Positions 1-64,000 of a stretch of 64,000 nucleotides of DNA are shown piece after piece. This stretch comes from Cellulophaga sp. L1A9 (GTDB lineage: Bacteria; Bacteroidota; Bacteroidia; Flavobacteriales; Flavobacteriaceae). Numbering within the stretch: position 1 is the first letter of the stretch; every line of letters starts with the position of its first letter. The notes under the pieces were generated by a model. The model was given only the letters and a program-made list of their open reading frames with translations. It was not told the origin of the DNA and ran no database searches. The stretch spans positions 3,658,001 to 3,722,000 of the forward strand of contig NZ_CP047027.1 in NCBI RefSeq assembly GCF_009797025.1, written 5' to 3'. Position numbers and translations under genes: made by a program.

Positions 1-9
1 TTGACTAAT

Positions 10-138
10 ATTTGCTAACGGTTTTGTATATGATTTGTTGCGTGGTTAAGCACGTAATTTAGCAAATAAAAATCGAATAGAAAATCCGCGAGGATTTTCG
101 TAAGTAGGCTAGAACTAGCAATAAATTATATACGGTGT
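10..138. repeat. Cassette-associated imperfect palindrome 1 (left part)
   Basis: Left arm GTATATGATTTGTTGC (about 26-41) is complementary, with few mismatches, to GCAATAAATTATATAC near 118-133. An inner hairpin GAAAATCC/GGATTTTC lies at about 80-100. The right arm breaks off after CGGTGT at 138, where a group II intron begins; whatever remains of the arm follows the intron at 844. It belongs to the same class as the elements at 2662 and 4545. The outer boxes resemble, but do not equal, the RYYYAAC/GTTRRRY boxes of integron attC sites. Confidence 0.6.
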
Positions 139-843
139 GTGTGCCCAGCATGGGCATCTTTTGATTTACTGAAAGGTAAATAATTAATCTAGAGGGTGCA
201 AGTCCCTTATGGGCAGGTGTAACGCCCTGAAGCATTAGTAAGCTGCAAGGTTGCTAGTTGTGAGACTAGGACTAAAGGAAGCAGGACTACAAAACTCGGT
301 ACTGACGAACACTTTTTTGTGCTGTTTTACGTAGTAAAACCAAATGTCTGGTAGACATTTGAACAAATAAAGCGGTGATGTGGCTGGGAGATATGAGGCA
401 TAATTATCTGGGTAAGCAACCACATCATTGTAATGCCCTAAAGAGTACAAAAATGGTAGTTATGTAGATACGGCAGGGATCGAGAGAAAGAAGATGTTCT
501 TACCTGGGGAGGTCTCTACAACCACGAGTTGGTATAGTAGAGAAGTCAGCAGAGGTCATAGTACTCACGAGAAACGAGTTGCAGCATATCTGCATAGGTC
601 TCACAAGTGAGGAAGGACTGAAAGTAATCCTTTCTGAAATGCCAGATGGAGCATTAATTTTCGTTATTGGGTGACCGATTCCCTAGAAAATTTGTAGCCA
701 TTTGATAAAGTAAGAAATAGTTTTGATTGGTGTAAAGAGCAATTGGAAAGATGGGTTACTAACCGCCGTATACGAGACCCGTATGTACGGTGGTGTGAGA
801 GGCGCACTCCGTTCCTAATTAGGGGCGGAGCCGTCTACTCGAT
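139..843 (+). ncRNA. ORF-less group II intron, copy 1
   Basis: It begins with GTGTGCCC, matching the group II 5' consensus GUGYG. It ends with a domain V hairpin at about 763-793 (CCGCCGTATACG, a short loop region, then CGTATGTACGGTGG), followed by a domain VI stem and the typical CTACTCGAT 3' end with a candidate bulged branch-point A. No open reading frame for a reverse transcriptase/maturase is present on the + strand, so splicing or mobility would need a protein supplied in trans; none is encoded in this window. A second copy at 2854-3558 has the same length and differs at only about 15-20 positions. The intron sits inside the right arm of a palindromic element. Exact ends are inferred from consensus. 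The subclass (IIB-like or other) was not determined. Confidence 0.85.
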
Positions 844-857
844 TGGTTTTAGTTTTT

Positions 858-1316
858 TTATATAACTTCAAATTCTACTTTTCTAATTGCAGAAGTAGGA
901 GCACTTATGGTAATTTTAACATTATCAATTATTGTGGTTGTCTTATGAATATTGTAATTTGTTTTAACCCAATGAACTATGTTTGAAGATATCACACCTT
1001 TATTAACCATTGAAGAAGCAAATTGTATAACTATATCTTGTTCAGTAAAATCAGGATCAATTTTTACACTAATCATAAAATAACTTACATTTTTTGAATC
1101 GGGGCTGATTGCTTTAACGTTGAAATCTCCTCCGCCTCCTTTTTGCTTCCATTGCCATTCGTTAGGTTCAGTCTTTGTAAGTTTAAAACCAAGTTTTGAT
1201 TCAAAACCATAGCTTATTTCTTCTATAGAAAGTTCTGGTATGAAATTATTTTTTTCATTATAACAAGAATAGATAAATAAAGAAAGTGTAAATAGTAATG
1301 TTTTTCTATATTTCAT
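858..1316 (-). CDS. Predicted lipoprotein, cassette cargo gene
   Basis: A 152-residue protein of unknown function. The N-terminus is a basic, hydrophobic signal with a lipobox-like IYSC, so C18 would be lipidated and the protein held in the cell envelope. The mature part has no motif I recognise; a short glycine run (about residues 60-63) is the only low-complexity feature. The stop codon lies 14 bases from the intron that interrupts palindrome 1, and the start lies about 35 bases from a decayed IS481-type element. On the minus strand the order is palindrome 2, insertion sequence, this gene, palindrome 1, so I read it as a single-gene cassette invaded by an IS. Expression may have been lost if the promoter was upstream of the IS. 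Confidence 0.7.
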   Translation of the reverse strand: MKYRKTLLFTLSLFIYSCYNEKNNFIPELSIEEISYGFESKLGFKLTKTEPNEWQWKQKGGGGDFNVKAISPDSKNVSYFMISVKIDPDFTEQDIVIQFASSMVNKGVISSNIVHWVKTNYNIHKTTTIIDNVKITISAPTSAIRKVEFEVI

Positions 1317-1351
1317 TTAATATTGTTTTTTGTAACTATTTTTTAATGTTC

Positions 1352-2650
1352 GTTAAGGGACATGGTTTACACAAGTTAAAGATTAGACTTTACACTAAAT
1401 TAGTTTCTAACCTTGTTGATTGTTGTTTATTTCTAAGATGTTTTTCATCAAAGTAACCTAAAAATACATTTCTATAAAACACTTTCCAAATTCCATTGCC
1501 AAGTTCTTCAATTGCAACGTGTTTACCTTTTAAAGCAGCGGATACATATACCCAATAATAAGATTTCCATCTCACAGCTCCACTTTCTGTTACTTTGAGT
1601 ATTTTATACTTCGTGTCATACTCAAAGTTGGGTATTCTTTCGGGGAAGGGTCTAGTAGAGAAATTATGTATATCAGCAGGTGTTTTCATATCTAAGGCTT
1701 CATGTGGTCTTACGTTATTATATTGTTTTACAAAGTGATTTAAACGTTTTGTTGGGCTTTTAAATCATATGCTGAAGGCTTAGCACAAGCAGCCTTTAAA
1801 TCACGATGCATGCGTTCATGTCTTCCGTTTTGTTGTGGACTAGCAGGATCAGAAAACACAGGACTAATACCTAGTTCAATAAACCAGTAGGAGAGTTGTG
1901 TAAAACGTTGTATTGCCTTACAGAACCAAAAGGGCTACCATTATCTGTGTGTATTTGTTTAGGAATACCATATATTCTAAAAACCCTTTTAAACTCTGCC
2001 TTAGCAGACTTTAAATTTTCTTTATAGTGACCTTTAGCAGAGAATAAAAATCGACTTCTAGAGTCTGCAATTGTTAATGGATGGCAATATATTTTATTAC
2101 CCATTAAGAACTTTCATTTATAGTCAGCACTCCAAACTTCATTACATGATTCAGGGTCAAATATGGGAAGACTGGTCTGACTCTTCTCATCCGTTTTTGC
2201 GGACATACTAATCCGTTTCTTTTAAGTATATTATGAACAGTAACCACAGATGGGGCTTCTTGACTTGAAAGTTCTTTAAACAATAACTCTCTAATTTTTT
2301 TAGCTCCCCAGAGTTTATATTTCTTCTTTAATTTTAAAATACAATCAACGATATTCTCTTTGGTTTCATTGGGATGTTTGCCAGATGCTCTTGAATGCTC
2401 TTTTAGGCCTTCATAACCTTGAGTTTCAAACCGACTTATCAAATTATAAGCCGTTGGTCGAGAGATTTCAAAACTTTTACATAATTCTGTTATAGTATAC
2501 TTTCCTGTACGCCATTCACAAATAAATTCGATTTTTTGCTCCATTGTTGTGTTTACTTTCCAAGGCATGATAATTTGATTTTTATCTCAAATTAACCCTT
2601 GAAAAAGTGTAAACCATGTGCCTTTAACTTTGTAAACGATGTGCCTTTAC
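1352..2650 (-). mobile_element. Decayed IS481-type insertion sequence
   Basis: It contains the remains of one DDE transposase gene (1390-2568, minus strand). Near the left end is ACATGGTTTACAC (1359-1371), and near the right end is the inverted equivalent GTGTAAACCATGT (2607-2619). The right end carries a second, tandem version of the box (TGTAAACGATGTGCC, 2631-2645), as multiple transposase-binding sites would. The exact tips and target duplication were not resolved; the coordinates are estimates. It lies between palindrome 2 and the lipoprotein gene at 858-1316. Confidence 0.65.
1390..2568 (-). pseudogene. IS481-type transposase, broken by frameshifts and a stop
   Basis: Concatenating three frames gives a transposase of about 390 residues. 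The N-terminal part (2568 to about 2170) has an HTH domain with the motif ISRPTAYNLISRF. A DDE/rve core follows, including IHTDNGSPFGSV, then DPASPQQNGRHERMH and YNNVRPHEAL, and a C-terminal part (1689 to 1390). The reading frame is lost by three apparent one-base deletions in homopolymers: near 2164-2168 (G run), near 1917-1919 (A run on the coding strand) and near 1747-1750 (A run). A TGA at 2116-2114 replaces the Trp codon expected in the motif DYKWKFL. The nonsense codon argues for true decay, although all three indels are in runs where sequencing errors occur. A functional product is unlikely. Confidence 0.85.
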
Positions 2651-2661
2651 CATACCCTAAT

Positions 2662-2853
2662 TATGGATAACGTCTCGTGTAAGAAACGTAGGGCAGGTGA
2701 TAAACGATACGTTTCGGATTGGTACTAAGCCAAATATAATATTTTGCTTTTATCTTTTTTCTTGAAAATGCCAAAATTTTATATTTGGCGACTTTATAAA
2801 TAAACACAAACCTTTCGGAAAGCCTAAACCGCCCTATGTTTTTTATGCACTGT
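2662..2853. repeat. Cassette-associated imperfect palindrome 2 (left part)
   Basis: The outer left arm GTGTAAGAAACGTAGGG (about 2677-2693) pairs with CCCTATGTTTTTTATGCAC at 2832-2850. A nested hairpin joins GCCAAATATAATATTTTG (about 2730-2748) to GCCAAAATTTTATATTTGGC (about 2771-2790). The right arm is split by intron copy 2 after CACTGT, and TAGCAATAG resumes at 3559, which restores a GTGTTAGCAA-like end. It shares the internal block GACTTTATAAA...CAAACCTTT with element 3. On the minus strand it lies directly downstream of the gene at 3568-4539. Confidence 0.65.
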
Positions 2854-3558
2854 GTGTGCCCAGCATGGGCATCTTTTGATTTACTGAAAGGTAAATAATT
2901 AATCTAGAGGGTGCAAGTCCCTTATGGGCAGGTGTAACGCCCTGAACCATTAGTAAGCTGCAAGGTTGCTAGTTGTGAGACTAGGACTGAAGGAAGCAGG
3001 ACTACAAAACTCGGTACTGACGAACACTTTTTTGTGCTGTTTTACGTAGTAAAACCAAATGTCTGGTAGACATTTGAACAAATAAAGCGGTGATGTGGCT
3101 GGGAGATAGGAGGCATAATTATCTGGGTAAGCAACCACATCATTGTAACGCCCTAAAGAATACCAAAAAGATAATTATGTAGATACGGCAGTTATTGAGA
3201 GAAAGAAGATGTTCTTACCTGGGGAGATCTCTATAACCACGAGTTGGTATAGTAGAGAAGTCAGCAGAGGTCATAGTACTCACGAGAAACGAGTTGCAGC
3301 ATATCTGCATAGGTCTCACAAGTGAGGAAGGACTGAAAGTAATCCTTTCTGAAATGCCAGATGGAGCATTAATTTTCGTTATTGGGTGACCGATTCCCTA
3401 GAAAATTTGTAGCCATTTGATAAAGTAAGAAATAGTTTTGATTGGTGTAAAGAGCAATTGGAAAGATGGGTTACTAACCGCCGTATACGAGACCCGTATG
3501 TACGGTGGTGTGAGAGGCGCACTCCGTTCCTAATTAGGGGCGGAGCCGTCTACTCGAT
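2854..3558 (+). ncRNA. ORF-less group II intron, copy 2
   Basis: Same length (705 bp) and near-identical sequence to 139-843. It starts GTGTGCCC, has domain V at about 3478-3508, and ends CTACTCGAT. It has no internal reading frame on the intron strand. It is inserted at the position of palindrome 2 that corresponds to the insertion point in palindrome 1. Substitutions cluster around 3149-3195 (a likely peripheral loop), while the 5' end, domain V and domain VI are unchanged. This pattern suggests that both copies were recently functional as ribozymes. Confidence 0.85.
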
Positions 3559-3570
3559 TAGCAATAGTTA
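3559..3570. repeat. Right-arm remainder of palindrome 2
   Basis: TAGCAATAG directly after the intron end completes the right arm of the element at 2662-2853. Removing the intron gives CACTGT joined to TAGCAA, which pairs with the start of the left arm. This short segment overlaps the stop codon of the neighbouring gene. Confidence 0.5.
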
Positions 3571-4539
3571 ATTAATTTTTGTTTCATAATACTTGAAATG
3601 TTTAACCCATTTTTCATTTTCATAAGTTTTTGTATATCCTTTTATAATACAAGTATAGTTGTCACTCCATTTTATTTCCTCAATTTTCCATTTTTTTGAA
3701 TTAAAGCTTTTATATTCTGTTAAGTACATCTTAGGTATTTCTCTTTTTTGTTCATTTATCTTAATAAGACCAATAAAACAAGATTCATCACCTCCATATA
3801 TGAAATTGTAGTAATATATTAAATAATCATTTTTAGGTGAAGAAATAGGTTTTTCTACTGCTCCATCTCCAATTGAAATTATATCATAAATATTGTCAGT
3901 TATACTGTCAATTAAAATAAGTTGTCCAAAACCTAAGTAATCAGACGTAAAATTATTTTGTACTGCATAAAAACCAAATTCAGGATAATAACCTTTATAC
4001 TCACTTCCACTCCAACCACCATTTTCTTTATAATCTTTATAGATTTTAAACGTAAAACTCTGATTTTTAGTTTTAATGGTAAAATGTGAATCGTTTTTTT
4101 CTATTTTTTTTATTTCTACAGGTTTAATGGAAAAAGTCTTATTAAATTCATCTTCAGTTATTTCTTCAAACTCTAATTTTGGAAGATTATTATATTTGTC
4201 AATATGACCAATTGAAATATAAGGTTTTTCTAATTTTAAAAAACCATTAAAAAGATAACCGTAGTTATTGTTTGTTTTAATCCCTTCAAATTGAGATAAA
4301 TCCACTTTAATCCATTCACCTGAAATAGAAGTTTTATTGTCAAAAATTGTATCCTTTTTTTTGTTAGATTTTATAGTTTCTAATTTTGTGCCGAATAAAA
4401 TTTTTCCAATAATTTCAGATTTTATACTTGATTCTTTTCTGATGTTTAAACCGCTTTCAGCAGTTACTCTATATATTTCTTGACTATATGTTTTAGTCAT
4501 AAAAAATAATATAATAGTAAATGAGATAATTTTTTTCAT
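3568..4539 (-). CDS. Exported protein with N-terminal SH3-like domain
   Basis: A 323-residue protein starting at the ATG at 4539; an upstream in-frame TTG (4557) falls inside the palindrome and is less likely. Residues 1-19 form a signal peptide ending TYSQ. Residues about 22-95 (YRVTAESGLNIRKESS, then IIGKILFG) match the bacterial SH3 (SH3b) fold, often found in cell-wall or envelope proteins. The rest is rich in aromatic and charged residues and I do not recognise it. The gene fits exactly between palindrome 3 (its end is 6 bases upstream of the ATG) and palindrome 2 (starting beside the stop codon), the geometry of a single-gene cassette. Its function is unknown. Confidence 0.75.
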   Translation of the reverse strand: MKKIISFTIILFFMTKTYSQEIYRVTAESGLNIRKESSIKSEIIGKILFGTKLETIKSNKKKDTIFDNKTSISGEWIKVDLSQFEGIKTNNNYGYLFNGFLKLEKPYISIGHIDKYNNLPKLEFEEITEDEFNKTFSIKPVEIKKIEKNDSHFTIKTKNQSFTFKIYKDYKENGGWSGSEYKGYYPEFGFYAVQNNFTSDYLGFGQLILIDSITDNIYDIISIGDGAVEKPISSPKNDYLIYYYNFIYGGDESCFIGLIKINEQKREIPKMYLTEYKSFNSKKWKIEEIKWSDNYTCIIKGYTKTYENEKWVKHFKYYETKIN

Positions 4540-4544
4540 AATTA

Positions 4545-4749
4545 TTGCCAACACCAAAGCTAAGATTAGTGCGGAACCAAGGTAACTGTAAAGTTTCCGT
4601 CTTCGCGCTAAGACAAAACTTTTTGTTTGCGTTTATTTTTTTGTTTTTAAAATGTCAAATCAAACAGATTTGACGACCTTATAAAAATAGACAAACCTTT
4701 TAATTAAACACCAAACCGTCGCATTAATTATAGGTTTTGTTGTAAGACG
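4545..4749. repeat. Cassette-associated imperfect palindrome 3 (intact)
   Basis: Outer arms: TTGCCAACA and CTAAGATTAGTGCGG on the left (4545-4574), and CCGTCGCATTAATTATAG with GTTTTGTTGTAAGACG on the right (about 4715-4749). An inner short hairpin AAATC/GATTT lies near 4660-4675. The internal block GACCTTATAAA...CAAACCTTT matches that of palindrome 2. This copy has no intron. On the minus strand it ends 6 bases before the start codon of the exported-protein gene. Confidence 0.6.
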
Positions 4750-4902
4750 TTTTTAATTTTTTTTTACAATCTGAGTTACATTGTGTTGCTAAGATATGAC
4801 TAAGATCGTAAGCAACAGCTAAGCTTTTAGACGACTCAAAGTTTATAGCCTAAAGAAGAAATTAGTTGTTTTCTGCTTCAGTAGCTCGTTTAGAGGCTTT
4901 TT

Positions 4903-5430
4903 CTAGCTCGCTTTACAAGCAGCACAATTAGACTCCCCAATTAACTTTCCATTTTTATCAAACTCATATTTACAACATGTGTTGAATTTGTTCTTTAAAA
5001 TATCCTTGCCCCTTTTAATTCTTACTTTTACATTTTCAAGACTAATATCTAATTGTGTGGCAATATCTTTTTGCTTTAGCCCTTTGATATAGATCAATTC
5101 AATCACTTGTTTGTAAATCTCCGGTAAATCATCTATGAATTTATCAAAGCAACAGACCGATTGATATTCTTGTAACGGCTCACTTATATTCACGCTGTTT
5201 TTCTCCACATAAATAGCTTCCTTCGTATAGTAATTGGCTATTTCGTTTCTAGCTATTTGAAAAATCCAAGCCCTAGCTTTTTCATCTTTTTTTAGTTTAG
5301 ATATATTTTCATGAATTTTCAGAAAAGTGTTTTGGAAAATGTCATTTGTGGCCTCTTTACTTTTTGTTTTTTTTAAAATGAAGAAATAAAGTTCATCACT
5401 GAATTTGTTCCATATGTTTTGAGTTTTCAT
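4903..5430 (-). CDS. sigZ: RNA polymerase sigma factor, SigZ-type (ECF)
   Basis: A 175-residue ECF sigma factor. The region 2 motif ATNDIFQNTFLKIHENI (about residues 26-42) binds core polymerase and melts the promoter. Region 4 (about 95-150, KGLKQKDIATQLDISLENVK) is the HTH that reads the -35 region. The C-terminus continues past region 4 and is cysteine-rich (CCKYEF, then NCAACKAS), a feature of SigZ-type proteins that could sense metals or thiols. No anti-sigma gene is adjacent. The gene directly upstream on the same strand encodes a tiny Cys-rich protein, separated from sigZ by a hairpin. I infer a link with metal or thiol stress; the sequence does not show the regulon. Confidence 0.85.
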   Translation of the reverse strand: MKTQNIWNKFSDELYFFILKKTKSKEATNDIFQNTFLKIHENISKLKKDEKARAWIFQIARNEIANYYTKEAIYVEKNSVNISEPLQEYQSVCCFDKFIDDLPEIYKQVIELIYIKGLKQKDIATQLDISLENVKVRIKRGKDILKNKFNTCCKYEFDKNGKLIGESNCAACKAS

Positions 5431-5445
5431 AACTGTAAAATAAAT

Positions 5446-5471
5446 AAAAGCTAGTTAAAAAACTAGCTTTT
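5446..5471. terminator. Hairpin between the Cys-rich gene and sigZ
   Basis: Perfect inverted repeat AAAAGCTAGTT/AACTAGCTTTT around a 4-base loop, with A/T runs on both sides. It could act as an intrinsic terminator or attenuator after the 37-aa gene, lowering read-through into sigZ. Confidence 0.6.
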
Positions 5472-5478
5472 CATGATA

Positions 5479-5592
5479 TTAGCAACAAGTGCATTTAGTA
5501 CATTCACATGTAGAACAAGAGCAATTACTTTCCATGCAATTTTTACAATTACATTTGGCACAGTCACAATTGGTGCATTTACAAGTATTCAT
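5479..5592 (-). CDS. Metallothionein-like Cys-rich small protein (37 aa)
   Basis: A short open frame of 37 codons plus stop. Fourteen of 37 residues are cysteine, arranged almost throughout as CxC and CxxC (start NTCKCTNCDCAKC, end TKCTCC). There are no aromatic residues and few hydrophobic ones, the composition of metal-thiolate cluster proteins. A cytosolic role in binding Zn, Cu or Cd is an inference from composition; I cannot assign it to a named metallothionein family. It lies directly upstream of sigZ on the same strand, and SigZ itself has a Cys-rich tail. The regular alternation of Cys codons in one frame and the following terminator-like hairpin support a real gene. Confidence 0.7.
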   Translation of the reverse strand: MNTCKCTNCDCAKCNCKNCMESNCSCSTCECTKCTCC

Positions 5593-5673
5593 AGTATTCT
5601 AATTTTTAAGGTTCAGTAAGTAGACCGATATACCTTAAAAAAGATACATTTTATTTTAAATTTTATTTTGGAT

Positions 5674-6130
5674 CTTGAACTGACAATGCGTTTTTAATTT
5701 GAATGCTGTTGTCACTTCGAGTGAATTTGAAGCTTTTTCTTGCTTTAAATTAGTATCGAGAAGTATTCTTGTCACTGAGGTGATTCACTACTATTTTTGT
5801 TTGGCTAGGCTACACAAAAATCACTCGAACTGACAATGCGTTTTTTTGAATACTGTTGTCACTTCGAGTGAATTTCAAGCTTTTCCTTGCTTTAAATTAG
5901 TATCGAGAAGCATTCTTGTCACTGAGGTGGTTCGCTACAATTTTTGTTTCGTTGCCCTGCACAAAAACCACTCGAACTGACATTGCGTTTTTTTGAATGC
6001 TGTTGTCACTTCGAGTGAATTTGAAGCTTTTTCTTGCTTTAAATTAGTATCGAGAAGCATTCTTGTCAATGAGGTGGTTCGATACTATTGTCGTTTGACT
6101 AGGCTATACAAACATCACTTGAACTGATAA
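5674..6130. repeat. Three tandem copies of a ~147-150 bp repeat
   Basis: The phrase GAACTGACA(A/T)TGCG recurs at about 5677, 5827 and 5974, and a partial GAACTGAT starts again near 6121, giving periods of about 150, 147 and 147 bp. Each unit contains GTCACTTCGAGTGA (itself an imperfect palindrome), TATCGAGAAG, CTTGTCA(C/A)TGAGGTG and AGGCTA. It is non-coding on both strands as far as I can see and fills most of the 630-bp gap between the small Cys-rich gene and the gene at 6223. The GTCACTTCGAGTG core resembles dispersed intergenic repeats common in flavobacteria. Its function is unknown. Confidence 0.85.
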
Positions 6131-6222
6131 TTTTCTTGGAATTGGTGCTTATTTCTAAGGTCCAATTTTTGAAATTACCATCAACAAGTAGGAGGGTAGG
6201 CTTATCCGCTTTTATCTAAAAA

Positions 6223-6816
6223 CTATTCGCGCAGTTGCATTTCAAAGGATATGAGTCCGCCATCTATCACCGCTTTTTCTAAGACACCATGCTTATAATA
6301 ATACTCATTTTCTTTGCCGTTGGCATTTATTTTCTTGTAGCCATGATTGCCTAAAGGAATTATGGTATTAAAACTACCGTCTTGCTCAGAATAACAATCT
6401 GTAACGTTTAAAGGTTCTACAAAGTACAATAAGATGGTAGCGTAATTAATGGTACTTTCTAGAGGAGCTTCCGTCTTTCCGTTTTTTTCAATGTGATACT
6501 CGTTCTCATGCCATTGGGTGAGTGTTTTTGCATGCGACTTATCATTTATACTAATGTTTACCACTGCTTTTTTTAAGAGTTCTGCATCAAAACTCACATC
6601 ATATTTATAGTTTACAGCAAATTCTTTAATAAGTCTAAAATTAATAGTACTTGATGTATGGTAGGTTATTTTAGCATTCTTGCTGGTTTTCGTCGCTTTT
6701 AAACTTCCAATAGTTTTCTCTTTATAGATGATATCAAACCATAAGGTTTTGTTTGGAGGGGATTCTAGATTTCCTTGAACCGTAAAGAAATTGAATAGTA
6801 TCAGGTACCAAAGCAT
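6223..6816 (-). CDS. Exported DUF6134-like protein
   Basis: A 197-residue protein. Residues 1-15 are hydrophobic and may be a signal peptide. The body (about 25-190) is a predicted beta-rich envelope domain; phrases such as FDIIYKEKTIGSLKATK and NYKYDVSFDAELLKKA fit the Bacteroidetes DUF6134 family, which has no established function. That assignment is from memory of the family's look, so it is moderate. The gene stands alone: the downstream side is a non-coding tandem repeat, and upstream is a ~470-bp gap before nrdB on the opposite strand. Confidence 0.6.
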   Translation of the reverse strand: MLWYLILFNFFTVQGNLESPPNKTLWFDIIYKEKTIGSLKATKTSKNAKITYHTSSTINFRLIKEFAVNYKYDVSFDAELLKKAVVNISINDKSHAKTLTQWHENEYHIEKNGKTEAPLESTINYATILLYFVEPLNVTDCYSEQDGSFNTIIPLGNHGYKKINANGKENEYYYKHGVLEKAVIDGGLISFEMQLRE

Positions 6817-7283
6817 AGTTTTGTATTTAAATAGTATTTCGTCTTAGAACATAATAGCTTACTAATTTAAACTCTTGACTACTGTTCTAGGACTATTTAG
6901 ATTTAGACGTGTACGAAGGTAATTAGAATGAATTTATGCAATGCTGATGAATATCATTTAAACTAATAATTTTATTTAATTACGGGGTGAAAGCATATTG
7001 CTTCTGTAATTTAAGACGATACTACTTTAGTGCTCTTGTTCAGGATGTTGCCATTAAATAATATGGATTATGGTTTTTATGTATAAAAATTATAAAAAAA
7101 ACAGCACTTCATTTACGCCTTTAAATAGGGGCTTCAACGCGTTGATTATAAGTCTGTTTAAAATCTTATTAAGGAATTGTTTATAAAATGTGGAAAAACA
7201 AAATGAAGGTATAGTGAAAAACCACAATATCTTATAGACCTTTGTATTCTCTTAGAGCAACAATTTTAATCCGTAGATATCAA
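6817..7283. other. Divergent intergenic region upstream of nrdBA
   Basis: A 467-bp AT-rich gap between two divergent genes. I found no gene or RNA. It must hold the nrdBA promoter; ACCTTTGTATTC near 7238-7249 is the most TTTG-like -7 candidate. The proposed NrdR-like box is listed separately. Confidence 0.4.
7222..7236. promoter_or_regulatory. Possible NrdR-like box upstream of nrdB
   Basis: CCACAATATCTTATA partly resembles the NrdR consensus (acaCwAtATaTwGtgt). It lies about 50 bases before the nrdB start. Only one box is evident, whereas NrdR usually uses a pair, so this is tentative. Confidence 0.25.
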
Positions 7284-8558
7284 ATGAAAATAACGCATCT
7301 CATCAAGAGGGATTTTACTACAAAACCCTTTCAGTTAAATAAGATTTCAAATGCCATATTAAAAGCAATGACGACTGTGAATCATGGTGTTAAGGTTGAT
7401 GCAGATTTGATTTCAAAAAATGTTTACGAGGCACTTTTAGAACGTGAAGAAACGGTTGTTAACTACACGCCAACAGTAGAAGAAGTGCAAGATTTTGTAG
7501 AAACCAAGTTGATGGAGGCTGGTTTTTTCGATGTTGCTAAAGCCTACATTCTATACCGTAATGAGCAGTCGCAAAAGAGAAAATCAAATATTTTTGAGAA
7601 GCGTATAAATTTAAAGCCTTACGAATATCCGGAACTTTATGAGTATGTTCCCGCGATTCGTCATTCTTATTGGATTCATTCTGAATTTAATTTTACAAGT
7701 GATATTCAAGATTTTAAAACACGCCTTACCGATACCGAACAAAGCGCTATTAAAAATACTATGTTAGCTATTTCTCAAATTGAAGTAGCTGTTAAGGGTT
7801 TTTGGGGTGATATTTATCACAAAATGCCAAAACCTGAAATAGGATCTGTTGGGGCTACATTTGCAGAAAGTGAAGTACGTCATGCAGATGCGTATTCTCA
7901 CCTTCTTGAAATTCTAGGCTTGAATAATGAATTCAAGAATTTAAAGAAAAAACCAGCGATCATGAAAAGAGTGCAGTATTTAGAAACTGCCTTAAAAAAC
8001 GCTAAAAGTGAGGATAATAAAGATTATGCGGAGTCTATTCTGCTATTTTCTCTCTTTATAGAACACGTTTCATTATTTTCTCAGTTCTTGATTATTATGG
8101 CTTTCAATAAGCATAAGAATATGTTGAAAGGGGTTTCAAATGTTGTAGAAGCAACTTCAAAAGAAGAGCAAATTCATGGTGATTTTGGAATTGATATTAT
8201 TAAAATTATCAAGAAAGAAAACCCAGATTGGTTTGATGCAGATTATCATAATACGATACAACAAATGTGTAAAGATGCTTTTACAGCAGAAAGTAGTGTT
8301 GTGGATTGGATTTTTGAAAAGGGTGAGCTTGATTTCTTACCTAAGGATGTGGTAAATGAATTTATAAAAAACCGATTTAACAATTCGTTAGAAAGTATCG
8401 GTATCGAAAAAATATTTGAAGTAAACGAAGAATTAATAGCGCAGACGGAGTGGTTTGATGACGAAATTATTGGTACCAAACACGGCGATTTCTTCGTAAA
8501 ACGCTCTATAAACTATAGCAAAAGAACACAAAGTATAACCAGTGACGACCTTTTTTAG
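7284..8558 (+). CDS. nrdB: Ribonucleotide reductase small subunit NrdB with N-terminal ATP-cone
   Basis: Start taken at the ATG at 7284 (424 aa); a longer frame from TTG at 7242 would add 14 non-family residues. Residues about 3-96 form an ATP-cone (IKRDFTTKPFQLNKISNAIL), the allosteric domain normally found on the large subunit. The ferritin-like core follows, with metal ligands visible as ESEVRH (ExxH), FIEH and EEQIHG (ExxH). Tyr is four residues after the first His (HADAY). Together with NrdA it reduces nucleoside diphosphates to deoxynucleotides. NrdB carrying the cone is known from flavobacterial class I enzymes such as Leeuwenhoekiella (class Id, dimanganese), so dATP inhibition would act through this subunit. 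nrdA starts on the base after the nrdB stop codon, implying translational coupling. Confidence 0.95.
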   Translation: MKITHLIKRDFTTKPFQLNKISNAILKAMTTVNHGVKVDADLISKNVYEALLEREETVVNYTPTVEEVQDFVETKLMEAGFFDVAKAYILYRNEQSQKRKSNIFEKRINLKPYEYPELYEYVPAIRHSYWIHSEFNFTSDIQDFKTRLTDTEQSAIKNTMLAISQIEVAVKGFWGDIYHKMPKPEIGSVGATFAESEVRHADAYSHLLEILGLNNEFKNLKKKPAIMKRVQYLETALKNAKSEDNKDYAESILLFSLFIEHVSLFSQFLIIMAFNKHKNMLKGVSNVVEATSKEEQIHGDFGIDIIKIIKKENPDWFDADYHNTIQQMCKDAFTAESSVVDWIFEKGELDFLPKDVVNEFIKNRFNNSLESIGIEKIFEVNEELIAQTEWFDDEIIGTKHGDFFVKRSINYSKRTQSITSDDLF

Positions 8559-10346
8559 ATGAACGAAATAAACACGACTAAAGACAATAAAACGTCTACG
8601 ACTACAGAAACCGAACAACTTTTAAAAGCAAGAAAAGAAGCTTTAAAAAATCATAAAGAAAATTCAGCTCCAGGATTTGAATGGTTAACAGAACATAGCC
8701 GTAATTTTTTAAATTCTGGTTATTTAACAGGTGGCGAAACCGCAGAGCAACGTATTCGTGAAATTGCAGATAGAGCAGAGCAGTTATTAGATATGCCTGG
8801 TTTTTCAGATAAATTTTATGGCTATATGTCTGATGGGTACTATTCATTAGCATCACCTGTTTGGTCTAATTTTGGAAAAGAAAGAGGTTTGCCAATTAGC
8901 TGTTTTGGGTCGCATATTGATGATGATATGGGGAATATTTTATATACCCAATCTGAAGTTGGTATGATGTCTAAAATGGGTGGAGGTACTTCTGGCTATT
9001 TTGGAAAAATTAGACATCGTGGGGCCGAAGTTAAAAATAACGGTCAGGCTTCCGGGGCAGTACATATCATGCAGCTTTTTGAATCTATGGTTGATGTAGT
9101 AAGTCAAGGTTCTGTTCGTCGCGGAAGATTTTCACCATACTTGCCTGTAGAGCATCCAGATATTTCTGAATTTTTAGAAATTGGTACAGAAGGAAATCCT
9201 ATCCAAGAATTAACTCATGGAGTAACTGTAACCAATGAATGGATGCAGGCAATGATAGATGGTGATACAGATAAACGTGCTATCTGGGCAAAAGTATTAC
9301 AACGTAGAGGAGAAATGGGGTATCCTTATATTTTCTTTAAAGACAATGCAAACAATGGAGCTGCAGATGTTTATAAAGATAATAACCATACAATCTATGC
9401 CAGTAATCTTTGTACAGAAATAATGTTACCGTCTAATGATAATTGGTCTTTTGTTTGTGTGCTATCATCAATTAATGTTATGCATTATGACAAATGGAAA
9501 GATACAGATGCTGTAGAAACTATGGTGTATTTTTTAGATGCTGTTATTACAGAATTTCTTGAGAAGTTAGAAGCGTATCGCGATTCAGAAAGACGAGAAG
9601 ACAGACAAACATTTATGTTTATGGAGCGTGCTTACAATTTCGCAAAAGATAACAGAGCATTAGGTCTTGGCGTATTAGGATGGCATTCTTTATTACAGTC
9701 AGAAATGCTTCCTTTTAATAGTCAAAAAGCATACGATTTAAATAACGAGATTTTTAGAACTATAAAATCAAAATCATACAAGGCATCTGAAGAATTGGCA
9801 AGTATATTTGGTGAGCCAGCTGTTCTTAAAGGATATGGAAGACGTAATGCTACATTGAACGCAGTAGCGCCTACCACATCATCAGCCTTTATACTAGGAC
9901 AAGTTTCGCAAGGTATAGAACCTATCTGGTCTAATATTTATGTGAAAGATATCGCAAAAATAAAAACAACAATTAAAAATCCGTTTTTAGTTGATTTGTT
10001 AGAAGAGAAAGGACAGAATGTAACGGAAGTATGGCATAGCATTCGTGAACGCGACGGTTCTGTGCAGCATTTAGATTTTTTATCTGATTTAGAAAAAGAG
10101 GTGTTCAAAACCTATTCTGAAATAGATCAGTTAGATATAATTTATCAAGCTGCAAATAGACAAAATCATATTGATCAGGGACAATCTGTTAATATTATTG
10201 TTCATCCTGATATGCCTGTAAAAGAGATCAATAAAATCCATGTAACCGCTTGGAAACTTGGTTTAAAATCTCTTTACTATCAGCATAGTATGAATGCAGC
10301 ACAAAAATTTAAGCAGAAAAAAGATTGTGCGAGCTGTGAGGCATAA
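8559..10346 (+). CDS. nrdA: Ribonucleotide reductase large subunit NrdA (no ATP-cone)
   Basis: A 595-residue catalytic alpha subunit, shorter than the ~750-residue enterobacterial NrdA because the ATP-cone is missing; that domain is on NrdB here. Visible active-site elements are PISCFGS (first redox Cys), NLCTEI (Asn, radical-site Cys and Glu), the second redox Cys in FVCVLSS, and NAVAPTTSSA in the barrel. The C-terminal tail CASCEA (C590, C593) is the thioredoxin/glutaredoxin-reduced shuttle pair. It partners with the adjacent NrdB in the cytosol. The ATG follows the nrdB stop without a gap, and a strong hairpin terminator lies 25 bases after the stop. Confidence 0.95.
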   Translation: MNEINTTKDNKTSTTTETEQLLKARKEALKNHKENSAPGFEWLTEHSRNFLNSGYLTGGETAEQRIREIADRAEQLLDMPGFSDKFYGYMSDGYYSLASPVWSNFGKERGLPISCFGSHIDDDMGNILYTQSEVGMMSKMGGGTSGYFGKIRHRGAEVKNNGQASGAVHIMQLFESMVDVVSQGSVRRGRFSPYLPVEHPDISEFLEIGTEGNPIQELTHGVTVTNEWMQAMIDGDTDKRAIWAKVLQRRGEMGYPYIFFKDNANNGAADVYKDNNHTIYASNLCTEIMLPSNDNWSFVCVLSSINVMHYDKWKDTDAVETMVYFLDAVITEFLEKLEAYRDSERREDRQTFMFMERAYNFAKDNRALGLGVLGWHSLLQSEMLPFNSQKAYDLNNEIFRTIKSKSYKASEELASIFGEPAVLKGYGRRNATLNAVAPTTSSAFILGQVSQGIEPIWSNIYVKDIAKIKTTIKNPFLVDLLEEKGQNVTEVWHSIRERDGSVQHLDFLSDLEKEVFKTYSEIDQLDIIYQAANRQNHIDQGQSVNIIVHPDMPVKEINKIHVTAWKLGLKSLYYQHSMNAAQKFKQKKDCASCEA

Positions 10347-10370
10347 CAACTATTTCTAAACTTAAAATAG

Positions 10371-10434
10371 AAACTGTTTTGCAAAATATAATAGGGGGTA
10401 TGTACCTAATGTATTTTGTAAAACAGTTTTTTTA
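10371..10434 (+). terminator. nrdBA terminator
   Basis: AAACTGTTTTGCAAAATA (10371-10388) pairs with TATTTTGTAAAACAGTTT around a loop, followed by a run of seven T. It ends the nrdBA operon. Confidence 0.85.
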
Positions 10435-10895
10435 TTCCCTAAAATTAAACAGTAGTAATTTTTTAGTTGCAGCTGATCAGGAATTGATTTAATAAAAAAC
10501 TTCAGTAATTAGGAATTCTATTTAAATTACTTTTCTGCTAATTCTAATTAAACACTACTTAGCGAAGTAAAAAAGCAAAGTTGTTTTTTTAGCTTCTTTT
10601 AGCCTTCAATCCTTATCGGAAATACATAGTCCTAGATACTTATTATCTTTTGGTGCGCTACATCTATATTAAACCAAAAAAGTTTTTAGTGTAGGCTTCC
10701 CTAAAAATAGGACAGTTTATAATTCGAATTCACTAACTATAAATTGCAAGCTTAATTTCTACCGACAATTTGTCCTACGTTTATGAAGTGAATCGTACGA
10801 ATCAATAATTTATTGAATTTTATTAGTCAAGGATTATCAGTATGTTGAGTGTAATAATTTTTAGTTTATGCTTAATAATCTATTTTTCTATGTTC
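10435..10895. other. Long non-coding gap with weak inverted repeats
   Basis: About 460 bp with stops in all frames. The only structure I see is an imperfect inverted pair, TTCGAATTCACT near 10722 and AGTGAATCGTACGAA near 10787, and AGGACA/TGTCCT about 60 bp apart. These may be scars of lost mobile elements, since an IS remnant follows at 10900. Confidence 0.3.
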
Positions 10896-10899
10896 TTTC

Positions 10900-11077
10900 A
10901 ATGCCTGTAAACACTCGAAAAGCATGTAGAGAGGTATATGGGTACATCATGAACAAGGTCTAGCGTAAGAAACTGGCATTGATAGCCGTTGCCAACAAAT
11001 TACTTTAACAGTCCTTTGCTATTGCAAAATCTGGCAGACCTTATGATGAAACTTACATTTGTATATTGCCTAAATAA
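10900..11077 (+). pseudogene. C-terminal remnant of an IS110-type transposase
   Basis: One frame reads KACREVYGYIMNKV, stop, RKKLALIAVANKLL, stop, then QSFAIAKSGRPYDETY and a natural TAA at 11075-11077. KLALIAVANKLL followed by a YDE(T/N)Y tail is how the C-termini of IS110/IS116/IS902 transposases look. Two in-frame stops and the absence of the catalytic N-terminal part show a dead fragment. It marks this 10.4-11.2 kb stretch as a landing zone for mobile elements. Confidence 0.5.
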
Positions 11078-11242
11078 ATAGAAGATAAATCGAATAAAAA
11101 AGGCTCTTAGAACCTAATTTTAGAATCTATCGAGCCTAGAATAATAGTGTCTCAGATTAAAGGATAATTTGTTCGTTTTTCACCTCAGTTCTTTGTTATT
11201 TAGATTTTGTAAATACTCACAAAGCATTTTGATTTATGGAAT

Positions 11243-11551
11243 TTATATACCTAATTTTATATATGCTTTTCTAAAAATGAACCAATTACATAAAATAGAA
11301 ACTATCAGACTAGGAATAATAAAATATATTAAATTAATTTCATCAGGCGAGAATAATATTTTATCGTGTGTATTGTTTGAGAACATCCATAAATAATTTA
11401 ATAAATAACTAGAAGATATTGAAAAAACATAAGCGATAAACCATTTTTGCTTTAGCTTAGTTTTTATTAAAACTAGCATCAGTAATAAAGGTATCATAAA
11501 AAACAAAGGTATTTGTTCTATCCATCCCATAAATCCTAAAGCAAACCCCAT
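11243..11551 (-). CDS. Small membrane protein of unknown function
   Basis: A 102-residue protein with three predicted membrane segments: about 10-28 (IPLFFMIPLLLMLVLI), 38-56 (WFIAYVFSISSSYLLNYLW) and 72-92 (NLIYFIIPSLIVSILCNWFIF). A polar stretch (SNNTHDKILFSPDE) lies between the second and third. No family recognised. It is isolated: a degraded IS remnant lies beyond its 3' end and ~170 bases of non-coding DNA plus a broken gene lie upstream. The alternation of hydrophobic and basic segments supports coding, but the small size and lack of neighbours leave doubt. Confidence 0.5.
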   Translation of the reverse strand: MGFALGFMGWIEQIPLFFMIPLLLMLVLIKTKLKQKWFIAYVFSISSSYLLNYLWMFSNNTHDKILFSPDEINLIYFIIPSLIVSILCNWFIFRKAYIKLGI

Positions 11552-11719
11552 AAAAATAGTATATAGTGTATTGGAAAATAAATATGTTTTCCTATAGTTA
11601 TGTTTTGCTTTCTTTTATTTGACAATCAGCAATTTACAATTAATTATTTCTCTTTTCATTACCCTTGTATTGATGTTATTTGTACTTTTATTACATCTAA
11701 AGTACACCTCAATACAATT

Positions 11720-12001
11720 TTACAGCAATAAGGTGTCAAACTCTTCGGTCTCTGTTTTTAGTTGTTTAAGTTTGGAGATTTCTACAACAGAAAGATCTTC
11801 CGTCTTTTTTAAAAGTTCTTTGATTTGTTCAGTAATATCTTCAGCTTCATTTTTGAGGTCTTCACACTTATCTTCATCCATAATAGCTTCTTTGAAATCT
11901 CCTGTAATTTATGAAAGCTCTCGTTCAAAACCACTAGAATTTTGAATTGCACTACATGGCAAAACATTAGTCGGAAATAATAAAGTTAGAATTATTTTCA
12001 T
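11720..12001 (-). pseudogene. Small exported/lipoprotein-like gene interrupted by a stop
   Basis: On the minus strand an ATG at 12001 opens a frame with a hydrophobic start (KIILTLLFPTNVLPCSA) that looks like a lipoprotein signal. It then runs into TAA after FERELS (near 11912) and continues in the same frame as ITGDFKEAIMDEDKCEDLK, through an acidic helix-forming stretch with ELLKKTEDLSVVEISKLKQ, to a TAA at 11720-11722. One nonsense codon therefore splits a protein of about 93 residues. It lies 15 bases downstream of the AbiEii-like gene on the same strand. Family unknown. Confidence 0.55.
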
Positions 12002-12016
12002 TTATTAATTGTTATT

Positions 12017-12856
12017 TTATTCTTTAATACCTTTTTTAATTTCACTTAAAATACCTTGAACTTCCTGAAGAGATTTCTTCATATTCAAAGCAAGATTAAT
12101 TTCGGTGGTGTTTGCTTTTGGTTTTTCGAGTATAGCATCTTCTAAAATGTTCATAATGGTTTGGTGTAATTTTTTATTCGAGGCTAAAATTGGTTTCATT
12201 TTTCTTCCTACAATTCTAGCTGCGGCTTTGGTCATTTCAAAATTATCATCAAAAAGGTCTAAATGGTTCTCATAAGCTTCACTTTCATAGAAATGCCAGC
12301 CATGATTCAATAGCAATGAAATGTCTTCTAAATCTTTAGTCCTATCTTTTTTATCACTCCAAGAAACTAATTTAAGAATGATAAGCCCAACCACAGGAGT
12401 TGTTGGTAATGAAAAACCCGCTTCCTTAATTAGGACTTCTTCAACTTGTTCACCAACCTCTTTGAAACCTAAAACAGATAGTTCCATATCTCTTTGGTCA
12501 AAATTTATTGTGTGATTTTGTTCTATTTCACCATAAGGCAACAGGTCTAATATAGTATTGGTTTTATCATACAATAACCGATATACTTCACTAGTTTTTT
12601 TGAACCCTTTACTACACAATTCCTCGAACAACATATTATATTTATCAATGTCCGGTACCATTACGGCAAAATCTATATTAGCAGTATTTCTTGTAGGTTT
12701 AATACCTATACGATAAAGTTGAACATCTCTCGCATTTGCGCCTATTAGATAATAGGTAATATTATTTGCTGCGAAGACCTCCTCTAAAATTTGATACACT
12801 TCTCCGTGATTAGCAAAAGAATAATCTTTATAAGTTAGGTTTGATATACTCATCAA
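12017..12856 (-). CDS. AbiEii-type nucleotidyltransferase toxin
   Basis: A 279-residue protein. The N-terminal half resembles the AbiEii/MenT nucleotidyltransferase fold: YYLIGANARD (GG/GA-type motif) followed by RNTANIDFAV, where the T-x-D-x-D pattern is represented by NID. The motif TKDLEDISLLL further on is common to this family. AbiEii toxins are type IV toxin-antitoxin toxins that use NTP and cause reversible growth arrest and phage abortive infection. The start overlaps the upstream antitoxin gene by 29 bases, so the pair is translationally coupled. The C-terminal ~70 residues are helical. Target and activity are not visible from sequence. Confidence 0.8.
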   Translation of the reverse strand: MMSISNLTYKDYSFANHGEVYQILEEVFAANNITYYLIGANARDVQLYRIGIKPTRNTANIDFAVMVPDIDKYNMLFEELCSKGFKKTSEVYRLLYDKTNTILDLLPYGEIEQNHTINFDQRDMELSVLGFKEVGEQVEEVLIKEAGFSLPTTPVVGLIILKLVSWSDKKDRTKDLEDISLLLNHGWHFYESEAYENHLDLFDDNFEMTKAAARIVGRKMKPILASNKKLHQTIMNILEDAILEKPKANTTEINLALNMKKSLQEVQGILSEIKKGIKE

Positions 12857-13817
12857 AGATTATTTTAGCGGTTTCTATGTTTCTGTCATTACCGCTGTAT
12901 ACTAGTTCGGCGTAGACTAATAATGTATTTACAGCGATTTTACCTTTAGTTGTCTGAAATTCAATACTTTTTGGTTTCCAAAAAGGTTCGTAAACACTAA
13001 TATTGCCGTCTTTATCTGGGACCATTTTAAAATCTCTCATTAGATTTTCTTTCTCTGTTGTAAATAGAGAGTATTGTGAAGAGTATAAATAATTTGTAAT
13101 AAGTTTTGCGCCATACTCCCCTCCCCAACAGCTTTCTATACCAGGATCGATTTCATTTATTTTAAATTGCTCGGAATTTATAAATATATAGCTACCTATT
13201 TTGTGAGCAGGTAAGATTTTTTCATTAACTAAAGTAACCCACTTCTCTAGTAATTCCTCTCGTCTTACCAATTGATATTTTTTTTCAGTATTCTGTTTAA
13301 CTGCAAAATCTTCATTCAAAAGACCGTTTATTGTTTTACTCACACTGCCTAATGATACTTTGCTTATTTCAGCTAAATGTCGATAAGTAGCATTTATTAG
13401 TTCAGGATTTTGAAGTAAATGAAATAGTATTTGTCCTCCTGATGGAGTAAAAACTTCTGAATATTCATTGTATACTGGTTTGGCGTTGTTTTTTTCAACG
13501 TATAGTTTAAGGTTGTCAAGATTTAAAAAGGCATTGCCAAAACTATCTATATAATTTATTTTTTTAGCTTTTAATGTCTCTTTTGCTTTAGGAGTTATGT
13601 ATTTTGATGCTACTAAAACAGGAAGTTCTTGACTTCTAGTTTTTTCAAAATGGGAAATATTTTGTGGTCTTACTTCGTTTTTAAACTCTACAAATACGCG
13701 CTCTCCATCTATAGAATAAATTTTTTCAGAGGTTTCTTTACGATTTTCGTGGTAGAGCACTTCGGTATTAAAACCAAGGGCTTCAAAAAAATCATTTAAG
13801 TAAATTGTACTTAGCAT
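12828..13817 (-). CDS. AbiEi-type antitoxin / transcriptional repressor
   Basis: A 329-residue protein, first gene of the toxin-antitoxin pair. The middle part (about residues 130-190) is a winged helix (YRHLAEISKVSLGSVSKTINGLL). The C-terminal part (WGGEYGAKLITNYLYSSQY, then VYAELVYSGNDRNIETA) matches the AbiEi antitoxin region. AbiEi proteins neutralise AbiEii without binding it and repress their own operon through inverted repeats. A perfect 19-bp palindrome lies just 18 bases upstream of this start, consistent with autoregulation. The N-terminal ~100 residues (FVEFKNEVRPQNI) are additional and look like a restriction-endonuclease-like fold, which I cannot confirm. Confidence 0.8.
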   Translation of the reverse strand: MLSTIYLNDFFEALGFNTEVLYHENRKETSEKIYSIDGERVFVEFKNEVRPQNISHFEKTRSQELPVLVASKYITPKAKETLKAKKINYIDSFGNAFLNLDNLKLYVEKNNAKPVYNEYSEVFTPSGGQILFHLLQNPELINATYRHLAEISKVSLGSVSKTINGLLNEDFAVKQNTEKKYQLVRREELLEKWVTLVNEKILPAHKIGSYIFINSEQFKINEIDPGIESCWGGEYGAKLITNYLYSSQYSLFTTEKENLMRDFKMVPDKDGNISVYEPFWKPKSIEFQTTKGKIAVNTLLVYAELVYSGNDRNIETAKIIFDEYIKPNL

Positions 13818-13835
13818 TTGTTCAACTATTTTACA

Positions 13836-13854
13836 TGTTCATGTTACATGAACA
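13836..13854. promoter_or_regulatory. Perfect palindrome, probable AbiEi operator
   Basis: TGTTCATGT-T-ACATGAACA: 9-bp arms around one central base, 18 bases upstream of the antitoxin start codon. AbiEi antitoxins repress their own promoters by binding inverted repeats, so this is the expected type of site. Confidence 0.65.
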
Positions 13855-13884
13855 GTCAAATATAATGAAAATATACGATTCAAG

Positions 13885-13962
13885 ATGGAAAAAATAACAT
13901 TAAGCAGACAGGAATTATTTGAATTAGCATGGCAAAACCAATAAGTCAAATAATATAGGAAT
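13885..13962 (+). pseudogene. N-terminal gene fragment (SRQELFELAW)
   Basis: ATG at 13885 starts a 19-codon frame containing LSRQELFELAW, then TAA. Shifting frame after the Trp codon gives KPISQII, a stop, then EYGVT. This matches the pattern LSRQELYDLVWSKPxxxIAKEYGIS that I recall from a group of Bacteroidetes proteins with an N-terminal HTH-like segment. The rest of that protein is absent: the sequence runs straight into the unrelated frame starting at 13963. It is a truncated, frameshifted relic. Confidence 0.45.
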
Positions 13963-14550
13963 ATGGGGTCACATATAGAGGTTTCAAAAAACCGTGAAGC
14001 TAACGATGATATTTGGAAAAATGCTTGTATATATATTTTAGAACATAAATTACAAGGCGTATTAGCACCTTTTTCACAAATGGCAGATTTTTATACTCTA
14101 CTCGATGATAAAATAACAAACGACACTAAACATAAAACACGCTGGTTAAAAGGTGCTAAAAAATTGGTTAATTCTCTAAAAATAATGGATGGAGGTTTTA
14201 CATTTGTAGCTAACGATGTAGAAACAATATTAAACGAATTAAATATTGGTATTTGCGATTATGCCATTACACAGTTTTACGAACTCTTTTATGGTAAATA
14301 TAAAGACAACCCGCTCGAAAAACGACAAGATGCTTACGAATGGGATTTAGCTTTTGTACAACACGAACAAGGTGTAGTAGCTGTTCCTATTTATTCTAAA
14401 ACCAATAAAAAAACCATTGAAAAATATCAAGATATGGCAGACCAAGATGCTGAAGGAGCGCACGGTTTAGGTGGTTGGGGAATAGATAAAGTTTTAAGAA
14501 GAAAGGTTATCCCTAAATTTGATGAACCTTGGGATGGTAAAAGTTACTGA
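13963..14550 (+). CDS. Hypothetical protein, possibly truncated at both ends
   Basis: A 195-residue frame whose product I do not recognise. It is soluble, with features such as HKTRWLKGAKKLVNSLKIMDGG (the family core, about 65-85), NIGICDYAITQFYELFYGK, and a glycine-rich GAHGLGGWGIDKVLRR near residue 170. The start is suspect because it follows directly on a gene relic. At the 3' end, the frame closes at 14550 while another frame (14534-14671) carries a plausible continuation, so the natural protein may be about 235-240 residues with a frameshift near 14530-14545. Confidence 0.45.
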   Translation: MGSHIEVSKNREANDDIWKNACIYILEHKLQGVLAPFSQMADFYTLLDDKITNDTKHKTRWLKGAKKLVNSLKIMDGGFTFVANDVETILNELNIGICDYAITQFYELFYGKYKDNPLEKRQDAYEWDLAFVQHEQGVVAVPIYSKTNKKTIEKYQDMADQDAEGAHGLGGWGIDKVLRRKVIPKFDEPWDGKSY

Positions 14551-14671
14551 TGCTCAATTTAGAATTGATTTGCCTATGCTAATGCTTTGGTTAGATAGAC
14601 ATAAACCTACAGGAGAAAACTTTAAAGATAAGGTAGATAAAAATGGGTATTTATTAGATGAATTTAAATAA
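14534..14671 (+). CDS. 45-aa frame: small overlapping gene or frameshifted C-terminus
   Basis: ATG at 14534 overlaps the end of the previous frame by 17 bases and encodes a coherent 45-residue peptide (VTDAQFRIDLPMLMLWLDRH, then KDKVDKNGYLLDEFK). Its composition is normal for a protein end. It could be a translationally coupled small gene, but the absence of a recognisable N-terminus makes a frameshifted C-terminus of the 13963 gene more likely. Confidence 0.4.
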   Translation: MVKVTDAQFRIDLPMLMLWLDRHKPTGENFKDKVDKNGYLLDEFK

Positions 14672-14684
14672 ATAATTAAAAAGT

Positions 14685-14822
14685 ATGAAGCCAAATAAAT
14701 CAAATCTGTTTATACTAATTTGGGTAATCCATTTATTTATCTATTATTCAGTATTTTCTTTTGCCAATAGAGTGTCAATAAATGATTACAATACAGTATC
14801 TTCTTTTGCCCATAAACACTAG
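14685..14822 (+). CDS. Possible small single-span membrane peptide (45 aa)
   Basis: ATG at 14685 opens a 45-codon frame with a basic start (KPNKSNLF), one hydrophobic segment (ILIWVIHLFIYYSVFSFA, about residues 9-26) and a short polar tail. Codon use is unremarkable and there is no homology I can name. Weakly supported; it may be chance. Confidence 0.25.
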   Translation: MKPNKSNLFILIWVIHLFIYYSVFSFANRVSINDYNTVSSFAHKH

Positions 14823-14898
14823 GGTAGGGGCGTTCAAGGTGGAAAATAGGTGAACACTTTTGCTTTCTTTTGTTAGGTTGATGCTTTCCATGCTATCT

Positions 14899-15261
14899 TT
14901 ATTGTAGAATAATATCGCTATCAATATTCAATTTTTGATGCAAGGCTTTAGCAACGTTCAAGGTGATTTCCCTTTTTCCGTTCAGATAATCGCTTATTCT
15001 TGATGCACTTGTATCCAATAGCGCGGCTAAATCTTTTCGCTTTAGCCCCATTTCAAACATACGTAGCTCAATCATTTCGTGTAAGGTTGGTAAACCGATA
15101 GGGAAATGTATTTCTTCGTACTGTTCAATAATATCTGTAATCTCTAGAAACTCTTTTGCTAAAGGGTCATCCGTTGGGGTATTATCATCCACGACATCTA
15201 TCAACTCTTCTAAGCGAAGATTCGCTTTTACATATGCTGCGTGTGTTATTAATTTTCCCAT
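14899..15261 (-). CDS. higA: HigA-type antitoxin, HTH
   Basis: A 120-residue antitoxin. The C-terminal half (about 60-115) is a Cro/C1-type HTH: LPTLHEMIELRMFEMGL, RKDLAALLDTSASRISDYL and NGKREITLNVAKALHQKL. The N-terminal half is acidic and probably wraps the toxin. It is the second gene of a toxin-first pair with a 4-base gap, the usual higBA order. Antitoxins of this type repress their own operon. This pair marks the left side of the GC-richer segment that I interpret as an integrated island. Confidence 0.85.
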   Translation of the reverse strand: MGKLITHAAYVKANLRLEELIDVVDDNTPTDDPLAKEFLEITDIIEQYEEIHFPIGLPTLHEMIELRMFEMGLKRKDLAALLDTSASRISDYLNGKREITLNVAKALHQKLNIDSDIILQ

Positions 15262-15265
15262 AATC

Positions 15266-15562
15266 TTATAAGGTATCTATATTCTTTATTTTGTCGTAAT
15301 CCCGGTGATTGCCCACCCATCGTATCAATACTTTCTTAAACTTAAATCGTACTATGGCAACAACTCGGTAATTATTTCCTTTGACGTTAAAAACGAACCT
15401 TCCATTTCCAACGCTGTCAGCTGAATTGAAAGTGTTCTTTAAATCGGCAAAACTATCCCATTCGGCTTTATTTGCTTTTTTATACCAATCTTGTAAGGCC
15501 ACTTTAGCATTGGTTTCTTTCGAAAAATACTCCCTTAGCTTTTTAAATGATATGACGTGCAC
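15266..15562 (-). CDS. higB: HigB-type toxin, putative mRNA interferase
   Basis: A 98-residue RelE/HigB-superfamily protein. Family traits are KKLREYFSKETNAKVALQDWYK at the start, SADSVGNGRFVFNVKGNNYR in the middle, and IVRFKFKKVLIRWVGNHRDYDKI near the end, where the basic/aromatic residues and His-Asp-Tyr form the RNase site. HigB toxins cut mRNA on the ribosome. It is followed directly by the HTH antitoxin. Confidence 0.88.
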   Translation of the reverse strand: MHVISFKKLREYFSKETNAKVALQDWYKKANKAEWDSFADLKNTFNSADSVGNGRFVFNVKGNNYRVVAIVRFKFKKVLIRWVGNHRDYDKIKNIDTL

Positions 15563-15604
15563 TGAACAAATGGTGTTTATTAGAACGTAAATATATAAAA
15601 TAAA

Positions 15605-15634
15605 TTACATATTTGGTAATATATTTACATATTT
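15605..15634. promoter_or_regulatory. Direct repeats upstream of higB
   Basis: TTACATATTT occurs at 15605-15614 and again at 15625-15634, exactly 20 bp (two helical turns) apart, 43-72 bases upstream of the higB start. Helical phasing and position fit an operator for the HigA antitoxin, though no binding is shown. Confidence 0.4.
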
Positions 15635-15640
15635 TGTTAT

Positions 15641-17926
15641 TTAAAGATTTATAAAGGAAATAGTTCTTCTGGAATAACCTAAGAGTTCTTGGTCATTTAT
15701 AATTTGGGTCTGCCATGCGGGGTTTGTATCGTGATGAAATTGATTTGCGTAATCCAGTAAAGAGCGAAGCTCTACACGTTTTTGCTCTGGAAATACCTGA
15801 TTCGGCGTGTTTTCTCTTTGTTGACACCTGCCAATAAAAGGACCAAGAAGTGAACCAGGGGGAAATATGTTTGGACAGGTTACCCGAACAAATGCCTCCA
15901 GCATCGGTCTTAAAGCAAATGCAATTTGACGTTCATTCTCATCATTGCCATTCTCGATAAAATCAGTAACAAGAGCGTAGTTTCGATCGTGTTCTGTAAT
16001 GCTATCGGCTCGTACATCCCAATTTGAAAGGGTTGAAGAGGATCCCGAACGAGTAATTTTCATCGAGGATGGCGGCATGTTTTGCGCTGCGGTCCATAAA
16101 TTACATAGAAAAGGTTTTGAGTGTGATAATACAATCACTTGTTCTACGATAGGTACAAGTTCTCTAATTTGTTGGATTGTGGTCAAAGTTCTATGGTCAT
16201 CAAGACTTGTCATTGGATCATCAATAATCACTATCAGACTTTCCCTTGAAGGATTCATTTCAATTGATGCAAAAAAGAATGCTAAGGCTAGTGCATTTCG
16301 ATCACCTGAACTAAGAGTTGTCTTAAAAGATGGTTCACTATCATTTGAGGTCGAAATAGGAACAGCAATATTCTCAATGAGCACATTGTAATTACAGCTA
16401 GAACCACCACGGTTGTTTACGGAACTTACATTATCAAGCCGATAACCTGCGTTAAATCTACCTAAGTACCTGTTGATTGCCTCCTGATATTGTGGAAATA
16501 CCCTATTTCTATAATCATCCAAGGCTGCCCGTGCTTCTGTACGCTCAATTTCCGTGGCGTTTTTAAGTGTGATTTCCGAAGTATAATTGTCACAAAGTAA
16601 TATTATGTCCTCGGTATATCTTGATTTGATAGCTCTTAAACGATTTAAATCAGCTTCCAAAGTTGAAATGTTCGAAGCAGCTGAACTTTCTTTAATGCGC
16701 TGTACCTCTTGGTTTGCTTCTTGAAAAATTGTGTTTAGTGCGGATAAGGCATTTCTCCTCAAATTATATTGGCTGATAATTTCTTCAGTTTCCGTGTCAA
16801 TCCGTATAATTTCTAAGGGAGATTCCATTTTGGAATTTAGCAATGACTGAAACGCCTCGAAAGAGGAACGCCATGATTGCGTAATAGCCGCCGTATCAAT
16901 ATTTAGTTCTGGAACTTGAATAAATTCTGCCCAAAATTGTCTATCATCAGAAAGCCTCCTTACATTTCTTTCAAAGGCGGTCAAAACTTCAGTTCGATGG
17001 TTTGTTCTTAAATTGGCCAGCGCACTCGCAACTTCCTCCTTCAAGGCAAGATATTCTTGATTAAAAAATGATTGGTAAAGGCTTATTATTTGGGAATTGT
17101 TCAAATCTTGCTGGCAAAAAGGGCAATCTTCCAACTCTCCATCATTCACCATATTCACTCCATCTCCAACCCAACTTTCACTTCCTTCGCCTAGTGCATC
17201 AATATGATTTTGAACTTGTTCCAATGCAGTTGCTTCAATATCTGGCAAGACCCTTGAGAGCAATATGCCTAGCGTCTCCATCTCGAAATTAGGTATGGCT
17301 AAAGGAACAAATTCATTTCTTTGAGCGATTGCTGCAGCCTTTCTACCGGCAGATAGTGCTCTCTCAGTTTCTTCTATATCGCTGTCAATAGAATCAGAAT
17401 TTTGCAACGCACAAAATTGATCTACTGAAAGACCATAACGCATTTGGGAAGTAATCTGAGCACCTCTTTCTCGCAAAACTTGATTGTGCCGTTCAATTCG
17501 GCTTACTATACTTTGCAGACGGGCATTTAAAGCAACTCCCTCCGCCCCAATAATAAGTTCGTGTAAATTTTGTCTGTGACCGGTTTCAACATTTGTCCCC
17601 GCATAGATATTATCCGTGACAAAATGGTCGTCGAAAACCAATATATTGAATAAAGTTTCGTTCCAAGAACCATCTTGGAAAACAGCACGACTTGAGTTAC
17701 TATCTGTGATAACAACGTGGGGTTCACCTTGCCCGCCTAATCTTTTACGCTGTATAATTGGCAATGAATCTTGGCTACCCAAGGAACGAAGTATAGAAGC
17801 TAAAGTTGTTTTACCTCTACCATTCTCCGCATAGATCAAAGCAAGCTCTTGAAGATTAAGTTGAGAACCAGAATCTACTGAACTGAATTTGCCAATGTTT
17901 CTTATTAAGTTAATATTATCTAACAT
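15641..17926 (-). CDS. RloC/PrrC-like ABC ATPase with zinc-hook and putative anticodon-nuclease domain
   Basis: A 761-residue AAA_13-type protein. Walker A is YAENGRGKTT (32-41). Long coiled-coil arms meet at CPFC (268-271), a CxxC zinc hook. The ABC signature is LSSGD (538-542), Walker B VIIDDP (566-571), and the switch His is in VLSHSKPF (602). The C-terminal ~110 residues carry R673-x3-E677 in RPMLEAFVR and a His pair in NQFHHDTNP (731-732), the R-E-H arrangement known for PrrC/RloC anticodon nucleases. Such proteins cleave a host tRNA when DNA damage or phage attack is sensed. No hsdMSR genes are adjacent, which fits RloC better than PrrC. It stands between higBA and the mobilization genes. 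The tRNA target cannot be read from sequence. Confidence 0.75.
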   Translation of the reverse strand: MLDNINLIRNIGKFSSVDSGSQLNLQELALIYAENGRGKTTLASILRSLGSQDSLPIIQRKRLGGQGEPHVVITDSNSSRAVFQDGSWNETLFNILVFDDHFVTDNIYAGTNVETGHRQNLHELIIGAEGVALNARLQSIVSRIERHNQVLRERGAQITSQMRYGLSVDQFCALQNSDSIDSDIEETERALSAGRKAAAIAQRNEFVPLAIPNFEMETLGILLSRVLPDIEATALEQVQNHIDALGEGSESWVGDGVNMVNDGELEDCPFCQQDLNNSQIISLYQSFFNQEYLALKEEVASALANLRTNHRTEVLTAFERNVRRLSDDRQFWAEFIQVPELNIDTAAITQSWRSSFEAFQSLLNSKMESPLEIIRIDTETEEIISQYNLRRNALSALNTIFQEANQEVQRIKESSAASNISTLEADLNRLRAIKSRYTEDIILLCDNYTSEITLKNATEIERTEARAALDDYRNRVFPQYQEAINRYLGRFNAGYRLDNVSSVNNRGGSSCNYNVLIENIAVPISTSNDSEPSFKTTLSSGDRNALALAFFFASIEMNPSRESLIVIIDDPMTSLDDHRTLTTIQQIRELVPIVEQVIVLSHSKPFLCNLWTAAQNMPPSSMKITRSGSSSTLSNWDVRADSITEHDRNYALVTDFIENGNDENERQIAFALRPMLEAFVRVTCPNIFPPGSLLGPFIGRCQQRENTPNQVFPEQKRVELRSLLDYANQFHHDTNPAWQTQIINDQELLGYSRRTISFINL

Positions 17927-18139
17927 TTCATTTCTCTTTTATGAAAATTGAGGGGTATTACTAATAAATTGGGAAAAAATGGTTGTGGAAGAATGCGGCC
18001 TCGCAAAGTTAAAATTTCTTCTAACAAATGAAGGAAGAAACTCCCCAAATCTTACCCAAATACTTTGCGCGTGGATCCTGTCCGGTTTTTGTAGTGTTCC
18101 GGCAGATAAACGTTAAGCAAAAACCGAATAGGGCGCATC

Positions 18140-18595
18140 TTACTTTTTGCTTTTGGGTTCGCGCCATTCTTGATAGAGTTCACTTGCCGCTGGGCTGTCC
18201 TCGAAGAAAATCCTAAAATGCGCAACTGCTTTTTCTTCGCCTTGCTCGAAGGCTTCCTGCTTTAATTCAGAAATTTGAGATACTTTATAAACTGAAAACC
18301 CCAATACCAAAACAATGCAAACCAACAGCCCCCAGAATAATTTTATCGCCCACTTTGGAAACGTGATGGATTTTTTAATGTAGTAGACCACATTGGCCAT
18401 CAGCTTATGTTGGTCTTCAACCGCTTTCTTTTGATGGTCGTTGTATCGCTTTAAGATAAAATCGATATCTGAAATATCGGCTTGTACTTTAAAGGTCATT
18501 AAAAATTTTTTTAATTCTTCCATTCGGTTAACCGAGTTTTCGAAGCCTTTGATTTCTTCCGTCAACAACTCTGCTATTTCATCCAATTTTGCCAT
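18140..18595 (-). CDS. Membrane-anchored coiled-coil protein of the mobilization region (DUF6730-like)
   Basis: A 151-residue protein starting AKLDEIAELLTEEI. Residues 1-80 are charged and helical (coiled-coil), about 86-106 are one membrane span (LFWGLLVCIVLVLGFSVY), and the tail is charged. I recall the same N-terminus in Bacteroidetes proteins placed next to relaxases (DUF6730), but this is from memory. The start is 4 bases after the relaxase stop, so it is co-transcribed. A role tethering the relaxosome to the membrane is only an inference from position and topology. Confidence 0.6.
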   Translation of the reverse strand: MAKLDEIAELLTEEIKGFENSVNRMEELKKFLMTFKVQADISDIDFILKRYNDHQKKAVEDQHKLMANVVYYIKKSITFPKWAIKLFWGLLVCIVLVLGFSVYKVSQISELKQEAFEQGEEKAVAHFRIFFEDSPAASELYQEWREPKSKK

Positions 18596-18599
18596 AATC

Positions 18600-19469
18600 T
18601 TATATTTCCATTGCTAAACCAATTGTCTTCTTAATTGCTATTTTGATAAACCTTTTAGAAATTGTGGCTGCGATATTGGGCGATATACCAACAGTCTTGC
18701 CCATTAATTCTAACGTATTGTCCTTCACTATTTTTTGAGAAGCAGTTTTATCAAAACCAATTCGCTCTGCGATTCTTGACATTGACATGGAGCGGTGTAC
18801 TTCACTTCCCTTTAGATTTTGACCTTTGTATGCAAAGCGAAAGCCCTGCAACCGATTTGATTTGTTGATGCTTGGAATAACTTCCACATTTCTTTGTTTC
18901 ATGTATTTGATATACTGGTCAAAATCTTTGGGTTTCATTTCGGTTAGAACCTTTTCGTGAACTTGTTTTATTTCTTGTCGTACACCTTGAATTTCATTCA
19001 ACCTTTCTTGCTGTACCTCTCGAACTGTGGTCAATCCCATTTGCTGTGCCACTTTTTCCGCTGCCTGTTGACTTCTTTTACCAATAAAGTTGTCTTTGTA
19101 CGCCTTGCCATCAAAACCAATACGATTCACATATAAATGAATGTGCAAATGATTTTTATCCCGATGTACAAATGCAATCGCTTGTCGTTCTTGTAATTTC
19201 ATTTCTTGTACAAATCGTTGTGTGATTTCTTTAAGTTGTTTGTCCTTCAATTCTTGTCCGTCTTTTATGGTGGGACTCAGCACAAAACTCATGGTGTTCT
19301 TTTTGCATCGCTGGTTTTGCGATTGTATAATTTTAAACTCTTGAGTAATCTCTTTAGGGTTGTCGCCCGCCAAATGTTCTCGATAGACAACTTTGGCTTC
19401 TTTTTCCTCATCCCAACCATAACTCATGGAAGCACCTGTGTGCGATATAGATTTTCCCATTCCTATCAT
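18600..19469 (-). CDS. Relaxase / mobilization nuclease
   Basis: A 289-residue protein of the relaxase/mobilization nuclease family (PF03432 type). The diagnostic metal-binding motif is HLHIHLYVNRI (about 126-136, HxH), preceded by AIAFVHRDKNH. The N-terminus GKSISHTGASMSYGW holds a Tyr that could be the nicking residue. Relaxases nick oriT and pilot the strand during conjugation. The start overlaps the mobC stop by four bases (ATGA type), so the two are coupled. There is no type IV secretion gene in the window: the element would be mobilizable but not self-transmissible. Confidence 0.88.
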   Translation of the reverse strand: MIGMGKSISHTGASMSYGWDEEKEAKVVYREHLAGDNPKEITQEFKIIQSQNQRCKKNTMSFVLSPTIKDGQELKDKQLKEITQRFVQEMKLQERQAIAFVHRDKNHLHIHLYVNRIGFDGKAYKDNFIGKRSQQAAEKVAQQMGLTTVREVQQERLNEIQGVRQEIKQVHEKVLTEMKPKDFDQYIKYMKQRNVEVIPSINKSNRLQGFRFAYKGQNLKGSEVHRSMSMSRIAERIGFDKTASQKIVKDNTLELMGKTVGISPNIAATISKRFIKIAIKKTIGLAMEI

Positions 19470-19762
19470 TTCTTAAAATTGTAAAGATGTTTCCGTATTT
19501 CATTAGCCAACTGTACCACTTCTTCTGATAATTTTGGATTCCGTTTTTTATACATATTTCCGATGCGTTTAAAATTGACCTGATACTGAACCAATAATTT
19601 GTATACATTGATTTGTTCATCAGAAAACCGTTCAACAATCCTAAGGTCAAAAGCGGCACGACGACAGTACTCACTTATGGAAAGTCCACTCTTTTTCGCC
19701 TTTATTTTTAAGAGCTTCTTTTCATAAATAGAACACCGAAATTGTACAAACTCCTTTTTCAT
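19466..19762 (-). CDS. mobC: MobC-like relaxosome accessory protein
   Basis: A 98-residue protein. The N-terminus (KKEFVQFRCSIYEKKLLKIKAKKSGLS) is a ribbon-helix-helix-like DNA-binding segment, followed by SEYCRRAA and the MobC signature region (YQVNFKRIGNMYKK, then LANEIRKHLYN). MobC proteins help the relaxase open and hold oriT. It is the first gene of the mob operon, with a candidate oriT hairpin 104 bases upstream and a 4-base overlap with the relaxase gene. Confidence 0.85.
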   Translation of the reverse strand: MKKEFVQFRCSIYEKKLLKIKAKKSGLSISEYCRRAAFDLRIVERFSDEQINVYKLLVQYQVNFKRIGNMYKKRNPKLSEEVVQLANEIRKHLYNFKK

Positions 19763-19841
19763 TTTAGATTTTTCGTATCTATATTCCTTATGTTACCTTT
19801 TACTAAATCACATATCCGAAACTCAATTACTAGTTCCTATC

Positions 19842-19896
19842 CTTTTGCGACCTTCGGGAGCAAAAGCAAGATTTGTCATGACAATGACACATCTTG
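19842..19896. other. Candidate oriT: two adjacent inverted repeats upstream of mobC
   Basis: The first hairpin is CTTTTGC (19842-19848) with GCAAAAG (19860-19866). Starting on the next base, CAAGATTTGTCAT (19867-19879) pairs with ATGACACATCTTG (19884-19896), 12 of 13 positions, around GACA. Two abutting hairpins just upstream of mobC-relaxase are a common oriT layout. No nick site can be assigned. Confidence 0.55.
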
Positions 19897-20038
19897 AATT
19901 CTCACTCAGATGTAATTATTAGTACTGTTTTTATTTTTCTTCCTTCTCCCTAGCCATAAAAATTTAATCATGTATTATCATCAAAATATTTAAGAGAGAA
20001 AGAGTATTTAATGATGATTTAAAAAATTATTTACTAAT

Positions 20039-20326
20039 CTAAACCTGTCTATTTTTAAAGGTGTATTCCAACGCTTCATTCTCAATTTCAGCTTTTGATT
20101 TTCTACGGTTTTGCAGCAACCAAATATTAAGCTTGGCCTTCTCAAAAAACAACATTTTGCCGTTTGGTTTAGAGTGCGGGATTTCCTTTGCTGCGGTTAA
20201 CTTATATAAGTAACTCCTTGATATTCCTGTGTATTCGCAAGCTTCCTCAAAAGTGAGCACTTCTTTATTTGCCACCAATAAACGTTCGATACGGTCGAGC
20301 CGTTCTTCTAATTCCAGATAGTCCAT
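20039..20326 (-). CDS. HTH DNA-binding protein, excisionase-like
   Basis: A 95-residue protein. Residues 1-20 are a short coiled helix (LELEERLDRIERLL). Residues about 24-75 form an HTH_17/MerR-like winged helix (LTFEEACEYTGISRSYLYKL, then PHSKPNGKMLFFEKAKLNIWL). In Bacteroidetes mobile elements such proteins act as excisionase or as regulators of excision and mobilization genes. It sits alone upstream of the mob operon, 276 bases from mobC, consistent with that role. Confidence 0.75.
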   Translation of the reverse strand: MDYLELEERLDRIERLLVANKEVLTFEEACEYTGISRSYLYKLTAAKEIPHSKPNGKMLFFEKAKLNIWLLQNRRKSKAEIENEALEYTFKNRQV

Positions 20327-20472
20327 TTCTTTCTAATTTTGGATTAAACAATGGACAAAAGCTTTTGTTCTTATTAATTGAATTCTGGTGCTAAACTACT
20401 ATAGGAAGTAAAGGGAAACGTGTGCAATTCATGCAATGCACACGGAATCAGGAAAAATGCAAGCAAACGAAG

Positions 20473-21186
20473 CTAAAGGCGAGAAAAGATGGTTTTGAGT
20501 TCTTCACTTTTCTTAGAAATCGGAGTTCTCGATTTGGCATCTTTTACCGTAGCGTATTTGTATGGTTTGCCATCTTCCCTGCGGATAGTGTCTGATCTTT
20601 TGAAAAAGTCGATTACGCTCATTGTATTTTTCGGGAAGCCAACTTTAAACAATTCGTAGAACTCACGACAGCTTGGAGCATCTAGCTTGAAATGTATTTT
20701 AGATTTATGGGTATACCAATCCTCCTTAAAAACCGTGATAAAATCATCTTTATCCGTTCGCTCTATGAGTATCATATCATAGTTAACCAATCCACGATAA
20801 AGTTCTTTCAGTTGGTCATTTGTGGCTAGGAGGCTAAAATTATTTTTCTTCTTAAGTTTTTCTTGAATTTTTGGGATAAACACATTTTTAAACCTTTTAG
20901 ACCAAGTTATCTGGCTCATTGCAATACCACCCATAAACATTAGGCAATTGGCATAAAAGAAAAACCCTCGCAACGGTTCCAAATATTCTAGTATAGACGA
21001 ATAACTTGAATGCATTAAAAGGAGTCCAATACCATAAAAAACCAATCTTGGTTTTTCAATGTATTTATCATATTGTGAAGATTCATTGAACATAAAACGA
21101 GCAAAGAACCCTACATACGGAATTAACAATCGCACATAAACATATGCGAAAGATGCCAATAACAGATATTTAATTAAATCAGGCAT
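20473..21186 (-). CDS. Hypothetical membrane protein of the mobile island
   Basis: A 237-residue protein with hydrophobic segments at about 5-28 (KYLLLASFAYVYVRLLIPYV), 48-60 and 72-90 (FFFYANCLMFMGGIAMS), then a soluble C-terminal half with LKELYRGLVNYDMILIERTD and a basic tail. I do not recognise it. Its place between the excisionase-like gene and a GC-rich non-coding block, inside the mobile segment, suggests a maintenance or transfer role, but nothing in the sequence states one. Confidence 0.65.
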   Translation of the reverse strand: MPDLIKYLLLASFAYVYVRLLIPYVGFFARFMFNESSQYDKYIEKPRLVFYGIGLLLMHSSYSSILEYLEPLRGFFFYANCLMFMGGIAMSQITWSKRFKNVFIPKIQEKLKKKNNFSLLATNDQLKELYRGLVNYDMILIERTDKDDFITVFKEDWYTHKSKIHFKLDAPSCREFYELFKVGFPKNTMSVIDFFKRSDTIRREDGKPYKYATVKDAKSRTPISKKSEELKTIFSRL

Positions 21187-21329
21187 ACTTCTAAGTTACT
21201 ATTTTCTGTGTGTAATGAGGTGAATCGTGGATATACTGACAGGTTTTAGGGATAGAAGAGACGATAGATGAGTATTTATTACCGAGATATTTAAAAGTGA
21301 GGTATTGAAGACTACTTTAAAACACATTG

Positions 21330-21545
21330 AAAATTCGACATCATTTGAGAAAATTTTTGTGGGGAGGGGGAGGAAAGGTCAAGCGGCCTTTTAGCCGTTT
21401 GTGATTTCGCGCGGCTCAGAGGATGTCGGGGAAAACTGGAGCGGAAAGACTTCACTAGCGTACTGGCGTAGCGTGTGCGCTAGGGGAGGGTTGGAGAGGA
21501 AGGTTTGCCTGACTTCCGCAAGGGCTTGGTTTTAGAATTGGGATT
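21330..21545. other. GC-rich non-coding block with hairpins
   Basis: Between two genes, this ~215-bp block is strikingly richer in G and C than its surroundings (AT-rich DNA follows at 21545). Short stems include CGGC/GCCG (around 21382), CTAGCG with CGCTAG (21452-21483) and GGAAG/CTTCC (about 21499-21518). It has no plausible open frame. It could be a second transfer or replication origin, or a structured RNA. Confidence 0.4.
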
Positions 21546-21584
21546 TCACAATTAATTACATATGTTAATTATATAACAATTCTT

Positions 21585-21608
21585 TTAGTTCTCTAATAAA
21601 AGAACTAA
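21585..21608. promoter_or_regulatory. Operator 1 of the efflux regulator
   Basis: TTAGTTCT-N8-AGAACTAA, a perfect 24-bp dyad, 34 bases upstream of the regulator start at 21643. An identical dyad lies upstream of the tolC-like gene at 22123. Sharing by the regulator and its target operon is strong evidence for an autoregulated local circuit. Confidence 0.75.
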
Positions 21609-21642
21609 AGAAACCGTTATGTTTGTATCAGATTTAAATATC

Positions 21643-22101
21643 ATGGAAAACAAGCTAACATCAAAACAAAAAGAACTCATTGAAAGTTTCGGTGTTGTTC
21701 AAGAAGCAATGGGTCTTTCACCTGCTGCTGCTAGGGTAAATGCCCTTCTCACCGTTGCTGATGAAGTAGAACTTACTTTCGACCAGATAAAGGAAGGCGT
21801 ATCATTAAGCAAAAGTGCAACTAGTAACGCTATCAACAATTTATTATTATCAAAACGTATCGGCTACAAGACTAAACCAGGAGACAGAAAGCGCTATTTC
21901 CATTCAAAGTTGGGTCAATGGCAAAATTCGTTCATCGATAGTATGGAAGGGTTAAGTGGTTACAATCAAGTAATCAAAGAAATTTTAGAGAACAGAACTG
22001 ATAGCACGGAAGAATTTAATAATCAACTTAAAGACTTTACAGAGTTCATCGAGTACTATCAAAAGGAGAGTATCAAATTAATCAAGAACTGGAAAAATTA
22101 A
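21643..22101 (+). CDS. GbsR/MarR-type transcriptional regulator
   Basis: Start chosen at the ATG at 21643 (152 aa); an ATG at 21619 would add eight residues but leave less space to the operator. A winged helix spans about 25-90 (AAARVNALLTVADEVELT, then VSLSKSATSNAINNLL, RIGYKTKPGDRKRYF). The C-terminal half is helical and probably dimerises. GbsR/MarR regulators repress local operons and are released by a ligand. Two identical palindromes flank this gene, one before it and one before the efflux operon that starts 63 bases downstream, so repression of the pump and of itself is the likely function. Confidence 0.85.
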   Translation: MENKLTSKQKELIESFGVVQEAMGLSPAAARVNALLTVADEVELTFDQIKEGVSLSKSATSNAINNLLLSKRIGYKTKPGDRKRYFHSKLGQWQNSFIDSMEGLSGYNQVIKEILENRTDSTEEFNNQLKDFTEFIEYYQKESIKLIKNWKN

Positions 22102-22122
22102 AAAACTATTTTTTTATTAAAA

Positions 22123-22146
22123 TTAGTTCTTTTAATTCAGAACTAA
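22123..22146. promoter_or_regulatory. Operator 2, upstream of the efflux operon
   Basis: TTAGTTCT-N8-AGAACTAA, the same arms and spacing as the site at 21585 but a different central 8 bases, ending 18 bases before the tolC-like start codon. It probably binds the adjacent GbsR/MarR protein. Confidence 0.75.
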
Positions 22147-22164
22147 GTATAAATAACAAAACTA

Positions 22165-23502
22165 ATGAAACTAAAAATAACCATCATACTGTTTCTTGCC
22201 ACTTACATCTCAAGTGCGCAGACACAATTCGACTTTACGGTACAACAGGCCATAGCCTATGCTGTTGAGCATAATATAACATTATCGAAAACCAAAATTG
22301 ACCAAGACATCATTGCCGCACAAATTGCAGAAGTAAAAGGTAGAGCCTTACCGCAAATATCCGCTACTGGGGGATTTTCAGACAACTTTTCTTTGGCGGA
22401 ACAACAACTACCCGCTGAAGTATTTGGCGGAGAGCCAGGCACTACCATCGGTGTTGCTTTTGGTAATCGCTATAGCTTTTCAGGTGGTGCCCGTGTGGAG
22501 CAACAACTATTGAATTTTCAGTTGTTCAGTTCAATTCGTGCGGCCAAAGCTTTAGAAGAAATTCAGAACCTTACTGTTTTACAATCTACCCAAGATTTGA
22601 TTATCAATGTCATTCAAGTATATATCCAAATTCAAGTGACGACTAAACAAGTTGAACTTTTGGAAGAGAACTTTGAGCGTACCAACAATCTAATAGAACT
22701 GTCGGATGCCAAGTACAAGGAAGGTATCATCAAAAAATTGGATGTCAATCAACTGAAAGTAAATCGAAGTAACCTTCGCACTCAGATTGAAGATGCTGGA
22801 TATCAATTAGGCGAACAGAAAAGATTATTAAAACTCTATCTATACATTCCCATGGATGATGTTATCAATCTAACGGAGAGGTTAGAGGATAATGAGGCTT
22901 TTCCTTTACAAGACAGCTTGACGATAACATCCAATATTCAATATCAACAATTGAATAAGCAGGTCGCACTTTCGGTTATCGACCAAAAGGTGGAACGTGC
23001 CAATTACTTACCCAAGTTGAGCGCCTTCTTTAACTACAATTATCTAGGAAATACAAATGAGTTCACTTTTGAACAACCTTCTTACGTAGACCAATGGAAC
23101 GGTACATGGGGCCTTTCCGCATCGATGAACATTTTCGATGGATTTTCAAGAAGGAAACGTGTGGTACAAAAACAATTGGAAACCAAGAAACTGGAAGAAG
23201 ACCAAAAACTACTCAAAATAAACATAGAGAAAGACTATGAAGATGCCGTTCAGCAAATGCTTTTAAGTCAAAGTCAAATTGCCAGTCAAAAAGAAAACAT
23301 GGAACTCGCTCAGGAAAATTACGACGGTATTCAGACCTCCTACAATGAAGGCGTGGCTGATTTGACCGAACTACTTGACTCTGAATTTGCATTAAGACAA
23401 GCGCAATCGAATTACTTGAACGCCCTATTACAATCCAAAGTATCGGAACTCAGAATACTTAGAACAAGTGGGCAATTATCACAACTAATCGCAAGCAACT
23501 AA
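22165..23502 (+). CDS. TolC-family outer membrane efflux protein
   Basis: A 445-residue protein with a signal peptide ending about residue 19 (ISSAQTQ). Two TolC repeats follow, recognisable by AIAYAVEHNITLSKTK near the start, then FEQQ/FDGFSRRKRV in the middle (about 320-335) and NYDGIQTSYNEGVADLTELLDSE near 385-405. It would form the trimeric outer-membrane duct for the pump encoded downstream. It is the first gene of the operon, 22 bases before the MFP gene and 18 bases after operator 2. Confidence 0.93.
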   Translation: MKLKITIILFLATYISSAQTQFDFTVQQAIAYAVEHNITLSKTKIDQDIIAAQIAEVKGRALPQISATGGFSDNFSLAEQQLPAEVFGGEPGTTIGVAFGNRYSFSGGARVEQQLLNFQLFSSIRAAKALEEIQNLTVLQSTQDLIINVIQVYIQIQVTTKQVELLEENFERTNNLIELSDAKYKEGIIKKLDVNQLKVNRSNLRTQIEDAGYQLGEQKRLLKLYLYIPMDDVINLTERLEDNEAFPLQDSLTITSNIQYQQLNKQVALSVIDQKVERANYLPKLSAFFNYNYLGNTNEFTFEQPSYVDQWNGTWGLSASMNIFDGFSRRKRVVQKQLETKKLEEDQKLLKINIEKDYEDAVQQMLLSQSQIASQKENMELAQENYDGIQTSYNEGVADLTELLDSEFALRQAQSNYLNALLQSKVSELRILRTSGQLSQLIASN

Positions 23503-23524
23503 TAACAACAAACCTTTAATACAG

Positions 23525-24586
23525 ATGAAAACAAAAAATATTATTTTGATCGTAGCAGTCGTAATTATCGCGGCAATCGCCTACACACTTTACAGCAATA
23601 AAACTGAAATGACCGCGAAAGCGCAAATGGTCGAGGAAGTTTTTGCAATTCCTGTTCAAACAGCTACTGTAAGTTCTAAAACCATATCACAAGGCCTTAT
23701 TGCAACTGGTGAATTTAAAGGATGGGAAGAGGTAACATTGGTGGCCGAATCACAGGGAAGCATTCAATATTTGCGTGTAGAGGAAGGACAACAAATCCGA
23801 AAAGGGCAAATAATCGCAAAAGTAGATGCGGTTTCCCTGAACTCTCAACTAAGTAGTTCTCGTTCAGCCTACGCGAAAGCAGAAAAAGATGTAGCGAGAT
23901 ACGAGCGACTGGAAAAGGTAGGAGCAGTAAGCCAAAGTGCCTTGGAAGATTCACGTATACAACTGGAAAACGCTAAGGCAAACATTGCACAGATACAACA
24001 GCAGTTAGGTTTTACAGTGGTAAAATCCCCGATAGATGGAGTTGTCAACTCACTAATGGTAGAAGAAACCAGTTTTGTAATGCCGGGCAACGAAATTGCT
24101 GAAATCGTACAGATTGACCGACTGAAAATCGAAGTAAATATTGCCGAGGATAACCTATCAAAAATCAAAAAGGGTCAAGTTGTCTCCATTAAAACAGATG
24201 TATTCCCTTTAAAAACCTTTGAAGGTAAGGTGAGTACGATTAGCGTGAAAGCTGATGCTTCCCGAAAGTTCAAGGTAACTATCGAAGTAGCGAATACATC
24301 TGATGATTTAAGAGCCGGACTTTTCGCTGAAATCAATTTTGATGCGCTCAAAACAAATGAGGCAGAAGCTAGAATGATTCCACGTCAAGCAATTGTCGGG
24401 TCGCTACAGAGTCCATCAGTATACGTTATCGAAAACGACAAGGCGCAACTTAAAAAAATAGAAGTGGGCGCAGTAATCGATGGTAATGTAGTAGTGCTTT
24501 CAGGATTGGATGATGGGGAGAAAGTAGTAACCAAGGGTATCATCAATTTGACGAATAACACTTTAGTAACCGTAACAAATAACTAA
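23525..24586 (+). CDS. RND efflux periplasmic adaptor (membrane fusion protein)
   Basis: A 353-residue protein. Residues 5-22 are an uncleaved hydrophobic anchor. A biotinyl-lipoyl half-motif (VAESQGSIQYLRVEEGQQIRKGQ) is followed by a coiled hairpin (about 100-140), then the second lipoyl half (VKSPIDGVVNSLMVEETSFV) and beta-barrel segments (VNIAEDNLSKIKKGQVV). It bridges the RND pump and TolC. The pump gene follows after 4 bases. Confidence 0.93.
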   Translation: MKTKNIILIVAVVIIAAIAYTLYSNKTEMTAKAQMVEEVFAIPVQTATVSSKTISQGLIATGEFKGWEEVTLVAESQGSIQYLRVEEGQQIRKGQIIAKVDAVSLNSQLSSSRSAYAKAEKDVARYERLEKVGAVSQSALEDSRIQLENAKANIAQIQQQLGFTVVKSPIDGVVNSLMVEETSFVMPGNEIAEIVQIDRLKIEVNIAEDNLSKIKKGQVVSIKTDVFPLKTFEGKVSTISVKADASRKFKVTIEVANTSDDLRAGLFAEINFDALKTNEAEARMIPRQAIVGSLQSPSVYVIENDKAQLKKIEVGAVIDGNVVVLSGLDDGEKVVTKGIINLTNNTLVTVTNN

Positions 24587-24590
24587 GACC

Positions 24591-27500
24591 ATGACCATAA
24601 CAGAACTTTCCGTAAAAAGACCTACGCTGGCCGTTGTTGTCTTTACCATAATCGCTCTTTTAGGCATTATTAGTTATTCAAGTTTAGGCTATGAATTACT
24701 ACCAAAAATGAGCTCACCAATGCTTTCAATAAGCACGGTTTATCCCGGAGCTTCTCCTTCGGAAGTTGAAAACTCGGTAACTACGAATATAGAGGATGCC
24801 GTTAGTGCACTTGAAGGAGTGAAAAGTATTACTTCTACATCACAGGAGGGTATTTCGATAGTAAGTGTTGAATTGACTTATAACGCTGACGTTGACAAGG
24901 CGCTGCAGGATGCACAGCGGAAAGTAATCAACATCTTGGGTAGTTTACCGGAACAGGTACAACAGCCTAGCGTCAATAAATTTTCAATGGATGATATGCC
25001 GATTATGAGATTGGGCGCTTCTTCGAAAATGGATGCGAACGCGTTTAACAATCTTGTCGAGAATGATATTAAGGAGACCATTTCTAGAATTGAAGGTGTT
25101 GCCCAAGTACAGGTAATAGGTGGAAATGAGCGTGAAATACGAATCAATGTTGACCGTGATAAACTGAGTACTTACGGACTTAGCATTCTACAGGTAACTC
25201 AGGCAATTGCAGCCGCGAATCTGGATTTCCCTACAGGGAATATTAAAGATGAAGACCAGCAGGTAACGGTACGTCTATCGGGGAAGTTTCAAAGTATTGA
25301 TGATATAAAAGGGTTAACGGTCAAAACTGGTCAAGAGGGAACAAGCGTTCGTATCGAAGATATTGCCGAAGTATATGATACTACAAAAGATGTGACTACT
25401 ATTTCTAGAATCGATGGAATTAGCTCCATAGGTCTTACAATTTCTAAACAGTCCGACGGTAATACGGTTCAGGTTGCGGAGGACGTTCGAAAGGAACTTA
25501 AAAAAATAGAAGCTGAGTACGCCGATGAAGAATTGAAAATAGCAATAGCCCAAGATAGTTCCGTTTTTACATTGGAGGCTGCCGATGCCGTAATCTTTGA
25601 TTTACTTTTGGCGGTTGGTTTGGTTGCTATCATTATGTTGTTTTTCTTAAAAAGTTGGAGGGACTCTATCATTGTAATGGTTTCGATTCCCGTGTCTATT
25701 GTTGCAACATTTATAGCAATGAATCAATTAGGGTACACCCTAAACCTGATGACACTTCTTGGGTTATCACTTGTTGTAGGTATTCTTGTCGATGATAGTA
25801 TTGTGGTTTTGGAAAGCATTCATGCCGAGATGGAAAAAGGCAAAAGCCGAATGGAAGCTGCGATGGAAAGTTGGAAAAAAATCGGTCTTTCGGTAATGTC
25901 CATTACATTGGTTTTGATTGCTGTTTTCTTACCCATAACTTTTGTTACGGGGGTAATTGCTGATTTGCTTACGCAGTTCGCCATTGTTGTTGCCTTTGCA
26001 ACTGCAATCTCACTAATTGTATCTTTTACCTTAACGCCATTACTGGCTTCACGCTTCAGTAAGGTTATCGAATTGGATAGTAAAACGATATGGCATCGGC
26101 CTATGATTGCCTTTGAGCGTTTTCTCGATGGTGTCAATGATTTCTATAGGGATGCGCTACAATGGACGCTTTCTAGAAAACGAATTACAGCCTTTGCTTT
26201 AATAGCTATGGTAGTAGGTGCATTATCTTTAATGGTATTCGGCTTTATTGGAAGCGAGTTCGTAAAGAACGGTGACAACGGGGAATTCATTGTTGAATTA
26301 GAATTACCAAAAGAATCTACTATAGAGGAAACCAACTTAGCCACACTAGCCGTCGAGGATATTCTAATGCAAGATAATATCGTAGCCTCGGTATTTTCAA
26401 CAGTTGGAACTGGCACAGGCGGAAGTGGCAACTCATCAAACAAATCACAGATTAGCGCGAAAATGATTAGCCCCGATGAGCGCACGATTTCATCGGAAAC
26501 CTATGCTCGTGATATTAAGACTATTTTAATGAAACGTGTTCCTGGGGTAAAGTTTAAAACTGCCGCATCGGGAATGATGGGGGGAAGTACTGCAGGTCCA
26601 ATACAGGTAATGCTTGTTGGTGATAATATGGACCAATTGATGCAAACTGCAGACGAAGTAAAATCAAAAATAGAATCCGTAAACGGTACCCGTGATGTTG
26701 AGCTTTCTGTAAGCGGTGGGAATCCAGAAGTAGCTATTACTGTTGACCGTGATAAAATGGCAGCTTTGAGCTTAACAATGAGCGATGTCGGTAATACCAT
26801 GCAAAATGCATTCGCGGGAAATACTCAGTATAAATTCCGAGATGGTGAAAATGAATATGATATCAACGTAAAGCTTGACCAGTTCAACCGTAGAAATGTG
26901 AATGACATTAAAAAAATCTCATTCCTGAATACCAAAGGAGAACTTATCGAACTTCAACAGTTCGCTGCCGTAACCGAATCTACAGGTCCGTCAAGATTAC
27001 AGCGAGACAACAAACGCGCATCATTAAGTATTGGTGCACAAGTAGCTGGTCTACCCGTTGGAGATGTCTCTGCGAACGTGCAATCCATGATTTCAGAAAT
27101 AGAGCTTCCTGATGGAGTAAGCTTTGAAATGGGCGGTGATCTGGAAAGTCAAATGGAAGCTTTTGCGAGTTTAGGTTTGGCACTTTTAATGTCCATCATC
27201 TTAGTGTATTTAATAATGGTGGCCCTATACGAATCTTATGCGTATCCACTTGTAGTAATGTTTTCTGTCCCGACCGCACTTATCGGAGCATTTCTCATAC
27301 TTGCTTTGTTCAAAGAGAGCCTTGGAGTATTTACATTTTTAGGTTTAATTATGCTAGTTGGTTTGGTCATTAAGAATGCCATACTTATCGTGGATGCGGC
27401 CAATCAATTCAAAAAAGAAGGTGATAATACTTTGGTCGCTATTGAAAAAGCTGGCTTGACTCGATTACGTCCTATTTTAATGACAACTCTTGCCATGGTA

Positions 27501-27737
27501 ATAGCCATGATTCCAATTGCATTTGCAAGTGGCGCAGGTGCTGAATGGAAAAATGGACTTGCGCTTGTGCTTATGGGTGGATTATTGAGTTCCTTAATTT
27601 TTACGGTAGTGATTGTTCCTGTAATGTATGTTGTTATAGACATATGGAAAGGCGATATTAAAAGGTCGGATGCAAAACTGAGAGCGCAGCAAATTGGAGA
27701 AAATAAAGCGGAATCAACCCATCTAAATTTAGCATAA
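24591..27737 (+). CDS. RND efflux transporter permease (HAE1/AcrB superfamily)
   Basis: A 1048-residue inner-membrane proton antiporter. It starts ITELSVKRPTLAVVVFTIIA (TM1). The large periplasmic loops carry YPGASPSEVENSVTTNIE (porter domain). TM4 contains GILVDDSIVVLE, the paired Asp of the proton relay, and TM10 contains LVGLVIKNAILIVDAAN with the matching Lys. All twelve spans and both porter loops are present, so it is full length. Its substrates cannot be predicted; the operon has no metal-specific motifs and the pump resembles multidrug exporters. The next gene begins on the last base of the stop codon. Confidence 0.95.
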   Translation: MTITELSVKRPTLAVVVFTIIALLGIISYSSLGYELLPKMSSPMLSISTVYPGASPSEVENSVTTNIEDAVSALEGVKSITSTSQEGISIVSVELTYNADVDKALQDAQRKVINILGSLPEQVQQPSVNKFSMDDMPIMRLGASSKMDANAFNNLVENDIKETISRIEGVAQVQVIGGNEREIRINVDRDKLSTYGLSILQVTQAIAAANLDFPTGNIKDEDQQVTVRLSGKFQSIDDIKGLTVKTGQEGTSVRIEDIAEVYDTTKDVTTISRIDGISSIGLTISKQSDGNTVQVAEDVRKELKKIEAEYADEELKIAIAQDSSVFTLEAADAVIFDLLLAVGLVAIIMLFFLKSWRDSIIVMVSIPVSIVATFIAMNQLGYTLNLMTLLGLSLVVGILVDDSIVVLESIHAEMEKGKSRMEAAMESWKKIGLSVMSITLVLIAVFLPITFVTGVIADLLTQFAIVVAFATAISLIVSFTLTPLLASRFSKVIELDSKTIWHRPMIAFERFLDGVNDFYRDALQWTLSRKRITAFALIAMVVGALSLMVFGFIGSEFVKNGDNGEFIVELELPKESTIEETNLATLAVEDILMQDNIVASVFSTVGTGTGGSGNSSNKSQISAKMISPDERTISSETYARDIKTILMKRVPGVKFKTAASGMMGGSTAGPIQVMLVGDNMDQLMQTADEVKSKIESVNGTRDVELSVSGGNPEVAITVDRDKMAALSLTMSDVGNTMQNAFAGNTQYKFRDGENEYDINVKLDQFNRRNVNDIKKISFLNTKGELIELQQFAAVTESTGPSRLQRDNKRASLSIGAQVAGLPVGDVSANVQSMISEIELPDGVSFEMGGDLESQMEAFASLGLALLMSIILVYLIMVALYESYAYPLVVMFSVPTALIGAFLILALFKESLGVFTFLGLIMLVGLVIKNAILIVDAANQFKKEGDNTLVAIEKAGLTRLRPILMTTLAMVIAMIPIAFASGAGAEWKNGLALVLMGGLLSSLIFTVVIVPVMYVVIDIWKGDIKRSDAKLRAQQIGENKAESTHLNLA

Positions 27738-27994
27738 TGATACATTTCAACCACACATCTAAAAATCAAATAACTATCCGTGTTGTCGATGATTTTAGTC
27801 ATCAAGATACTGAAAGAATAGCCTTCCTACTAGAGGCTTCTTATGATACCAGTTCAGATAAGGAGATAGTTTTTCAAGTGGAAACCGATTTACCAAAAGA
27901 GGAAATGCAACTACTGGGGAATTTTAGTCAAGGCCTACCTTTTCAATTCCGAATTGATTTGAAGTATCCAGTCTTGGAATGGCAAAAGCCCTAA
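27737..27994 (+). CDS. Small hypothetical protein coupled to the RND gene
   Basis: An 85-residue soluble protein whose ATG overlaps the RND stop by one base, so it is surely translated by coupling if at all. It is acidic, with predicted alternating strands and helices (NQITIRVVDDF, then EIVFQVETDLPKEEMQLL). I do not recognise the family. Tight coupling to the pump suggests an accessory or stress-related role, without direct evidence. Confidence 0.7.
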   Translation: MIHFNHTSKNQITIRVVDDFSHQDTERIAFLLEASYDTSSDKEIVFQVETDLPKEEMQLLGNFSQGLPFQFRIDLKYPVLEWQKP

Positions 27995-28026
27995 AATTCA
28001 ATTTTATCATCATTTAAAAAGTATCA

Positions 28027-29133
28027 ATGACAGATTTTTGGAATACCAATAAACAAATCATCATATATGCAATCATTGTAGTTGCAGTTGTTCTAGTTCT
28101 ACGATTTCTAACCAAGAAATTTCATGACTGGTTAGAGAGAAGGTGGCGTCAAAAACATATTGGCGAGGAACCTTCAACTATAAATTTAACTCAAAAGATT
28201 TTGAATGCTCTTTGGATTGTTCTTGGTTTTATGGCATTGGCTTTCATATTTATTGCCAAAGAACAATATGAGGTTGCCACACAAAACTTCTACCTAGTGC
28301 TGTACTTAGGTATAGTTGCAGTTATCACATTGGTAGTTGCTTCATTGGTGCAAACTTGGTTCAAACGTTCGATAAAAGAAAAAATAAAGGATGAACAAGA
28401 CCCTACCAGTTATAAGTTTCTTCGGTATTTAGCTATTTTTTCTGTCTATTTTATTGGAGCCATACTTGCCATCCTAGCTTTTCCATCACTACGCGGAATC
28501 GCTCAGACTGCCCTCGGTGGTGCCGGAGTATTGGCTGTAGTTGCAGGTGTTGCCTCTCAAGAAGCATTGGCAAACCTTGTTGGTGGAATTTTTATAATCT
28601 CGTTCAAACCATTTAAGATAGGTGATATCATTAAAGTTGATTCAACAATGGTTGGCACGGTAACCGACATTACCCTAAGACATACGGTCATTCGGAATTA
28701 TGAGAATAAAATGATTGTAATTCCTAATTCCGTCATCAATAAAGAAAAGCTAATCAATTATGATTTGGGAGAACGTATGTGCTGCGAGTGGATAGAAATA
28801 GGTATTTCCTACGGCAGCGATATTGACCTCGCAAAGCACATTATGCGTGAAGAGTGCGAGGACCATCCAAATCTAATGGACCACAGAAGCGAATTGGATA
28901 AATACAATAACAAAAAGAAAGTAATTGTAAGGGTTATACGCTTGGAAGATTCTGCAGTTACGCTTCGTGCATGGGCTTGGTCAGCCAGTTTTACAGATGC
29001 TTTTGTTTTGAAATGTGATGTGCTTGAAAGTATTAAGAAACGCTTTGATAAAGAGGGTATCGAGATTCCCTTCCCACACCGGACTTTGGTTTTGAAAAAA
29101 GAACAATTGGAAAGTCTGGTTTTAAAAAATTAG
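28027..29133 (+). CDS. Mechanosensitive ion channel, MscS family
   Basis: A 368-residue protein. N-terminal membrane spans are at about 10-28, 60-80 and 90-108, then TM3 with AQTALGGAGVLAVVAGVASQ (glycine/alanine-rich pore helix) and the MscS beta domain (GGIFIISFKPFKIGDIIKVD, then VTDITLRHTVIRNYENKMIV). The C-terminal alpha/beta domain is present. It would relieve osmotic downshock. It follows the pump operon by 32 bases on the same strand and ends at a strong terminator, so it is probably the last gene of that transcription unit. As an island cargo gene it is unusual to find it attached to an efflux operon. Confidence 0.9.
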   Translation: MTDFWNTNKQIIIYAIIVVAVVLVLRFLTKKFHDWLERRWRQKHIGEEPSTINLTQKILNALWIVLGFMALAFIFIAKEQYEVATQNFYLVLYLGIVAVITLVVASLVQTWFKRSIKEKIKDEQDPTSYKFLRYLAIFSVYFIGAILAILAFPSLRGIAQTALGGAGVLAVVAGVASQEALANLVGGIFIISFKPFKIGDIIKVDSTMVGTVTDITLRHTVIRNYENKMIVIPNSVINKEKLINYDLGERMCCEWIEIGISYGSDIDLAKHIMREECEDHPNLMDHRSELDKYNNKKKVIVRVIRLEDSAVTLRAWAWSASFTDAFVLKCDVLESIKKRFDKEGIEIPFPHRTLVLKKEQLESLVLKN

Positions 29134-29154
29134 ATTTTTGTTTGTTGGTTGATG

Positions 29155-29183
29155 AAAAGCCCGTGTGATGAACGGGCTTTTTT
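29155..29183 (+). terminator. Terminator of the efflux-MscS unit
   Basis: AAAAGCCCGT and ACGGGCTTTTTT form a strong stem with a 7-base loop and a T-run, 21 bases after the mscS stop. The A-run on the other side would also serve the convergent integrase gene. Confidence 0.9.
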
Positions 29184-29208
29184 ATAGAATCAAAATTAAA
29201 GCTATCAA

Positions 29209-30342
29209 TTAAATTTCTAAATCTAGTTCAGGAATCAGATTAGCGGCCTCCTTCATTTTTTCATCAATAATCTTAGTGTAGATTTCTGTTGTACGGATTT
29301 CTTTATGTCCTAAACGTTTCGATACTGTATAAATATCTGCACCGTTCTCTAACAGTAGTACCGCATTGGTATGTCTTGCGCTATGAAAAGTAATGTGCTT
29401 TGTAATTCCGGCTTTCATGCACCACCTTAAAATCTCGGTATTGTAAACAGCACCGTATTTTAGGCCTTTAAATACCCTATCACTTTCGTTGACTCGCTTT
29501 CCTAGCAGTTCTCTGGATTGCTCTGAAACGTAAAGATATTCGAGTCCGTCCGTTTTCTTCTGTCTAAATATAATTCTAGAGCCTGTATCTTCGTCTCGAA
29601 CCTCCGACCATTTTAATTTGTCAATATCGCTCCATCGTAAACCTGTAAGACAGCTAAAAATAAAAGCATTCTTTAGTACGGGGTACTTACACTCGGCTTG
29701 TGTCATTGCCTGTAATTCGGAATAGGTTAAATATTCTCTGGTAGATTCGCCCTGCTCAAAACCTTTAACTGAGCGCAATACATTTTCTTCCAAATAGTTT
29801 TCGGTATAGGCTTCCCGTAAGGCTGCTTTAAACTTATTGAAATAAGTGTACTTGGAATTTTGAGATAGGGGTGTGCCACTCTTGGTTTTGGCTTTAGTGT
29901 TCAGATATCGTTTAAACCCTTTGACAAAATCAGTATCAATATCCTTTAGCTGTTTATGGGCGGGACAATATTTTTCGATATGTTTTAGTGCTGCATCCCA
30001 ATTACCATAATTCGCTTTGGTTTCAAAGCGGTCTTCTTTAAGCTGCTCATAGTACTCTAAAAAGGTTACTTCTCCTTTTTTATTGTTCTTGATTTTGTAT
30101 TTCCCTTGAATATATTCAGCCTTTCTTATCGCTAGTATGTTTTCGGCCAATTGAAGTGTTTCTTTATTCTTTCTTTTTTCCTCTGCATTTGCGGGATTAT
30201 CAAAAACATACTGTTTTAGGTATTCAAATTTTCTAAGGTGCTTTTTGACCCCGTTTTTATCAATGCGATACCCATTATAGAATTCAAGAAATAAACTAGA
30301 CTTTCCGTTTTTTAATTTTTTCTTCTTTAGATTGATTTTCAT
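29209..30342 (-). CDS. int: Tyrosine recombinase / integrase of the mobile island
   Basis: A 377-residue site-specific integrase. The N-terminal arm-binding domain (1-80) and a SAM-like core-binding domain (about 92-190) precede the catalytic domain: R236 (SCLTGLRWSDI), H320 and R323 (HSARH), H346 (LGHKE) and the nucleophile Y355 (EIYTKI). It would integrate and excise the island. Its 5' side faces the 3' end of mnmE, 193 bases away, with repeated AGGTGTAA boxes between, the usual arrangement of an integrase next to its attachment site. Confidence 0.92.
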   Translation of the reverse strand: MKINLKKKKLKNGKSSLFLEFYNGYRIDKNGVKKHLRKFEYLKQYVFDNPANAEEKRKNKETLQLAENILAIRKAEYIQGKYKIKNNKKGEVTFLEYYEQLKEDRFETKANYGNWDAALKHIEKYCPAHKQLKDIDTDFVKGFKRYLNTKAKTKSGTPLSQNSKYTYFNKFKAALREAYTENYLEENVLRSVKGFEQGESTREYLTYSELQAMTQAECKYPVLKNAFIFSCLTGLRWSDIDKLKWSEVRDEDTGSRIIFRQKKTDGLEYLYVSEQSRELLGKRVNESDRVFKGLKYGAVYNTEILRWCMKAGITKHITFHSARHTNAVLLLENGADIYTVSKRLGHKEIRTTEIYTKIIDEKMKEAANLIPELDLEI

Positions 30343-30356
30343 AACAACGAGCTTTG

Positions 30357-30415
30357 AGGTGTAATTTTTACACCTTATTAATAAAAATTATTTACGAGGT
30401 GTAAAAAAGGTGTAA
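30357..30415. promoter_or_regulatory. Cluster of AGGTGTAA boxes upstream of the integrase
   Basis: AGGTGTAA at 30357-30364 and its inverted partner TTACACCT at 30368-30375 form a perfect 8-3-8 dyad. Two more direct copies lie at 30397-30404 and 30408-30415. Their position, 15-73 bases upstream of the integrase start, fits arm-type binding sites of the recombinase or an operator. Confidence 0.6.
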
Positions 30416-30534
30416 TAAATGTATGAAAATAGGAGATTAAGAGAAAGAGAAAATAAAAATACTTTTCAACAACTTATTGATATACAGCTAAATGAAACCA
30501 TTTAGAACCATATGAGACCAAATGAAATACTTAT
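30416..30534. other. Likely right junction of the island
   Basis: An AT-rich 119-bp segment between the integrase boxes and the mnmE stop codon. The 3' end of mnmE is a known integration site (SGI1 uses it), so the junction is expected within or next to the last codons of mnmE. I could not find a second copy of that end sequence elsewhere in the window by eye. Confidence 0.35.
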
Positions 30535-31947
30535 TTATTTCCCGATACAGAAGTTCGCGAAAATATTACCTAAAAGATCATCGCTTGATATCTCACCTGT
30601 GATTTCTCCGAAATGAAATAAGGCTTGACGAATATCTATAGCCAATAAATCTCCAGAAAAACCAGCATCCATTCCATATTGCACCTTTTGAATCTCTTCT
30701 AAGGCTTTTAACAACGAGTTGTAGTGTCTAGAATTGGTTACAATAGTTTCGTTGTTTCTAAGAGCGCCTGTGTTTATCAATCCTAATAATTCTCCTTTTA
30801 AATCTTCTACGCCTTCACCCGTTTTCGCAGCGATAAAAATAGTTTTAAGCTGTGCAGATAATGACTCCATTTCAGAAGAAATAAGCGTGGTGGTGTCAGG
30901 GGCTATTTTATCCGCTTTATTGACCAACAAAAGAATAGATTTCTGAGGAAACTGATTCTTAATTTTTTCAATTTCGATTTTTAAAGCGTCTATTTCCTTG
31001 GTTCCCGTCATCAGAGATCCATCAACCAAATATAAAACTACTTGTGCTTGCTTTATTTTCTCGAATGTCTTTTTTATCCCGATACCTTCAACGACATCTT
31101 GGGTTTCACGAATTCCGGCTGTATCAATAAATCGAAATCCGATACCTTCAATAGAAATTTCATCTTCAATGGTATCTCTAGTTGTTCCGGCAATATCAGA
31201 TACGATAGCGCGATCTTCATTTAATAAGGAGTTTAATAAGGTCGATTTTCCAACATTAGGTTCTCCAACAATAGCTACCGGAATTCCGTTTTTAATCACA
31301 TTTCCTACGGCAAAAGAATCAATCAACCTTTTTAAGACTAAGGTAATTCTATTGATAAGATCTTGAAATTGATCTCTATTGGCAAATTCTACATCCTCTT
31401 CCGAAAAATCTAATTCTAATTCTATTAAAGAAGCAAAATTCATTAATTCTGCTCGCAATTCCTTTATTTCATTACTAAAGCCACCACGCATTTGCTGAAT
31501 CGCAATTTGGTGACTAGCAGCATTGTCTGAAGCAATGACATCGGCTACGGCTTCAGCCTGGCTCAAATCTATCTTCCCATTTAAAAAGGCGCGTAAGGTA
31601 AATTCACCTGCATCTGCAGTTCTACATCCATTTCTAAGAAATAACTGGATGATTTCCTGCTGTATATAAGTAGAGCCATGACAAGATATTTCTACAATGT
31701 TTTCTCCCGTATATGAATTAGGTCCTTTAAAAATAGAAACCAATACTTCATCTAAAACACGATCTCCATCTACGATATGTCCCAAAAGGATGGTATGCGT
31801 TTTCTGGTGTACTAATTTCTTACCTTTTCTAGATACAAAATGGTTAGAGGCAATGGTAATAGCATCTATACCAGAAAGACGAATGATGGCAATGGCACCC
31901 GCACCAGAAGGTGTGGCAAGTGCTACTATAGTATCCTGTTGTATCAT
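30535..31947 (-). CDS. mnmE: tRNA uridine-5-carboxymethylaminomethyl modification GTPase MnmE
   Basis: A 470-residue protein. The N-terminal tetrahydrofolate-binding domain (1-118) opens with QQDTIVALATPSGAGAIAIIRLSG. A central helical domain is split by a G domain with GEPNVGKSTLLNSL, DIAGTTRDT, DTAGIRETQD and NKAD. The C-terminus ends FCIGK with the conserved Cys. With MnmG it modifies wobble uridine in several tRNAs. Length and motifs are complete; if an element did integrate at the 3' end, it restored the coding sequence. Confidence 0.97.
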   Translation of the reverse strand: MIQQDTIVALATPSGAGAIAIIRLSGIDAITIASNHFVSRKGKKLVHQKTHTILLGHIVDGDRVLDEVLVSIFKGPNSYTGENIVEISCHGSTYIQQEIIQLFLRNGCRTADAGEFTLRAFLNGKIDLSQAEAVADVIASDNAASHQIAIQQMRGGFSNEIKELRAELMNFASLIELELDFSEEDVEFANRDQFQDLINRITLVLKRLIDSFAVGNVIKNGIPVAIVGEPNVGKSTLLNSLLNEDRAIVSDIAGTTRDTIEDEISIEGIGFRFIDTAGIRETQDVVEGIGIKKTFEKIKQAQVVLYLVDGSLMTGTKEIDALKIEIEKIKNQFPQKSILLLVNKADKIAPDTTTLISSEMESLSAQLKTIFIAAKTGEGVEDLKGELLGLINTGALRNNETIVTNSRHYNSLLKALEEIQKVQYGMDAGFSGDLLAIDIRQALFHFGEITGEISSDDLLGNIFANFCIGK

Positions 31948-32027
31948 AATGCAAAAATATAAAATAGTATTTGGTAATCTACTACCAGAAGCTAATAACT
32001 AGACAAACATTTACCATAGGGGAATAT

Positions 32028-32065
32028 GACTGCAACATATGATTAATTACTCATATGTTGCAGTC
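32028..32065. promoter_or_regulatory. Perfect 14-bp inverted repeat upstream of GH16 gene
   Basis: GACTGCAACATATG (32028-32041) and CATATGTTGCAGTC (32052-32065) are perfectly complementary around a 10-base loop. There is no T-run on either side, so a terminator is less likely than a regulator binding site. It lies between the divergent mnmE and GH16 genes, 74 bases upstream of the latter's ATG. Confidence 0.5.
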
Positions 32066-32138
32066 AAAAGGTTATTTATGGTTGCCATTTGAAACACTTG
32101 TCGCTATTTTTGAGAAAATAACTTAAAATTACAATATC

Positions 32139-33100
32139 ATGAAAAAAATGAGTCCCCAAATCCTTTTTTTGCAATCCTATTAGCGCTGGCAAGTTGTAGC
32201 ACTAATGATAGCGATGTAAATGTAGAAAAAGAAGATGCGATTGAAGCTGTTGTTACCGAAGAACAGCAATCCGAAGAAACTCAAGGAGATGTACGGAAAG
32301 GTGGTCCGTTTTTCAACGCAAATCAAAACCCATTACCGAATGGTAAGAAATGGGTAAAAGTAGAGGCCATGTCTGATGAATTCAATGATAGTTCTTTTAA
32401 TGCCAACAAATGGAAAAATACCGATCCTAACCGATGGATAGGTAGACCTCCAGGACTTTTTACAGAAAGCACGGTATCTGAAAAAAATGGCAACCTTAGA
32501 TTAACCTGCAAGAAGTTGCCTAGTCCTAGAGTAGTCAATGGAAAAACGTTTACACATGAAGGTTCTAACATAACGTCTAATACAGCAGGGCAGGTAGGCT
32601 ATTATTTTGAAGCAAGAATGAAAGCAAATAAGACGTTTATGTCTTCTACATTTTGGTTAATTAACAATGCAAACGATACTAATGGCTGTGATAAAAGAAC
32701 CATAGAATTAGACATTCAGGAATGTGTCGGTCAAATTGTTGGTACCGCAAATTTTGCACAAAACTTCAATAGAACCATACATTCTAATACGCATAGTAGA
32801 AATACAACCTGTGCAACAACACCAACAGGTTCTGTAGGAGGAAATACAGGATTATATAATAAAGTGTATGAGTCTTATCATGTTTACGCAGCCTGGTGGA
32901 AAAGTAAAACAGAAATTGTATTTTATCTAGACGGGAATGAAGTGTATAGCATTACTCCTAAAGCCGATTTTGACTTGCCATTATATTTAAAATTGGTTAC
33001 AGAAACCTATGATTGGAATCCAGTTCCTGCAGATGGCGGTATGAAAGGTACTTGGGGGAGCGTACAACGTTCTATGACTGGGTACGTACCTATAAGTTAG
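32139..33100 (+). pseudogene. GH16 family agarase/porphyranase-like lipoprotein with 5' frameshift
   Basis: The glycoside hydrolase body is intact from the frame of 32369 to the stop at 33100 and in frame back to about 32160. It has WIGRPPGLF and the catalytic motif ELDIQE (ExDxxE) of family 16 laminarinases/agarases/porphyranases, followed by a beta-jelly-roll. Upstream in that frame are FFAILLALASCS, a lipobox, and an acidic linker. The only ATG, at 32139, is in another frame; adding one A to the 7-A run right after it would give a normal lipoprotein start. So either one base has been lost in the homopolymer or the base call is wrong. If functional, the enzyme would degrade red-algal galactans at the cell surface. 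Confidence 0.75.
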
Positions 33101-33137
33101 AAAACCTATAAAATTAAAACCTAAAATTACGAGTTTT

Positions 33138-33169
33138 AAATGCCACTTTATAAAAGTGGCATTTTTTTT
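33138..33169 (+). terminator. GH16 gene terminator
   Basis: AAATGCCACTT pairs with AAGTGGCATTT, followed by a T-run, 37 bases after the stop. Confidence 0.9.
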
Positions 33170-33237
33170 GTTATACCCATAAGTAGATCGTTAAAAGAAG
33201 CGATGTATAGCAACGTGCGAATTAAAAATATTTTATG

Positions 33238-33259
33238 ATTGTGATTCATACTATTTTGT
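33238..33259 (+). promoter_or_regulatory. Bacteroidetes-type promoter for the coiled-coil protein
   Basis: TATTTTG near 33252-33258 is a TAnnTTTG-like -7 element, with TTG at about 33238 near the -33 position, roughly 35 bases before the start codon. Weak support. Confidence 0.35.
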
Positions 33260-33291
33260 ACATTCGCCGTCCATTAACAATTAAATTAAAT

Positions 33292-33798
33292 ATGAATAAA
33301 TTAGTAGTAGTAGCAGTGATTGCATTATTTTCTTTAGGAAAATCTTATGCACAAGAAACAGAACAAGTTAAAGATTCTATCGTAGTCGTAAAAGATATGA
33401 TAAAAGAACAAGAAGATTTAAAGCAGATAGAGCAAGCTAAAGTAGAAGCTGCTGCAGCCAAAGCAGAGCAGAAAGCTGCTGCAAAAGAGCAGAAGCAATT
33501 AGCGAAAGAACAGAAGAAAGCAGAGAAAGAGCAAAAGAAGATTGAAAAGGAAGCTAAAGCCAAAGAAAAAGAGGCTCAAAAGCAAGAAAAATTAAAAAGT
33601 GCAATAGCAAGTAAGAATCAAGATATTCAGAAATGCGAAGATAAGATTGCTAAATATGAAATGAAACTTGCCGAAGGTCAGCGAAAAGGGAAACTTTCTC
33701 CTGTAGCTATTGGTAAGTTGAATGATAAAATTGCGAAAGAAAATATCACAATTCTGAAGGAATCTGAAAAATTGAGAAAACTAGAACGCCAACAATAA
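33292..33798 (+). CDS. Exported coiled-coil protein rich in Lys, Glu, Ala
   Basis: Start taken at the ATG at 33292, which gives a signal peptide (KLVVVAVIALFSLGKSYAQE, cleavage after SYA); a longer frame begins at 33235 but has no signal. The 168-residue protein has a central low-complexity region (about 50-110, repeats like EQKKAEKEQKKIEKEAK), predicted as one continuous helix, and a C-terminal helical part (ITILKESEKLRKLERQQ). It is probably periplasmic. Function is unknown. It stands alone between a GH16 gene and a DUF4870 gene. Confidence 0.75.
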   Translation: MNKLVVVAVIALFSLGKSYAQETEQVKDSIVVVKDMIKEQEDLKQIEQAKVEAAAAKAEQKAAAKEQKQLAKEQKKAEKEQKKIEKEAKAKEKEAQKQEKLKSAIASKNQDIQKCEDKIAKYEMKLAEGQRKGKLSPVAIGKLNDKIAKENITILKESEKLRKLERQQ

Positions 33799-33867
33799 TT
33801 ATCTTTTTTTGTAACATTTTGGTTTTTGAAGCGTCATATTAGTACATCAATCAAAAATCAAAATATC

Positions 33868-34206
33868 ATGCAAAGAGAAAACAAACAATTATTAGTCATT
33901 ACACATTTAAGTCAGTTATTAGATATTGTTACAGGTTTTGGAGGCTTTATAGTACCATTAATTATATGGTTAACCCAAAAAGATACAGTAATTAATATGG
34001 ATGAAAATGGAAAGGCAATTATGAATTTTAGAATAAGTATGTTTCTATATTTTATAATTTGTATTCCTTTGATTTTATTATTTGGCTTAGGCTTACTAGG
34101 GTTTTTAGTATTAGGTATTCTAACGTTTGTATTTCCTATTGTAAATGCAATAAGAGTTAGTAATGATGAACAGCCTTATTACCCAATGAGCATCAAGTTC
34201 TTATAA
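33868..34206 (+). CDS. DUF4870 membrane protein
   Basis: Start chosen at the ATG at 33868 (112 aa); a longer frame from 33826 adds an unlikely polar stretch. The protein begins QRENKQLLVITHLSQLLDIV and has three membrane spans: about 14-34 (GFGGFIVPLIIWL), 58-78 (SMFLYFIICIPLILLF) and 82-100 (LGLLGFLVLGILTFVFPIV). This pattern (WLTQKD, then NF..S..) is the DUF4870 / Tic20-like family, of unknown function. It ends before a bidirectional terminator facing dnaN. Confidence 0.8.
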   Translation: MQRENKQLLVITHLSQLLDIVTGFGGFIVPLIIWLTQKDTVINMDENGKAIMNFRISMFLYFIICIPLILLFGLGLLGFLVLGILTFVFPIVNAIRVSNDEQPYYPMSIKFL

Positions 34207-34229
34207 TCAAAAAAAAAGGTATAAAAGTA

Positions 34230-34263
34230 AAAAACCCCAATCACGTAAGTTATTGGGGTTTTT
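34230..34263. terminator. Bidirectional terminator between DUF4870 gene and dnaN
   Basis: AAAAACCCCAAT and ATTGGGGTTTTT enclose a 10-base loop, with A/T runs on both sides. It serves both convergent genes. Confidence 0.9.
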
Positions 34264-34285
34264 CTATAAAAAAATCTGGTTGGTA

Positions 34286-35404
34286 TTAATTATTAAGCAT
34301 AACAGGCATTACAAGCATTGTTACCAATTCTCCTTCATCTAAACCATCCACAGGTGTTAAAATACCAGCTCTATTTGGTAAACTCATTTCTAATGAAACA
34401 TCATCAGAAGTTAAGTTCGCTAGCATTTCCACTAAAAATCTTGAGTTAAAACCAATTTGCATATCATCACCTTGGTATGAGCATGTTAAACGCTCTTCTG
34501 CTTTATTACTGTAATCAATATCTTCAGCAGAAATATTAAGTTCTGCACCAGCAATTTTTAAACGTATTTGGTGCGTTGTTTTATTTGAGAATATAGAAAC
34601 TCTACGAACAGAGCTCAATAATTGATTTCTAGAAATAGACAATACATTAGGGTTTTCCTTAGGAATCACCGCTTCGTAATTTGGATACTTACCGTCTATT
34701 AAACGACAGATAAGTTCTGTATTTTCGAAACTAAATTTTGCGTTACTCTCGTTGTATTCTATTGTTACGTCTGATTCACTACCTCCTAAGATACCTTTCA
34801 AAAGATTTAAAGGCTTTTTAGGCATAATAAATTCCGCCACTTGCGAAGCAGAGATATCTGTTCTTTGGTATTTTACCAATTTATGTGCATCGGTAGCTAC
34901 AAAGGTTAAACTCTCAGGAGAGAACTGAAAAAAGATACCGCTCATTACAGGTCTTAAATCATCATTACCTGCAGCAAAAATGGTTTTGTTGATAGCGGTA
35001 GCTAAAATGTCTCCTATAATTGTTGTAGAACTTGGGTTCGCCAATTCTACAGCTTTAGGAAACTCAGCTCCATCTGCATAGGCTAAAGCATATTTACCGT
35101 GGTTAGAGCTAATTTCAACAGTATTGTTGTCTTCAACAACAAAGGTTAACGGTTGCTCTGGAAAGGTTTTTAATATATCTAATAATAATTTTGCAGGTAC
35201 TGCAATTAAACCTTCATTGTCTGAATCTACGTTTAAAACAGAACTCATGGTAGTTTCTAAATCTGAAGCAGAAACAATTAATTGGTTTTGTTTTAAATCA
35301 AATAGAAAATTATCTAGAATTGGTAGTGTATTGCTGTTGTTAATTACGCCACCTAAAACTTGCAATTGTTTAAGTAAATACGTGCTAGATACTATAAATT
35401 TCAT
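34286..35404 (-). CDS. dnaN: DNA polymerase III beta subunit (sliding clamp)
   Basis: A 372-residue clamp of full length. It begins KFIVSSTYLLKQLQVLGG, and the three clamp domains follow, each with conserved parts such as LPILDNFLFDL (domain 1), FAAGNDDLRPVMSGIFFQF (domain 2) and FNSRFLVEML (domain 3). It ends LVMPVMLNN, the family's usual tail. The ring tethers polymerase III to DNA. In this organism dnaN is not next to dnaA in the window; the upstream 307-bp gap contains only TTATCAACA, a one-mismatch DnaA-box-like sequence. Confidence 0.96.
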   Translation of the reverse strand: MKFIVSSTYLLKQLQVLGGVINNSNTLPILDNFLFDLKQNQLIVSASDLETTMSSVLNVDSDNEGLIAVPAKLLLDILKTFPEQPLTFVVEDNNTVEISSNHGKYALAYADGAEFPKAVELANPSSTTIIGDILATAINKTIFAAGNDDLRPVMSGIFFQFSPESLTFVATDAHKLVKYQRTDISASQVAEFIMPKKPLNLLKGILGGSESDVTIEYNESNAKFSFENTELICRLIDGKYPNYEAVIPKENPNVLSISRNQLLSSVRRVSIFSNKTTHQIRLKIAGAELNISAEDIDYSNKAEERLTCSYQGDDMQIGFNSRFLVEMLANLTSDDVSLEMSLPNRAGILTPVDGLDEGELVTMLVMPVMLNN

Positions 35405-35711
35405 TCCTTATGTGTTTTATTTTCTCTTTAAATCTATTGATGAATTGGTAACTTAAAAACTGAATCCCCTGAATTACTAAGACCATCGCAAGAAAAACAA
35501 AGATATTTTAAATGTTGTTTTTAATGAAACAAACTTATCAACAGTTATTGTCCTGTATGTCTGTACAAATATAACATAATAATTATGCTTTTTTAGGATC
35601 TAAACCTACTGTTAATCAGCATAAATCTTATAAAGTTTAGGGGCTATTTTTTTTAGATTCAATATACTGATTTTTAACAATGTTTATAAGTAGCCTAAAA
35701 CGACTTCTGTT
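35405..35711. other. Gap upstream of dnaN
   Basis: A 307-bp AT-rich gap between the dnaN start and the stop of the next minus-strand gene. It should hold the dnaN promoter. No gene, hairpin terminator or convincing RNA was found; TTATCAACA at about 35536 is a near-match to the DnaA box, which alone means little. Confidence 0.3.
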
Positions 35712-36542
35712 TTATTCAAAATCTATGGTGATTGTATCTCTATAATCTAAACCAAGCAGGGTCGAAGCACCTCCTACGGTATTTAAATCGCTTTTGTAAA
35801 TTGCTAATTCTATATAATTGGATGAATTAAAAAGTGCTAGTAGATCTCCGGGCCCGTTTCGCTTATCTTTTTCTAATTCAAAATTTATAATATCACTATA
35901 CTTATTATGTATTTTAGTAATTTTTCTATTCCGAGCATTCAAAATAAAGTCTCTTCCTTTACGATAAGCATCAAAGGTGTGTTTTTCTATATTGGTAATA
36001 ACATTCCCAAAATTGTCTATATATATTACACTACCTACAATACCATTGCCGTTTTCTGTAATTCTTGGAGCAAATTCTCGAATATCTTTGAGTTTATTAA
36101 ATAATTTACCAACAACTTCTAGCGTCCCTCCGCGTGCAATATGGCAGGCTACTTTTACAAATACATCTAGTACCGGAAAAGATCCGTGTTCGGGGTTAGG
36201 AATATTAATTTCAACTACTTTATCAGGAGTTATTTCAGAGGTGATTAAACCTATTACACCATTGTTTGCAGTTATGAAATAATGGCCATCTACAAGTACT
36301 GCAATGTGTTGGTTTTCAGGAGTTGGCTCAGAATCTACGCCTACAATATGTATGGTTCCTTTTGGAAAACTCTTATAAGAATTTTTTAAAATATAAGCAC
36401 ATTCTGGAATATTAAACGGACTTATTTCATTAGAGATGTCAACAATTTTAGCATCGGCTAATTCCGAATATATAGCGCCTTTAATAACGCCTACAAAATG
36501 GTCTTTATATCCGAAATCAGTAGTTAATGTAATTATTGCCAT
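35712..36542 (-). CDS. SAM hydrolase / SAM hydroxide adenosyltransferase (DUF62 family)
   Basis: A 276-residue member of the fluorinase/chlorinase-like DUF62 family. Diagnostic motifs are ITLTTDFGYKDHFVGVIKGA at the N-terminus, VDISNEISPFNI, and FITANNGVIGLI in the middle, then YIDNFGNVITNI and a C-terminal beta-barrel. Housekeeping members hydrolyse S-adenosylmethionine to adenosine and methionine using an activated water. It is divergent from phoH, with a 128-bp shared promoter region. Confidence 0.9.
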   Translation of the reverse strand: MAIITLTTDFGYKDHFVGVIKGAIYSELADAKIVDISNEISPFNIPECAYILKNSYKSFPKGTIHIVGVDSEPTPENQHIAVLVDGHYFITANNGVIGLITSEITPDKVVEINIPNPEHGSFPVLDVFVKVACHIARGGTLEVVGKLFNKLKDIREFAPRITENGNGIVGSVIYIDNFGNVITNIEKHTFDAYRKGRDFILNARNRKITKIHNKYSDIINFELEKDKRNGPGDLLALFNSSNYIELAIYKSDLNTVGGASTLLGLDYRDTITIDFE

Positions 36543-36670
36543 ATAAGACTGTTGATATGTTTTTTACTTTATGAAACTGATTTTTACTTAAGTTTGTTTA
36601 ACAAAATTACGCAAATTTTAAAGCAACTAAAATTAATATTCAACAGGCAAGTAATTAAATCCCATATTCT

Positions 36671-37624
36671 TTGAAAGAACTACTAATTGAACTCACAGAA
36701 ATTAGTCCTAGAGATTTTTTTGGACAGCAAAATGAAAATATAGACTTAATAAAAAAATACTTTCCAAAGCTAAAAATTGTAGCAAGAGGTAGTAAAATAA
36801 GAGTCTATGGCGATGATGAACTCCTTGAAGAGTTCAATAGGCGTTTTGACATGTTAAAGGAGCATTACCTCAAGTATAATAAACTTGATGAGAATAGTAT
36901 TGAACGTTTGCTGATGAGTACAGCAAAAGATGATTTATCTTCTTCGGAAAGTAGTGGGGAAGTTATTATTCATGGCGTTAGTGGTCGTTTAATAAAAGCA
37001 CAAACGGTCAATCAGCGCAAATTAGTGGATGCCGTACGAAAAAATGATATGGTTTTTGCTATTGGGCCTGCCGGTACTGGTAAAACGTACACTGCCGTTG
37101 CGCTTGCTGTTAAAGCATTAAAAGAGAAAAAAGTAAAGCGAATTATTTTAACTCGTCCCGCAGTAGAAGCAGGTGAAAATCTAGGTTTCTTACCAGGCGA
37201 TTTAAAGGAAAAATTAGACCCGTACATGCAGCCTTTATATGATGCTTTACGCGATATGATTACGCCAGAAAAATTAGCTTTTTATATTGAAAATGGCACC
37301 ATACAAATTGCACCATTGGCATTTATGCGCGGTAGAACATTAGATCATGCTTTTGTCATCTTGGACGAAGGGCAAAATACCACCCATGCCCAGATGAAAA
37401 TGTTTTTAACAAGGATGGGTAAAAATGCGCAGTTCTTAATTACAGGAGATCCAGGGCAAATAGATTTGCCTAGAAGAACGGTTTCGGGCCTTAAAGAAGC
37501 ATTATTAGTCCTGCAAAACGTAGAGGGAATATCCATTATTCATTTGGATGATAAAGATGTTATCCGTCATAAATTAGTCAAAAAAGTAATTGAAGCTTAC
37601 AAAGGTTTAGAACACCAAAATTAG
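36671..37624 (+). CDS. phoH: PhoH-family ATPase
   Basis: A 317-residue protein read from TTG at 36671, which matches the usual family N-terminus (KELLIELTEISPRDFFGQQN). The N-terminal ~100 residues form a KH-like domain. The PhoH P-loop ATPase has FAIGPAGTGKTYTAVAL (Walker A), RPAVEAGENLGFLPGDL, then FVILDEGQNTT (Walker B) and LITGDPGQIDLP. PhoH proteins are linked to RNA and ribosome metabolism. A TTG start is unusual but no ATG nearby gives the complete family start. Confidence 0.92.
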   Translation: MKELLIELTEISPRDFFGQQNENIDLIKKYFPKLKIVARGSKIRVYGDDELLEEFNRRFDMLKEHYLKYNKLDENSIERLLMSTAKDDLSSSESSGEVIIHGVSGRLIKAQTVNQRKLVDAVRKNDMVFAIGPAGTGKTYTAVALAVKALKEKKVKRIILTRPAVEAGENLGFLPGDLKEKLDPYMQPLYDALRDMITPEKLAFYIENGTIQIAPLAFMRGRTLDHAFVILDEGQNTTHAQMKMFLTRMGKNAQFLITGDPGQIDLPRRTVSGLKEALLVLQNVEGISIIHLDDKDVIRHKLVKKVIEAYKGLEHQN

Positions 37625-37669
37625 CCTTCAGTTTAAAATAAAATAATAGCAATCACATTACCTAAGCGC

Positions 37670-38626
37670 ATGAGCAATACAATTACAGATACAAATTTTA
37701 ATTTCCCAGGGCAACTTAATATTTATAAAGGAAAAGTAAGAGAAGTATATACTTTAGCAAACGATATAATGGTGATGGTTGCTACAGATAGACTTTCTGC
37801 TTTTGACGTGGTGATGCCTAAAGGAATTCCTTACAAAGGGCAAATTCTTAATCAGATTGCTACGAAAATGATGGCAGACACGGCTGATATTGTTCCTAAT
37901 TGGTTGTTAGCAACGCCAGACCCAAATGTTGCTATTGGTCACGCTTGTGAACCTTTTAAAGTAGAAATGGTAATTCGTGGATATATGTCTGGTCATGCCG
38001 CTCGTGAATATAAAGCGGGTAAAAGAATGCTTTGTGGGGTAGCATTACCAGAAGGGTTAATAGAGAATGATAAATTCCCTGAACCTATCATTACACCAGC
38101 TACAAAAGCGGAAATGGGCGATCATGATGAAGATATTTCGAGAGAAGATATTTTAAAAAGAGGAATTGTTTCTGAGCAGGATTATATCATCTTAGAAAAC
38201 TATACGAAAGCTCTTTTTCAGCGTGGAACTGAAATTGCTGCAAAGAGAGGATTAATATTAGTAGATACTAAATATGAATTTGGAAAAACCAAAGATGGAA
38301 AAATTGTATTGATTGATGAAATACATACTCCAGATTCCTCACGTTATTTTTATTCAGATGGGTATAGCGAAAGACAGCAAAATGGGGCAGAACAAAAACA
38401 ACTTTCTAAGGAGTTTGTACGTCAATGGTTAATTGCAAATGATTTTCAAGGTTTAGAAGGTCAAAAAGTACCAGTAATGTCTGATGATTATATTACAACG
38501 GTATCAGACAGGTATATTGAACTTTATGAAAATATAGTAGGAGAGACCTTTCAAAAAGCTAATATTTCTGATATTCAAGCAAGAATAGAAAAGAATGTTT
38601 TAGCCTATTTAGAAAAAACGAAATAA
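37670..38626 (+). CDS. purC: Phosphoribosylaminoimidazole-succinocarboxamide synthase
   Basis: A 318-residue SAICAR synthetase, the step that joins aspartate to CAIR in purine synthesis. Signatures are [12 protein letters not shown] and [15 protein letters not shown] at the N-terminus, [12 protein letters not shown] and VDTKYEFG, then [13 protein letters not shown]. The length suits the larger (eukaryote-like/Bacteroidetes) form. It follows phoH by 45 bases on the same strand; the two are commonly neighbours in Flavobacteriia. Confidence 0.96.
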
Positions 38627-38629
38627 AAA

Positions 38630-38818
38630 TTACTTTGTAATATTAAGAGCAGAAATAAGATTTGCTTTTTTTACAGGCATTTTATGACTTGTATTTTGTT
38701 TTTCTATATTTTTAATAGCTGAAGATTTAGGATTTTCTTGAGTCGTTCCGTAAAAAGTTGCTGACCCAATAAATGTCATAAGGAAAATAAAGCTCTTAAT
38801 TTTTTGAATTCTTTTCAT
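38630..38818 (-). CDS. Small exported protein (62 aa)
   Basis: A 62-residue frame with a clear signal sequence (KRIQKIKSFIFLMTFIGSAT, then FYGTTQ) and a basic mature part of about 35 residues (IEKQNTSHKMPVKKAN). No family recognised. It lies tail-to-tail with purC, 3 bases apart. The signal peptide and position support a real gene. Confidence 0.55.
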   Translation of the reverse strand: MKRIQKIKSFIFLMTFIGSATFYGTTQENPKSSAIKNIEKQNTSHKMPVKKANLISALNITK

Positions 38819-38982
38819 GCTCTCGGAGGTTTGTTTGCTGAAATTAATAAAATATTCCTAAAAGAGTGCATTTTATCTTAAAAAATTACGTTTAAACGGT
38901 AAATTGTTTGTTATCTGAGGTTCTTGAGTCCCTTTTCGCCTTTTTTCGCAATTAGAGAGGGTTTTAATTTGTATTTTGATAA

Positions 38983-39645
38983 TTACTTTAGTAAAAAATT
39001 GAGTGTCACCTCTTTTTTTGATTCTTTTAATTTGTTGACAATCTTTAGAAAGAGAATGGCAGTGATATACGCATCGCCCATGGCCGTGTGTCTGTCTTTC
39101 TTAGAGATGCTAAATTTATCGGCTAATTCGTCTAAGCTGTAATTATCTTTCTTTACAATTAAATTGGATCTAATAATGGTCTTTTTGTATAAATGAGAAG
39201 TGTCTAAATAGATGTTTTTTAATTCAGGCAATCCATTTCTCAAGAGGGCATTGTTAATCATATTTAAATCGAAAATGGCATGGTGCGCAATGAGTATACT
39301 ATTCCCAACATAATTAATAAATTGCTCTAAAGCTTCAAATTCAGTTACCCTAGAAATTTTACTGTTTTTAAGTATTCCGTGAATAGGAGCGGCATCCTTA
39401 CCATATACTTGTTGCGTAATATAGACTTCAAAACCATCTTTTATTATGATGCGTTGTTGTACTAATTTTAGAGCGCCAATACACAACATCCTATCTTTAG
39501 AATAATCAAAACCTGTGGTTTCCGTATCTAAAACAGTAAATACGTTATCACTTAGTTTTTCAGAAGCTTTTTCTTTAAACTTTAATTCGTAATCTTTCCA
39601 AAATTGAGGAAGTTCGGGTTTGTCTTTTTTAAAAAAGTGAAACAT
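38983..39645 (-). CDS. DnaQ-like 3'-5' exonuclease
   Basis: A 220-residue DEDDh exonuclease. Exo I is VFTVLDTETTGFDYS (D and E), Exo II is ILIAHHAIFDLNMI (D), and Exo III is KKDRHTAMGDAYIT (H and D). The N-terminal ~35 residues are an extra helical segment typical of the Bacteroidetes members. It overlaps the upstream DUF294 gene by one base (TAATG), so the two proteins are probably made together; in this phylum they recur as a pair. The substrate is unknown. Confidence 0.9.
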   Translation of the reverse strand: MFHFFKKDKPELPQFWKDYELKFKEKASEKLSDNVFTVLDTETTGFDYSKDRMLCIGALKLVQQRIIIKDGFEVYITQQVYGKDAAPIHGILKNSKISRVTEFEALEQFINYVGNSILIAHHAIFDLNMINNALLRNGLPELKNIYLDTSHLYKKTIIRSNLIVKKDNYSLDELADKFSISKKDRHTAMGDAYITAILFLKIVNKLKESKKEVTLNFLLK

Positions 39646-41561
39646 TACATTGATTTTAATTGAAACCTTAGCGTGACAAGTTCTTGTATTTCTTTTATTG
39701 TTTTAAAGGTACGTTTAAGTTTAATCTTTTCCTCTTTACTCAAATTATTCAAATCAATATACCGTCCCGAGTTGTTATGTGCTAAACCTTGCTTTGTTCT
39801 AAACTTTAGTAATGCTTTTGAAGCGTAAGAACAAGCCATATAAATTTCTTTATTGTTTGGTTCTAATTCGGCTAATTTTTCAAAGCGTTCTGCGGTATTG
39901 TTTATAGATTTAATAGCGTGGGAGAGAATCAGTACCCGTGCCGCATCGGTTAAGGGTCTTAATGCTCTACTTTTTACATCAAAAGAGTCTTTATGAGCAC
40001 CATCTTGTTCTACCAAAAATTGCCTAAAAAAACCTGTAGGCGAAGGGTTTTGAAGTGCTCCTTTCGCTAAATGCACAAAAAATATTGGATACTTTTTTAC
40101 CGTGTAAAAAATATGTTCAGAAAGTCCAGTTACTAAACTAGGTTCTCCATAAATGAAATTGTAATCAAAAAAGATGGAGGATAGTAATACTTCATCAATT
40201 CCTGGATTAATAATCCAGTGCGATGTTGTTTTCTTCCATTCACTAAAACTCAAACACCATTGCGGATTTGATGCCATCATTTCAGCAGGGCAATATTCAT
40301 AACCAATTTCATTCAAACCTTTTGTTACTAATGCAGAAAAATTTAAAAAATAGGTCGTCGTTTTAGGGAGCATATCTTCCGATACATCTTCAAAAATTAA
40401 TGCATTATCTTGGTCCGTATGTAACATTTGTTCGCTTCTTCCTTGGCTTCCAAGGGCCAACCAAGCAAATTTTACAGGCGGTTTACTTTCCATTTTATCC
40501 AATGAAATTTTAATCACTTGTTTTAAACAAGCATCATTTAACTCAGATATAATCTTAGATACCAAGGTCATTGGAATATTTTGAGATAGATACCCTTGCA
40601 ATAAATCCATAATACCTTTGCGTATAGGTTTAAGATGTTTAACTTTCTTAGCACGTTTTATGGCTTTAATTAAAACAGCAGGGTTGTTACCTAAAGCCAC
40701 CATTACATCGTGTTTTGAGAGTATTCCGACTAATTTAGTTGCTACCGTTCCGTCTTTTGTAAGACATAAATGACTGATGTTACTTTTCATCATAGCCATT
40801 TGTGCCTGTGTAATCGTAAGGTCTTTAGGGTACGTAATCACAGGACTCGTCATAATTTTACTAACAGCGGTAGTTATAGGATAATCGCCGGTCACTATTT
40901 TATTACGTAAATCCTTGTCTGTAATAATTCCTATAGGTAACATATCTTTAACAATAAGAATGGCTCCAATTTGCTTGGAGGTCATTATCTCGGCAGCTTT
41001 TTTTACTGTAGTTCGTGGGCCGCAAGAAATAATTTTTTTAGAATATTGTACAGGTTGCAAATCTATAAGAGGCAAATTAGGAGTGCTTTGGTCTGGATCA
41101 GAATTGTCACTGTATAATTTACCGCGGTAATTTTTTGAATATGGATTTCTAGTGTTAGAAGCAAAACTTTCAATTAAAAAATTACCTACCGCTGTATTGT
41201 TTAAAGCTAGTGGTTTAAATAAGGCAATGGGAATAGCATAAAGAATACTTTCTTCATGTGCCTTTGCTTCCAGTTCATAGTTTTCGTTGGCCATTAGAGG
41301 GCGTAAACCAAAAATGTCTCCCTCATCACAAATATCTACGATAGTATTACTTGTTTTTCTAGTTAATGATACGGCACCTTTATGTATCACATAGAAGTGG
41401 TCGTGACCCACTTCTTTCTCTGTAAAAATTACACTATCCTTTTCTTGGTATATAATAGTTATTTGTTCCGAAAGGAGCTGTAAATCGTTCGTTTTTAATC
41501 CATTAAATGGAGGGTAATTTTTTAAAAAATCTGCTACGCGTTGCGATATGGTGTTTTTCAT
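39645..41561 (-). CDS. DUF294 nucleotidyltransferase-like protein with cNMP-binding and CBS domains
   Basis: A 638-residue signalling protein. In order: cyclic-nucleotide-binding fold (about 20-125, DHFYVIHKGAVSL), paired CBS domains (about 175-295, IGAILIVKDMLPIGIITDKDL, then HLCLTKDGTVATKLVGILS), a DUF294 nucleotidyltransferase core (about 330-470, LALGSQGRSEQMLHTDQDNA), and a helical DUF294 C-terminal domain. It presumably binds a nucleotide and modifies or regulates a partner; related proteins are often linked to acetate metabolism genes (acs is 9 kb away). It is co-transcribed with the exonuclease. Confidence 0.9.
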   Translation of the reverse strand: MKNTISQRVADFLKNYPPFNGLKTNDLQLLSEQITIIYQEKDSVIFTEKEVGHDHFYVIHKGAVSLTRKTSNTIVDICDEGDIFGLRPLMANENYELEAKAHEESILYAIPIALFKPLALNNTAVGNFLIESFASNTRNPYSKNYRGKLYSDNSDPDQSTPNLPLIDLQPVQYSKKIISCGPRTTVKKAAEIMTSKQIGAILIVKDMLPIGIITDKDLRNKIVTGDYPITTAVSKIMTSPVITYPKDLTITQAQMAMMKSNISHLCLTKDGTVATKLVGILSKHDVMVALGNNPAVLIKAIKRAKKVKHLKPIRKGIMDLLQGYLSQNIPMTLVSKIISELNDACLKQVIKISLDKMESKPPVKFAWLALGSQGRSEQMLHTDQDNALIFEDVSEDMLPKTTTYFLNFSALVTKGLNEIGYEYCPAEMMASNPQWCLSFSEWKKTTSHWIINPGIDEVLLSSIFFDYNFIYGEPSLVTGLSEHIFYTVKKYPIFFVHLAKGALQNPSPTGFFRQFLVEQDGAHKDSFDVKSRALRPLTDAARVLILSHAIKSINNTAERFEKLAELEPNNKEIYMACSYASKALLKFRTKQGLAHNNSGRYIDLNNLSKEEKIKLKRTFKTIKEIQELVTLRFQLKSM

Positions 41562-42160
41562 GGAAAAGCATTCTACAGTAAAAATAATGTATCTAAGTCA
41601 AATGTGGTTTTTAAGAAGACAGTTTTTATCACAGGGAATTACAAATAAAGTATCGTAGCTATTTATTTGTTTTGTTAGAATTACGGTAAAAATTAAGAAG
41701 TCAACATTAGGTAAGATAGTGCAGAGGTTACATTCCATTTTTATGTTCAAGAGGTTTATTTTTTCAATGTTGCATATCTATTGATTATTACTTTAGTATT
41801 CTTCCTAGAATAGGGTTTTAAAAAGTATATTTACACCGTATTATTTATCCTTTCGCTTCACTTGAGCGAATTGCTGTGGCTTTTTTTATGAGCCCTTATT
41901 TTGATTTATGAAACGCTAGTGGCCAACTTAATGCCTGATTGCTAGTAAGTAGCTATTTAATAGTTTTTAATCTTACGCATTGCTAATGTCATTAGTCTGC
42001 AATTCGTTTCAATTCAAAAAAGCATGGTTTATTTAAAAGCACTTTTACTATAGACAGGTCTGTCCTTATATAAGACCCTATTCTTAGATGCTACACCCGG
42101 AATAAGGAGGATCCACATCACAAAAAGAGGAAAGGGCTTCCTGTAGATGCTCTATTTTCA
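41562..42160. other. Long non-coding gap
   Basis: About 600 bp between the divergent DUF294 and methyltransferase genes. Stops occur in all frames. It holds the promoters of both genes, and otherwise I see no gene. The GC-rich tail of the gap is listed separately. Confidence 0.4.
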
Positions 42161-42300
42161 GGCTTGGGCGTGTCCTTGTTGCTGAAAAAGGTTCAGCCGC
42201 AAGGTCGGGCTTTCCGTTTCAATTCCTCGCACCACTTCCGAAGCATCGGAATCGGGCTCCGGGATTTACACTGCAATCCCTCACGCATCCCTTTTGCCAT
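42160..42300. repeat. GC-rich structured repeat element
   Basis: A block with GGGCGTGTCC, TCGGGCTTTCCG and CACTGCAATCCCTCACGC. It has two short hairpins: GCTGAA/TTCAGC (about 42182-42198) and TTCCGA/TCGGAA (about 42237-42252). Similar GGGC...CGGGCTTTCC...GCAATCCC sequences are widely dispersed between genes in flavobacteria. Function unknown; it may be a structured RNA or a mobile non-coding repeat. Confidence 0.5.
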
Positions 42301-42351
42301 TACAATCATAAAACAGTAAACATCAGTCATTATACACCATAAACTAAACAT

Positions 42352-43416
42352 ATGAGTACAGCTATAAAAACCAGTAAGCCAGAACCTATTCTATTAAATA
42401 CACCATTAGAATTGTTCAATAGAGGAACAGACATTACGCGCACCATTAAAGCTCTAGAATCAGGGAGACCTGTGCTCGTAACAGCCTTCTATAGTAACGG
42501 ACTAGTACTTCTTAAAGAATTGAAGCAATACCTTCAAAAGAAATTCCCTAATGATTCTTTTCAAGAACAGCGCAAATTTCGTGCTGCATACCAGAAACTA
42601 TCCAATCTTATTTTAATAGAAATTGTCGCTCATAAATTGAGTGTAAAAAAAGCACCGTCTATTGGTTGGTTGGAAAAGTTGTATCCTGAAATAAGCGATT
42701 TTCTATTACCTTTGCCTCAAGTGCAAGGATTAAATAGTGCTTGGCAATGGTTTGAAAACGGAATTTCGGTTCCTGTACTGAGAAATAAAATGCATCCGTA
42801 TTATGGCGTTTATTTTCCAACGCGTTTTGATCATTTAATACTTTTTGATCAATGGTTAAAACGTTATGAAGGCGCTAAAAAATCTGCGATAGATATCGGT
42901 ATTGGGAGTGGCATACTTTCTCTTCAGATGATAAAGTACGGTTTTCAGACAGTTTTTGGAACGGACACAAATCCTAATGCAATTGTGGGGCTAACGGAAT
43001 TTATGGGGGATACAAAATTGTCTAGAAAGATAGCTTTAGATCATGGTTCGTTGTTTGGGAAATTTGATAAACAGACAGAACTTATCGTTTTTAATCCGCC
43101 TTGGTTGCCGCAGGCACATAATTTAGACCGAATCGACGAAGCTATTTATTACAATAAAAATCTATTTTCAGATTTTTTTGCAGAAGCAAAAAAACACTTA
43201 TTGCCAGAAGGTAAGTTAGTGGTTTTGTTTTCTAATTTAGGACAAATAACAAATGCAACAAAAGAACATCCTATAGAAATGGAATTAGCGAATGGAGGAA
43301 GGTTTCAATTAGAAAAGTGCTATAAAAAATCGGTAAAAGTAGCCTCAGATAAAACAAAGAGAGAGCAACACTGGCGTACTTTAGAAGAAGTAGAATTATG
43401 GGTGTTAACCCATTAG
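42352..43416 (+). CDS. Class I SAM-dependent methyltransferase (N6-type motif)
   Basis: A 354-residue protein. The N-terminal ~150 residues are a helical substrate-recognition region. The Rossmann-like core has motif I AIDIGIGSGILSLQM (about 183-197), GTDTNPNAIVGL (acidic loop) and motif IV LIVFNPPWLPQ, the NPPY/W signature of methyltransferases acting on amide or amine nitrogen (such as PrmC or RlmF-like enzymes). The target is not evident. The next gene is 24 bases downstream on the same strand and encodes an rRNA/tRNA pseudouridine synthase, so an RNA or ribosomal-protein substrate is plausible. Confidence 0.85.
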   Translation: MSTAIKTSKPEPILLNTPLELFNRGTDITRTIKALESGRPVLVTAFYSNGLVLLKELKQYLQKKFPNDSFQEQRKFRAAYQKLSNLILIEIVAHKLSVKKAPSIGWLEKLYPEISDFLLPLPQVQGLNSAWQWFENGISVPVLRNKMHPYYGVYFPTRFDHLILFDQWLKRYEGAKKSAIDIGIGSGILSLQMIKYGFQTVFGTDTNPNAIVGLTEFMGDTKLSRKIALDHGSLFGKFDKQTELIVFNPPWLPQAHNLDRIDEAIYYNKNLFSDFFAEAKKHLLPEGKLVVLFSNLGQITNATKEHPIEMELANGGRFQLEKCYKKSVKVASDKTKREQHWRTLEEVELWVLTH

Positions 43417-43440
43417 TAAATAATACGTGCCTATTCATTA

Positions 43441-44157
43441 ATGACTAGTCAAGAATACCCAAATTATCAAGAAAAAAGTAGCGTGCAAATGCCAAATCTA
43501 GAAATAGTAGAAGAAAATAATGATTATATCGTCGTAAACAAAACAGCCGGCTATATAAGTGAAAAGAATCCTTATGAGGACAATACCATAGAAGACCAGG
43601 TTTTTAAACACCTTTTACAAAAGAAGCGAAAACCCTATGTCGGGGTTATTCATAGATTGGATAGAGTTACCAGTGGGGTATTAATTTTTGCTAAAAAGAA
43701 AAGTGTTCTTGTGGCTTTTAATGAATTTTTTAGTAGCAGAAAAGTTCAAAAAACATATTTGGCAATTGTTAAAAACAAGCCTGCAAAGAACAAAGGGAAT
43801 TTGGTGAATTTTCTAGTGAAAAATAACCTGGAAAAAAGGGCAGACATTGTGCTAACTAAATCAAAAGAGGCTTTAGACTGTAGCCTTAGCTATGAGGTTA
43901 TAGCTGAAAACGACTTTGGTTATCTTTTAGAGGTAAAACCAAAAACGGGTAGGTTTCATCAAATAAGAGCGCAATTATCACATTTAGGAGTGCCAATTAT
44001 TGGCGACGAAAAATATGGATCGGATCAAGAGTATTATCCTCTTTCTGTTTGTCTTCATTCTTGGAAGTTAAGCTATCAGGTTTCTGGGACTAATGAGAAT
44101 AAAACTTTTGTCGCTCCTTTGCCAAAGAATAAGTTTTGGGAATTTAAATCTTTGTAA
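43441..44157 (+). CDS. RluA-family pseudouridine synthase
   Basis: A 238-residue enzyme. The catalytic motif is VIHRLDRVTSGVLIFAK (Asp in HRLD). KTGRFHQIRAQLSHLGVPI and GDEKYG are the conserved downstream motifs. There is no S4 domain, as in the short RluA/RluC-like group. It isomerises uridine in rRNA or tRNA. Start at 43441; 24-base spacing from the methyltransferase suggests one transcript. Confidence 0.9.
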   Translation: MTSQEYPNYQEKSSVQMPNLEIVEENNDYIVVNKTAGYISEKNPYEDNTIEDQVFKHLLQKKRKPYVGVIHRLDRVTSGVLIFAKKKSVLVAFNEFFSSRKVQKTYLAIVKNKPAKNKGNLVNFLVKNNLEKRADIVLTKSKEALDCSLSYEVIAENDFGYLLEVKPKTGRFHQIRAQLSHLGVPIIGDEKYGSDQEYYPLSVCLHSWKLSYQVSGTNENKTFVAPLPKNKFWEFKSL

Positions 44158-44307
44158 ACTATGCTAAAATGCTTGTCGTTTTTACAAAGAACATTGGTTG
44201 TATTCTTTGATTCCTGATGACATCAAAAAAAACTAATAATTTATAGGCAATCAAAAGTATCTCCTTTTTAATTCCGGAAATGGACTTAGATTCCATCTAA
44301 TGATGGT

Positions 44308-44327
44308 TACTTTTGCGACTAATTTTG
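44308..44327 (+). promoter_or_regulatory. Two overlapping TAnnTTTG -7 elements
   Basis: TACTTTTG at 44308-44315 and TAATTTTG at 44320-44327 both fit the Bacteroidetes -7 consensus, 13-25 bases upstream of the monooxygenase start. No clear -33 TTG partner. Confidence 0.4.
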
Positions 44328-44339
44328 TATAGGATTAGA

Positions 44340-45395
44340 ATGAGTAATAAGAAGTTAGATTATGTAGTGATTGGAGCGGCTCAAGCGGGCTTGGCTATGG
44401 GATATCATTTACAAAATATGAATAAGAAGTTTCTGGTTATTGATGGTGAAGAAGAAATTGGAGCTTCATGGTTAAATAGATGGGATTCATTAAAGCTATT
44501 TACATCTACCGAATACAATCATTTACCTGGCTTAAAATTTGATGCCCCAAAAGGACATTATCCTACGAAATTTGAAGTTGCGGCCTATTTTAAATTATAT
44601 GTAAAGACATTTGATATTCCTGTACAGCTAAACACTTTAGTAACCTCCGTTCGTAAAACAGAAAAAGGATTTTTTATTGCGCATAAAGATGGCATGCTCG
44701 AGGCAGATCATGTCATTGTAGCGACAGGACCATTCCATATTCCTTATACACCTCCTTGTCATACCAAACTATCAAAGAGTGTGCTCCAAATGCATAGTAA
44801 TTATTATAAAGGATTAAACCAGTTGCAAGAGGGAGATGCTTTGGTTGTTGGTGGTGGAGATTCTGGATACCAAATTCTAAATGAAATTTCTAAAGATGGC
44901 TCTAGAACCGTATATTTTTCTGGGAACACAAATGTAAAATCCATTCCTCAGCAATTTTTAGGTAAAACAATATGGTGGTGGTTTACCTTAATTGGTTTTT
45001 TAAGTTATACCAAATATAGTTGGATAGGTAAGAAGATTAATTCCTCTACGCAACCAGTAATCGGTACAGATGTTAAGGAAATTCTTTCTAGAAAAAACGT
45101 CATCCCCGTAGGAAGAACTAAAGATGCCTTGCAGGAGGAAATGTTTTTTGAATCTAAGAAAATTTCTACCATTAAAAATATTGTTTGGGCAACAGGGTAC
45201 CGTCCAAATTTTAAATGGATAGAAGGTTTGGAACTGGATGCTAATAGCTATCCAAAAAATTATAGGGGCGTAAGTAATATAACCGGATTATATTTTATTG
45301 GGTTACCATGGATGTACACACGTGGATCTGCAACTTTAGGAGGCGTATCTAAGGATGCTAGTTATTTAGCGAATGAGATACGTAACAATGATTAA
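44340..45395 (+). CDS. FAD-dependent monooxygenase (CzcO/FMO-like)
   Basis: Start set at the ATG at 44340 (351 aa), immediately before the FAD-binding motif VVIGAAQAGLAMG (GxGxxG variant GAAQAG). A second dinucleotide fold is VVGGGDSGYQI (NADPH). ATGPFHIP and WATGYRPNF are the ATG motifs linking the two domains. It belongs to flavin-containing monooxygenase-like oxidoreductases; substrate unknown. The extra hydrophobic stretch IWWWFTLIGFLSYTKY (about 220) may contact the membrane. Confidence 0.85.
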   Translation: MSNKKLDYVVIGAAQAGLAMGYHLQNMNKKFLVIDGEEEIGASWLNRWDSLKLFTSTEYNHLPGLKFDAPKGHYPTKFEVAAYFKLYVKTFDIPVQLNTLVTSVRKTEKGFFIAHKDGMLEADHVIVATGPFHIPYTPPCHTKLSKSVLQMHSNYYKGLNQLQEGDALVVGGGDSGYQILNEISKDGSRTVYFSGNTNVKSIPQQFLGKTIWWWFTLIGFLSYTKYSWIGKKINSSTQPVIGTDVKEILSRKNVIPVGRTKDALQEEMFFESKKISTIKNIVWATGYRPNFKWIEGLELDANSYPKNYRGVSNITGLYFIGLPWMYTRGSATLGGVSKDASYLANEIRNND

Positions 45396-45420
45396 TTTTA
45401 ATTATTGCTTGTGTAGATTT

Positions 45421-45792
45421 TTAGTTCGTTGGTTTTTTATTCAAATAAGTTAGCAGTACTATAATCAAAATAGGAATTAGTACACAAATAACAACAGAAG
45501 CTTGTACGTAATTTAATCCGAAATATTCAAACCAATTTAAAAATAGAACAGACTGTTCAAATAGGGTAGTAGCGAATTTCTCAAAATCAGGGATTATAAA
45601 AATAGCAAATAAAACAAAGACTATAAAGCCAAAAATTAATGATTTTGATTTAAGTATTTTGCTTATCAAAAGAATAAAGAGGCCTGGGATTATAATATAA
45701 TATATAATTATGTTGACTTCATGGTACGTAAGACCAGAGATTTTAGAAATCCATTTTAAAATATTATAAACTGCTTGAAATATACGATCCAA
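45421..45792 (-). CDS. Small integral membrane protein
   Basis: A 123-residue protein with three strong hydrophobic segments: about 28-46 (IIIYYIIIPGLFILLI), 52-70 (LIFGFIVFVLFAIFIIP) and 97-115 (ASVVICVLIPILIIVLLTYL). No family recognised. It is convergent with the FAD monooxygenase, 25 bases apart, and lies downstream of the PLP enzyme. Distinct charges at its ends support translation. Confidence 0.6.
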   Translation of the reverse strand: MDRIFQAVYNILKWISKISGLTYHEVNIIIYYIIIPGLFILLISKILKSKSLIFGFIVFVLFAIFIIPDFEKFATTLFEQSVLFLNWFEYFGLNYVQASVVICVLIPILIIVLLTYLNKKPTN

Positions 45793-45875
45793 TGTATGCT
45801 TTATGTACTTATGCTTCTAAAATTTTCGCTCAATTATTGTGCCTATTTTTAATAATAATAAAGTCATTCTCAAGG

Positions 45876-47714
45876 TTATATATTCTCAACAAATTTCAAA
45901 AACACGTCCTTGTGAAGTTGTAAATCTAAATCTGGAGAAAGTGATACACGAACAATATAATCTTTATCACCTTCTTTAGTAGTCCCTTGTGTAGAAGTAG
46001 CAGGTACAGTCCAATAACAACCTTTTGATTGTCCGTAGCTCACACAAAACTTACTTTCGTTAGGGATTTCTGTAATCATTAAATGGATTAACTTCAAATT
46101 CAACGCTCTCTTATATTCTTCCTTTTCTTTATCCGTAGTTCCTTTGGTAGGAAGGTCTAATGAAAATACAGAAGGTGTAAATCCTTGTGCGGCTAATGCT
46201 TCCGAAACAAAATTTATTTTAGCGGCTGGTAAAGTGGTGTGGATAAAATTTACAAATTCGCGTGTATTCTTATAGGCATCATGAATGCGCTGATTCATAG
46301 AAGGCAACTGGCTTGCCAATAGTTCATATTGTAGTGCTGTAGCCTCATTATCACACAGCATTAGATGTGTTTCTATTTTTTCAAGCAAAGCTTCAGATTT
46401 GGTGTTAGCAACACAATAGCCAGCGGTACATCGTCCACCACTCGGGAATTTTGAGCCGCTAACATAGGAGATTGTTCTAACGCTAGATAATATTTTATTT
46501 TCACCTAAAAAATGTACGTTAGGGCAAAATGTTTGATCTAAAATAAAAACGGGATCTATAGCAATGCCACCAGTTGCAGTTTTGCGCTCTTTGCTTAAAA
46601 CTTCTTTTAATTTGTTAAGATCAGGAACTTCAACCCTAGGGTTTGTAGGGATTTCAGCGATGATATACGGTACCGCATCTTCTTTTGCAAGATCATCCAA
46701 AATTGCATCAATACTACGTATCATGTCATGACCACCATCAACCAATAAATCTACCACTTCTACATTATCCAGACAAGCGGCAACACGTCTAGCTTGGTCA
46801 TTTGTACCTCCATAACAATTAGGAGGAACAATAAATTTTATAGCTTTTCCTTTATGGTTTTCTAAGGCATCATCAACAAGTCCCATCATGATTGCATATT
46901 GCATAGAGAGACCACTAGAAGCAACAAGAGGTTTTGTAGTTGTTCCTGTAATTTCTTTAATCCCATGCAACACACTTGTTTTATTTGCTTCAACAGTATT
47001 CTTATTCTCAATAGCAGATTGGGCAATTAAAGCTTTTAATGCTGTAAGAGAATTTGCTGGAGTCATGGCAATAGTTTCTCTTCTACGTACATGTTGTATG
47101 TCTGACACATAAGACTCATTTTTTTCACCATTTACTACTAAAATACTTCCTAAGGATCCATGAAAATTAATAAAAAAGTCTATGTTTGGATTGGTGTTCA
47201 TTGCTCCTAGTTCTTGTTCTGTAAGGAGGATTGTGCTGCCCTCAAAAGCAGTTATTTCTTCTACAGCTTCAATTTTAGTTAGCTCAAATGTATATCCGTA
47301 TACGCTTTTTAATAGTTCAGCATTAAAACAAGAGGGGAGTGCTCCCAAGAAAACGATTCGGGTATTTCTATTTTCTAATAGATTTTTTCTCAGAATAGCG
47401 AGTATCGGAATCGTCTTAGAAGAAAAACTGATGACATTTTCAGATTTTAAACCATGTAATTTTGCAATAGCCCATTCTAGAACACAAGATAAGGGGTGTC
47501 CTAAACGAATGTAATCATAGGCCGTAGGTAATGCGCTTAAAGTAGAAGGACTTGTAGTATTTTCTTGAAATAATGCTTCAAACTGGGTTAGAAATTCCGT
47601 TTTAGCTAATTTTTCGTCATAGATATCTAGCCGGTGTGTTGTCGTTGTCAACCAACCTTTAGGCATATTTTCTAAAACCTCTTTAATATATTTACCGACT
47701 TTAATATCATTCAT
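45876..47714 (-). CDS. Cys/Met-metabolism-type PLP enzyme, unusually long
   Basis: A 612-residue protein, about 200 longer than ordinary cystathionine gamma-synthases. The C-terminal ~380 residues hold the PLP fold: FIVPPNCYGGTND near the cofactor loop, VEVVDLLVDGG, VPYIIAEIPTNPRVEVPDL, and the Schiff-base Lys in SYVSGSKFPSGGRC. The N-terminal ~230 residues (VISFSSKTIPILAILRK, then STILLTEQELGAMNT) look like a second, degenerate copy of an aminotransferase-like domain. It would act on a sulfur amino acid (gamma-synthase or lyase), but the exact reaction cannot be read. It has no operon partner nearby. Confidence 0.8.
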   Translation of the reverse strand: MNDIKVGKYIKEVLENMPKGWLTTTTHRLDIYDEKLAKTEFLTQFEALFQENTTSPSTLSALPTAYDYIRLGHPLSCVLEWAIAKLHGLKSENVISFSSKTIPILAILRKNLLENRNTRIVFLGALPSCFNAELLKSVYGYTFELTKIEAVEEITAFEGSTILLTEQELGAMNTNPNIDFFINFHGSLGSILVVNGEKNESYVSDIQHVRRRETIAMTPANSLTALKALIAQSAIENKNTVEANKTSVLHGIKEITGTTTKPLVASSGLSMQYAIMMGLVDDALENHKGKAIKFIVPPNCYGGTNDQARRVAACLDNVEVVDLLVDGGHDMIRSIDAILDDLAKEDAVPYIIAEIPTNPRVEVPDLNKLKEVLSKERKTATGGIAIDPVFILDQTFCPNVHFLGENKILSSVRTISYVSGSKFPSGGRCTAGYCVANTKSEALLEKIETHLMLCDNEATALQYELLASQLPSMNQRIHDAYKNTREFVNFIHTTLPAAKINFVSEALAAQGFTPSVFSLDLPTKGTTDKEKEEYKRALNLKLIHLMITEIPNESKFCVSYGQSKGCYWTVPATSTQGTTKEGDKDYIVRVSLSPDLDLQLHKDVFLKFVENI

Positions 47715-47855
47715 AACAATTACCTTCTGATGGGCCCTAATTTACATCAATTAGATGTATTATGGGGTCATTCTAAGAAGTTTTATAGTAGGGTAGTCAA
47801 GACAAATCACGATGATTTAAACAATTTTAATGTTGTCATTCCCTTTTTTAAAAGC

Positions 47856-48584
47856 TTATTCCAATCCTTTTTTATCAGGATTCCAAAAAGGTTTTGTTTT
47901 TATCTGCTTAGGTTCCCAACCTAGTTCATTTTTAAAGAAAGAATGTGCCGCAATACAAACCCTACTATCACCAGCAATGTAGACCATTTTCTTCCCCTTT
48001 AAGGTAGGTGCTATGTCCTTAATTTTGGCACTAATTTCTTCGTTTGAATTTTGCAATAATTCTTTAATTTCAAAAGGATATCTTCCATCAATATCAGGGA
48101 AGAATTCCTCCTTTGGGGTGTTGTAAATTATACTAGCTACTTGTTTTTCTGCTCCAAGAGCTCTATTAATCATATAGAGGTGTGAAAGGGAAGAAAGATC
48201 TCCTATCATGAGGTAACTATCCGCAGCATCATCAGCAATAAAATTACCTTTTTTAAACTTGTAATATACGGTATCTCCTTCCTTACAATCTTTAGCCCAT
48301 TGACTTCCGATACCTTTACTATGCGTGGCAATCGCTAGGTCTAGATATCCTTTAGTACCATCAATATTCCAAATGCTATAGCTTCTTATTTTATCTTTCA
48401 TAGGCAATTCTTCTTTGCCAATACCAATTCCTAACCTTAGGAAAGCGCCAGGGATAAAACTGATTTTTTTAATGCTATTACTTTGAAGTCTAATTTTAAA
48501 AGCTGTTTTAGAAAGCGCAACTTTTTCTGTAATAGTAGCTTCGTCTAAAACTACGGTTTTTAAAATACGTTCTAGAATACTCAC
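47856..48584 (-). CDS. Siderophore-interacting flavoprotein (FAD-binding 9 / SIP)
   Basis: A 242-residue protein. The FAD-binding barrel has GAFLRLGIGI and RSYSIWN (RxYS-type motif), then the SIP NAD(P)H domain with YLMIGDLSSLSHL and VYIAGDSRVCIAAHSFF. SIPs reduce ferric siderophores in the cytosol. It is downstream of an SDR gene by 11 bases and is probably the last gene of a redox operon (zinc-ribbon protein, MsrQ-like, SDR, SIP). Confidence 0.88.
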   Translation of the reverse strand: MSILERILKTVVLDEATITEKVALSKTAFKIRLQSNSIKKISFIPGAFLRLGIGIGKEELPMKDKIRSYSIWNIDGTKGYLDLAIATHSKGIGSQWAKDCKEGDTVYYKFKKGNFIADDAADSYLMIGDLSSLSHLYMINRALGAEKQVASIIYNTPKEEFFPDIDGRYPFEIKELLQNSNEEISAKIKDIAPTLKGKKMVYIAGDSRVCIAAHSFFKNELGWEPKQIKTKPFWNPDKKGLE

Positions 48585-48595
48585 GGTTATCTGTT

Positions 48596-49456
48596 CTATT
48601 TTTGAGGGTGATTGTTATTGTAGTTTTCGATCATTTTCAATAGCGATTTATGAGACCTTCCAGCTACTCGTACATAATCTGATGGAACATTATTAGCGCC
48701 ATTTCTTATGCCTTCATAAATACCCGCAATTACAGTTCCCATAAAATCTCCTAAAGCTTCTTTTCTTTCTTGGGCATATGCAGCTACAGAAACGGAAGTG
48801 TAAGTTAGATGGGTGTGGTAAATTGCATTAATCGCTTCTGCAAGTTGTGTTTGGGTTACAGCCTCTCCTATTAGATTATAAATCTGACCATTATGCTTTT
48901 CTTCCGTTAACATTTTTGCATAGGCATAACCTAATTCTTCTCTACTGGTGTATGCACATTTGCCATCGCCAGCACAGTTACTTATTTCTCCTTCTTTTAC
49001 GTATGTTGGTATATACTCTAAATCTGGTTCTATATAAATGCCATTTCTTCCAATCACCCAATGAAGTCCGGAGTTTTTAACATCTTCTTCTGTTTGTCTA
49101 TTGCTTTGAACGATAGGACTAAAAGCATTTTTGTCTTCACTCCCAATGATACTCGTATATACAATTTTTTGAAAGCCTTGGTTTTTGGCGGCTTCAATTA
49201 CATTTCGGTGTTGCTCAATTCTTTTTTGAGGTTCATCCATTCCAGAAACCAATAACACGGTAGCTACACCCTGAAGTGCACTATTAAAATCTTCCCGATT
49301 ATTATAATCCCCTTTTCTAATTTCCACCCCTAAATGTTTCGCTTTTTCTCGAGCTCTTGCAATACCAATAATGTTGTCTTTTCCGATTAATTTAATGAGA
49401 TGTTTTATAATGGAAGCACCTAATTGTCCGCTTGCTGAGGTAACTGCTATTTTCAT
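48596..49456 (-). CDS. NmrA-like SDR, NAD(P)H-binding (QorB-like)
   Basis: A 286-residue atypical short-chain dehydrogenase. It starts IAVTSASGQLGASIIKHLI (GxxGxxG nucleotide loop), with IRKGDYNN, VYTSIIGSE and GRNGIYIEPDLEYIP further along, the layout of NmrA/quinone oxidoreductase 2 proteins. It probably reduces quinones or senses NADPH. It follows the MsrQ-like gene after 33 bases and is followed by SIP. Confidence 0.88.
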   Translation of the reverse strand: MKIAVTSASGQLGASIIKHLIKLIGKDNIIGIARAREKAKHLGVEIRKGDYNNREDFNSALQGVATVLLVSGMDEPQKRIEQHRNVIEAAKNQGFQKIVYTSIIGSEDKNAFSPIVQSNRQTEEDVKNSGLHWVIGRNGIYIEPDLEYIPTYVKEGEISNCAGDGKCAYTSREELGYAYAKMLTEEKHNGQIYNLIGEAVTQTQLAEAINAIYHTHLTYTSVSVAAYAQERKEALGDFMGTVIAGIYEGIRNGANNVPSDYVRVAGRSHKSLLKMIENYNNNHPQK

Positions 49457-49489
49457 ATGATGTATTGTTATGTTTTAAATTAAGCTATT

Positions 49490-50104
49490 CTAACTTTTTT
49501 TTCTAAATGCTATAATTGATGCTCTAATAAAAGGTATTCGGAGTATAAAACCAAAGCCTACAATAATTGCGTAGATAATCCATGTTTTATCTAAAATAGC
49601 CACGTGTACGATGCTTAAAAATATAATGACATAAGACAAACGCTGAAGCTTTTTCCATTTGCTTTTTAACCGTCTCATAGCTTTTCTGTTTGAGGTAACT
49701 AAAAGAGGAACTAATAATAACACGGCTAGAAACCCCGCCATATAATTTACTTGTGTAAACGTTTCAAGGAACCCTTCTGCAGCATAAAAAATTATAAAAT
49801 GAATAATGCTCCAAATTGCAGTTGCAATGCCCATGGCTTGTCGTACATAGAGATTGGTCACTCCAAATAGTATAAAAAATGGGGTACAACTAAGTACTGC
49901 TGTCATCCATCGGATAGCAAATTCACCAGAAATGTGATATAACAGTTCTAAAGTGCTTTCATCACTATTTTCAACGCCTTCCTTTAAGGTGATCGCAAAA
50001 CCTGATGTGTAATCAACGGCTAAGAAATTTGCTAGAATAAACAATGGGATAATTGCTAGGACGGTTACGATGAGCCAGCCGTAATTATTTTTTAGAAACT
50101 TCAT
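49490..50104 (-). CDS. Ferric-reductase-like transmembrane protein (MsrQ-like)
   Basis: A 204-residue protein with six membrane spans. Candidate heme ligands are His in LLYHISGEFAIRW, SIIHFIIFY and LSIVHVAIL. The loop RRLKSKWKKLQRLSYVI is the hallmark of the MsrQ/YedZ ferric reductase-like domain. MsrQ passes electrons from the respiratory chain to a periplasmic methionine sulfoxide reductase MsrP, but no msrP gene is present in the window, so the partner is unknown. It is two bases from the zinc-ribbon gene upstream. Confidence 0.78.
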   Translation of the reverse strand: MKFLKNNYGWLIVTVLAIIPLFILANFLAVDYTSGFAITLKEGVENSDESTLELLYHISGEFAIRWMTAVLSCTPFFILFGVTNLYVRQAMGIATAIWSIIHFIIFYAAEGFLETFTQVNYMAGFLAVLLLVPLLVTSNRKAMRRLKSKWKKLQRLSYVIIFLSIVHVAILDKTWIIYAIIVGFGFILRIPFIRASIIAFRKKS

Positions 50105-50105
50105 T

Positions 50106-50303
50106 TTATTTTAAAGCGTTCAATTCTTGTAACTCTTTTTCTAAGGCCTCTGCTTTAGTTTTAAACGTCTCCATGGCTTTTTTAAGCAGACCATTTTTTT
50201 TTAAAGCCTCTTCATCCTGAACTGCAGAATACGTAATGTGACCATCTTTTTCTTTTATTTTAGAAATGCTACCGCAAGTGGGGCATTTTGCTACATCGCT
50301 CAT
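50106..50303 (-). CDS. Small zinc-ribbon-like protein
   Basis: A 65-residue protein with one CPTCGS knuckle (CxxC) near the N-terminus and a coiled-coil C-terminal half (KKAMETFKTKAEALEKELQEL). A single CxxC would require dimerisation to bind zinc. It lies one base before the MsrQ-like gene and probably heads this operon. No known function. Confidence 0.7.
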   Translation of the reverse strand: MSDVAKCPTCGSISKIKEKDGHITYSAVQDEEALKKNGLLKKAMETFKTKAEALEKELQELNALK

Positions 50304-50463
50304 AATTTGTTTTTAAACAAAGATCGCGACAGGAGCGTGGTTTTAAAAGGTAAAACCTATGCTAAAAATGGTAAATATGAAACCGATATAATAAAGAAAT
50401 GTTATTTTTAAGTACGCTTAATTTCGAGCTACTAGTACCATGAGATTTCAATTTTATAAGATA

Positions 50464-50503
50464 AATTTTCGGCTATGCGTATTTAAACACATAGCCGAAA
50501 ATT
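50464..50503. terminator. acs terminator
   Basis: AATTTTCGGCTATG pairs with CATAGCCGAAAATT around a 12-base loop, 41 bases beyond the acs stop on the minus strand. Confidence 0.75.
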
Positions 50504-50544
50504 CATTGTTATTTATTGATCAATGGTTTCTTAAAAATTTTCCT

Positions 50545-52452
50545 TTACATCACATTATCAATTATTTCTTGAACTACCTCTGGGTTCAATAAGGTACTAG
50601 TGTCTCCTAAATTAGAAACGTCATTACTTGCAATCTTACGTAAAATACGTCGCATAATTTTTCCACTTCTAGTTTTTGGTAAACCTGAAACAAACTGAAT
50701 CTTGTCTAATTTAGCAATAGGACCAATATGTTCTGTAATCTGTTGGTTAATTTCATTTCTTAAATTATCCCGATCTCTAGTCTCTCCAGTTTCTTTTAAA
50801 ATAACGTAACCGTATAATGCATTCCCTTTTACATCATGTGGGAAACCAACAATAGCCGATTCGGCAACCGCTGGGTGTTCGTTAATAGCATCTTCAATAG
50901 GTGCTGTTCCTAGATTGTGCCCAGAAACAATAATAACATCATCTACGCGTCCTGTAATTCTATAATAACCAACAGCATCGCGCAGAGCACCATCACCCGT
51001 AAAATAGTTGTTTTTATACGCAGTAAAATACGTGTCTCTATAACGGTCATGATCTCCCCAAATGGTTCTTGCCATAGACGGCCAAGGGAATTTTATGCAC
51101 AAACGCCCTTCGACTTGGTTGCCTTTAATTTCATTACCTTCTTCATCCATCAATGCAGGTTGTATTCCAATAAAAGGTAAGGTAGCATAGGTAGGTGCAG
51201 TAGGTGTTACGTAAGGGATAGGGGTAATCATGATGCCACCAGTTTCCGTTTGCCACCAGGTATCTACAATCGGACTTTTTTTCTTGCCAACATTGTTGTT
51301 GTACCAATGCCAAGCTTCTTCGTTAATAGGTTCTCCTACAGATCCTAGCACTTTTAAACTAGACAAATCATGATTCTCTACAAACTCTAAATTCTGTTTT
51401 GCCAAGGCACGAATGGCAGTCGGTGCTGTATAAAATTGATTTACTTTATGTTTCTCTATCACTTCCCAAAAGCGTCCAAAATCTGGATAAGAAGGTACGC
51501 CTTCAAACATTAATGTGGTAGCACCATTAGCTAAAGGTCCGTACACAATATACGAGTGTCCTGTAATCCAACCTATATCTGCGGTACACCAATAGACATC
51601 ATTCTCACGGTATTGAAACACATTTTTAAAGGTATAAGCAGTGTATACCATATAACCTGCTGTAGTATGGACCATACCTTTGGGTCTTCCTGTTGATCCT
51701 GAAGTGTATAAAATAAATAGTGGATCTTCGGCATTCATGATTTCAGGAACGCAATCCCCATATGCAGCATCTAAAAGTGGTTGCAGCCATTGATCGCGAC
51801 CTTTTTTCATATCAATAGTGCTATTGGTGCGGTTTACCACCAATACATTTTCTATCTCTGGGCATTCTTCTAAAGCTTTATCTACAATACCTTTTAAATC
51901 TATAGATTTATTTCCACGATAAGAACCATCTGAAGTAACTACCATTTTACAATCAGAATCGTTTATTCTAGTCGCTAATGCATTGGATGAAAACCCAGCA
52001 AAAACCACAGAATGAATAGCTCCTATTCTTGCACAAGCAAGAAGCGTAATGGCTAATTCAGGAATCATAGGCAGATAAACACATACACGATCTCCTTTTT
52101 TGATCCCTTTTTCTTTTAATACATTTGCCATCCGACATACACGATCGTGTAACTGGTAATAGCTAATGTGTTGCGCGTCTTCCTCTGGATTGTTAGGTTC
52201 AAAGATAATAGCTGTTTTTTCGCCTCTTGTAGACAAATGACGGTCAATGCAATTCTCTGTAATATTCAATTGAGCACCTTCAAACCATTTTACTTCTGGT
52301 TTGGAAAAGTCCCAACTCAGTACATTGTCCCATTTTTTGCGCCATAAAAAATGTTCTTCAGCTATTTCTTCCCAAAAAGCTTCTGGATTACGAACAGATT
52401 TTCGGTAGACTTGAAAATATTCTTCTAAATGTTTGATGTGATAATTACTCAT
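50545..52452 (-). CDS. acs: Acetyl-CoA synthetase (AMP-forming)
   Basis: A 635-residue ligase that activates acetate via acetyl-AMP. The AMP-binding motif is LYTSGSTGRPKGMVHTT. WWQTETGGIMITP and YYRITGRVDDVI are the other core motifs, and the C-terminal LPKTRSGKIMRRIL has the catalytic Lys that is regulated by acetylation. Length and ends match the family. It stands as a single gene with a strong hairpin downstream and ~270 bp of non-coding DNA upstream. Confidence 0.97.
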   Translation of the reverse strand: MSNYHIKHLEEYFQVYRKSVRNPEAFWEEIAEEHFLWRKKWDNVLSWDFSKPEVKWFEGAQLNITENCIDRHLSTRGEKTAIIFEPNNPEEDAQHISYYQLHDRVCRMANVLKEKGIKKGDRVCVYLPMIPELAITLLACARIGAIHSVVFAGFSSNALATRINDSDCKMVVTSDGSYRGNKSIDLKGIVDKALEECPEIENVLVVNRTNSTIDMKKGRDQWLQPLLDAAYGDCVPEIMNAEDPLFILYTSGSTGRPKGMVHTTAGYMVYTAYTFKNVFQYRENDVYWCTADIGWITGHSYIVYGPLANGATTLMFEGVPSYPDFGRFWEVIEKHKVNQFYTAPTAIRALAKQNLEFVENHDLSSLKVLGSVGEPINEEAWHWYNNNVGKKKSPIVDTWWQTETGGIMITPIPYVTPTAPTYATLPFIGIQPALMDEEGNEIKGNQVEGRLCIKFPWPSMARTIWGDHDRYRDTYFTAYKNNYFTGDGALRDAVGYYRITGRVDDVIIVSGHNLGTAPIEDAINEHPAVAESAIVGFPHDVKGNALYGYVILKETGETRDRDNLRNEINQQITEHIGPIAKLDKIQFVSGLPKTRSGKIMRRILRKIASNDVSNLGDTSTLLNPEVVQEIIDNVM

Positions 52453-52720
52453 TGCGCTGCCTATTTTAATTTTTTAATACTCTCTTGCGGTTTAGAGCGA
52501 TTGAGTATTTGTCTATTTTCTAATTTTTAGTGCGTTCTGAAGTATTCCTTATAATGCCTAGTTTCTTAGTATAGCTAGTTGGTAAAGAAATCCTATCAAA
52601 ACCTTGGGGGAGATTTTATGTTATAAATTTAATTAATAAATGTATTTTAATGAAATTACGCTTTAATTATTTATAAATATCTTAAGATAATAGTTTATAT
52701 AAATGTAAATAGGCAAAATT

Positions 52721-53797
52721 TTAACTTGGTAAGTAAATAACGCCACTTGAAGAATTCCTTTTTGCCCCTGTTACAGAAGCCAAGACATTTATATTTTCCG
52801 TAATGCGTAACACCCCCATTAAAGCGAAAACTAAAGCTTCCTTAAAGTCAATAATTTGTTTCGTTGGGATTACCACATGTACACTATGGCCTAATTTTTC
52901 TTGTAGCATTTCGATTAAAAAAGTGTTTAATGCGCCGCCACCTGTGGTAAGTAATTCATTCTCTGGTTTAATTGTGTTTTGTAAAATCTCTTCTGCGATT
53001 TTTGTACTCACATGAAGCACCATGGTGTGTAATTTATTGGCTAATGTGTCTTCTGTTGCATCAATTATAGGAATCACTTTTGCAACAAACCATTCAAAAC
53101 CAATAGATTTAGGAAATGGCAACTCATAGAATTCTAATTTGTTTAAGGCAGATAACATCATGTTATTCGGTTTTCCTTTTCGAGCTAGTGTTCCTCCATC
53201 ATCAAAATCTAAACCTTCCTTTTTGGTAATATAGTTCAATCCCATATTTGCTAAGCCAATATCATAAGCAATTCTTTTGCCTTGAAAATCAAACGATATA
53301 TTACTAATTCCGCCTAAATTTAAACAGAAATCATAATCACTAAAAAATAACTGATCTCCAATAGGGACTAAGGGCGCACCTTGTCCCCCAAGCGCAACAT
53401 CATTAGTCCTAAAATCACAGAGTACAGGAAGTCCTACTTCATTTGCTATATGCTGACCAGAACCTATCTGAAACGTAAATCCATTTTGAGGTTGATGATG
53501 TGTAGTGTGTCCGTGACTCGCAATATAATCTACCTCTAAATGATTCTCATGAATAAACTTTTTTGCTTCGATACCAAGCCATTCGCCATAGCTATTATGA
53601 AACTGTAATAAATCTGATGCTGATAGGAAAATGGACTCTTTTAGCTTTTTTTCCATTTCTGGAGAATATGAAACACTTTTTGTAGCCATGATTTTAAAAT
53701 CCCATACGGCATTTTCTTCCCAGATGTGGCAATAAGCGAGATCTAATCCGTCTAACGACGTTCCAGACATTAATCCTATAATTTTATATTTTTTCAT
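52721..53797 (-). CDS. anmK: Anhydro-N-acetylmuramic acid kinase
   Basis: A 358-residue kinase that cleaves and phosphorylates anhMurNAc to MurNAc-6-phosphate in peptidoglycan recycling. It starts KIIGLMSGTSLDGLDLAY, followed by the substrate loop SHGHTTHHQP and ELLTTGGGALNTFL near the C-terminus. It is the last gene of an operon, 10 bases after the GH3 gene. Its product is the substrate of MurQ, encoded 8 kb to the right. Confidence 0.95.
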   Translation of the reverse strand: MKKYKIIGLMSGTSLDGLDLAYCHIWEENAVWDFKIMATKSVSYSPEMEKKLKESIFLSASDLLQFHNSYGEWLGIEAKKFIHENHLEVDYIASHGHTTHHQPQNGFTFQIGSGQHIANEVGLPVLCDFRTNDVALGGQGAPLVPIGDQLFFSDYDFCLNLGGISNISFDFQGKRIAYDIGLANMGLNYITKKEGLDFDDGGTLARKGKPNNMMLSALNKLEFYELPFPKSIGFEWFVAKVIPIIDATEDTLANKLHTMVLHVSTKIAEEILQNTIKPENELLTTGGGALNTFLIEMLQEKLGHSVHVVIPTKQIIDFKEALVFALMGVLRITENINVLASVTGAKRNSSSGVIYLPS

Positions 53798-53807
53798 AAA
53801 ATTTCCT

Positions 53808-55382
53808 TTAGCTTTTAATGGTAACAGGGATTTTTCCAGGTGCTGTATTATGACCTAAAAAGTGCTGTGCTGCATTCACTTGAAATGTTTCAAAATTCTG
53901 ATAGGCAATGACTACGGCTATTGCCTTCTCTGTGTTAAGGTGATTTAGTACATAAGGGTTTCCAAAGAGGTAAAGTACTACGTTTTTTGTCGCAATAAGG
54001 GTGTCGATTAAATCAAGCTGTTCTTGGGAGATATCAAATAAATTTGCAGGTTTAGCCTTCGGCGGATAAATTGCGATCAACACATTGTCAAATTTTGATA
54101 ATTGCGTTCCCAATTGCTGTAAACCATCAACTTTTTGAAAACTTATTTCTTCAGCGATAGTATCAAAAAAAGTGGAATCTTCTGTTGATCCAATTGTCAA
54201 TCCGATAAAATTATGCCTCTTGAAATCCTTTATGGAACCTTGAAAAAGAGTTAGACTTTCTTTAGCAATAGCTTTATTTAAAACCGAGGCGTTAGATAGT
54301 GGTACGGTGGGCACCTCTTTTTTAATAGCTTTTTCTTTTAGCAACCATATACGTTTAAAACTTTCTTCTATTTGTTCTTCTGTTGCATTGTTAAGAATTG
54401 TTTTAATTCCTTCTTGTACATGTTCAGAGAAACATAGAACGTCATTTCCTGCATCAAAAGCCAACCATTCTAATGCTCCTTTTGTTGTATAATTTTTAGA
54501 TATGGCATGCATATTTAACGCATCGGAAATAATAACGCCTTTAAAATTCATTTCATCCCTGAGTAAATCTTTGAGCATTTTTTTTGATAAGCTAGAGGGA
54601 ATTTTATCTCCATCGGCTAAAGCAGGAATAGACAAATGCCCAGCCATAATACTATCAACACCTTCATTAATTAAGTGTTGAAAAGGAAATAATTCATTCT
54701 TAATTAATTCTTCTTTTGACTTTTCAATTAGGGGAAGTCCCAAATGTGAATCTACAGCGGTATCACCATGACCAGGAAAATGTTTTATGCATGAAAGTAC
54801 ACCTTCTATTTCAGTGCCTTTGATAAACGCAGCCGCTTTTAAGGTGACTAAATATTTGTTTTCACCGAAAGAACGATAGCCTATTACGGGATTGTTGGGG
54901 TTATTGTTAATATCTACAACGGGTGCTAAATTCCAATGGATTCCTGCTGTTTTGCAATCGCGTGCAATTTGTTTTCCTAGGCTAAATATTAAATATTCAT
55001 TGTTTTGTATGGCTCCTAAAGTTATAGCATAAGGGTACTGTGGTGTATTTTCAATTCGCATCGCTAAACCCCATTCGGCATCAATACTTATTAAAAGAGG
55101 GTATTTTGATTTGTTTTGATAGCGTTGGATTAACTTCCTTAATGTTTCAAAGCTGTTTTCATTGTACACAATTTTCTTTTTGCCTTCAAAATTAGTTGCG
55201 GCACTTGCGCGACTATGAAAAAAACATAAGCCCCCAATGGCAGCCTCAGAAATTAGTTTTTCTACCTGTAAAATTTCTTCTTCAGAATCATTTATGAAGG
55301 CAGCAGGCATAAATAACTGTCCCACTTTTTCAGATAAGGAAAGCGTTGTTTTAGCCTTGCTATATGCGGTAATATTATTCAT
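53808..55382 (-). CDS. Glycoside hydrolase family 3 (NagZ-like beta-N-acetylhexosaminidase)
   Basis: A 524-residue protein. The GH3 N-terminal barrel has GLCFFHSRASAATNFEG, LLISIDAEWGLAMRIE and the NagZ-type catalytic loop CIKHFPGHGDTAVDSHLGLP, where His and Asp act as acid. Residues after about 340 form an extra C-terminal domain absent from the ~340-residue enterobacterial NagZ. No secretion signal is evident, which suits a cytosolic recycling enzyme that removes GlcNAc from anhydromuropeptides. It overlaps the upstream MFS gene by 8 bases. Confidence 0.9.
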   Translation of the reverse strand: MNNITAYSKAKTTLSLSEKVGQLFMPAAFINDSEEEILQVEKLISEAAIGGLCFFHSRASAATNFEGKKKIVYNENSFETLRKLIQRYQNKSKYPLLISIDAEWGLAMRIENTPQYPYAITLGAIQNNEYLIFSLGKQIARDCKTAGIHWNLAPVVDINNNPNNPVIGYRSFGENKYLVTLKAAAFIKGTEIEGVLSCIKHFPGHGDTAVDSHLGLPLIEKSKEELIKNELFPFQHLINEGVDSIMAGHLSIPALADGDKIPSSLSKKMLKDLLRDEMNFKGVIISDALNMHAISKNYTTKGALEWLAFDAGNDVLCFSEHVQEGIKTILNNATEEQIEESFKRIWLLKEKAIKKEVPTVPLSNASVLNKAIAKESLTLFQGSIKDFKRHNFIGLTIGSTEDSTFFDTIAEEISFQKVDGLQQLGTQLSKFDNVLIAIYPPKAKPANLFDISQEQLDLIDTLIATKNVVLYLFGNPYVLNHLNTEKAIAVVIAYQNFETFQVNAAQHFLGHNTAPGKIPVTIKS

Positions 55383-56649
55383 TTTTTATGACATCTTTTT
55401 TTCCGAAATCTGCCGGATATTTTAAATATTTTAATAAAAATAAAGAGGGTAGGGCAGCAATGACTACCCATACAAAGAAGCCGCCATAGCCTAGCCAACT
55501 TTGCATAAACCCACTAATCATCCCAGGAACCATCATCCCTAATGCCATAAACCCTGTGGCAATAGCATAGTGTGAGGTTTTAGATTTGCCGTCTGCGATA
55601 TAAATTAAGTACATTAGAAATGCAGCAAAACCAAACCCGTAACCAAATTTTTCTAGTACAATAGTAGCAGAGACCGCAATAATATTTGTAGTTTTTGTAA
55701 GGGCAAGAATAGCATAGAAAAAATTAGGGATGTTTAAGGATAATACCATGGGGAGCATCCATTTTTTTAATCCGTTTTTAGAGATCAATATGCCACCTAA
55801 TATTCCGCCTACAGTAAGTGCCACCACACCAATAGTCCCTAGAACAATTCCTAGTTCCTTTGTGGTAAAACCTAGACCTCCTTTTTCGGGAGTATCTAAT
55901 AAAAATGGAGAAGACATTTTTACCAATTGCGATTCTCCTAAACGATAGGTAAGAATAAAAGCTAAGGCAATGCCTATTTGTGGTTTCTTAAAAAAGCTGC
56001 GAAATATTTCTAGGAAACCTTCTGGTTTTTGAATCGGTTCTTCGGATGAAGATTCGTACTTAGGGCTTGCAAAAAAGTTAGCTACAGTCAATGCAAGCAT
56101 TAAAACAGCCGTTGCGGTCATGGTTATACTCCAAGCTTTTGTAGAATCGCCATATTTTTCTTCTAAAAACCCTGCGCCAAAAACAATCAAACCTTCTCCA
56201 GTAACCATAGCCAAGCGATAGAAGGTACTTCTTAATCCTACAAAAAAGGATTGTTTTTTTTCTGTTAATCCCAACATATAATACCCGTCTGAAGCAATGT
56301 CATTGGTTGCAGATGCAAAAGCAGCCATCCAAAAACAAGCTAGGGTAGTGGTGAAAAACATATTTGTAGGGATGGTTAAACCAACACCAAACAAGGCTAA
56401 GGCAATAAGTAGTTGCATACCTAGAAACCATTTTCGTTTAGTGCTTTTTAAATCTACAAGCGGACTCCAAAATGGTTTTAAAACCCATGGCAGGTACAAT
56501 AGGCTGGTATAAAGACCAATATCTTCATTGCTCACCCCTAATTTTTTATACATGATTACAGAAACCGTCACCACTAAAACATAAGGAAGACCTTGTGTGA
56601 AATATAAAATAGGCACCCAAGCCCATGCTCCTTTGTCTTTTTTAATCAT
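55375..56649 (-). CDS. MFS transporter, AmpG-like (muropeptide permease)
   Basis: A 424-residue major facilitator with twelve predicted spans. It starts PILYFTQGLPYVLVVTVSVI, and has LLYLPWVLKPFWSPLVD in the loop after TM2, the AmpG hallmark, and later YFTQG/GFGFAAFLMYLIY segments. AmpG imports GlcNAc-anhydroMurNAc peptides. Its position between GHL10 and GH3/anmK in an overlapping operon strongly supports that role. Confidence 0.88.
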   Translation of the reverse strand: MIKKDKGAWAWVPILYFTQGLPYVLVVTVSVIMYKKLGVSNEDIGLYTSLLYLPWVLKPFWSPLVDLKSTKRKWFLGMQLLIALALFGVGLTIPTNMFFTTTLACFWMAAFASATNDIASDGYYMLGLTEKKQSFFVGLRSTFYRLAMVTGEGLIVFGAGFLEEKYGDSTKAWSITMTATAVLMLALTVANFFASPKYESSSEEPIQKPEGFLEIFRSFFKKPQIGIALAFILTYRLGESQLVKMSSPFLLDTPEKGGLGFTTKELGIVLGTIGVVALTVGGILGGILISKNGLKKWMLPMVLSLNIPNFFYAILALTKTTNIIAVSATIVLEKFGYGFGFAAFLMYLIYIADGKSKTSHYAIATGFMALGMMVPGMISGFMQSWLGYGGFFVWVVIAALPSLFLLKYLKYPADFGKKDVIKNE

Positions 56650-58156
56650 ACTGTGATATTTGATCTAAATTTATAAAAATAGGTGCTGTTTCTTGTCTGA
56701 ATTTGTCAATAAAGACTAAAGCAATTTTCTTTTTCCTTTTTATCGTGTTTTTGGAAATTAAAACTGAATTGGGCAATACAGCAATCTTAAGACTCAATAG
56801 TTTTTTCAAATCAGGTTGTTTTTTTTTGCTTTTTTTTGTTTGAAAAACCAGTCCATAGTTGAAGTTTTCAAGGCTATCAAATTGAATAGCGATTATGGTA
56901 TCTGCGATAGTAATACGTTCTATTTTTGGACGAGCGACTTTATTTGTAGTTTGGTTAGGAGCACTTGGGTTTAAAGCAATCTGACTATAGTATTTTCGTT
57001 TTAATATGTTTACCACATCTTCGTGCTCATTCATTAGGCTTTTAGCACTAAAAAAAGCATTCCCTTGAATTTTGGGTGTCTCGCGACCTAATTTTATTTG
57101 ATTCGGAAGTTCTCTTTTATTATCCCATGCTTTATCGCTATTAGTTCTAATTTTATAGGGACCGTTACCCATATAAAGATTCGTGCTATAACTATTTTTT
57201 GCCCACCATTCCATAATAGTTTTATGCGATGCTACAGGTAGACTTATGCTCCAATAAGCCTGTGGAATAATGTAGTCTATCCAGCCTTTCTGCATCCAAA
57301 GTAAGGGATTGGCATAGAGGTCATCATAAGTTGTTTGCCCTGCTTGAGTATCTGAACCTCTAGCGTCTGTAGCCTTATTCTTCCATACACCAAACGGACT
57401 TACGCCAAATTGCACCCACGGTTTTTCTTTCTTAATGGTATAATTTGCTTTCTGAATGAGAGAATCTATATTGCTACGTCTCCAGTCCTCTAAGGTTTGT
57501 TGTGGTAATTTGTATTGATTATAAGTCTCCGCGTCATTAAAAGTTTCTCCAGTTATTTTGTACGGGTAAAAATAATCATCAAAATGAATAGCATCAACCG
57601 AATAATTTTTCACTATTTCTTCTATAATAGCCGTCATGTGATCTTGGACAGCAGGCGCTCCCGGGTTGTAATAATATTTCTTACCATATTTCACCATCCA
57701 CTCAGGATGCGTTACGTAATCATGTTGCTCGCTTAAAAATTCAGTTTTAAGATCAAAAGTAGCTCTGTAGGGGTTTAGCCAGGCGTGAAATTCCATGCCC
57801 CTTTGATGTGTTTCAGAAATCATCCATGCTAAGATATCTTCCTTGGTGTCAGGTGCGACACCCTGTTTTCCTGTTAAATATTGGGACCAAGGAGCGTAAT
57901 CAGAGGGATAAAAAGCATCTCCGGCTGTTCGTATTTGAACGATGGCTGTGTTAAAGTTTAGCTTATCATAAAAATCTAAAATTTTAAGATAGTCTTCTTT
58001 TTGCTTTTCTATAGCATCATTTCCGTTTTTTGGCCAATCGATATTTACGACAGTAGCCACCCAAAAACCTCTAAATTCTCTTTCTGGCAGCTTTTTTTTC
58101 AGCGCAACACAGGAGATAAGAAGTGGAACCAATAGAAATAGAAATATTTTTTTCAT
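56642..58156 (-). CDS. GHL10 family glycosyl hydrolase-like lipoprotein (DUF187)
   Basis: A 504-residue protein. It begins with a lipoprotein signal (LFLLVPLLISCVAL; C16). The GHL10 domain (PF02638) follows: EFRGFWVATVVNIDWPKNG, then FNTAIVQIRTAGDAFYPSDY, LNPYRATFDL, HFDDYFYPY and WKNKATDARGSDTQAGQ. The family is thought to act on peptidoglycan or other glycans, perhaps as a lytic enzyme. It is the first gene of the operon with AmpG-like, GH3 and AnmK and overlaps the transporter gene by 8 bases, so it may release muropeptides in the periplasm. Confidence 0.88.
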   Translation of the reverse strand: MKKIFLFLLVPLLISCVALKKKLPEREFRGFWVATVVNIDWPKNGNDAIEKQKEDYLKILDFYDKLNFNTAIVQIRTAGDAFYPSDYAPWSQYLTGKQGVAPDTKEDILAWMISETHQRGMEFHAWLNPYRATFDLKTEFLSEQHDYVTHPEWMVKYGKKYYYNPGAPAVQDHMTAIIEEIVKNYSVDAIHFDDYFYPYKITGETFNDAETYNQYKLPQQTLEDWRRSNIDSLIQKANYTIKKEKPWVQFGVSPFGVWKNKATDARGSDTQAGQTTYDDLYANPLLWMQKGWIDYIIPQAYWSISLPVASHKTIMEWWAKNSYSTNLYMGNGPYKIRTNSDKAWDNKRELPNQIKLGRETPKIQGNAFFSAKSLMNEHEDVVNILKRKYYSQIALNPSAPNQTTNKVARPKIERITIADTIIAIQFDSLENFNYGLVFQTKKSKKKQPDLKKLLSLKIAVLPNSVLISKNTIKRKKKIALVFIDKFRQETAPIFINLDQISQYD

Positions 58157-58200
58157 TTACGCTTTTATTCGCCAAGGTAAAGTATTCTTTTTTTTAAAAA

Positions 58201-58226
58201 CCCAGCACAACAAAGTTGTAACTGGG
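58201..58226 (-). terminator. Terminator of nagB and the 40-aa gene
   Basis: CCCAGCACAAC / GTTGTAACTGGG form a stem around AAA; on the minus strand it is followed by a T-rich run. It ends transcription from nagB and the 40-aa gene, before the GHL10 promoter. Confidence 0.8.
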
Positions 58227-58264
58227 CATCTTTAAAAATCAACTCACAAAACACTAATTACTTA

Positions 58265-58387
58265 TTATGAGGTAGGATTATCTGGAGTATTTACTGTACC
58301 TGATACTACTGTAGTTTGCGCAAGAACGCCTTGAGCAAAAAAGAGCAATAGAAAAAATGAGAATACGAGTTGCATTTTTTTCATCAT
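58265..58387 (-). CDS. Tiny exported peptide (40 aa)
   Basis: A short gene of 40 codons beginning MMKKMQ. It has a strong signal peptide (LVFSFFLLLFFAQGVLAQ) and only 16 mature residues (TTVVSGTVNTPDNPTS). VSGTV after an AQ cleavage site is how SusC/TonB receptors and other Bacteroidetes carboxypeptidase-regulatory-domain proteins start, so it might be a truncated relic of one. But it lies 24 bases after nagB and just before a strong terminator, as an intact small gene would. Its function is unknown. Confidence 0.5.
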   Translation of the reverse strand: MMKKMQLVFSFFLLLFFAQGVLAQTTVVSGTVNTPDNPTS

Positions 58388-58410
58388 AAAAGTGAGTTAG
58401 TTAGTTAATA

Positions 58411-60327
58411 TTAAAATTTATAGCGAACAAAGCTTTCCATGGCTTCATATTCCGCAAGGCCTAGTGCATTATATTTTCTTGCAGTTTCTTTGTTTCTTTG
58501 TTCCGCACGCTGCCAAAATTCACGGTCGTCATTACCAGGAAACATTGCAGCATCTTTTTGAGATTGATGTTTGAAGATGGCATTCTTTTTACGTTGCATG
58601 TCTTTTGGGCCAATAGGAATGGTCATTTCCATATCGGCAATATCCCATTCTTGCCATGCGCCACGATATAGCCATAAATAACAGTCTTCTATCCAAGCTA
58701 CTTTATCTCTTTTAAGCTGTGCAAAAGCTTCAAATACTACTTTTAGGCAAACTCTATGTGTGCCGTGAGGATCAGATAAATCTCCTGCAGCAAAAACTTG
58801 AGTTGGTTTTAGTTTATTAAGTAAATCATAGGTTATTTGAATGTCTTCTTGCGAATGTGGTTTTTTCTTTACGGTTCCTGTTTCATAAAAGGGAAGATTT
58901 TGAAAATGTGCATTTTCTTCTTCTACACCACAGTATCTGCAAGCAGATAGTGCTTCACCTTTTCTAATCAATCCTTTTATTCGTTGTATTTCAGGGCTGT
59001 CAATTTCCCCACGTTTCTTGTTTTTAAGAAAATTTCTAATTTTGTCAAACTGTACTTGTAGCTCTTTGTTATCTGGTTGTACCTCGAGTGCAAAAACTAG
59101 AAAACGAATTACTTCATCATCAAAAACAGCTATATTTCCTGAGGTTTGATAGGCGACATGAACATAATGTCCTTGGTCTACTAAGCGCAATAATGTTCCT
59201 CCCATGGAAATCACATCGTCGTCTGGGTGGGGACTGAAAATTAACGATGTTTTTGGAAACGGTCCTTTTCGTTCAGGTCTATTCGTATCATCGGCATTAG
59301 GCTTGCCACCGGGCCAACCTGTTATCGTTCTTTGTAAGGTATTGAAGACTTTAAGGTTGATGTTTTCAGCAGAACCTATATCCGCTATTAAACTTCCCAT
59401 ACCATGCTCACTATAATCTTCGTTGGTAAGTTTTAGTATGGCTTTATCTAATTTCTCAGAGAGCCAAATAGTAGCTTTTTTAATCAAATCATCTGTCCAA
59501 ATACATTCACCGACCAACCAAGGGTTATATATTCTTGTAAGGCTAGAAGCTGCTGCATTGTCTAAAATGAAATCGCAATTGCCATGTTGTTGTAGGAACG
59601 TGGCGGGAATAGATTCACGAATTTCACCTTCTACTGCTTGTTTGATAATCTGAGCTTTCCCTTCACCCCAAGCCATCAATATAATTCTTCTTGCAGCCAT
59701 TATGGTACCAACGCCCATAGTGATTGCCTTTGAAGGAACATTTTCTAGTCCGAAGAAATCACTTGCAGCATCTAATAAAGTAACTCTATCAAGTCTTACT
59801 ACACGTGTTTTACTTGAGAGTGAAGAGCCAGGTTCATTAAATCCTATATGTCCTGTTCTACCGATGCCTAATATTTGAATATCGATACCGCCAGATTTTT
59901 CGATTTTAGTCTCGTACCCTTCACAAAACTCCTTAACATTTTCTAATGTTCGTGTTCCATCAGGGATATGAATATTTTCTTTCTTGATATCAATATGGTC
60001 AAATAAGTGTTCGTTCATAAAACGCACATAGCTATGAATAGAATCAGCATGCATCGGAAAATATTCATCCAAATTAAAGGTGATTACATTGCTAAAACTT
60101 AAGCCATCTTCTTTGTGAAATTGTACTAAGTACTCATAAACCTTTGTTGGGGTAGAGCCGGTAGCTAAACCTAATACAACGGTTTTAGATTCTTTTTGTC
60201 TTTCTTTAATAAGATGAACAATCTCTTTTGCAACATATAAGGATGCTTCTTCAGAGCTAGTGTGAACAATGGTGTTAATTTTTTCAAATTTGATAATCTC
60301 ATTATCTTTTTCAAGTGTTGCCTGCAT
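58411..60327 (-). CDS. nagB: Glucosamine-6-phosphate deaminase fused to PIG-L deacetylase domain
   Basis: Start taken at the ATG at 60327 (638 aa), rather than an upstream ATG at 60393 that adds unrelated residues. The N-terminal ~265 residues are NagB: GLATGSTPTKVYEYL, FNLDEYFPM, GIGRTGHIGFNEPGSS and KAITMGVGTIMAA. A linker carries SEHGMGSLIADIGS. The C-terminal ~280 residues are a PIG-L/LmbE deacetylase: SPHPDDDVISMGGTLLRL with Zn ligands HPDD, and GDLSDPHGTHRVCL. NagB converts GlcN-6P to fructose-6P and ammonia; PIG-L enzymes remove acetyl from GlcNAc groups. The fusion could therefore do both last steps of amino-sugar catabolism; no nagA is seen nearby. It is divergent from the DeoR gene. 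Confidence 0.93.
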   Translation of the reverse strand: MQATLEKDNEIIKFEKINTIVHTSSEEASLYVAKEIVHLIKERQKESKTVVLGLATGSTPTKVYEYLVQFHKEDGLSFSNVITFNLDEYFPMHADSIHSYVRFMNEHLFDHIDIKKENIHIPDGTRTLENVKEFCEGYETKIEKSGGIDIQILGIGRTGHIGFNEPGSSLSSKTRVVRLDRVTLLDAASDFFGLENVPSKAITMGVGTIMAARRIILMAWGEGKAQIIKQAVEGEIRESIPATFLQQHGNCDFILDNAAASSLTRIYNPWLVGECIWTDDLIKKATIWLSEKLDKAILKLTNEDYSEHGMGSLIADIGSAENINLKVFNTLQRTITGWPGGKPNADDTNRPERKGPFPKTSLIFSPHPDDDVISMGGTLLRLVDQGHYVHVAYQTSGNIAVFDDEVIRFLVFALEVQPDNKELQVQFDKIRNFLKNKKRGEIDSPEIQRIKGLIRKGEALSACRYCGVEEENAHFQNLPFYETGTVKKKPHSQEDIQITYDLLNKLKPTQVFAAGDLSDPHGTHRVCLKVVFEAFAQLKRDKVAWIEDCYLWLYRGAWQEWDIADMEMTIPIGPKDMQRKKNAIFKHQSQKDAAMFPGNDDREFWQRAEQRNKETARKYNALGLAEYEAMESFVRYKF

Positions 60328-60444
60328 AATCTTTCGTGCTTTAATTGTCTTTGTTTCGTAATAAAGTAAAAGAGTGTACCCAAAAATAAACAAAAAATTT
60401 GTATTTGCTGTTTTTTGCTGTTTTTTATTTTAAATAAATTTAAA

Positions 60445-60477
60445 TTGCATAAAGCCGCAAAATTGTATTTATATTTG
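60445..60477 (+). promoter_or_regulatory. Promoter of the deoR-murQ unit
   Basis: TATATTTG at 60470-60477 is a perfect Bacteroidetes -7 element, with TTG at 60445-60447, 22 bases upstream, as the -33 element. It lies 38 bases before the DeoR start. The tandem TTTGCTGTTTTTTGCTG just upstream (about 60400-60425) is a candidate operator, shared with nagB on the other strand. Confidence 0.6.
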
Positions 60478-60515
60478 TTGTATCTTTTCAGAGATAATAA
60501 TCATTAATTAATAAG

Positions 60516-61265
60516 ATGTTAAAAGAAGAGCGACATAAGTTTATTCTTAATGAAGTAGCGCTGCATAACCGCGTATTGCTTACAGATATTGCAGAGCAAA
60601 TAGGTGTTTCTATAGATACGATTCGTAGAGATGTAAAAGAATTAGATGCAGAGGAGCAATTAAAAAAAGTGCATGGAGGCGCTATCGCATTAGGGTTTAC
60701 CAACTATGCTACGACCAACAAAAATATTTATGCCCAAGAGGATAAAATAATCATAGCAAAGAAGGCGTTGTCCTTAATTCACTCAGGAAGTACTATTCTT
60801 ATTCATGGCGGAACAACCTGCCTAGAATTAGCAAAGGCAATTCCGAATAAATTAGAAATTACGTGCTTTACCACAAGTCTTGCTGTAGCCATGGAGTTAC
60901 TTACCAAAAAAGGGGTAGATGTTTTATTTATAGGAGGAAGGCTGTCTAAAGATTCTCAATTAGCAATAGGCGCTAGTGCTATTCATCAACTTTCAGAAAT
61001 TACCTTAGATTATAGTTTTATAGGTACAGGGTATGTAGATGTGGACTATGGTTTGACGGAATTTGATTTAGAAAGTGTGCAAGTAAAAAAAGCAGTGATC
61101 AAATCTTCTAAGAAAACTGTACTTTTGCTAATATCAGAAAAATTAAACTCTAAACATCGGTATAAGACCTGTGAGATTAATGCAATTAATACCATGATTA
61201 CTGAAATTGATCCCAAAAACACTTTATTAGATAATTTTAGAAAACAAGACATTCGTTTGTTATAA
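60516..61265 (+). CDS. DeoR-family transcriptional regulator
   Basis: A 249-residue repressor. The N-terminal HTH is LLTDIAEQIGVSIDTIRRDVKEL followed by the KVHGGA motif, and the C-terminal sugar-phosphate sensor carries LIHGGTTCLELAKAI and TTSLAVAMEL. DeoR proteins of amino-sugar loci respond to sugar phosphates such as GlcN-6P or MurNAc-6P. Located between divergent nagB-PIG-L and downstream murQ, it very likely controls both. murQ starts 4 bases later. Confidence 0.9.
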   Translation: MLKEERHKFILNEVALHNRVLLTDIAEQIGVSIDTIRRDVKELDAEEQLKKVHGGAIALGFTNYATTNKNIYAQEDKIIIAKKALSLIHSGSTILIHGGTTCLELAKAIPNKLEITCFTTSLAVAMELLTKKGVDVLFIGGRLSKDSQLAIGASAIHQLSEITLDYSFIGTGYVDVDYGLTEFDLESVQVKKAVIKSSKKTVLLLISEKLNSKHRYKTCEINAINTMITEIDPKNTLLDNFRKQDIRLL

Positions 61266-61269
61266 ACCT

Positions 61270-62085
61270 ATGAATTATAAAAAAATCACAGAAACAGCTT
61301 CAAATTATGATAATTTGGAGCAAATGGATACGCAATTCTTATTGGAAAATATTAATCGTGAAGATCAAAAGGTTGCAGAAGCCGTCAATTTGGTTATTCC
61401 TTCTATAACGAAGTTGGTAGATGAACTTGCCTTGCGTTTTAAAAAAGGAGGACGCTTATTTTACATAGGCGCCGGTACTAGCGGAAGATTAGGAATATTA
61501 GATGCCTCAGAAATACCACCAACGTTTGGAATGCCTCATGAAAGGGTAGTAGGTATTATTGCTGGTGGTGATATTGCTATACGAAAGGCGGTAGAGAATG
61601 CAGAAGATAATCCGGAACAAGCATGGCTAGATCTAAAGGAACATCAAATTACTAAAGATGATGTTTTAGTAGGTATTGCAGCATCAGGAACGACACCTTA
61701 TGTTATTGGTGGAATTAATGAAGCAAAAGCAAATGGAATCTTAACGGCTTGTATTACTAATAATCCAGGTTCTCCTTTAACTCAAGCAGCAGCTATTCCT
61801 ATAGCAGTTAATGTTGGTCCAGAGTTTGTAACCGGAAGTACTCGAATGAAGAGTGGTACCTCACAGAAATTAGTGTTGAATATGATTTCTACAGCATTAA
61901 TGATTAAAATTGGTCGTGTGCGTGGAAATAAAATGGTGAACATGCAACTGAGTAATGATAAGCTTGTGGATAGAGGTACGAGATACCTAGTGGAAGCATT
62001 AGGAATTTCATATGACGAAGCAGAAAAGTTACTTAAAATACATGGCTCTGTTCACGATGCTACTGAAGCCTATAAAGTAAAGTAA
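61270..62085 (+). CDS. murQ: N-acetylmuramic acid 6-phosphate etherase
   Basis: A 271-residue SIS-domain enzyme that cleaves the lactyl ether of MurNAc-6P to GlcNAc-6P and lactate. Motifs are FYIGAGTSGRLGILDASE at the N-terminal active site, GIAASGTTPYVI, TNNPGSPL and VGPEFVTGSTRMKSGTSQK. It follows the DeoR gene with 4 bases and finishes before a strong terminator. Its product feeds the deacetylase/deaminase encoded divergently. Confidence 0.96.
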   Translation: MNYKKITETASNYDNLEQMDTQFLLENINREDQKVAEAVNLVIPSITKLVDELALRFKKGGRLFYIGAGTSGRLGILDASEIPPTFGMPHERVVGIIAGGDIAIRKAVENAEDNPEQAWLDLKEHQITKDDVLVGIAASGTTPYVIGGINEAKANGILTACITNNPGSPLTQAAAIPIAVNVGPEFVTGSTRMKSGTSQKLVLNMISTALMIKIGRVRGNKMVNMQLSNDKLVDRGTRYLVEALGISYDEAEKLLKIHGSVHDATEAYKVK

Positions 62086-62144
62086 TTTATCTTAAAAGGC
62101 TATATATTTACTAAAGAGATTATAGTCCTTAATTCATGAGATAG

Positions 62145-62197
62145 ACGTTCATGAAATTTTTACCATGCTCTGGTAAAAGGATTTATGAACGTTTTTT
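62145..62197 (+). terminator. murQ terminator
   Basis: ACGTTCAT...TTTACCA pairs with TGGTAAA...ATGAACGT, then seven T. A long imperfect stem about 60 bases after the murQ stop. Confidence 0.8.
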
Positions 62198-62704
62198 CAC
62201 CCTTGAATATTCTTCTAATAGTGTTTTTTACCTTTTAGATTCCGTTGCCTAAAATAGTTTTTTTTAATGGCTGTTATAGCTGTCTATCCTTCAATTAAAA
62301 ATCAGAATTTCATACTTTGACAGGGTGGAATCTTATAGAAAATTTCATTTTTTCAAATTTTGACTTTAAAAAGTATATTGAAAGCAAGAAACGGATTGTT
62401 TAGCACTAACTAGTGCTGATTTACCTAATAAAATAAGTGTTTTATCGATAAATGACATTAGTGAAAACAGAGGTTTTTTTCGATTTTTCGCCCTTTTTAC
62501 AGGCTTTTCGCCATGTTCGTACATAGCGTTACAACGATAAAATGGGTATGAATAATACTATTTTTCATACCTTTGCGTTTAAGCTATATATAAGGATTTA
62601 AAGTACATTTTAAGGAAAAACAGAAATATTAAGTATAAACAAGTACACATACGATTATTGTTGATCCCAAGTCTTACAATTTTCACAAATAACCTACGTA
62701 ACCT
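62198..62704. other. Long leader/intergenic region before the adhesin gene
   Basis: A 507-bp gap, AT-rich with stops in all frames. It contains the promoter listed below and a possible 125-base 5' leader. No gene or RNA gene was recognised. Confidence 0.4.
62568..62575 (+). promoter_or_regulatory. -7 element for the adhesin gene
   Basis: TACCTTTG is an exact TAnnTTTG match, 130 bases upstream of the start codon. No TTG at the -33 position is convincing. It predicts an unusually long 5' leader of ~125 bases. Confidence 0.45.
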
Positions 62705-64000
62705 ATGCTATCCAAAAAATCAAGAAAATCTTGGTACTTTTTAGTACTACCTGTTTTCTTTTTTGTTTTCTCTTCAATTTTGGCTGAAACCAAAATTTTT
62801 AACTATATCGGGGAATTTTCTTCGGATATAGTTTCTTCTATTGAAGAAAGTTTTACAAAAAAGGAAGCTCAAGAACAGAATCAATCACAACTTAATTCTG
62901 AACAAACAAACAATGCTCTCGCAGCAGCACCTTTCTTCGCGACCGTTGTAGCAAATGCAGATGAAACTGTTACCTGTACAAATGATGGGGCTACGCTATC
63001 ACGTTTTAATTTGTGTGGTGATTTTGATTCTCGTGTTATTGTTTTAGATCAGGCATATAGTTCGTACAATTGGGAACGCTTAACGGTAGGTTCTTGTCCT
63101 AGTTTTAATGTTGATTTACAATGTCCAACCTATACCTGTTCCACATCATGGGTATCCGCAGGGACTTCTCCTACATTAACGATAGATCCAAGTTCAGTTT
63201 CCGCAGGTACAGGAGCAGAGTTTAGGGTAAGTGTTAATGGAGGTGCTCCATATTATATTAAGGTAAAGAAAAGTACCATTAGTCAGACCTATGTTAAACG
63301 CGATTATATTTGTGGGGTTGCAGGTAGAATTCAAGTAACAAACTTATCTAGTGCTTATGAGTATGCTATTAACGATGGTAGTGGTTTTGGCGCATGGCAA
63401 GGAGCGATATTTGATGACTTAATACCAGGTTCTTATATCGTTAAAGCAAGATTAAAAAACACACCAAATACGTGTGAGTATCCTTACGAATTAATTGAAA
63501 TTGAATCTAAAGAAATAGATATTGACGTTACGGTAGTTGATGCGCAATGTTTTGGAGAAAATGGGAGTATAGCCGTCCAGGTAAATGATGTTCCTGGTCC
63601 TTATAAATATACCTTATTAGATAGTAGTGGGTTCCCTCAGGAATTTACATCCTTTATAGCAAGTGATACCTACAATTTTGCTGCTGTAGGTTTTGGTACC
63701 TATAGTGTACAAGTAGAAACACAACAGTGTAAAGCAGATATAGCAAATGGTATTGCAGCCCCTAGACAAGATGTAGATACCAGCGGAAATCCAATTGTTA
63801 TTGGAGATGGCTTGGTTGCTCTGGCTGCATCAACAGAAGTGAATAGTAGTTTTGGTTGTGCAAATATTACCAGTGTGGATATTATTGTGCGTACCTCGGG
63901 AGGTGCTGCACCGTATACCTATACAGTGAATGGTAGTGCTGCAGTTAGTCCGTCTTACACAGGGCAAACTACGTATACTGTTACTGCTCCAGGTGATTAC
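62705..64000 (+). CDS. Giant SprB-like surface adhesin, 5' part (cut by window end)
   Basis: An open frame of 432 codons without a stop that runs off the window. ATG at 62705 begins LSKKSRKSWYFLVLPVFF, a signal-anchor-like start (hydrophobic to about residue 28), followed by a charged helical region (about 35-70) with Gln/Asn/Glu, then an Ala-rich linker and Ig-like/SprB-type repeats. Repeat phrases such as VNGGAPYYIKV, VNDVPGPYKYTL and SGGAAPYTYTVNG recur, with Cys spaced regularly (e.g. CNF/C.GENGSIAVQV). In Flavobacteriia such proteins are secreted by the type IX system and move along the surface during gliding. The C-terminal sorting domain should be beyond the window. Confidence 0.8.
   Translation, partial: MLSKKSRKSWYFLVLPVFFFVFSSILAETKIFNYIGEFSSDIVSSIEESFTKKEAQEQNQSQLNSEQTNNALAAAPFFATVVANADETVTCTNDGATLSRFNLCGDFDSRVIVLDQAYSSYNWERLTVGSCPSFNVDLQCPTYTCSTSWVSAGTSPTLTIDPSSVSAGTGAEFRVSVNGGAPYYIKVKKSTISQTYVKRDYICGVAGRIQVTNLSSAYEYAINDGSGFGAWQGAIFDDLIPGSYIVKARLKNTPNTCEYPYELIEIESKEIDIDVTVVDAQCFGENGSIAVQVNDVPGPYKYTLLDSSGFPQEFTSFIASDTYNFAAVGFGTYSVQVETQQCKADIANGIAAPRQDVDTSGNPIVIGDGLVALAASTEVNSSFGCANITSVDIIVRTSGGAAPYTYTVNGSAAVSPSYTGQTTYTVTAPGDY

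Follow-up and report, generated by a model that had tools for sequence, protein, structure and literature searches.

The cassette cluster of the window

The window analysed here, a stretch of 64 000 nt from Cellulophaga sp. L1A9 (contig NZ_CP047027.1), carries near its left edge a cluster of palindromic elements, cassette genes, group II introns and an IS, the features of which are as follows.

10..16, plus strand: 7-nt box (N7'), on the start-codon side of the cassette left of the window
17..138 and T844, plus strand: element 1, attC-like hairpin of the short class, right GT/T box interrupted
139..843, plus strand (opposite to the cassette genes): 705-nt group II intron that encodes no protein, inserted at TGT/T
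845..851, plus strand: 7-nt box GGTTTTA, belonging to the cassette of gene 858–1316
858..1316, minus strand: cassette gene, 152 aa, product looks exported or a lipoprotein
1355..2624, minus strand: IS interrupting the cassette, inverted ends of 27 nt (imperfect), rve/HTH transposase broken
2669..2853 and T3559, plus strand: element 2, attC-like hairpin of the long class, right GT/T box interrupted
2854..3558, plus strand: second copy of the group II intron, also of 705 nt and encoding no protein, inserted at TGT/T
3560..3566, plus strand: 7-nt box AGCAATA, 6/7 complementary to 4543–4549
3568..4539, minus strand: cassette gene, 323 aa, product looks exported, SH3_3 domain
4543..4549, plus strand: 7-nt box TATTGCC, other end of the cassette with gene 3568–4539
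4550..4741, plus strand: element 3, attC-like hairpin of the long class, the final one before ordinary genes begin

All three palindromes that the original prediction had placed at 10–138, 2662–2853 (plus 3559) and 4545–4749 were present, with refined limits that run from AAC to GTT in each element, and the internal block that elements 2 and 3 had been said to share (GAC.TTATAAA...CAAACCTTT) proved real, at 85 % over 33 nt. Element 1, which the element profile left unmatched at the cut used in the host genome search, has the layout of the other elements and a size within the short class (120–127 nt). The box at 10–16 was complementary at 7 of 7 positions to a box following an intron copy in the stretch adjoining the window on the left (L031), where the element profile traces the cluster further, and the array is thus cut by the left edge of the window, as had been noted from the window alone.

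The gene at 3568–4539 had been described as fitting between elements 2 and 3, and the spacing at both ends bears this out, with 1 base from its stop codon to the box at 3560–3566 and 10 bases from its start codon to the AAC of element 3. The proposed alternation of single genes with palindromes holds for elements 2 and 3, which enclose one gene, but not for elements 1 and 2, which are not simply gene-spaced because the IS lies between them alongside gene 858–1316. The product of this gene gave no Pfam match at E≤0.01. Its cassette is broken by the IS, and no partner for the box at 845–851 was found within the window.

The two introns and the IS, together with a recombinase outside the window, had been missed by the original prediction. 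Both introns sit within the right-hand GT/T box of their element, and each contains a match to Rfam RF02001. Position 3559, rightly counted as part of element 2, is the 3' exon of an intron that had gone unnoticed. Insertion at TGT/T was seen in 5/5 near-complete intron copies, three of them at TTGT/T, and the element box is the insertion site of all five intron copies and of 7/7 IS copies. PMC7923331 gives TTGT/T as the consensus insertion site of group IIC-attC introns. The window introns resemble these in their target, TGT/T within the right box, and in lying on the bottom strand of the cassette, opposite to the genes, but are unlike them in having no intron-encoded protein and in their Rfam family, RF02001, which is the only family matched.

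Arrays, recombinase and attI-like site

Searched against the host genome by blastn, element 3 alone matched 41 places at E≤1, the best 28 of them at E≤0.002, and an iterated element profile gave 73 matches in 325 kb, some elements being matched twice. These numbers show that the palindromes did not arise by chance. One 42-kb array holds 29 of the 73 matches, all on one strand, and ends approximately 0.8 kb from a tyrosine recombinase gene, from which a single gene separates it; this agrees with the earlier suggestion of an undescribed Bacteroidetes cassette system. The cluster of the window has no recombinase beside it, as the suggestion of a cluster lacking its integrase had anticipated. The tyrosine-recombinase match closest to it, at 25 kb, is without the N-terminal domain described below, and the sole array-type copy found in the host genome lies 240 kb away and is frameshifted (split in two frames), for which reason the arrays of this genome may at present be frozen.

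Gene segments start with GTT-N7 and end with N7'-AAC. Only YAAC/GTTR is fixed in the boxes, and the adjoining 7 nt differ between cassettes and are complementary between the two ends of one cassette. The boxes had been called non-canonical, which is correct inasmuch as the RYYYAAC/GTTRRRY of integron R boxes is absent, but this rule had been overlooked. A perfect complement of at least 5 nt was found in 21 of 46 own-genome intervals and measured exactly 7 nt in 19 of these, compared to 1/54 within the same element and 98/3309 (3 %) over all pairs (permutation test, 0/10000). The match was absent in 25/46 intervals, five of which carry an IS at the right box. As the 7 nt after GTT and the 7 nt before AAC are complementary, the full 10-bp box would exist only in a circularised cassette.

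After the stop codon of the recombinase gene, relatives have a conserved hairpin and a GTT, and this candidate attI-like site occupies the position beside the recombinase that the definition of an integron asks for. Elements adjoin the recombinase in 12/17 relative loci as well as in the host, in line with the expectation of a tyrosine recombinase nearby, and the first cassette begins at the attI GTT in 11/17 loci, host included; 5/17 phylum-wide recombinase loci had no cassette unit. Among the loci of named genomes with at least 900 nt downstream, a first cassette was found at the attI GTT in 19/32, and 13/32 had none under the strict rule. Over 42 loci, 95 units lay downstream of the recombinase versus 0 in the upstream control, and in G026, where the element profile found nothing, the end rule found seven units. 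Cargo varied between relatives as foreseen: in 14/14 chosen pairs, the 40 nt leading to GTT were 88–100 % identical and the 100 nt past it 47–54 % (against 50 % for random sequence), homology ending at the attI GTT and different cassettes starting there. Two Xer-like loci, with 205 and 265 nt downstream, were void as a control and were replaced by other recombinase loci of the host. Its seven other tyrosine-recombinase matches yielded 0 units in 88 kb downstream, and a match inside the window 0 units in 29 kb downstream.

Integrons are recognised by IntI. To judge from its protein sequence, the array-adjacent recombinase is not IntI. Four intact relatives scored 185–206 bits against TIGR02249 (cut-off 265), no more than 20 % of 33 array-type recombinases had residues in the IntI blocks of 31 and 9 columns, and the IntI-specific stretch of IntI4 (2a3v) was unmatched. 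The catalytic part is shared with XerA/XerC/XerD, being closest to XerA-type models and to PDB 4a8e, and the XerA-type model NF040815 was just reached (220–228, cut-off 220). The array-type protein differs from these Xer recombinases in an extra N-terminal domain of about 100 residues, and its gene in the array and attI-like hairpin beside it. A 40-row tree did not resolve the array-associated recombinases as one clade apart from IntI.

Could this be an ordinary integron or CALIN, with IntI missed or located elsewhere and attC merely degenerate? Nearly all DNA-level features are integron-like, including the end rule, which is common to IntI integrons and was clearly visible in 2/7 such loci checked as a positive control (L210 and L211). 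Furthermore, some relatives bear the NCBI name 'site-specific tyrosine recombinase/integron integrase', and two papers count Bacteroidota among the phyla with integrons. We nevertheless consider this explanation improbable. The NCBI name probably stems from NF040815, and the missing IntI block of approximately 40 columns, the bit scores and the extra domain all speak against IntI. The host genome has no IntI over the curated cut-off, so that the original statement that intI is absent was right in the strict sense, and IntI reached the cut-off in 84/296 genomes of a phylum sample but in only one of the host's class. The N-terminal domain occurred in 36/295 sampled Bacteroidia genomes, host included. 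For Bacteroidetes proper, a passage of the IntegronFinder 2 paper mentions one complete integron, that of Salinibacter. The window resembles a CALIN in that it has, with the stretch to its left, at least two attC-like sites, genes and no adjacent integrase, but these sites appear to belong to a non-IntI system with a distant, frameshifted recombinase.

The repeated unit and its hairpin

The repeated unit consists of a gene segment and a single element. For one cassette, six copies in the host were 100 % identical over the 60 nt starting from GTT and 98–100 % over the 60 nt leading to the closing GTT, with identity outside the unit of 44–56 % on the right and 43–79 % on the left, where the higher values reflect neighbouring elements that are themselves related. 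Loci of the host and of relatives, 487 kb in all, held 102 units, compared to 1–4 in five block shuffles, and the longest ORF ran in sense in 95/101 units and covered a median of 91 % of the gene segment; together with the profile matches, this provides the many copies flanking single ORFs that had been looked for. Antisense unit counts probe the A/C flank asymmetry only, as the end pair is itself palindromic, and the real controls are the shuffles, the permutation test, the upstream regions and the other recombinase loci. The putative cassettes thus resemble those of integrons in being compact and one-directional, in mostly holding one ORF and in having complementary ends. The inverted repeats at the ends of the gene segment would also suit a transposon-like unit bounded by 10-bp inverted repeats (GTT-N7...N7'-AAC), for which the palindromes would be fixed targets, but the repeat sequence changes from cassette to cassette and the six copies carry the element along, their homology stopping at the GTT on its far side, which makes such a unit very unlikely.

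The stems of the elements, which fall into size classes of ~120–127 and ~182–192 nt, showed two-sided changes in 12/15 pairs, and covariation cells numbered 138 versus 52.9±5.1 after shuffling, a value reached in 0/500 shuffles. The bottom strand, opposite the genes, was predicted to be the more stable in 56/59 circle-form and 51/59 array-form sites. The hairpin architecture, covariation and predicted bottom-strand stability characteristic of attC are therefore seen in these candidate sites. That they are REP/BIME-like palindromes or terminators, dispersed among the genes and without cassette function, is hardly credible, for although hairpins directly after stop codons are terminator-like and many copies occur per genome, the one-way arrays adjoin a recombinase and a conserved attI-like hairpin, complementarity joins the ends of the gene segment rather than of the element, and homology of both cassette copies and attI pairs stops at GTT. 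None of the outcomes named beforehand as adverse (elements confined to this locus, scattered without genes, or plain terminators) occurred.

Proposed mechanism and relation to integrons

We put at about 90 % the probability that the palindromes are hairpin elements of a cassette array, likely assembled by a non-IntI tyrosine recombinase inserting circular single-gene cassettes at an attI-like site. As read from the DNA, the architecture of the arrays is that of integrons, with one-way single-gene cassettes, AAC/GTT hairpin sites with a spacer and a covarying stem, a predicted bottom-strand stability bias, recombinase and attI at one end, and complementary cassette ends. It is unlike integrons in a recombinase without the IntI insertion and with the extra N-terminal domain, in a conserved hairpin just before the attI GTT, in the sizes of the elements, and in an end box with fixed A/C flanks whose length next to GTT is exactly 7 nt, as against 6 to 11 in the IntI loci checked. 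An attI downstream of the integrase gene is also reported for archaeal integrons and hence is no difference. A literature search found no description of such a cassette system.

In the proposed mechanism, the recombinase would act on the folded bottom strand and cut within GTT/AAC, excising circular single-gene cassettes and inserting them at the attI-like site beside its own gene; the hairpin would be read by the extra N-terminal domain in place of the IntI insertion. The window would then represent an integrase-less part of the system, on whose box the group II introns would also home.

A broader proposal, which we regard as evenly poised, is that of a second kind of integron in Bacteroidia, which would have operated alongside IntI integrons throughout the class, with homing introns, IS elements and plasmid-borne forms of its own. 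Its Xer-like recombinase would never have had the IntI insertion, a new N-terminal domain (HARP/XPB-damage-recognition-like fold) would read the bottom-strand hairpin, and each cassette would bear its own 10-bp self-complementary box, which, being whole only in the circle, would favour capture over loss. If cassette capture in Bacteroidia does use another recombinase, searches based on IntI would overlook a widespread route of gene exchange, the need of the IntI insertion for reading folded single-stranded sites would be put in doubt, and the origin of integrons could be tested in a comparison of the two recombinase types acting on one kind of site. Full-length relatives were found on mobilizable plasmids, but the strict units in the plasmid arrays numbered none in Persicobacter and only one in Pontibacter and two in Rufibacter.

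Elements, introns and the insertion sequence of the cluster

Our analysis found the three palindromes at the left end of the window at the places originally predicted, and the reading of them as a cassette system proved right in kind, its extent being larger than was stated. On sequence evidence, the system is integron-like and non-IntI, with the window holding an integrase-less fragment of it.

Features of the cluster (window positions)
17-138 plus T844: element 1, AAC...GTT limits
139-843: group II intron, 705 nt, without a protein gene, strand opposite the genes
1355-2624: IS; inverted ends of 27 nt, imperfect; transposase broken
2669-2853 plus T3559: element 2, AAC...GTT limits
2854-3558: group II intron, 705 nt, without a protein gene, strand opposite the genes
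4550-4741: element 3, AAC...GTT limits

One cassette in the window is intact (gene 3568-4539, box pair agreeing at 6/7); that with gene 858-1316 is disrupted by the IS, and of a third only the end is present, its gene being situated immediately beyond the window's left edge and its box pair agreeing at 7/7. The right GT/T box of elements 1 and 2 is interrupted by the group II introns, which are 98 % identical over the compared stretch. Passages of PMC7923331 describe group IIC-attC introns as using a TTGT/T site on the bottom strand in opposite orientation. In the host genome, all five near-complete intron copies lie at TGT/T of the box, the fifth (locus L049) inside a very short element of about 45 nt, which suggests a further element size class. 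Searching the fetched host stretches for the exact end of an IS returned seven copies, all seven at the same box point; their transposase is presumably IS1182-like.

Two further observations were made in the window. At 5698-6138 an intergenic 147-nt repeat occurs three times head-to-tail, with 88-90 % similarity to the first copy and with inverted GTCACTTCGAGTGA motifs. At 29269-29730 there is another tyrosine recombinase (392-aa frame), without the N-terminal domain and with no cassette units downstream.

Cassette ends, moving unit and hairpin

The many copies named as support in the original prediction are present in the host genome, a single 5.07-Mb contig. Element 3 as a blastn query matched 41 places at E<=1 (28 at E<=0.002), and an iterated nhmmer profile gave 73 matches in 325 kb (the window plus fetched stretches), 29 of them on the same strand within 3,859,677-3,901,933, where two are pieces of one element.

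Read in gene sense, a gene segment starts with GTT-N7 and ends with N7'-AAC, N7' being the reverse complement of N7. A perfect complement run of at least 5 was seen in 21 of the 46 own-genome intervals with readable ends, and was exactly 7 in 19 of those; the same comparison gave 1/54 within one element and 98/3309 over all pairings, and permutation of end complementarity gave 0/10000. The box is therefore taken to be a property of the cassette, rather than of the element in the array, and would be complete only once the cassette is closed into a circle. The position after the box, in element orientation, was T in 50/57 left ends and G in 46/59 right ends, with no selection for that base in the analysis.

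Over their first 60 nt, counted from GTT, six host copies of one cassette were 100 % identical, and over the last 60 nt, ending at the GTT beyond the element, 98-100 %. Outside, identity was lower: 44-56 % to the right and 43-79 % to the left, the left flanks being neighbouring elements that are mutually related. This likeness up to GTT and unlikeness beyond it argues for a moving unit of gene plus element, apparently cut at GTT. A cassette with box ACCACAC has six copies among the fetched host stretches (arrays of host genome G000) and occurs also in relatives (loci L083, L085 and L096), with about 94 % identity between the host and genome G013. Searching own and relative loci by the end rule gave 102 units in 487 kb, while each of five block shuffles gave 1 to 4; the longest ORF was in sense in 95/101 units and filled a median of 91 % of the gene segment.

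RNAalifold folded 43 elements into a stem of 15 pairs, 12 of them with compensatory changes. Two-sided changes were counted in 138 cells, against 52.9±5.1 when shuffled (0/500), and the pairing score was 0.568, compared to 0.016-0.121 for slid partners. When folding was computed with DNA energies, the strand opposite to that of the genes was the more stable one in 56/59 circle-form and 51/59 array-form sites, and the circle form was more stable than the array form (Wilcoxon p 3.5e-11), as expected from its added box. Among elements chained to a following unit, two size classes were seen, 120-127 and 182-192 nt.

The array-adjacent recombinase and its putative attI

A nearby tyrosine recombinase, also anticipated by the original prediction, lies at 3,902,747-3,903,873 (L035:12747-13873), one further gene beyond the 29-match array. 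The host gene is split over two reading frames; relatives carry intact copies, including that of G013, which is 95 % identical to the host in the N-terminal piece. Among the host and 59 relatives searched, this piece had strong matches in 15 genomes besides the host. Of the 17 relative loci examined, 12 have profile matches adjoining the recombinase. Judged by eye, a perfect or imperfect hairpin and then GTT follow the recombinase stop codon in 14/17 loci (the putative attI), and the first cassette begins at this GTT in 11/17, host included.

A scan of named genomes returned 45 recombinase loci, of which 42 were examined, with 95 units downstream of the recombinase and 0 in the upstream control; 32 had at least 900 nt downstream, and in 19 of these the first cassette stood at attI. 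Units were present in hosts such as Maribacter, Gelidibacter, Winogradskyella, Aquimarina, Lacinutrix and Arenibacter; they also occurred in MAGs named Cytophagaceae and Marinoscillum, and none at the recombinase locus of a Saprospiraceae MAG. Seventeen further phylum-wide loci yielded 34 units, with at least one in 12/17; an IntI locus with 15 kb downstream yielded none. As a control, seven other host tyrosine-recombinase matches gave 0 units in 88 kb downstream, and the window match 0 in 29 kb.

Cargo was predicted to vary between relatives, and homology indeed ends at the attI GTT in 14 of 14 pairs chosen among 30 located sites, which are not all independent (one pair lies within a single genome): identity was 88-100 % over the 40 nt up to GTT and 47-54 % over the 100 nt beyond, random pairs giving 50 %. 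This is the trace that would be expected from different cassettes inserted at one fixed point. We infer that cassette sites would recombine with attI, that a strand would be chosen in doing so and that the recombinase N-terminal domain would have a role in the system.

Mobilizable plasmids of Pontibacter kalidii (L147) and Rufibacter tibetensis (L148) carry a full-length recombinase of ~40 % identity and, after it, a series of short genes, several of which are separated by hairpin elements of much smaller size, about 50-60 nt; these arrays are possibly plasmid-borne forms of the cassette system.

Comparison with IntI integrons and cassette cargo

Complementary cassette ends are common to this system and to IntI integrons, and the end rule is therefore read as integron cassette logic and not as unique. 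As a positive control, complementarity was clear in two of seven IntI loci (L210 and L211), the others having little or being counted only. However, the box of the non-IntI system is exactly 7 nt with fixed flanks, whereas that of the IntI loci spans 6 to 11 nt. Full-text searches of the literature returned no description of this system. Where the IntegronFinder 2 paper treats Bacteroidetes proper, a complete integron is named only for Salinibacter (PMC9024848), although passages of two other papers count Bacteroidota among integron-bearing phyla (PMC8618304; PMC9668308), the latter also placing archaeal attI downstream of intI. Parts of the literature further describe the IntI insertion as essential for integron function, yet not fully conserved in an integron-like subgroup (PMC8138268), and attC by its spacer, extrahelical bases and bottom-strand choice (PMC2727003).

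The 86 cassette proteins are mostly mutually unrelated (mean column identity 5 %). Of 70 Pfam families, the 25 listed include Imm33, Gp49-like, TPR, LRR, a protein-kinase domain and a beta-lactamase-like fold. IS transposases residing in cassettes account for three rve matches. PADLOC matches include the AriAB, PD-T4-6 and PDC-S32 models, which are family names whose function is only predicted.
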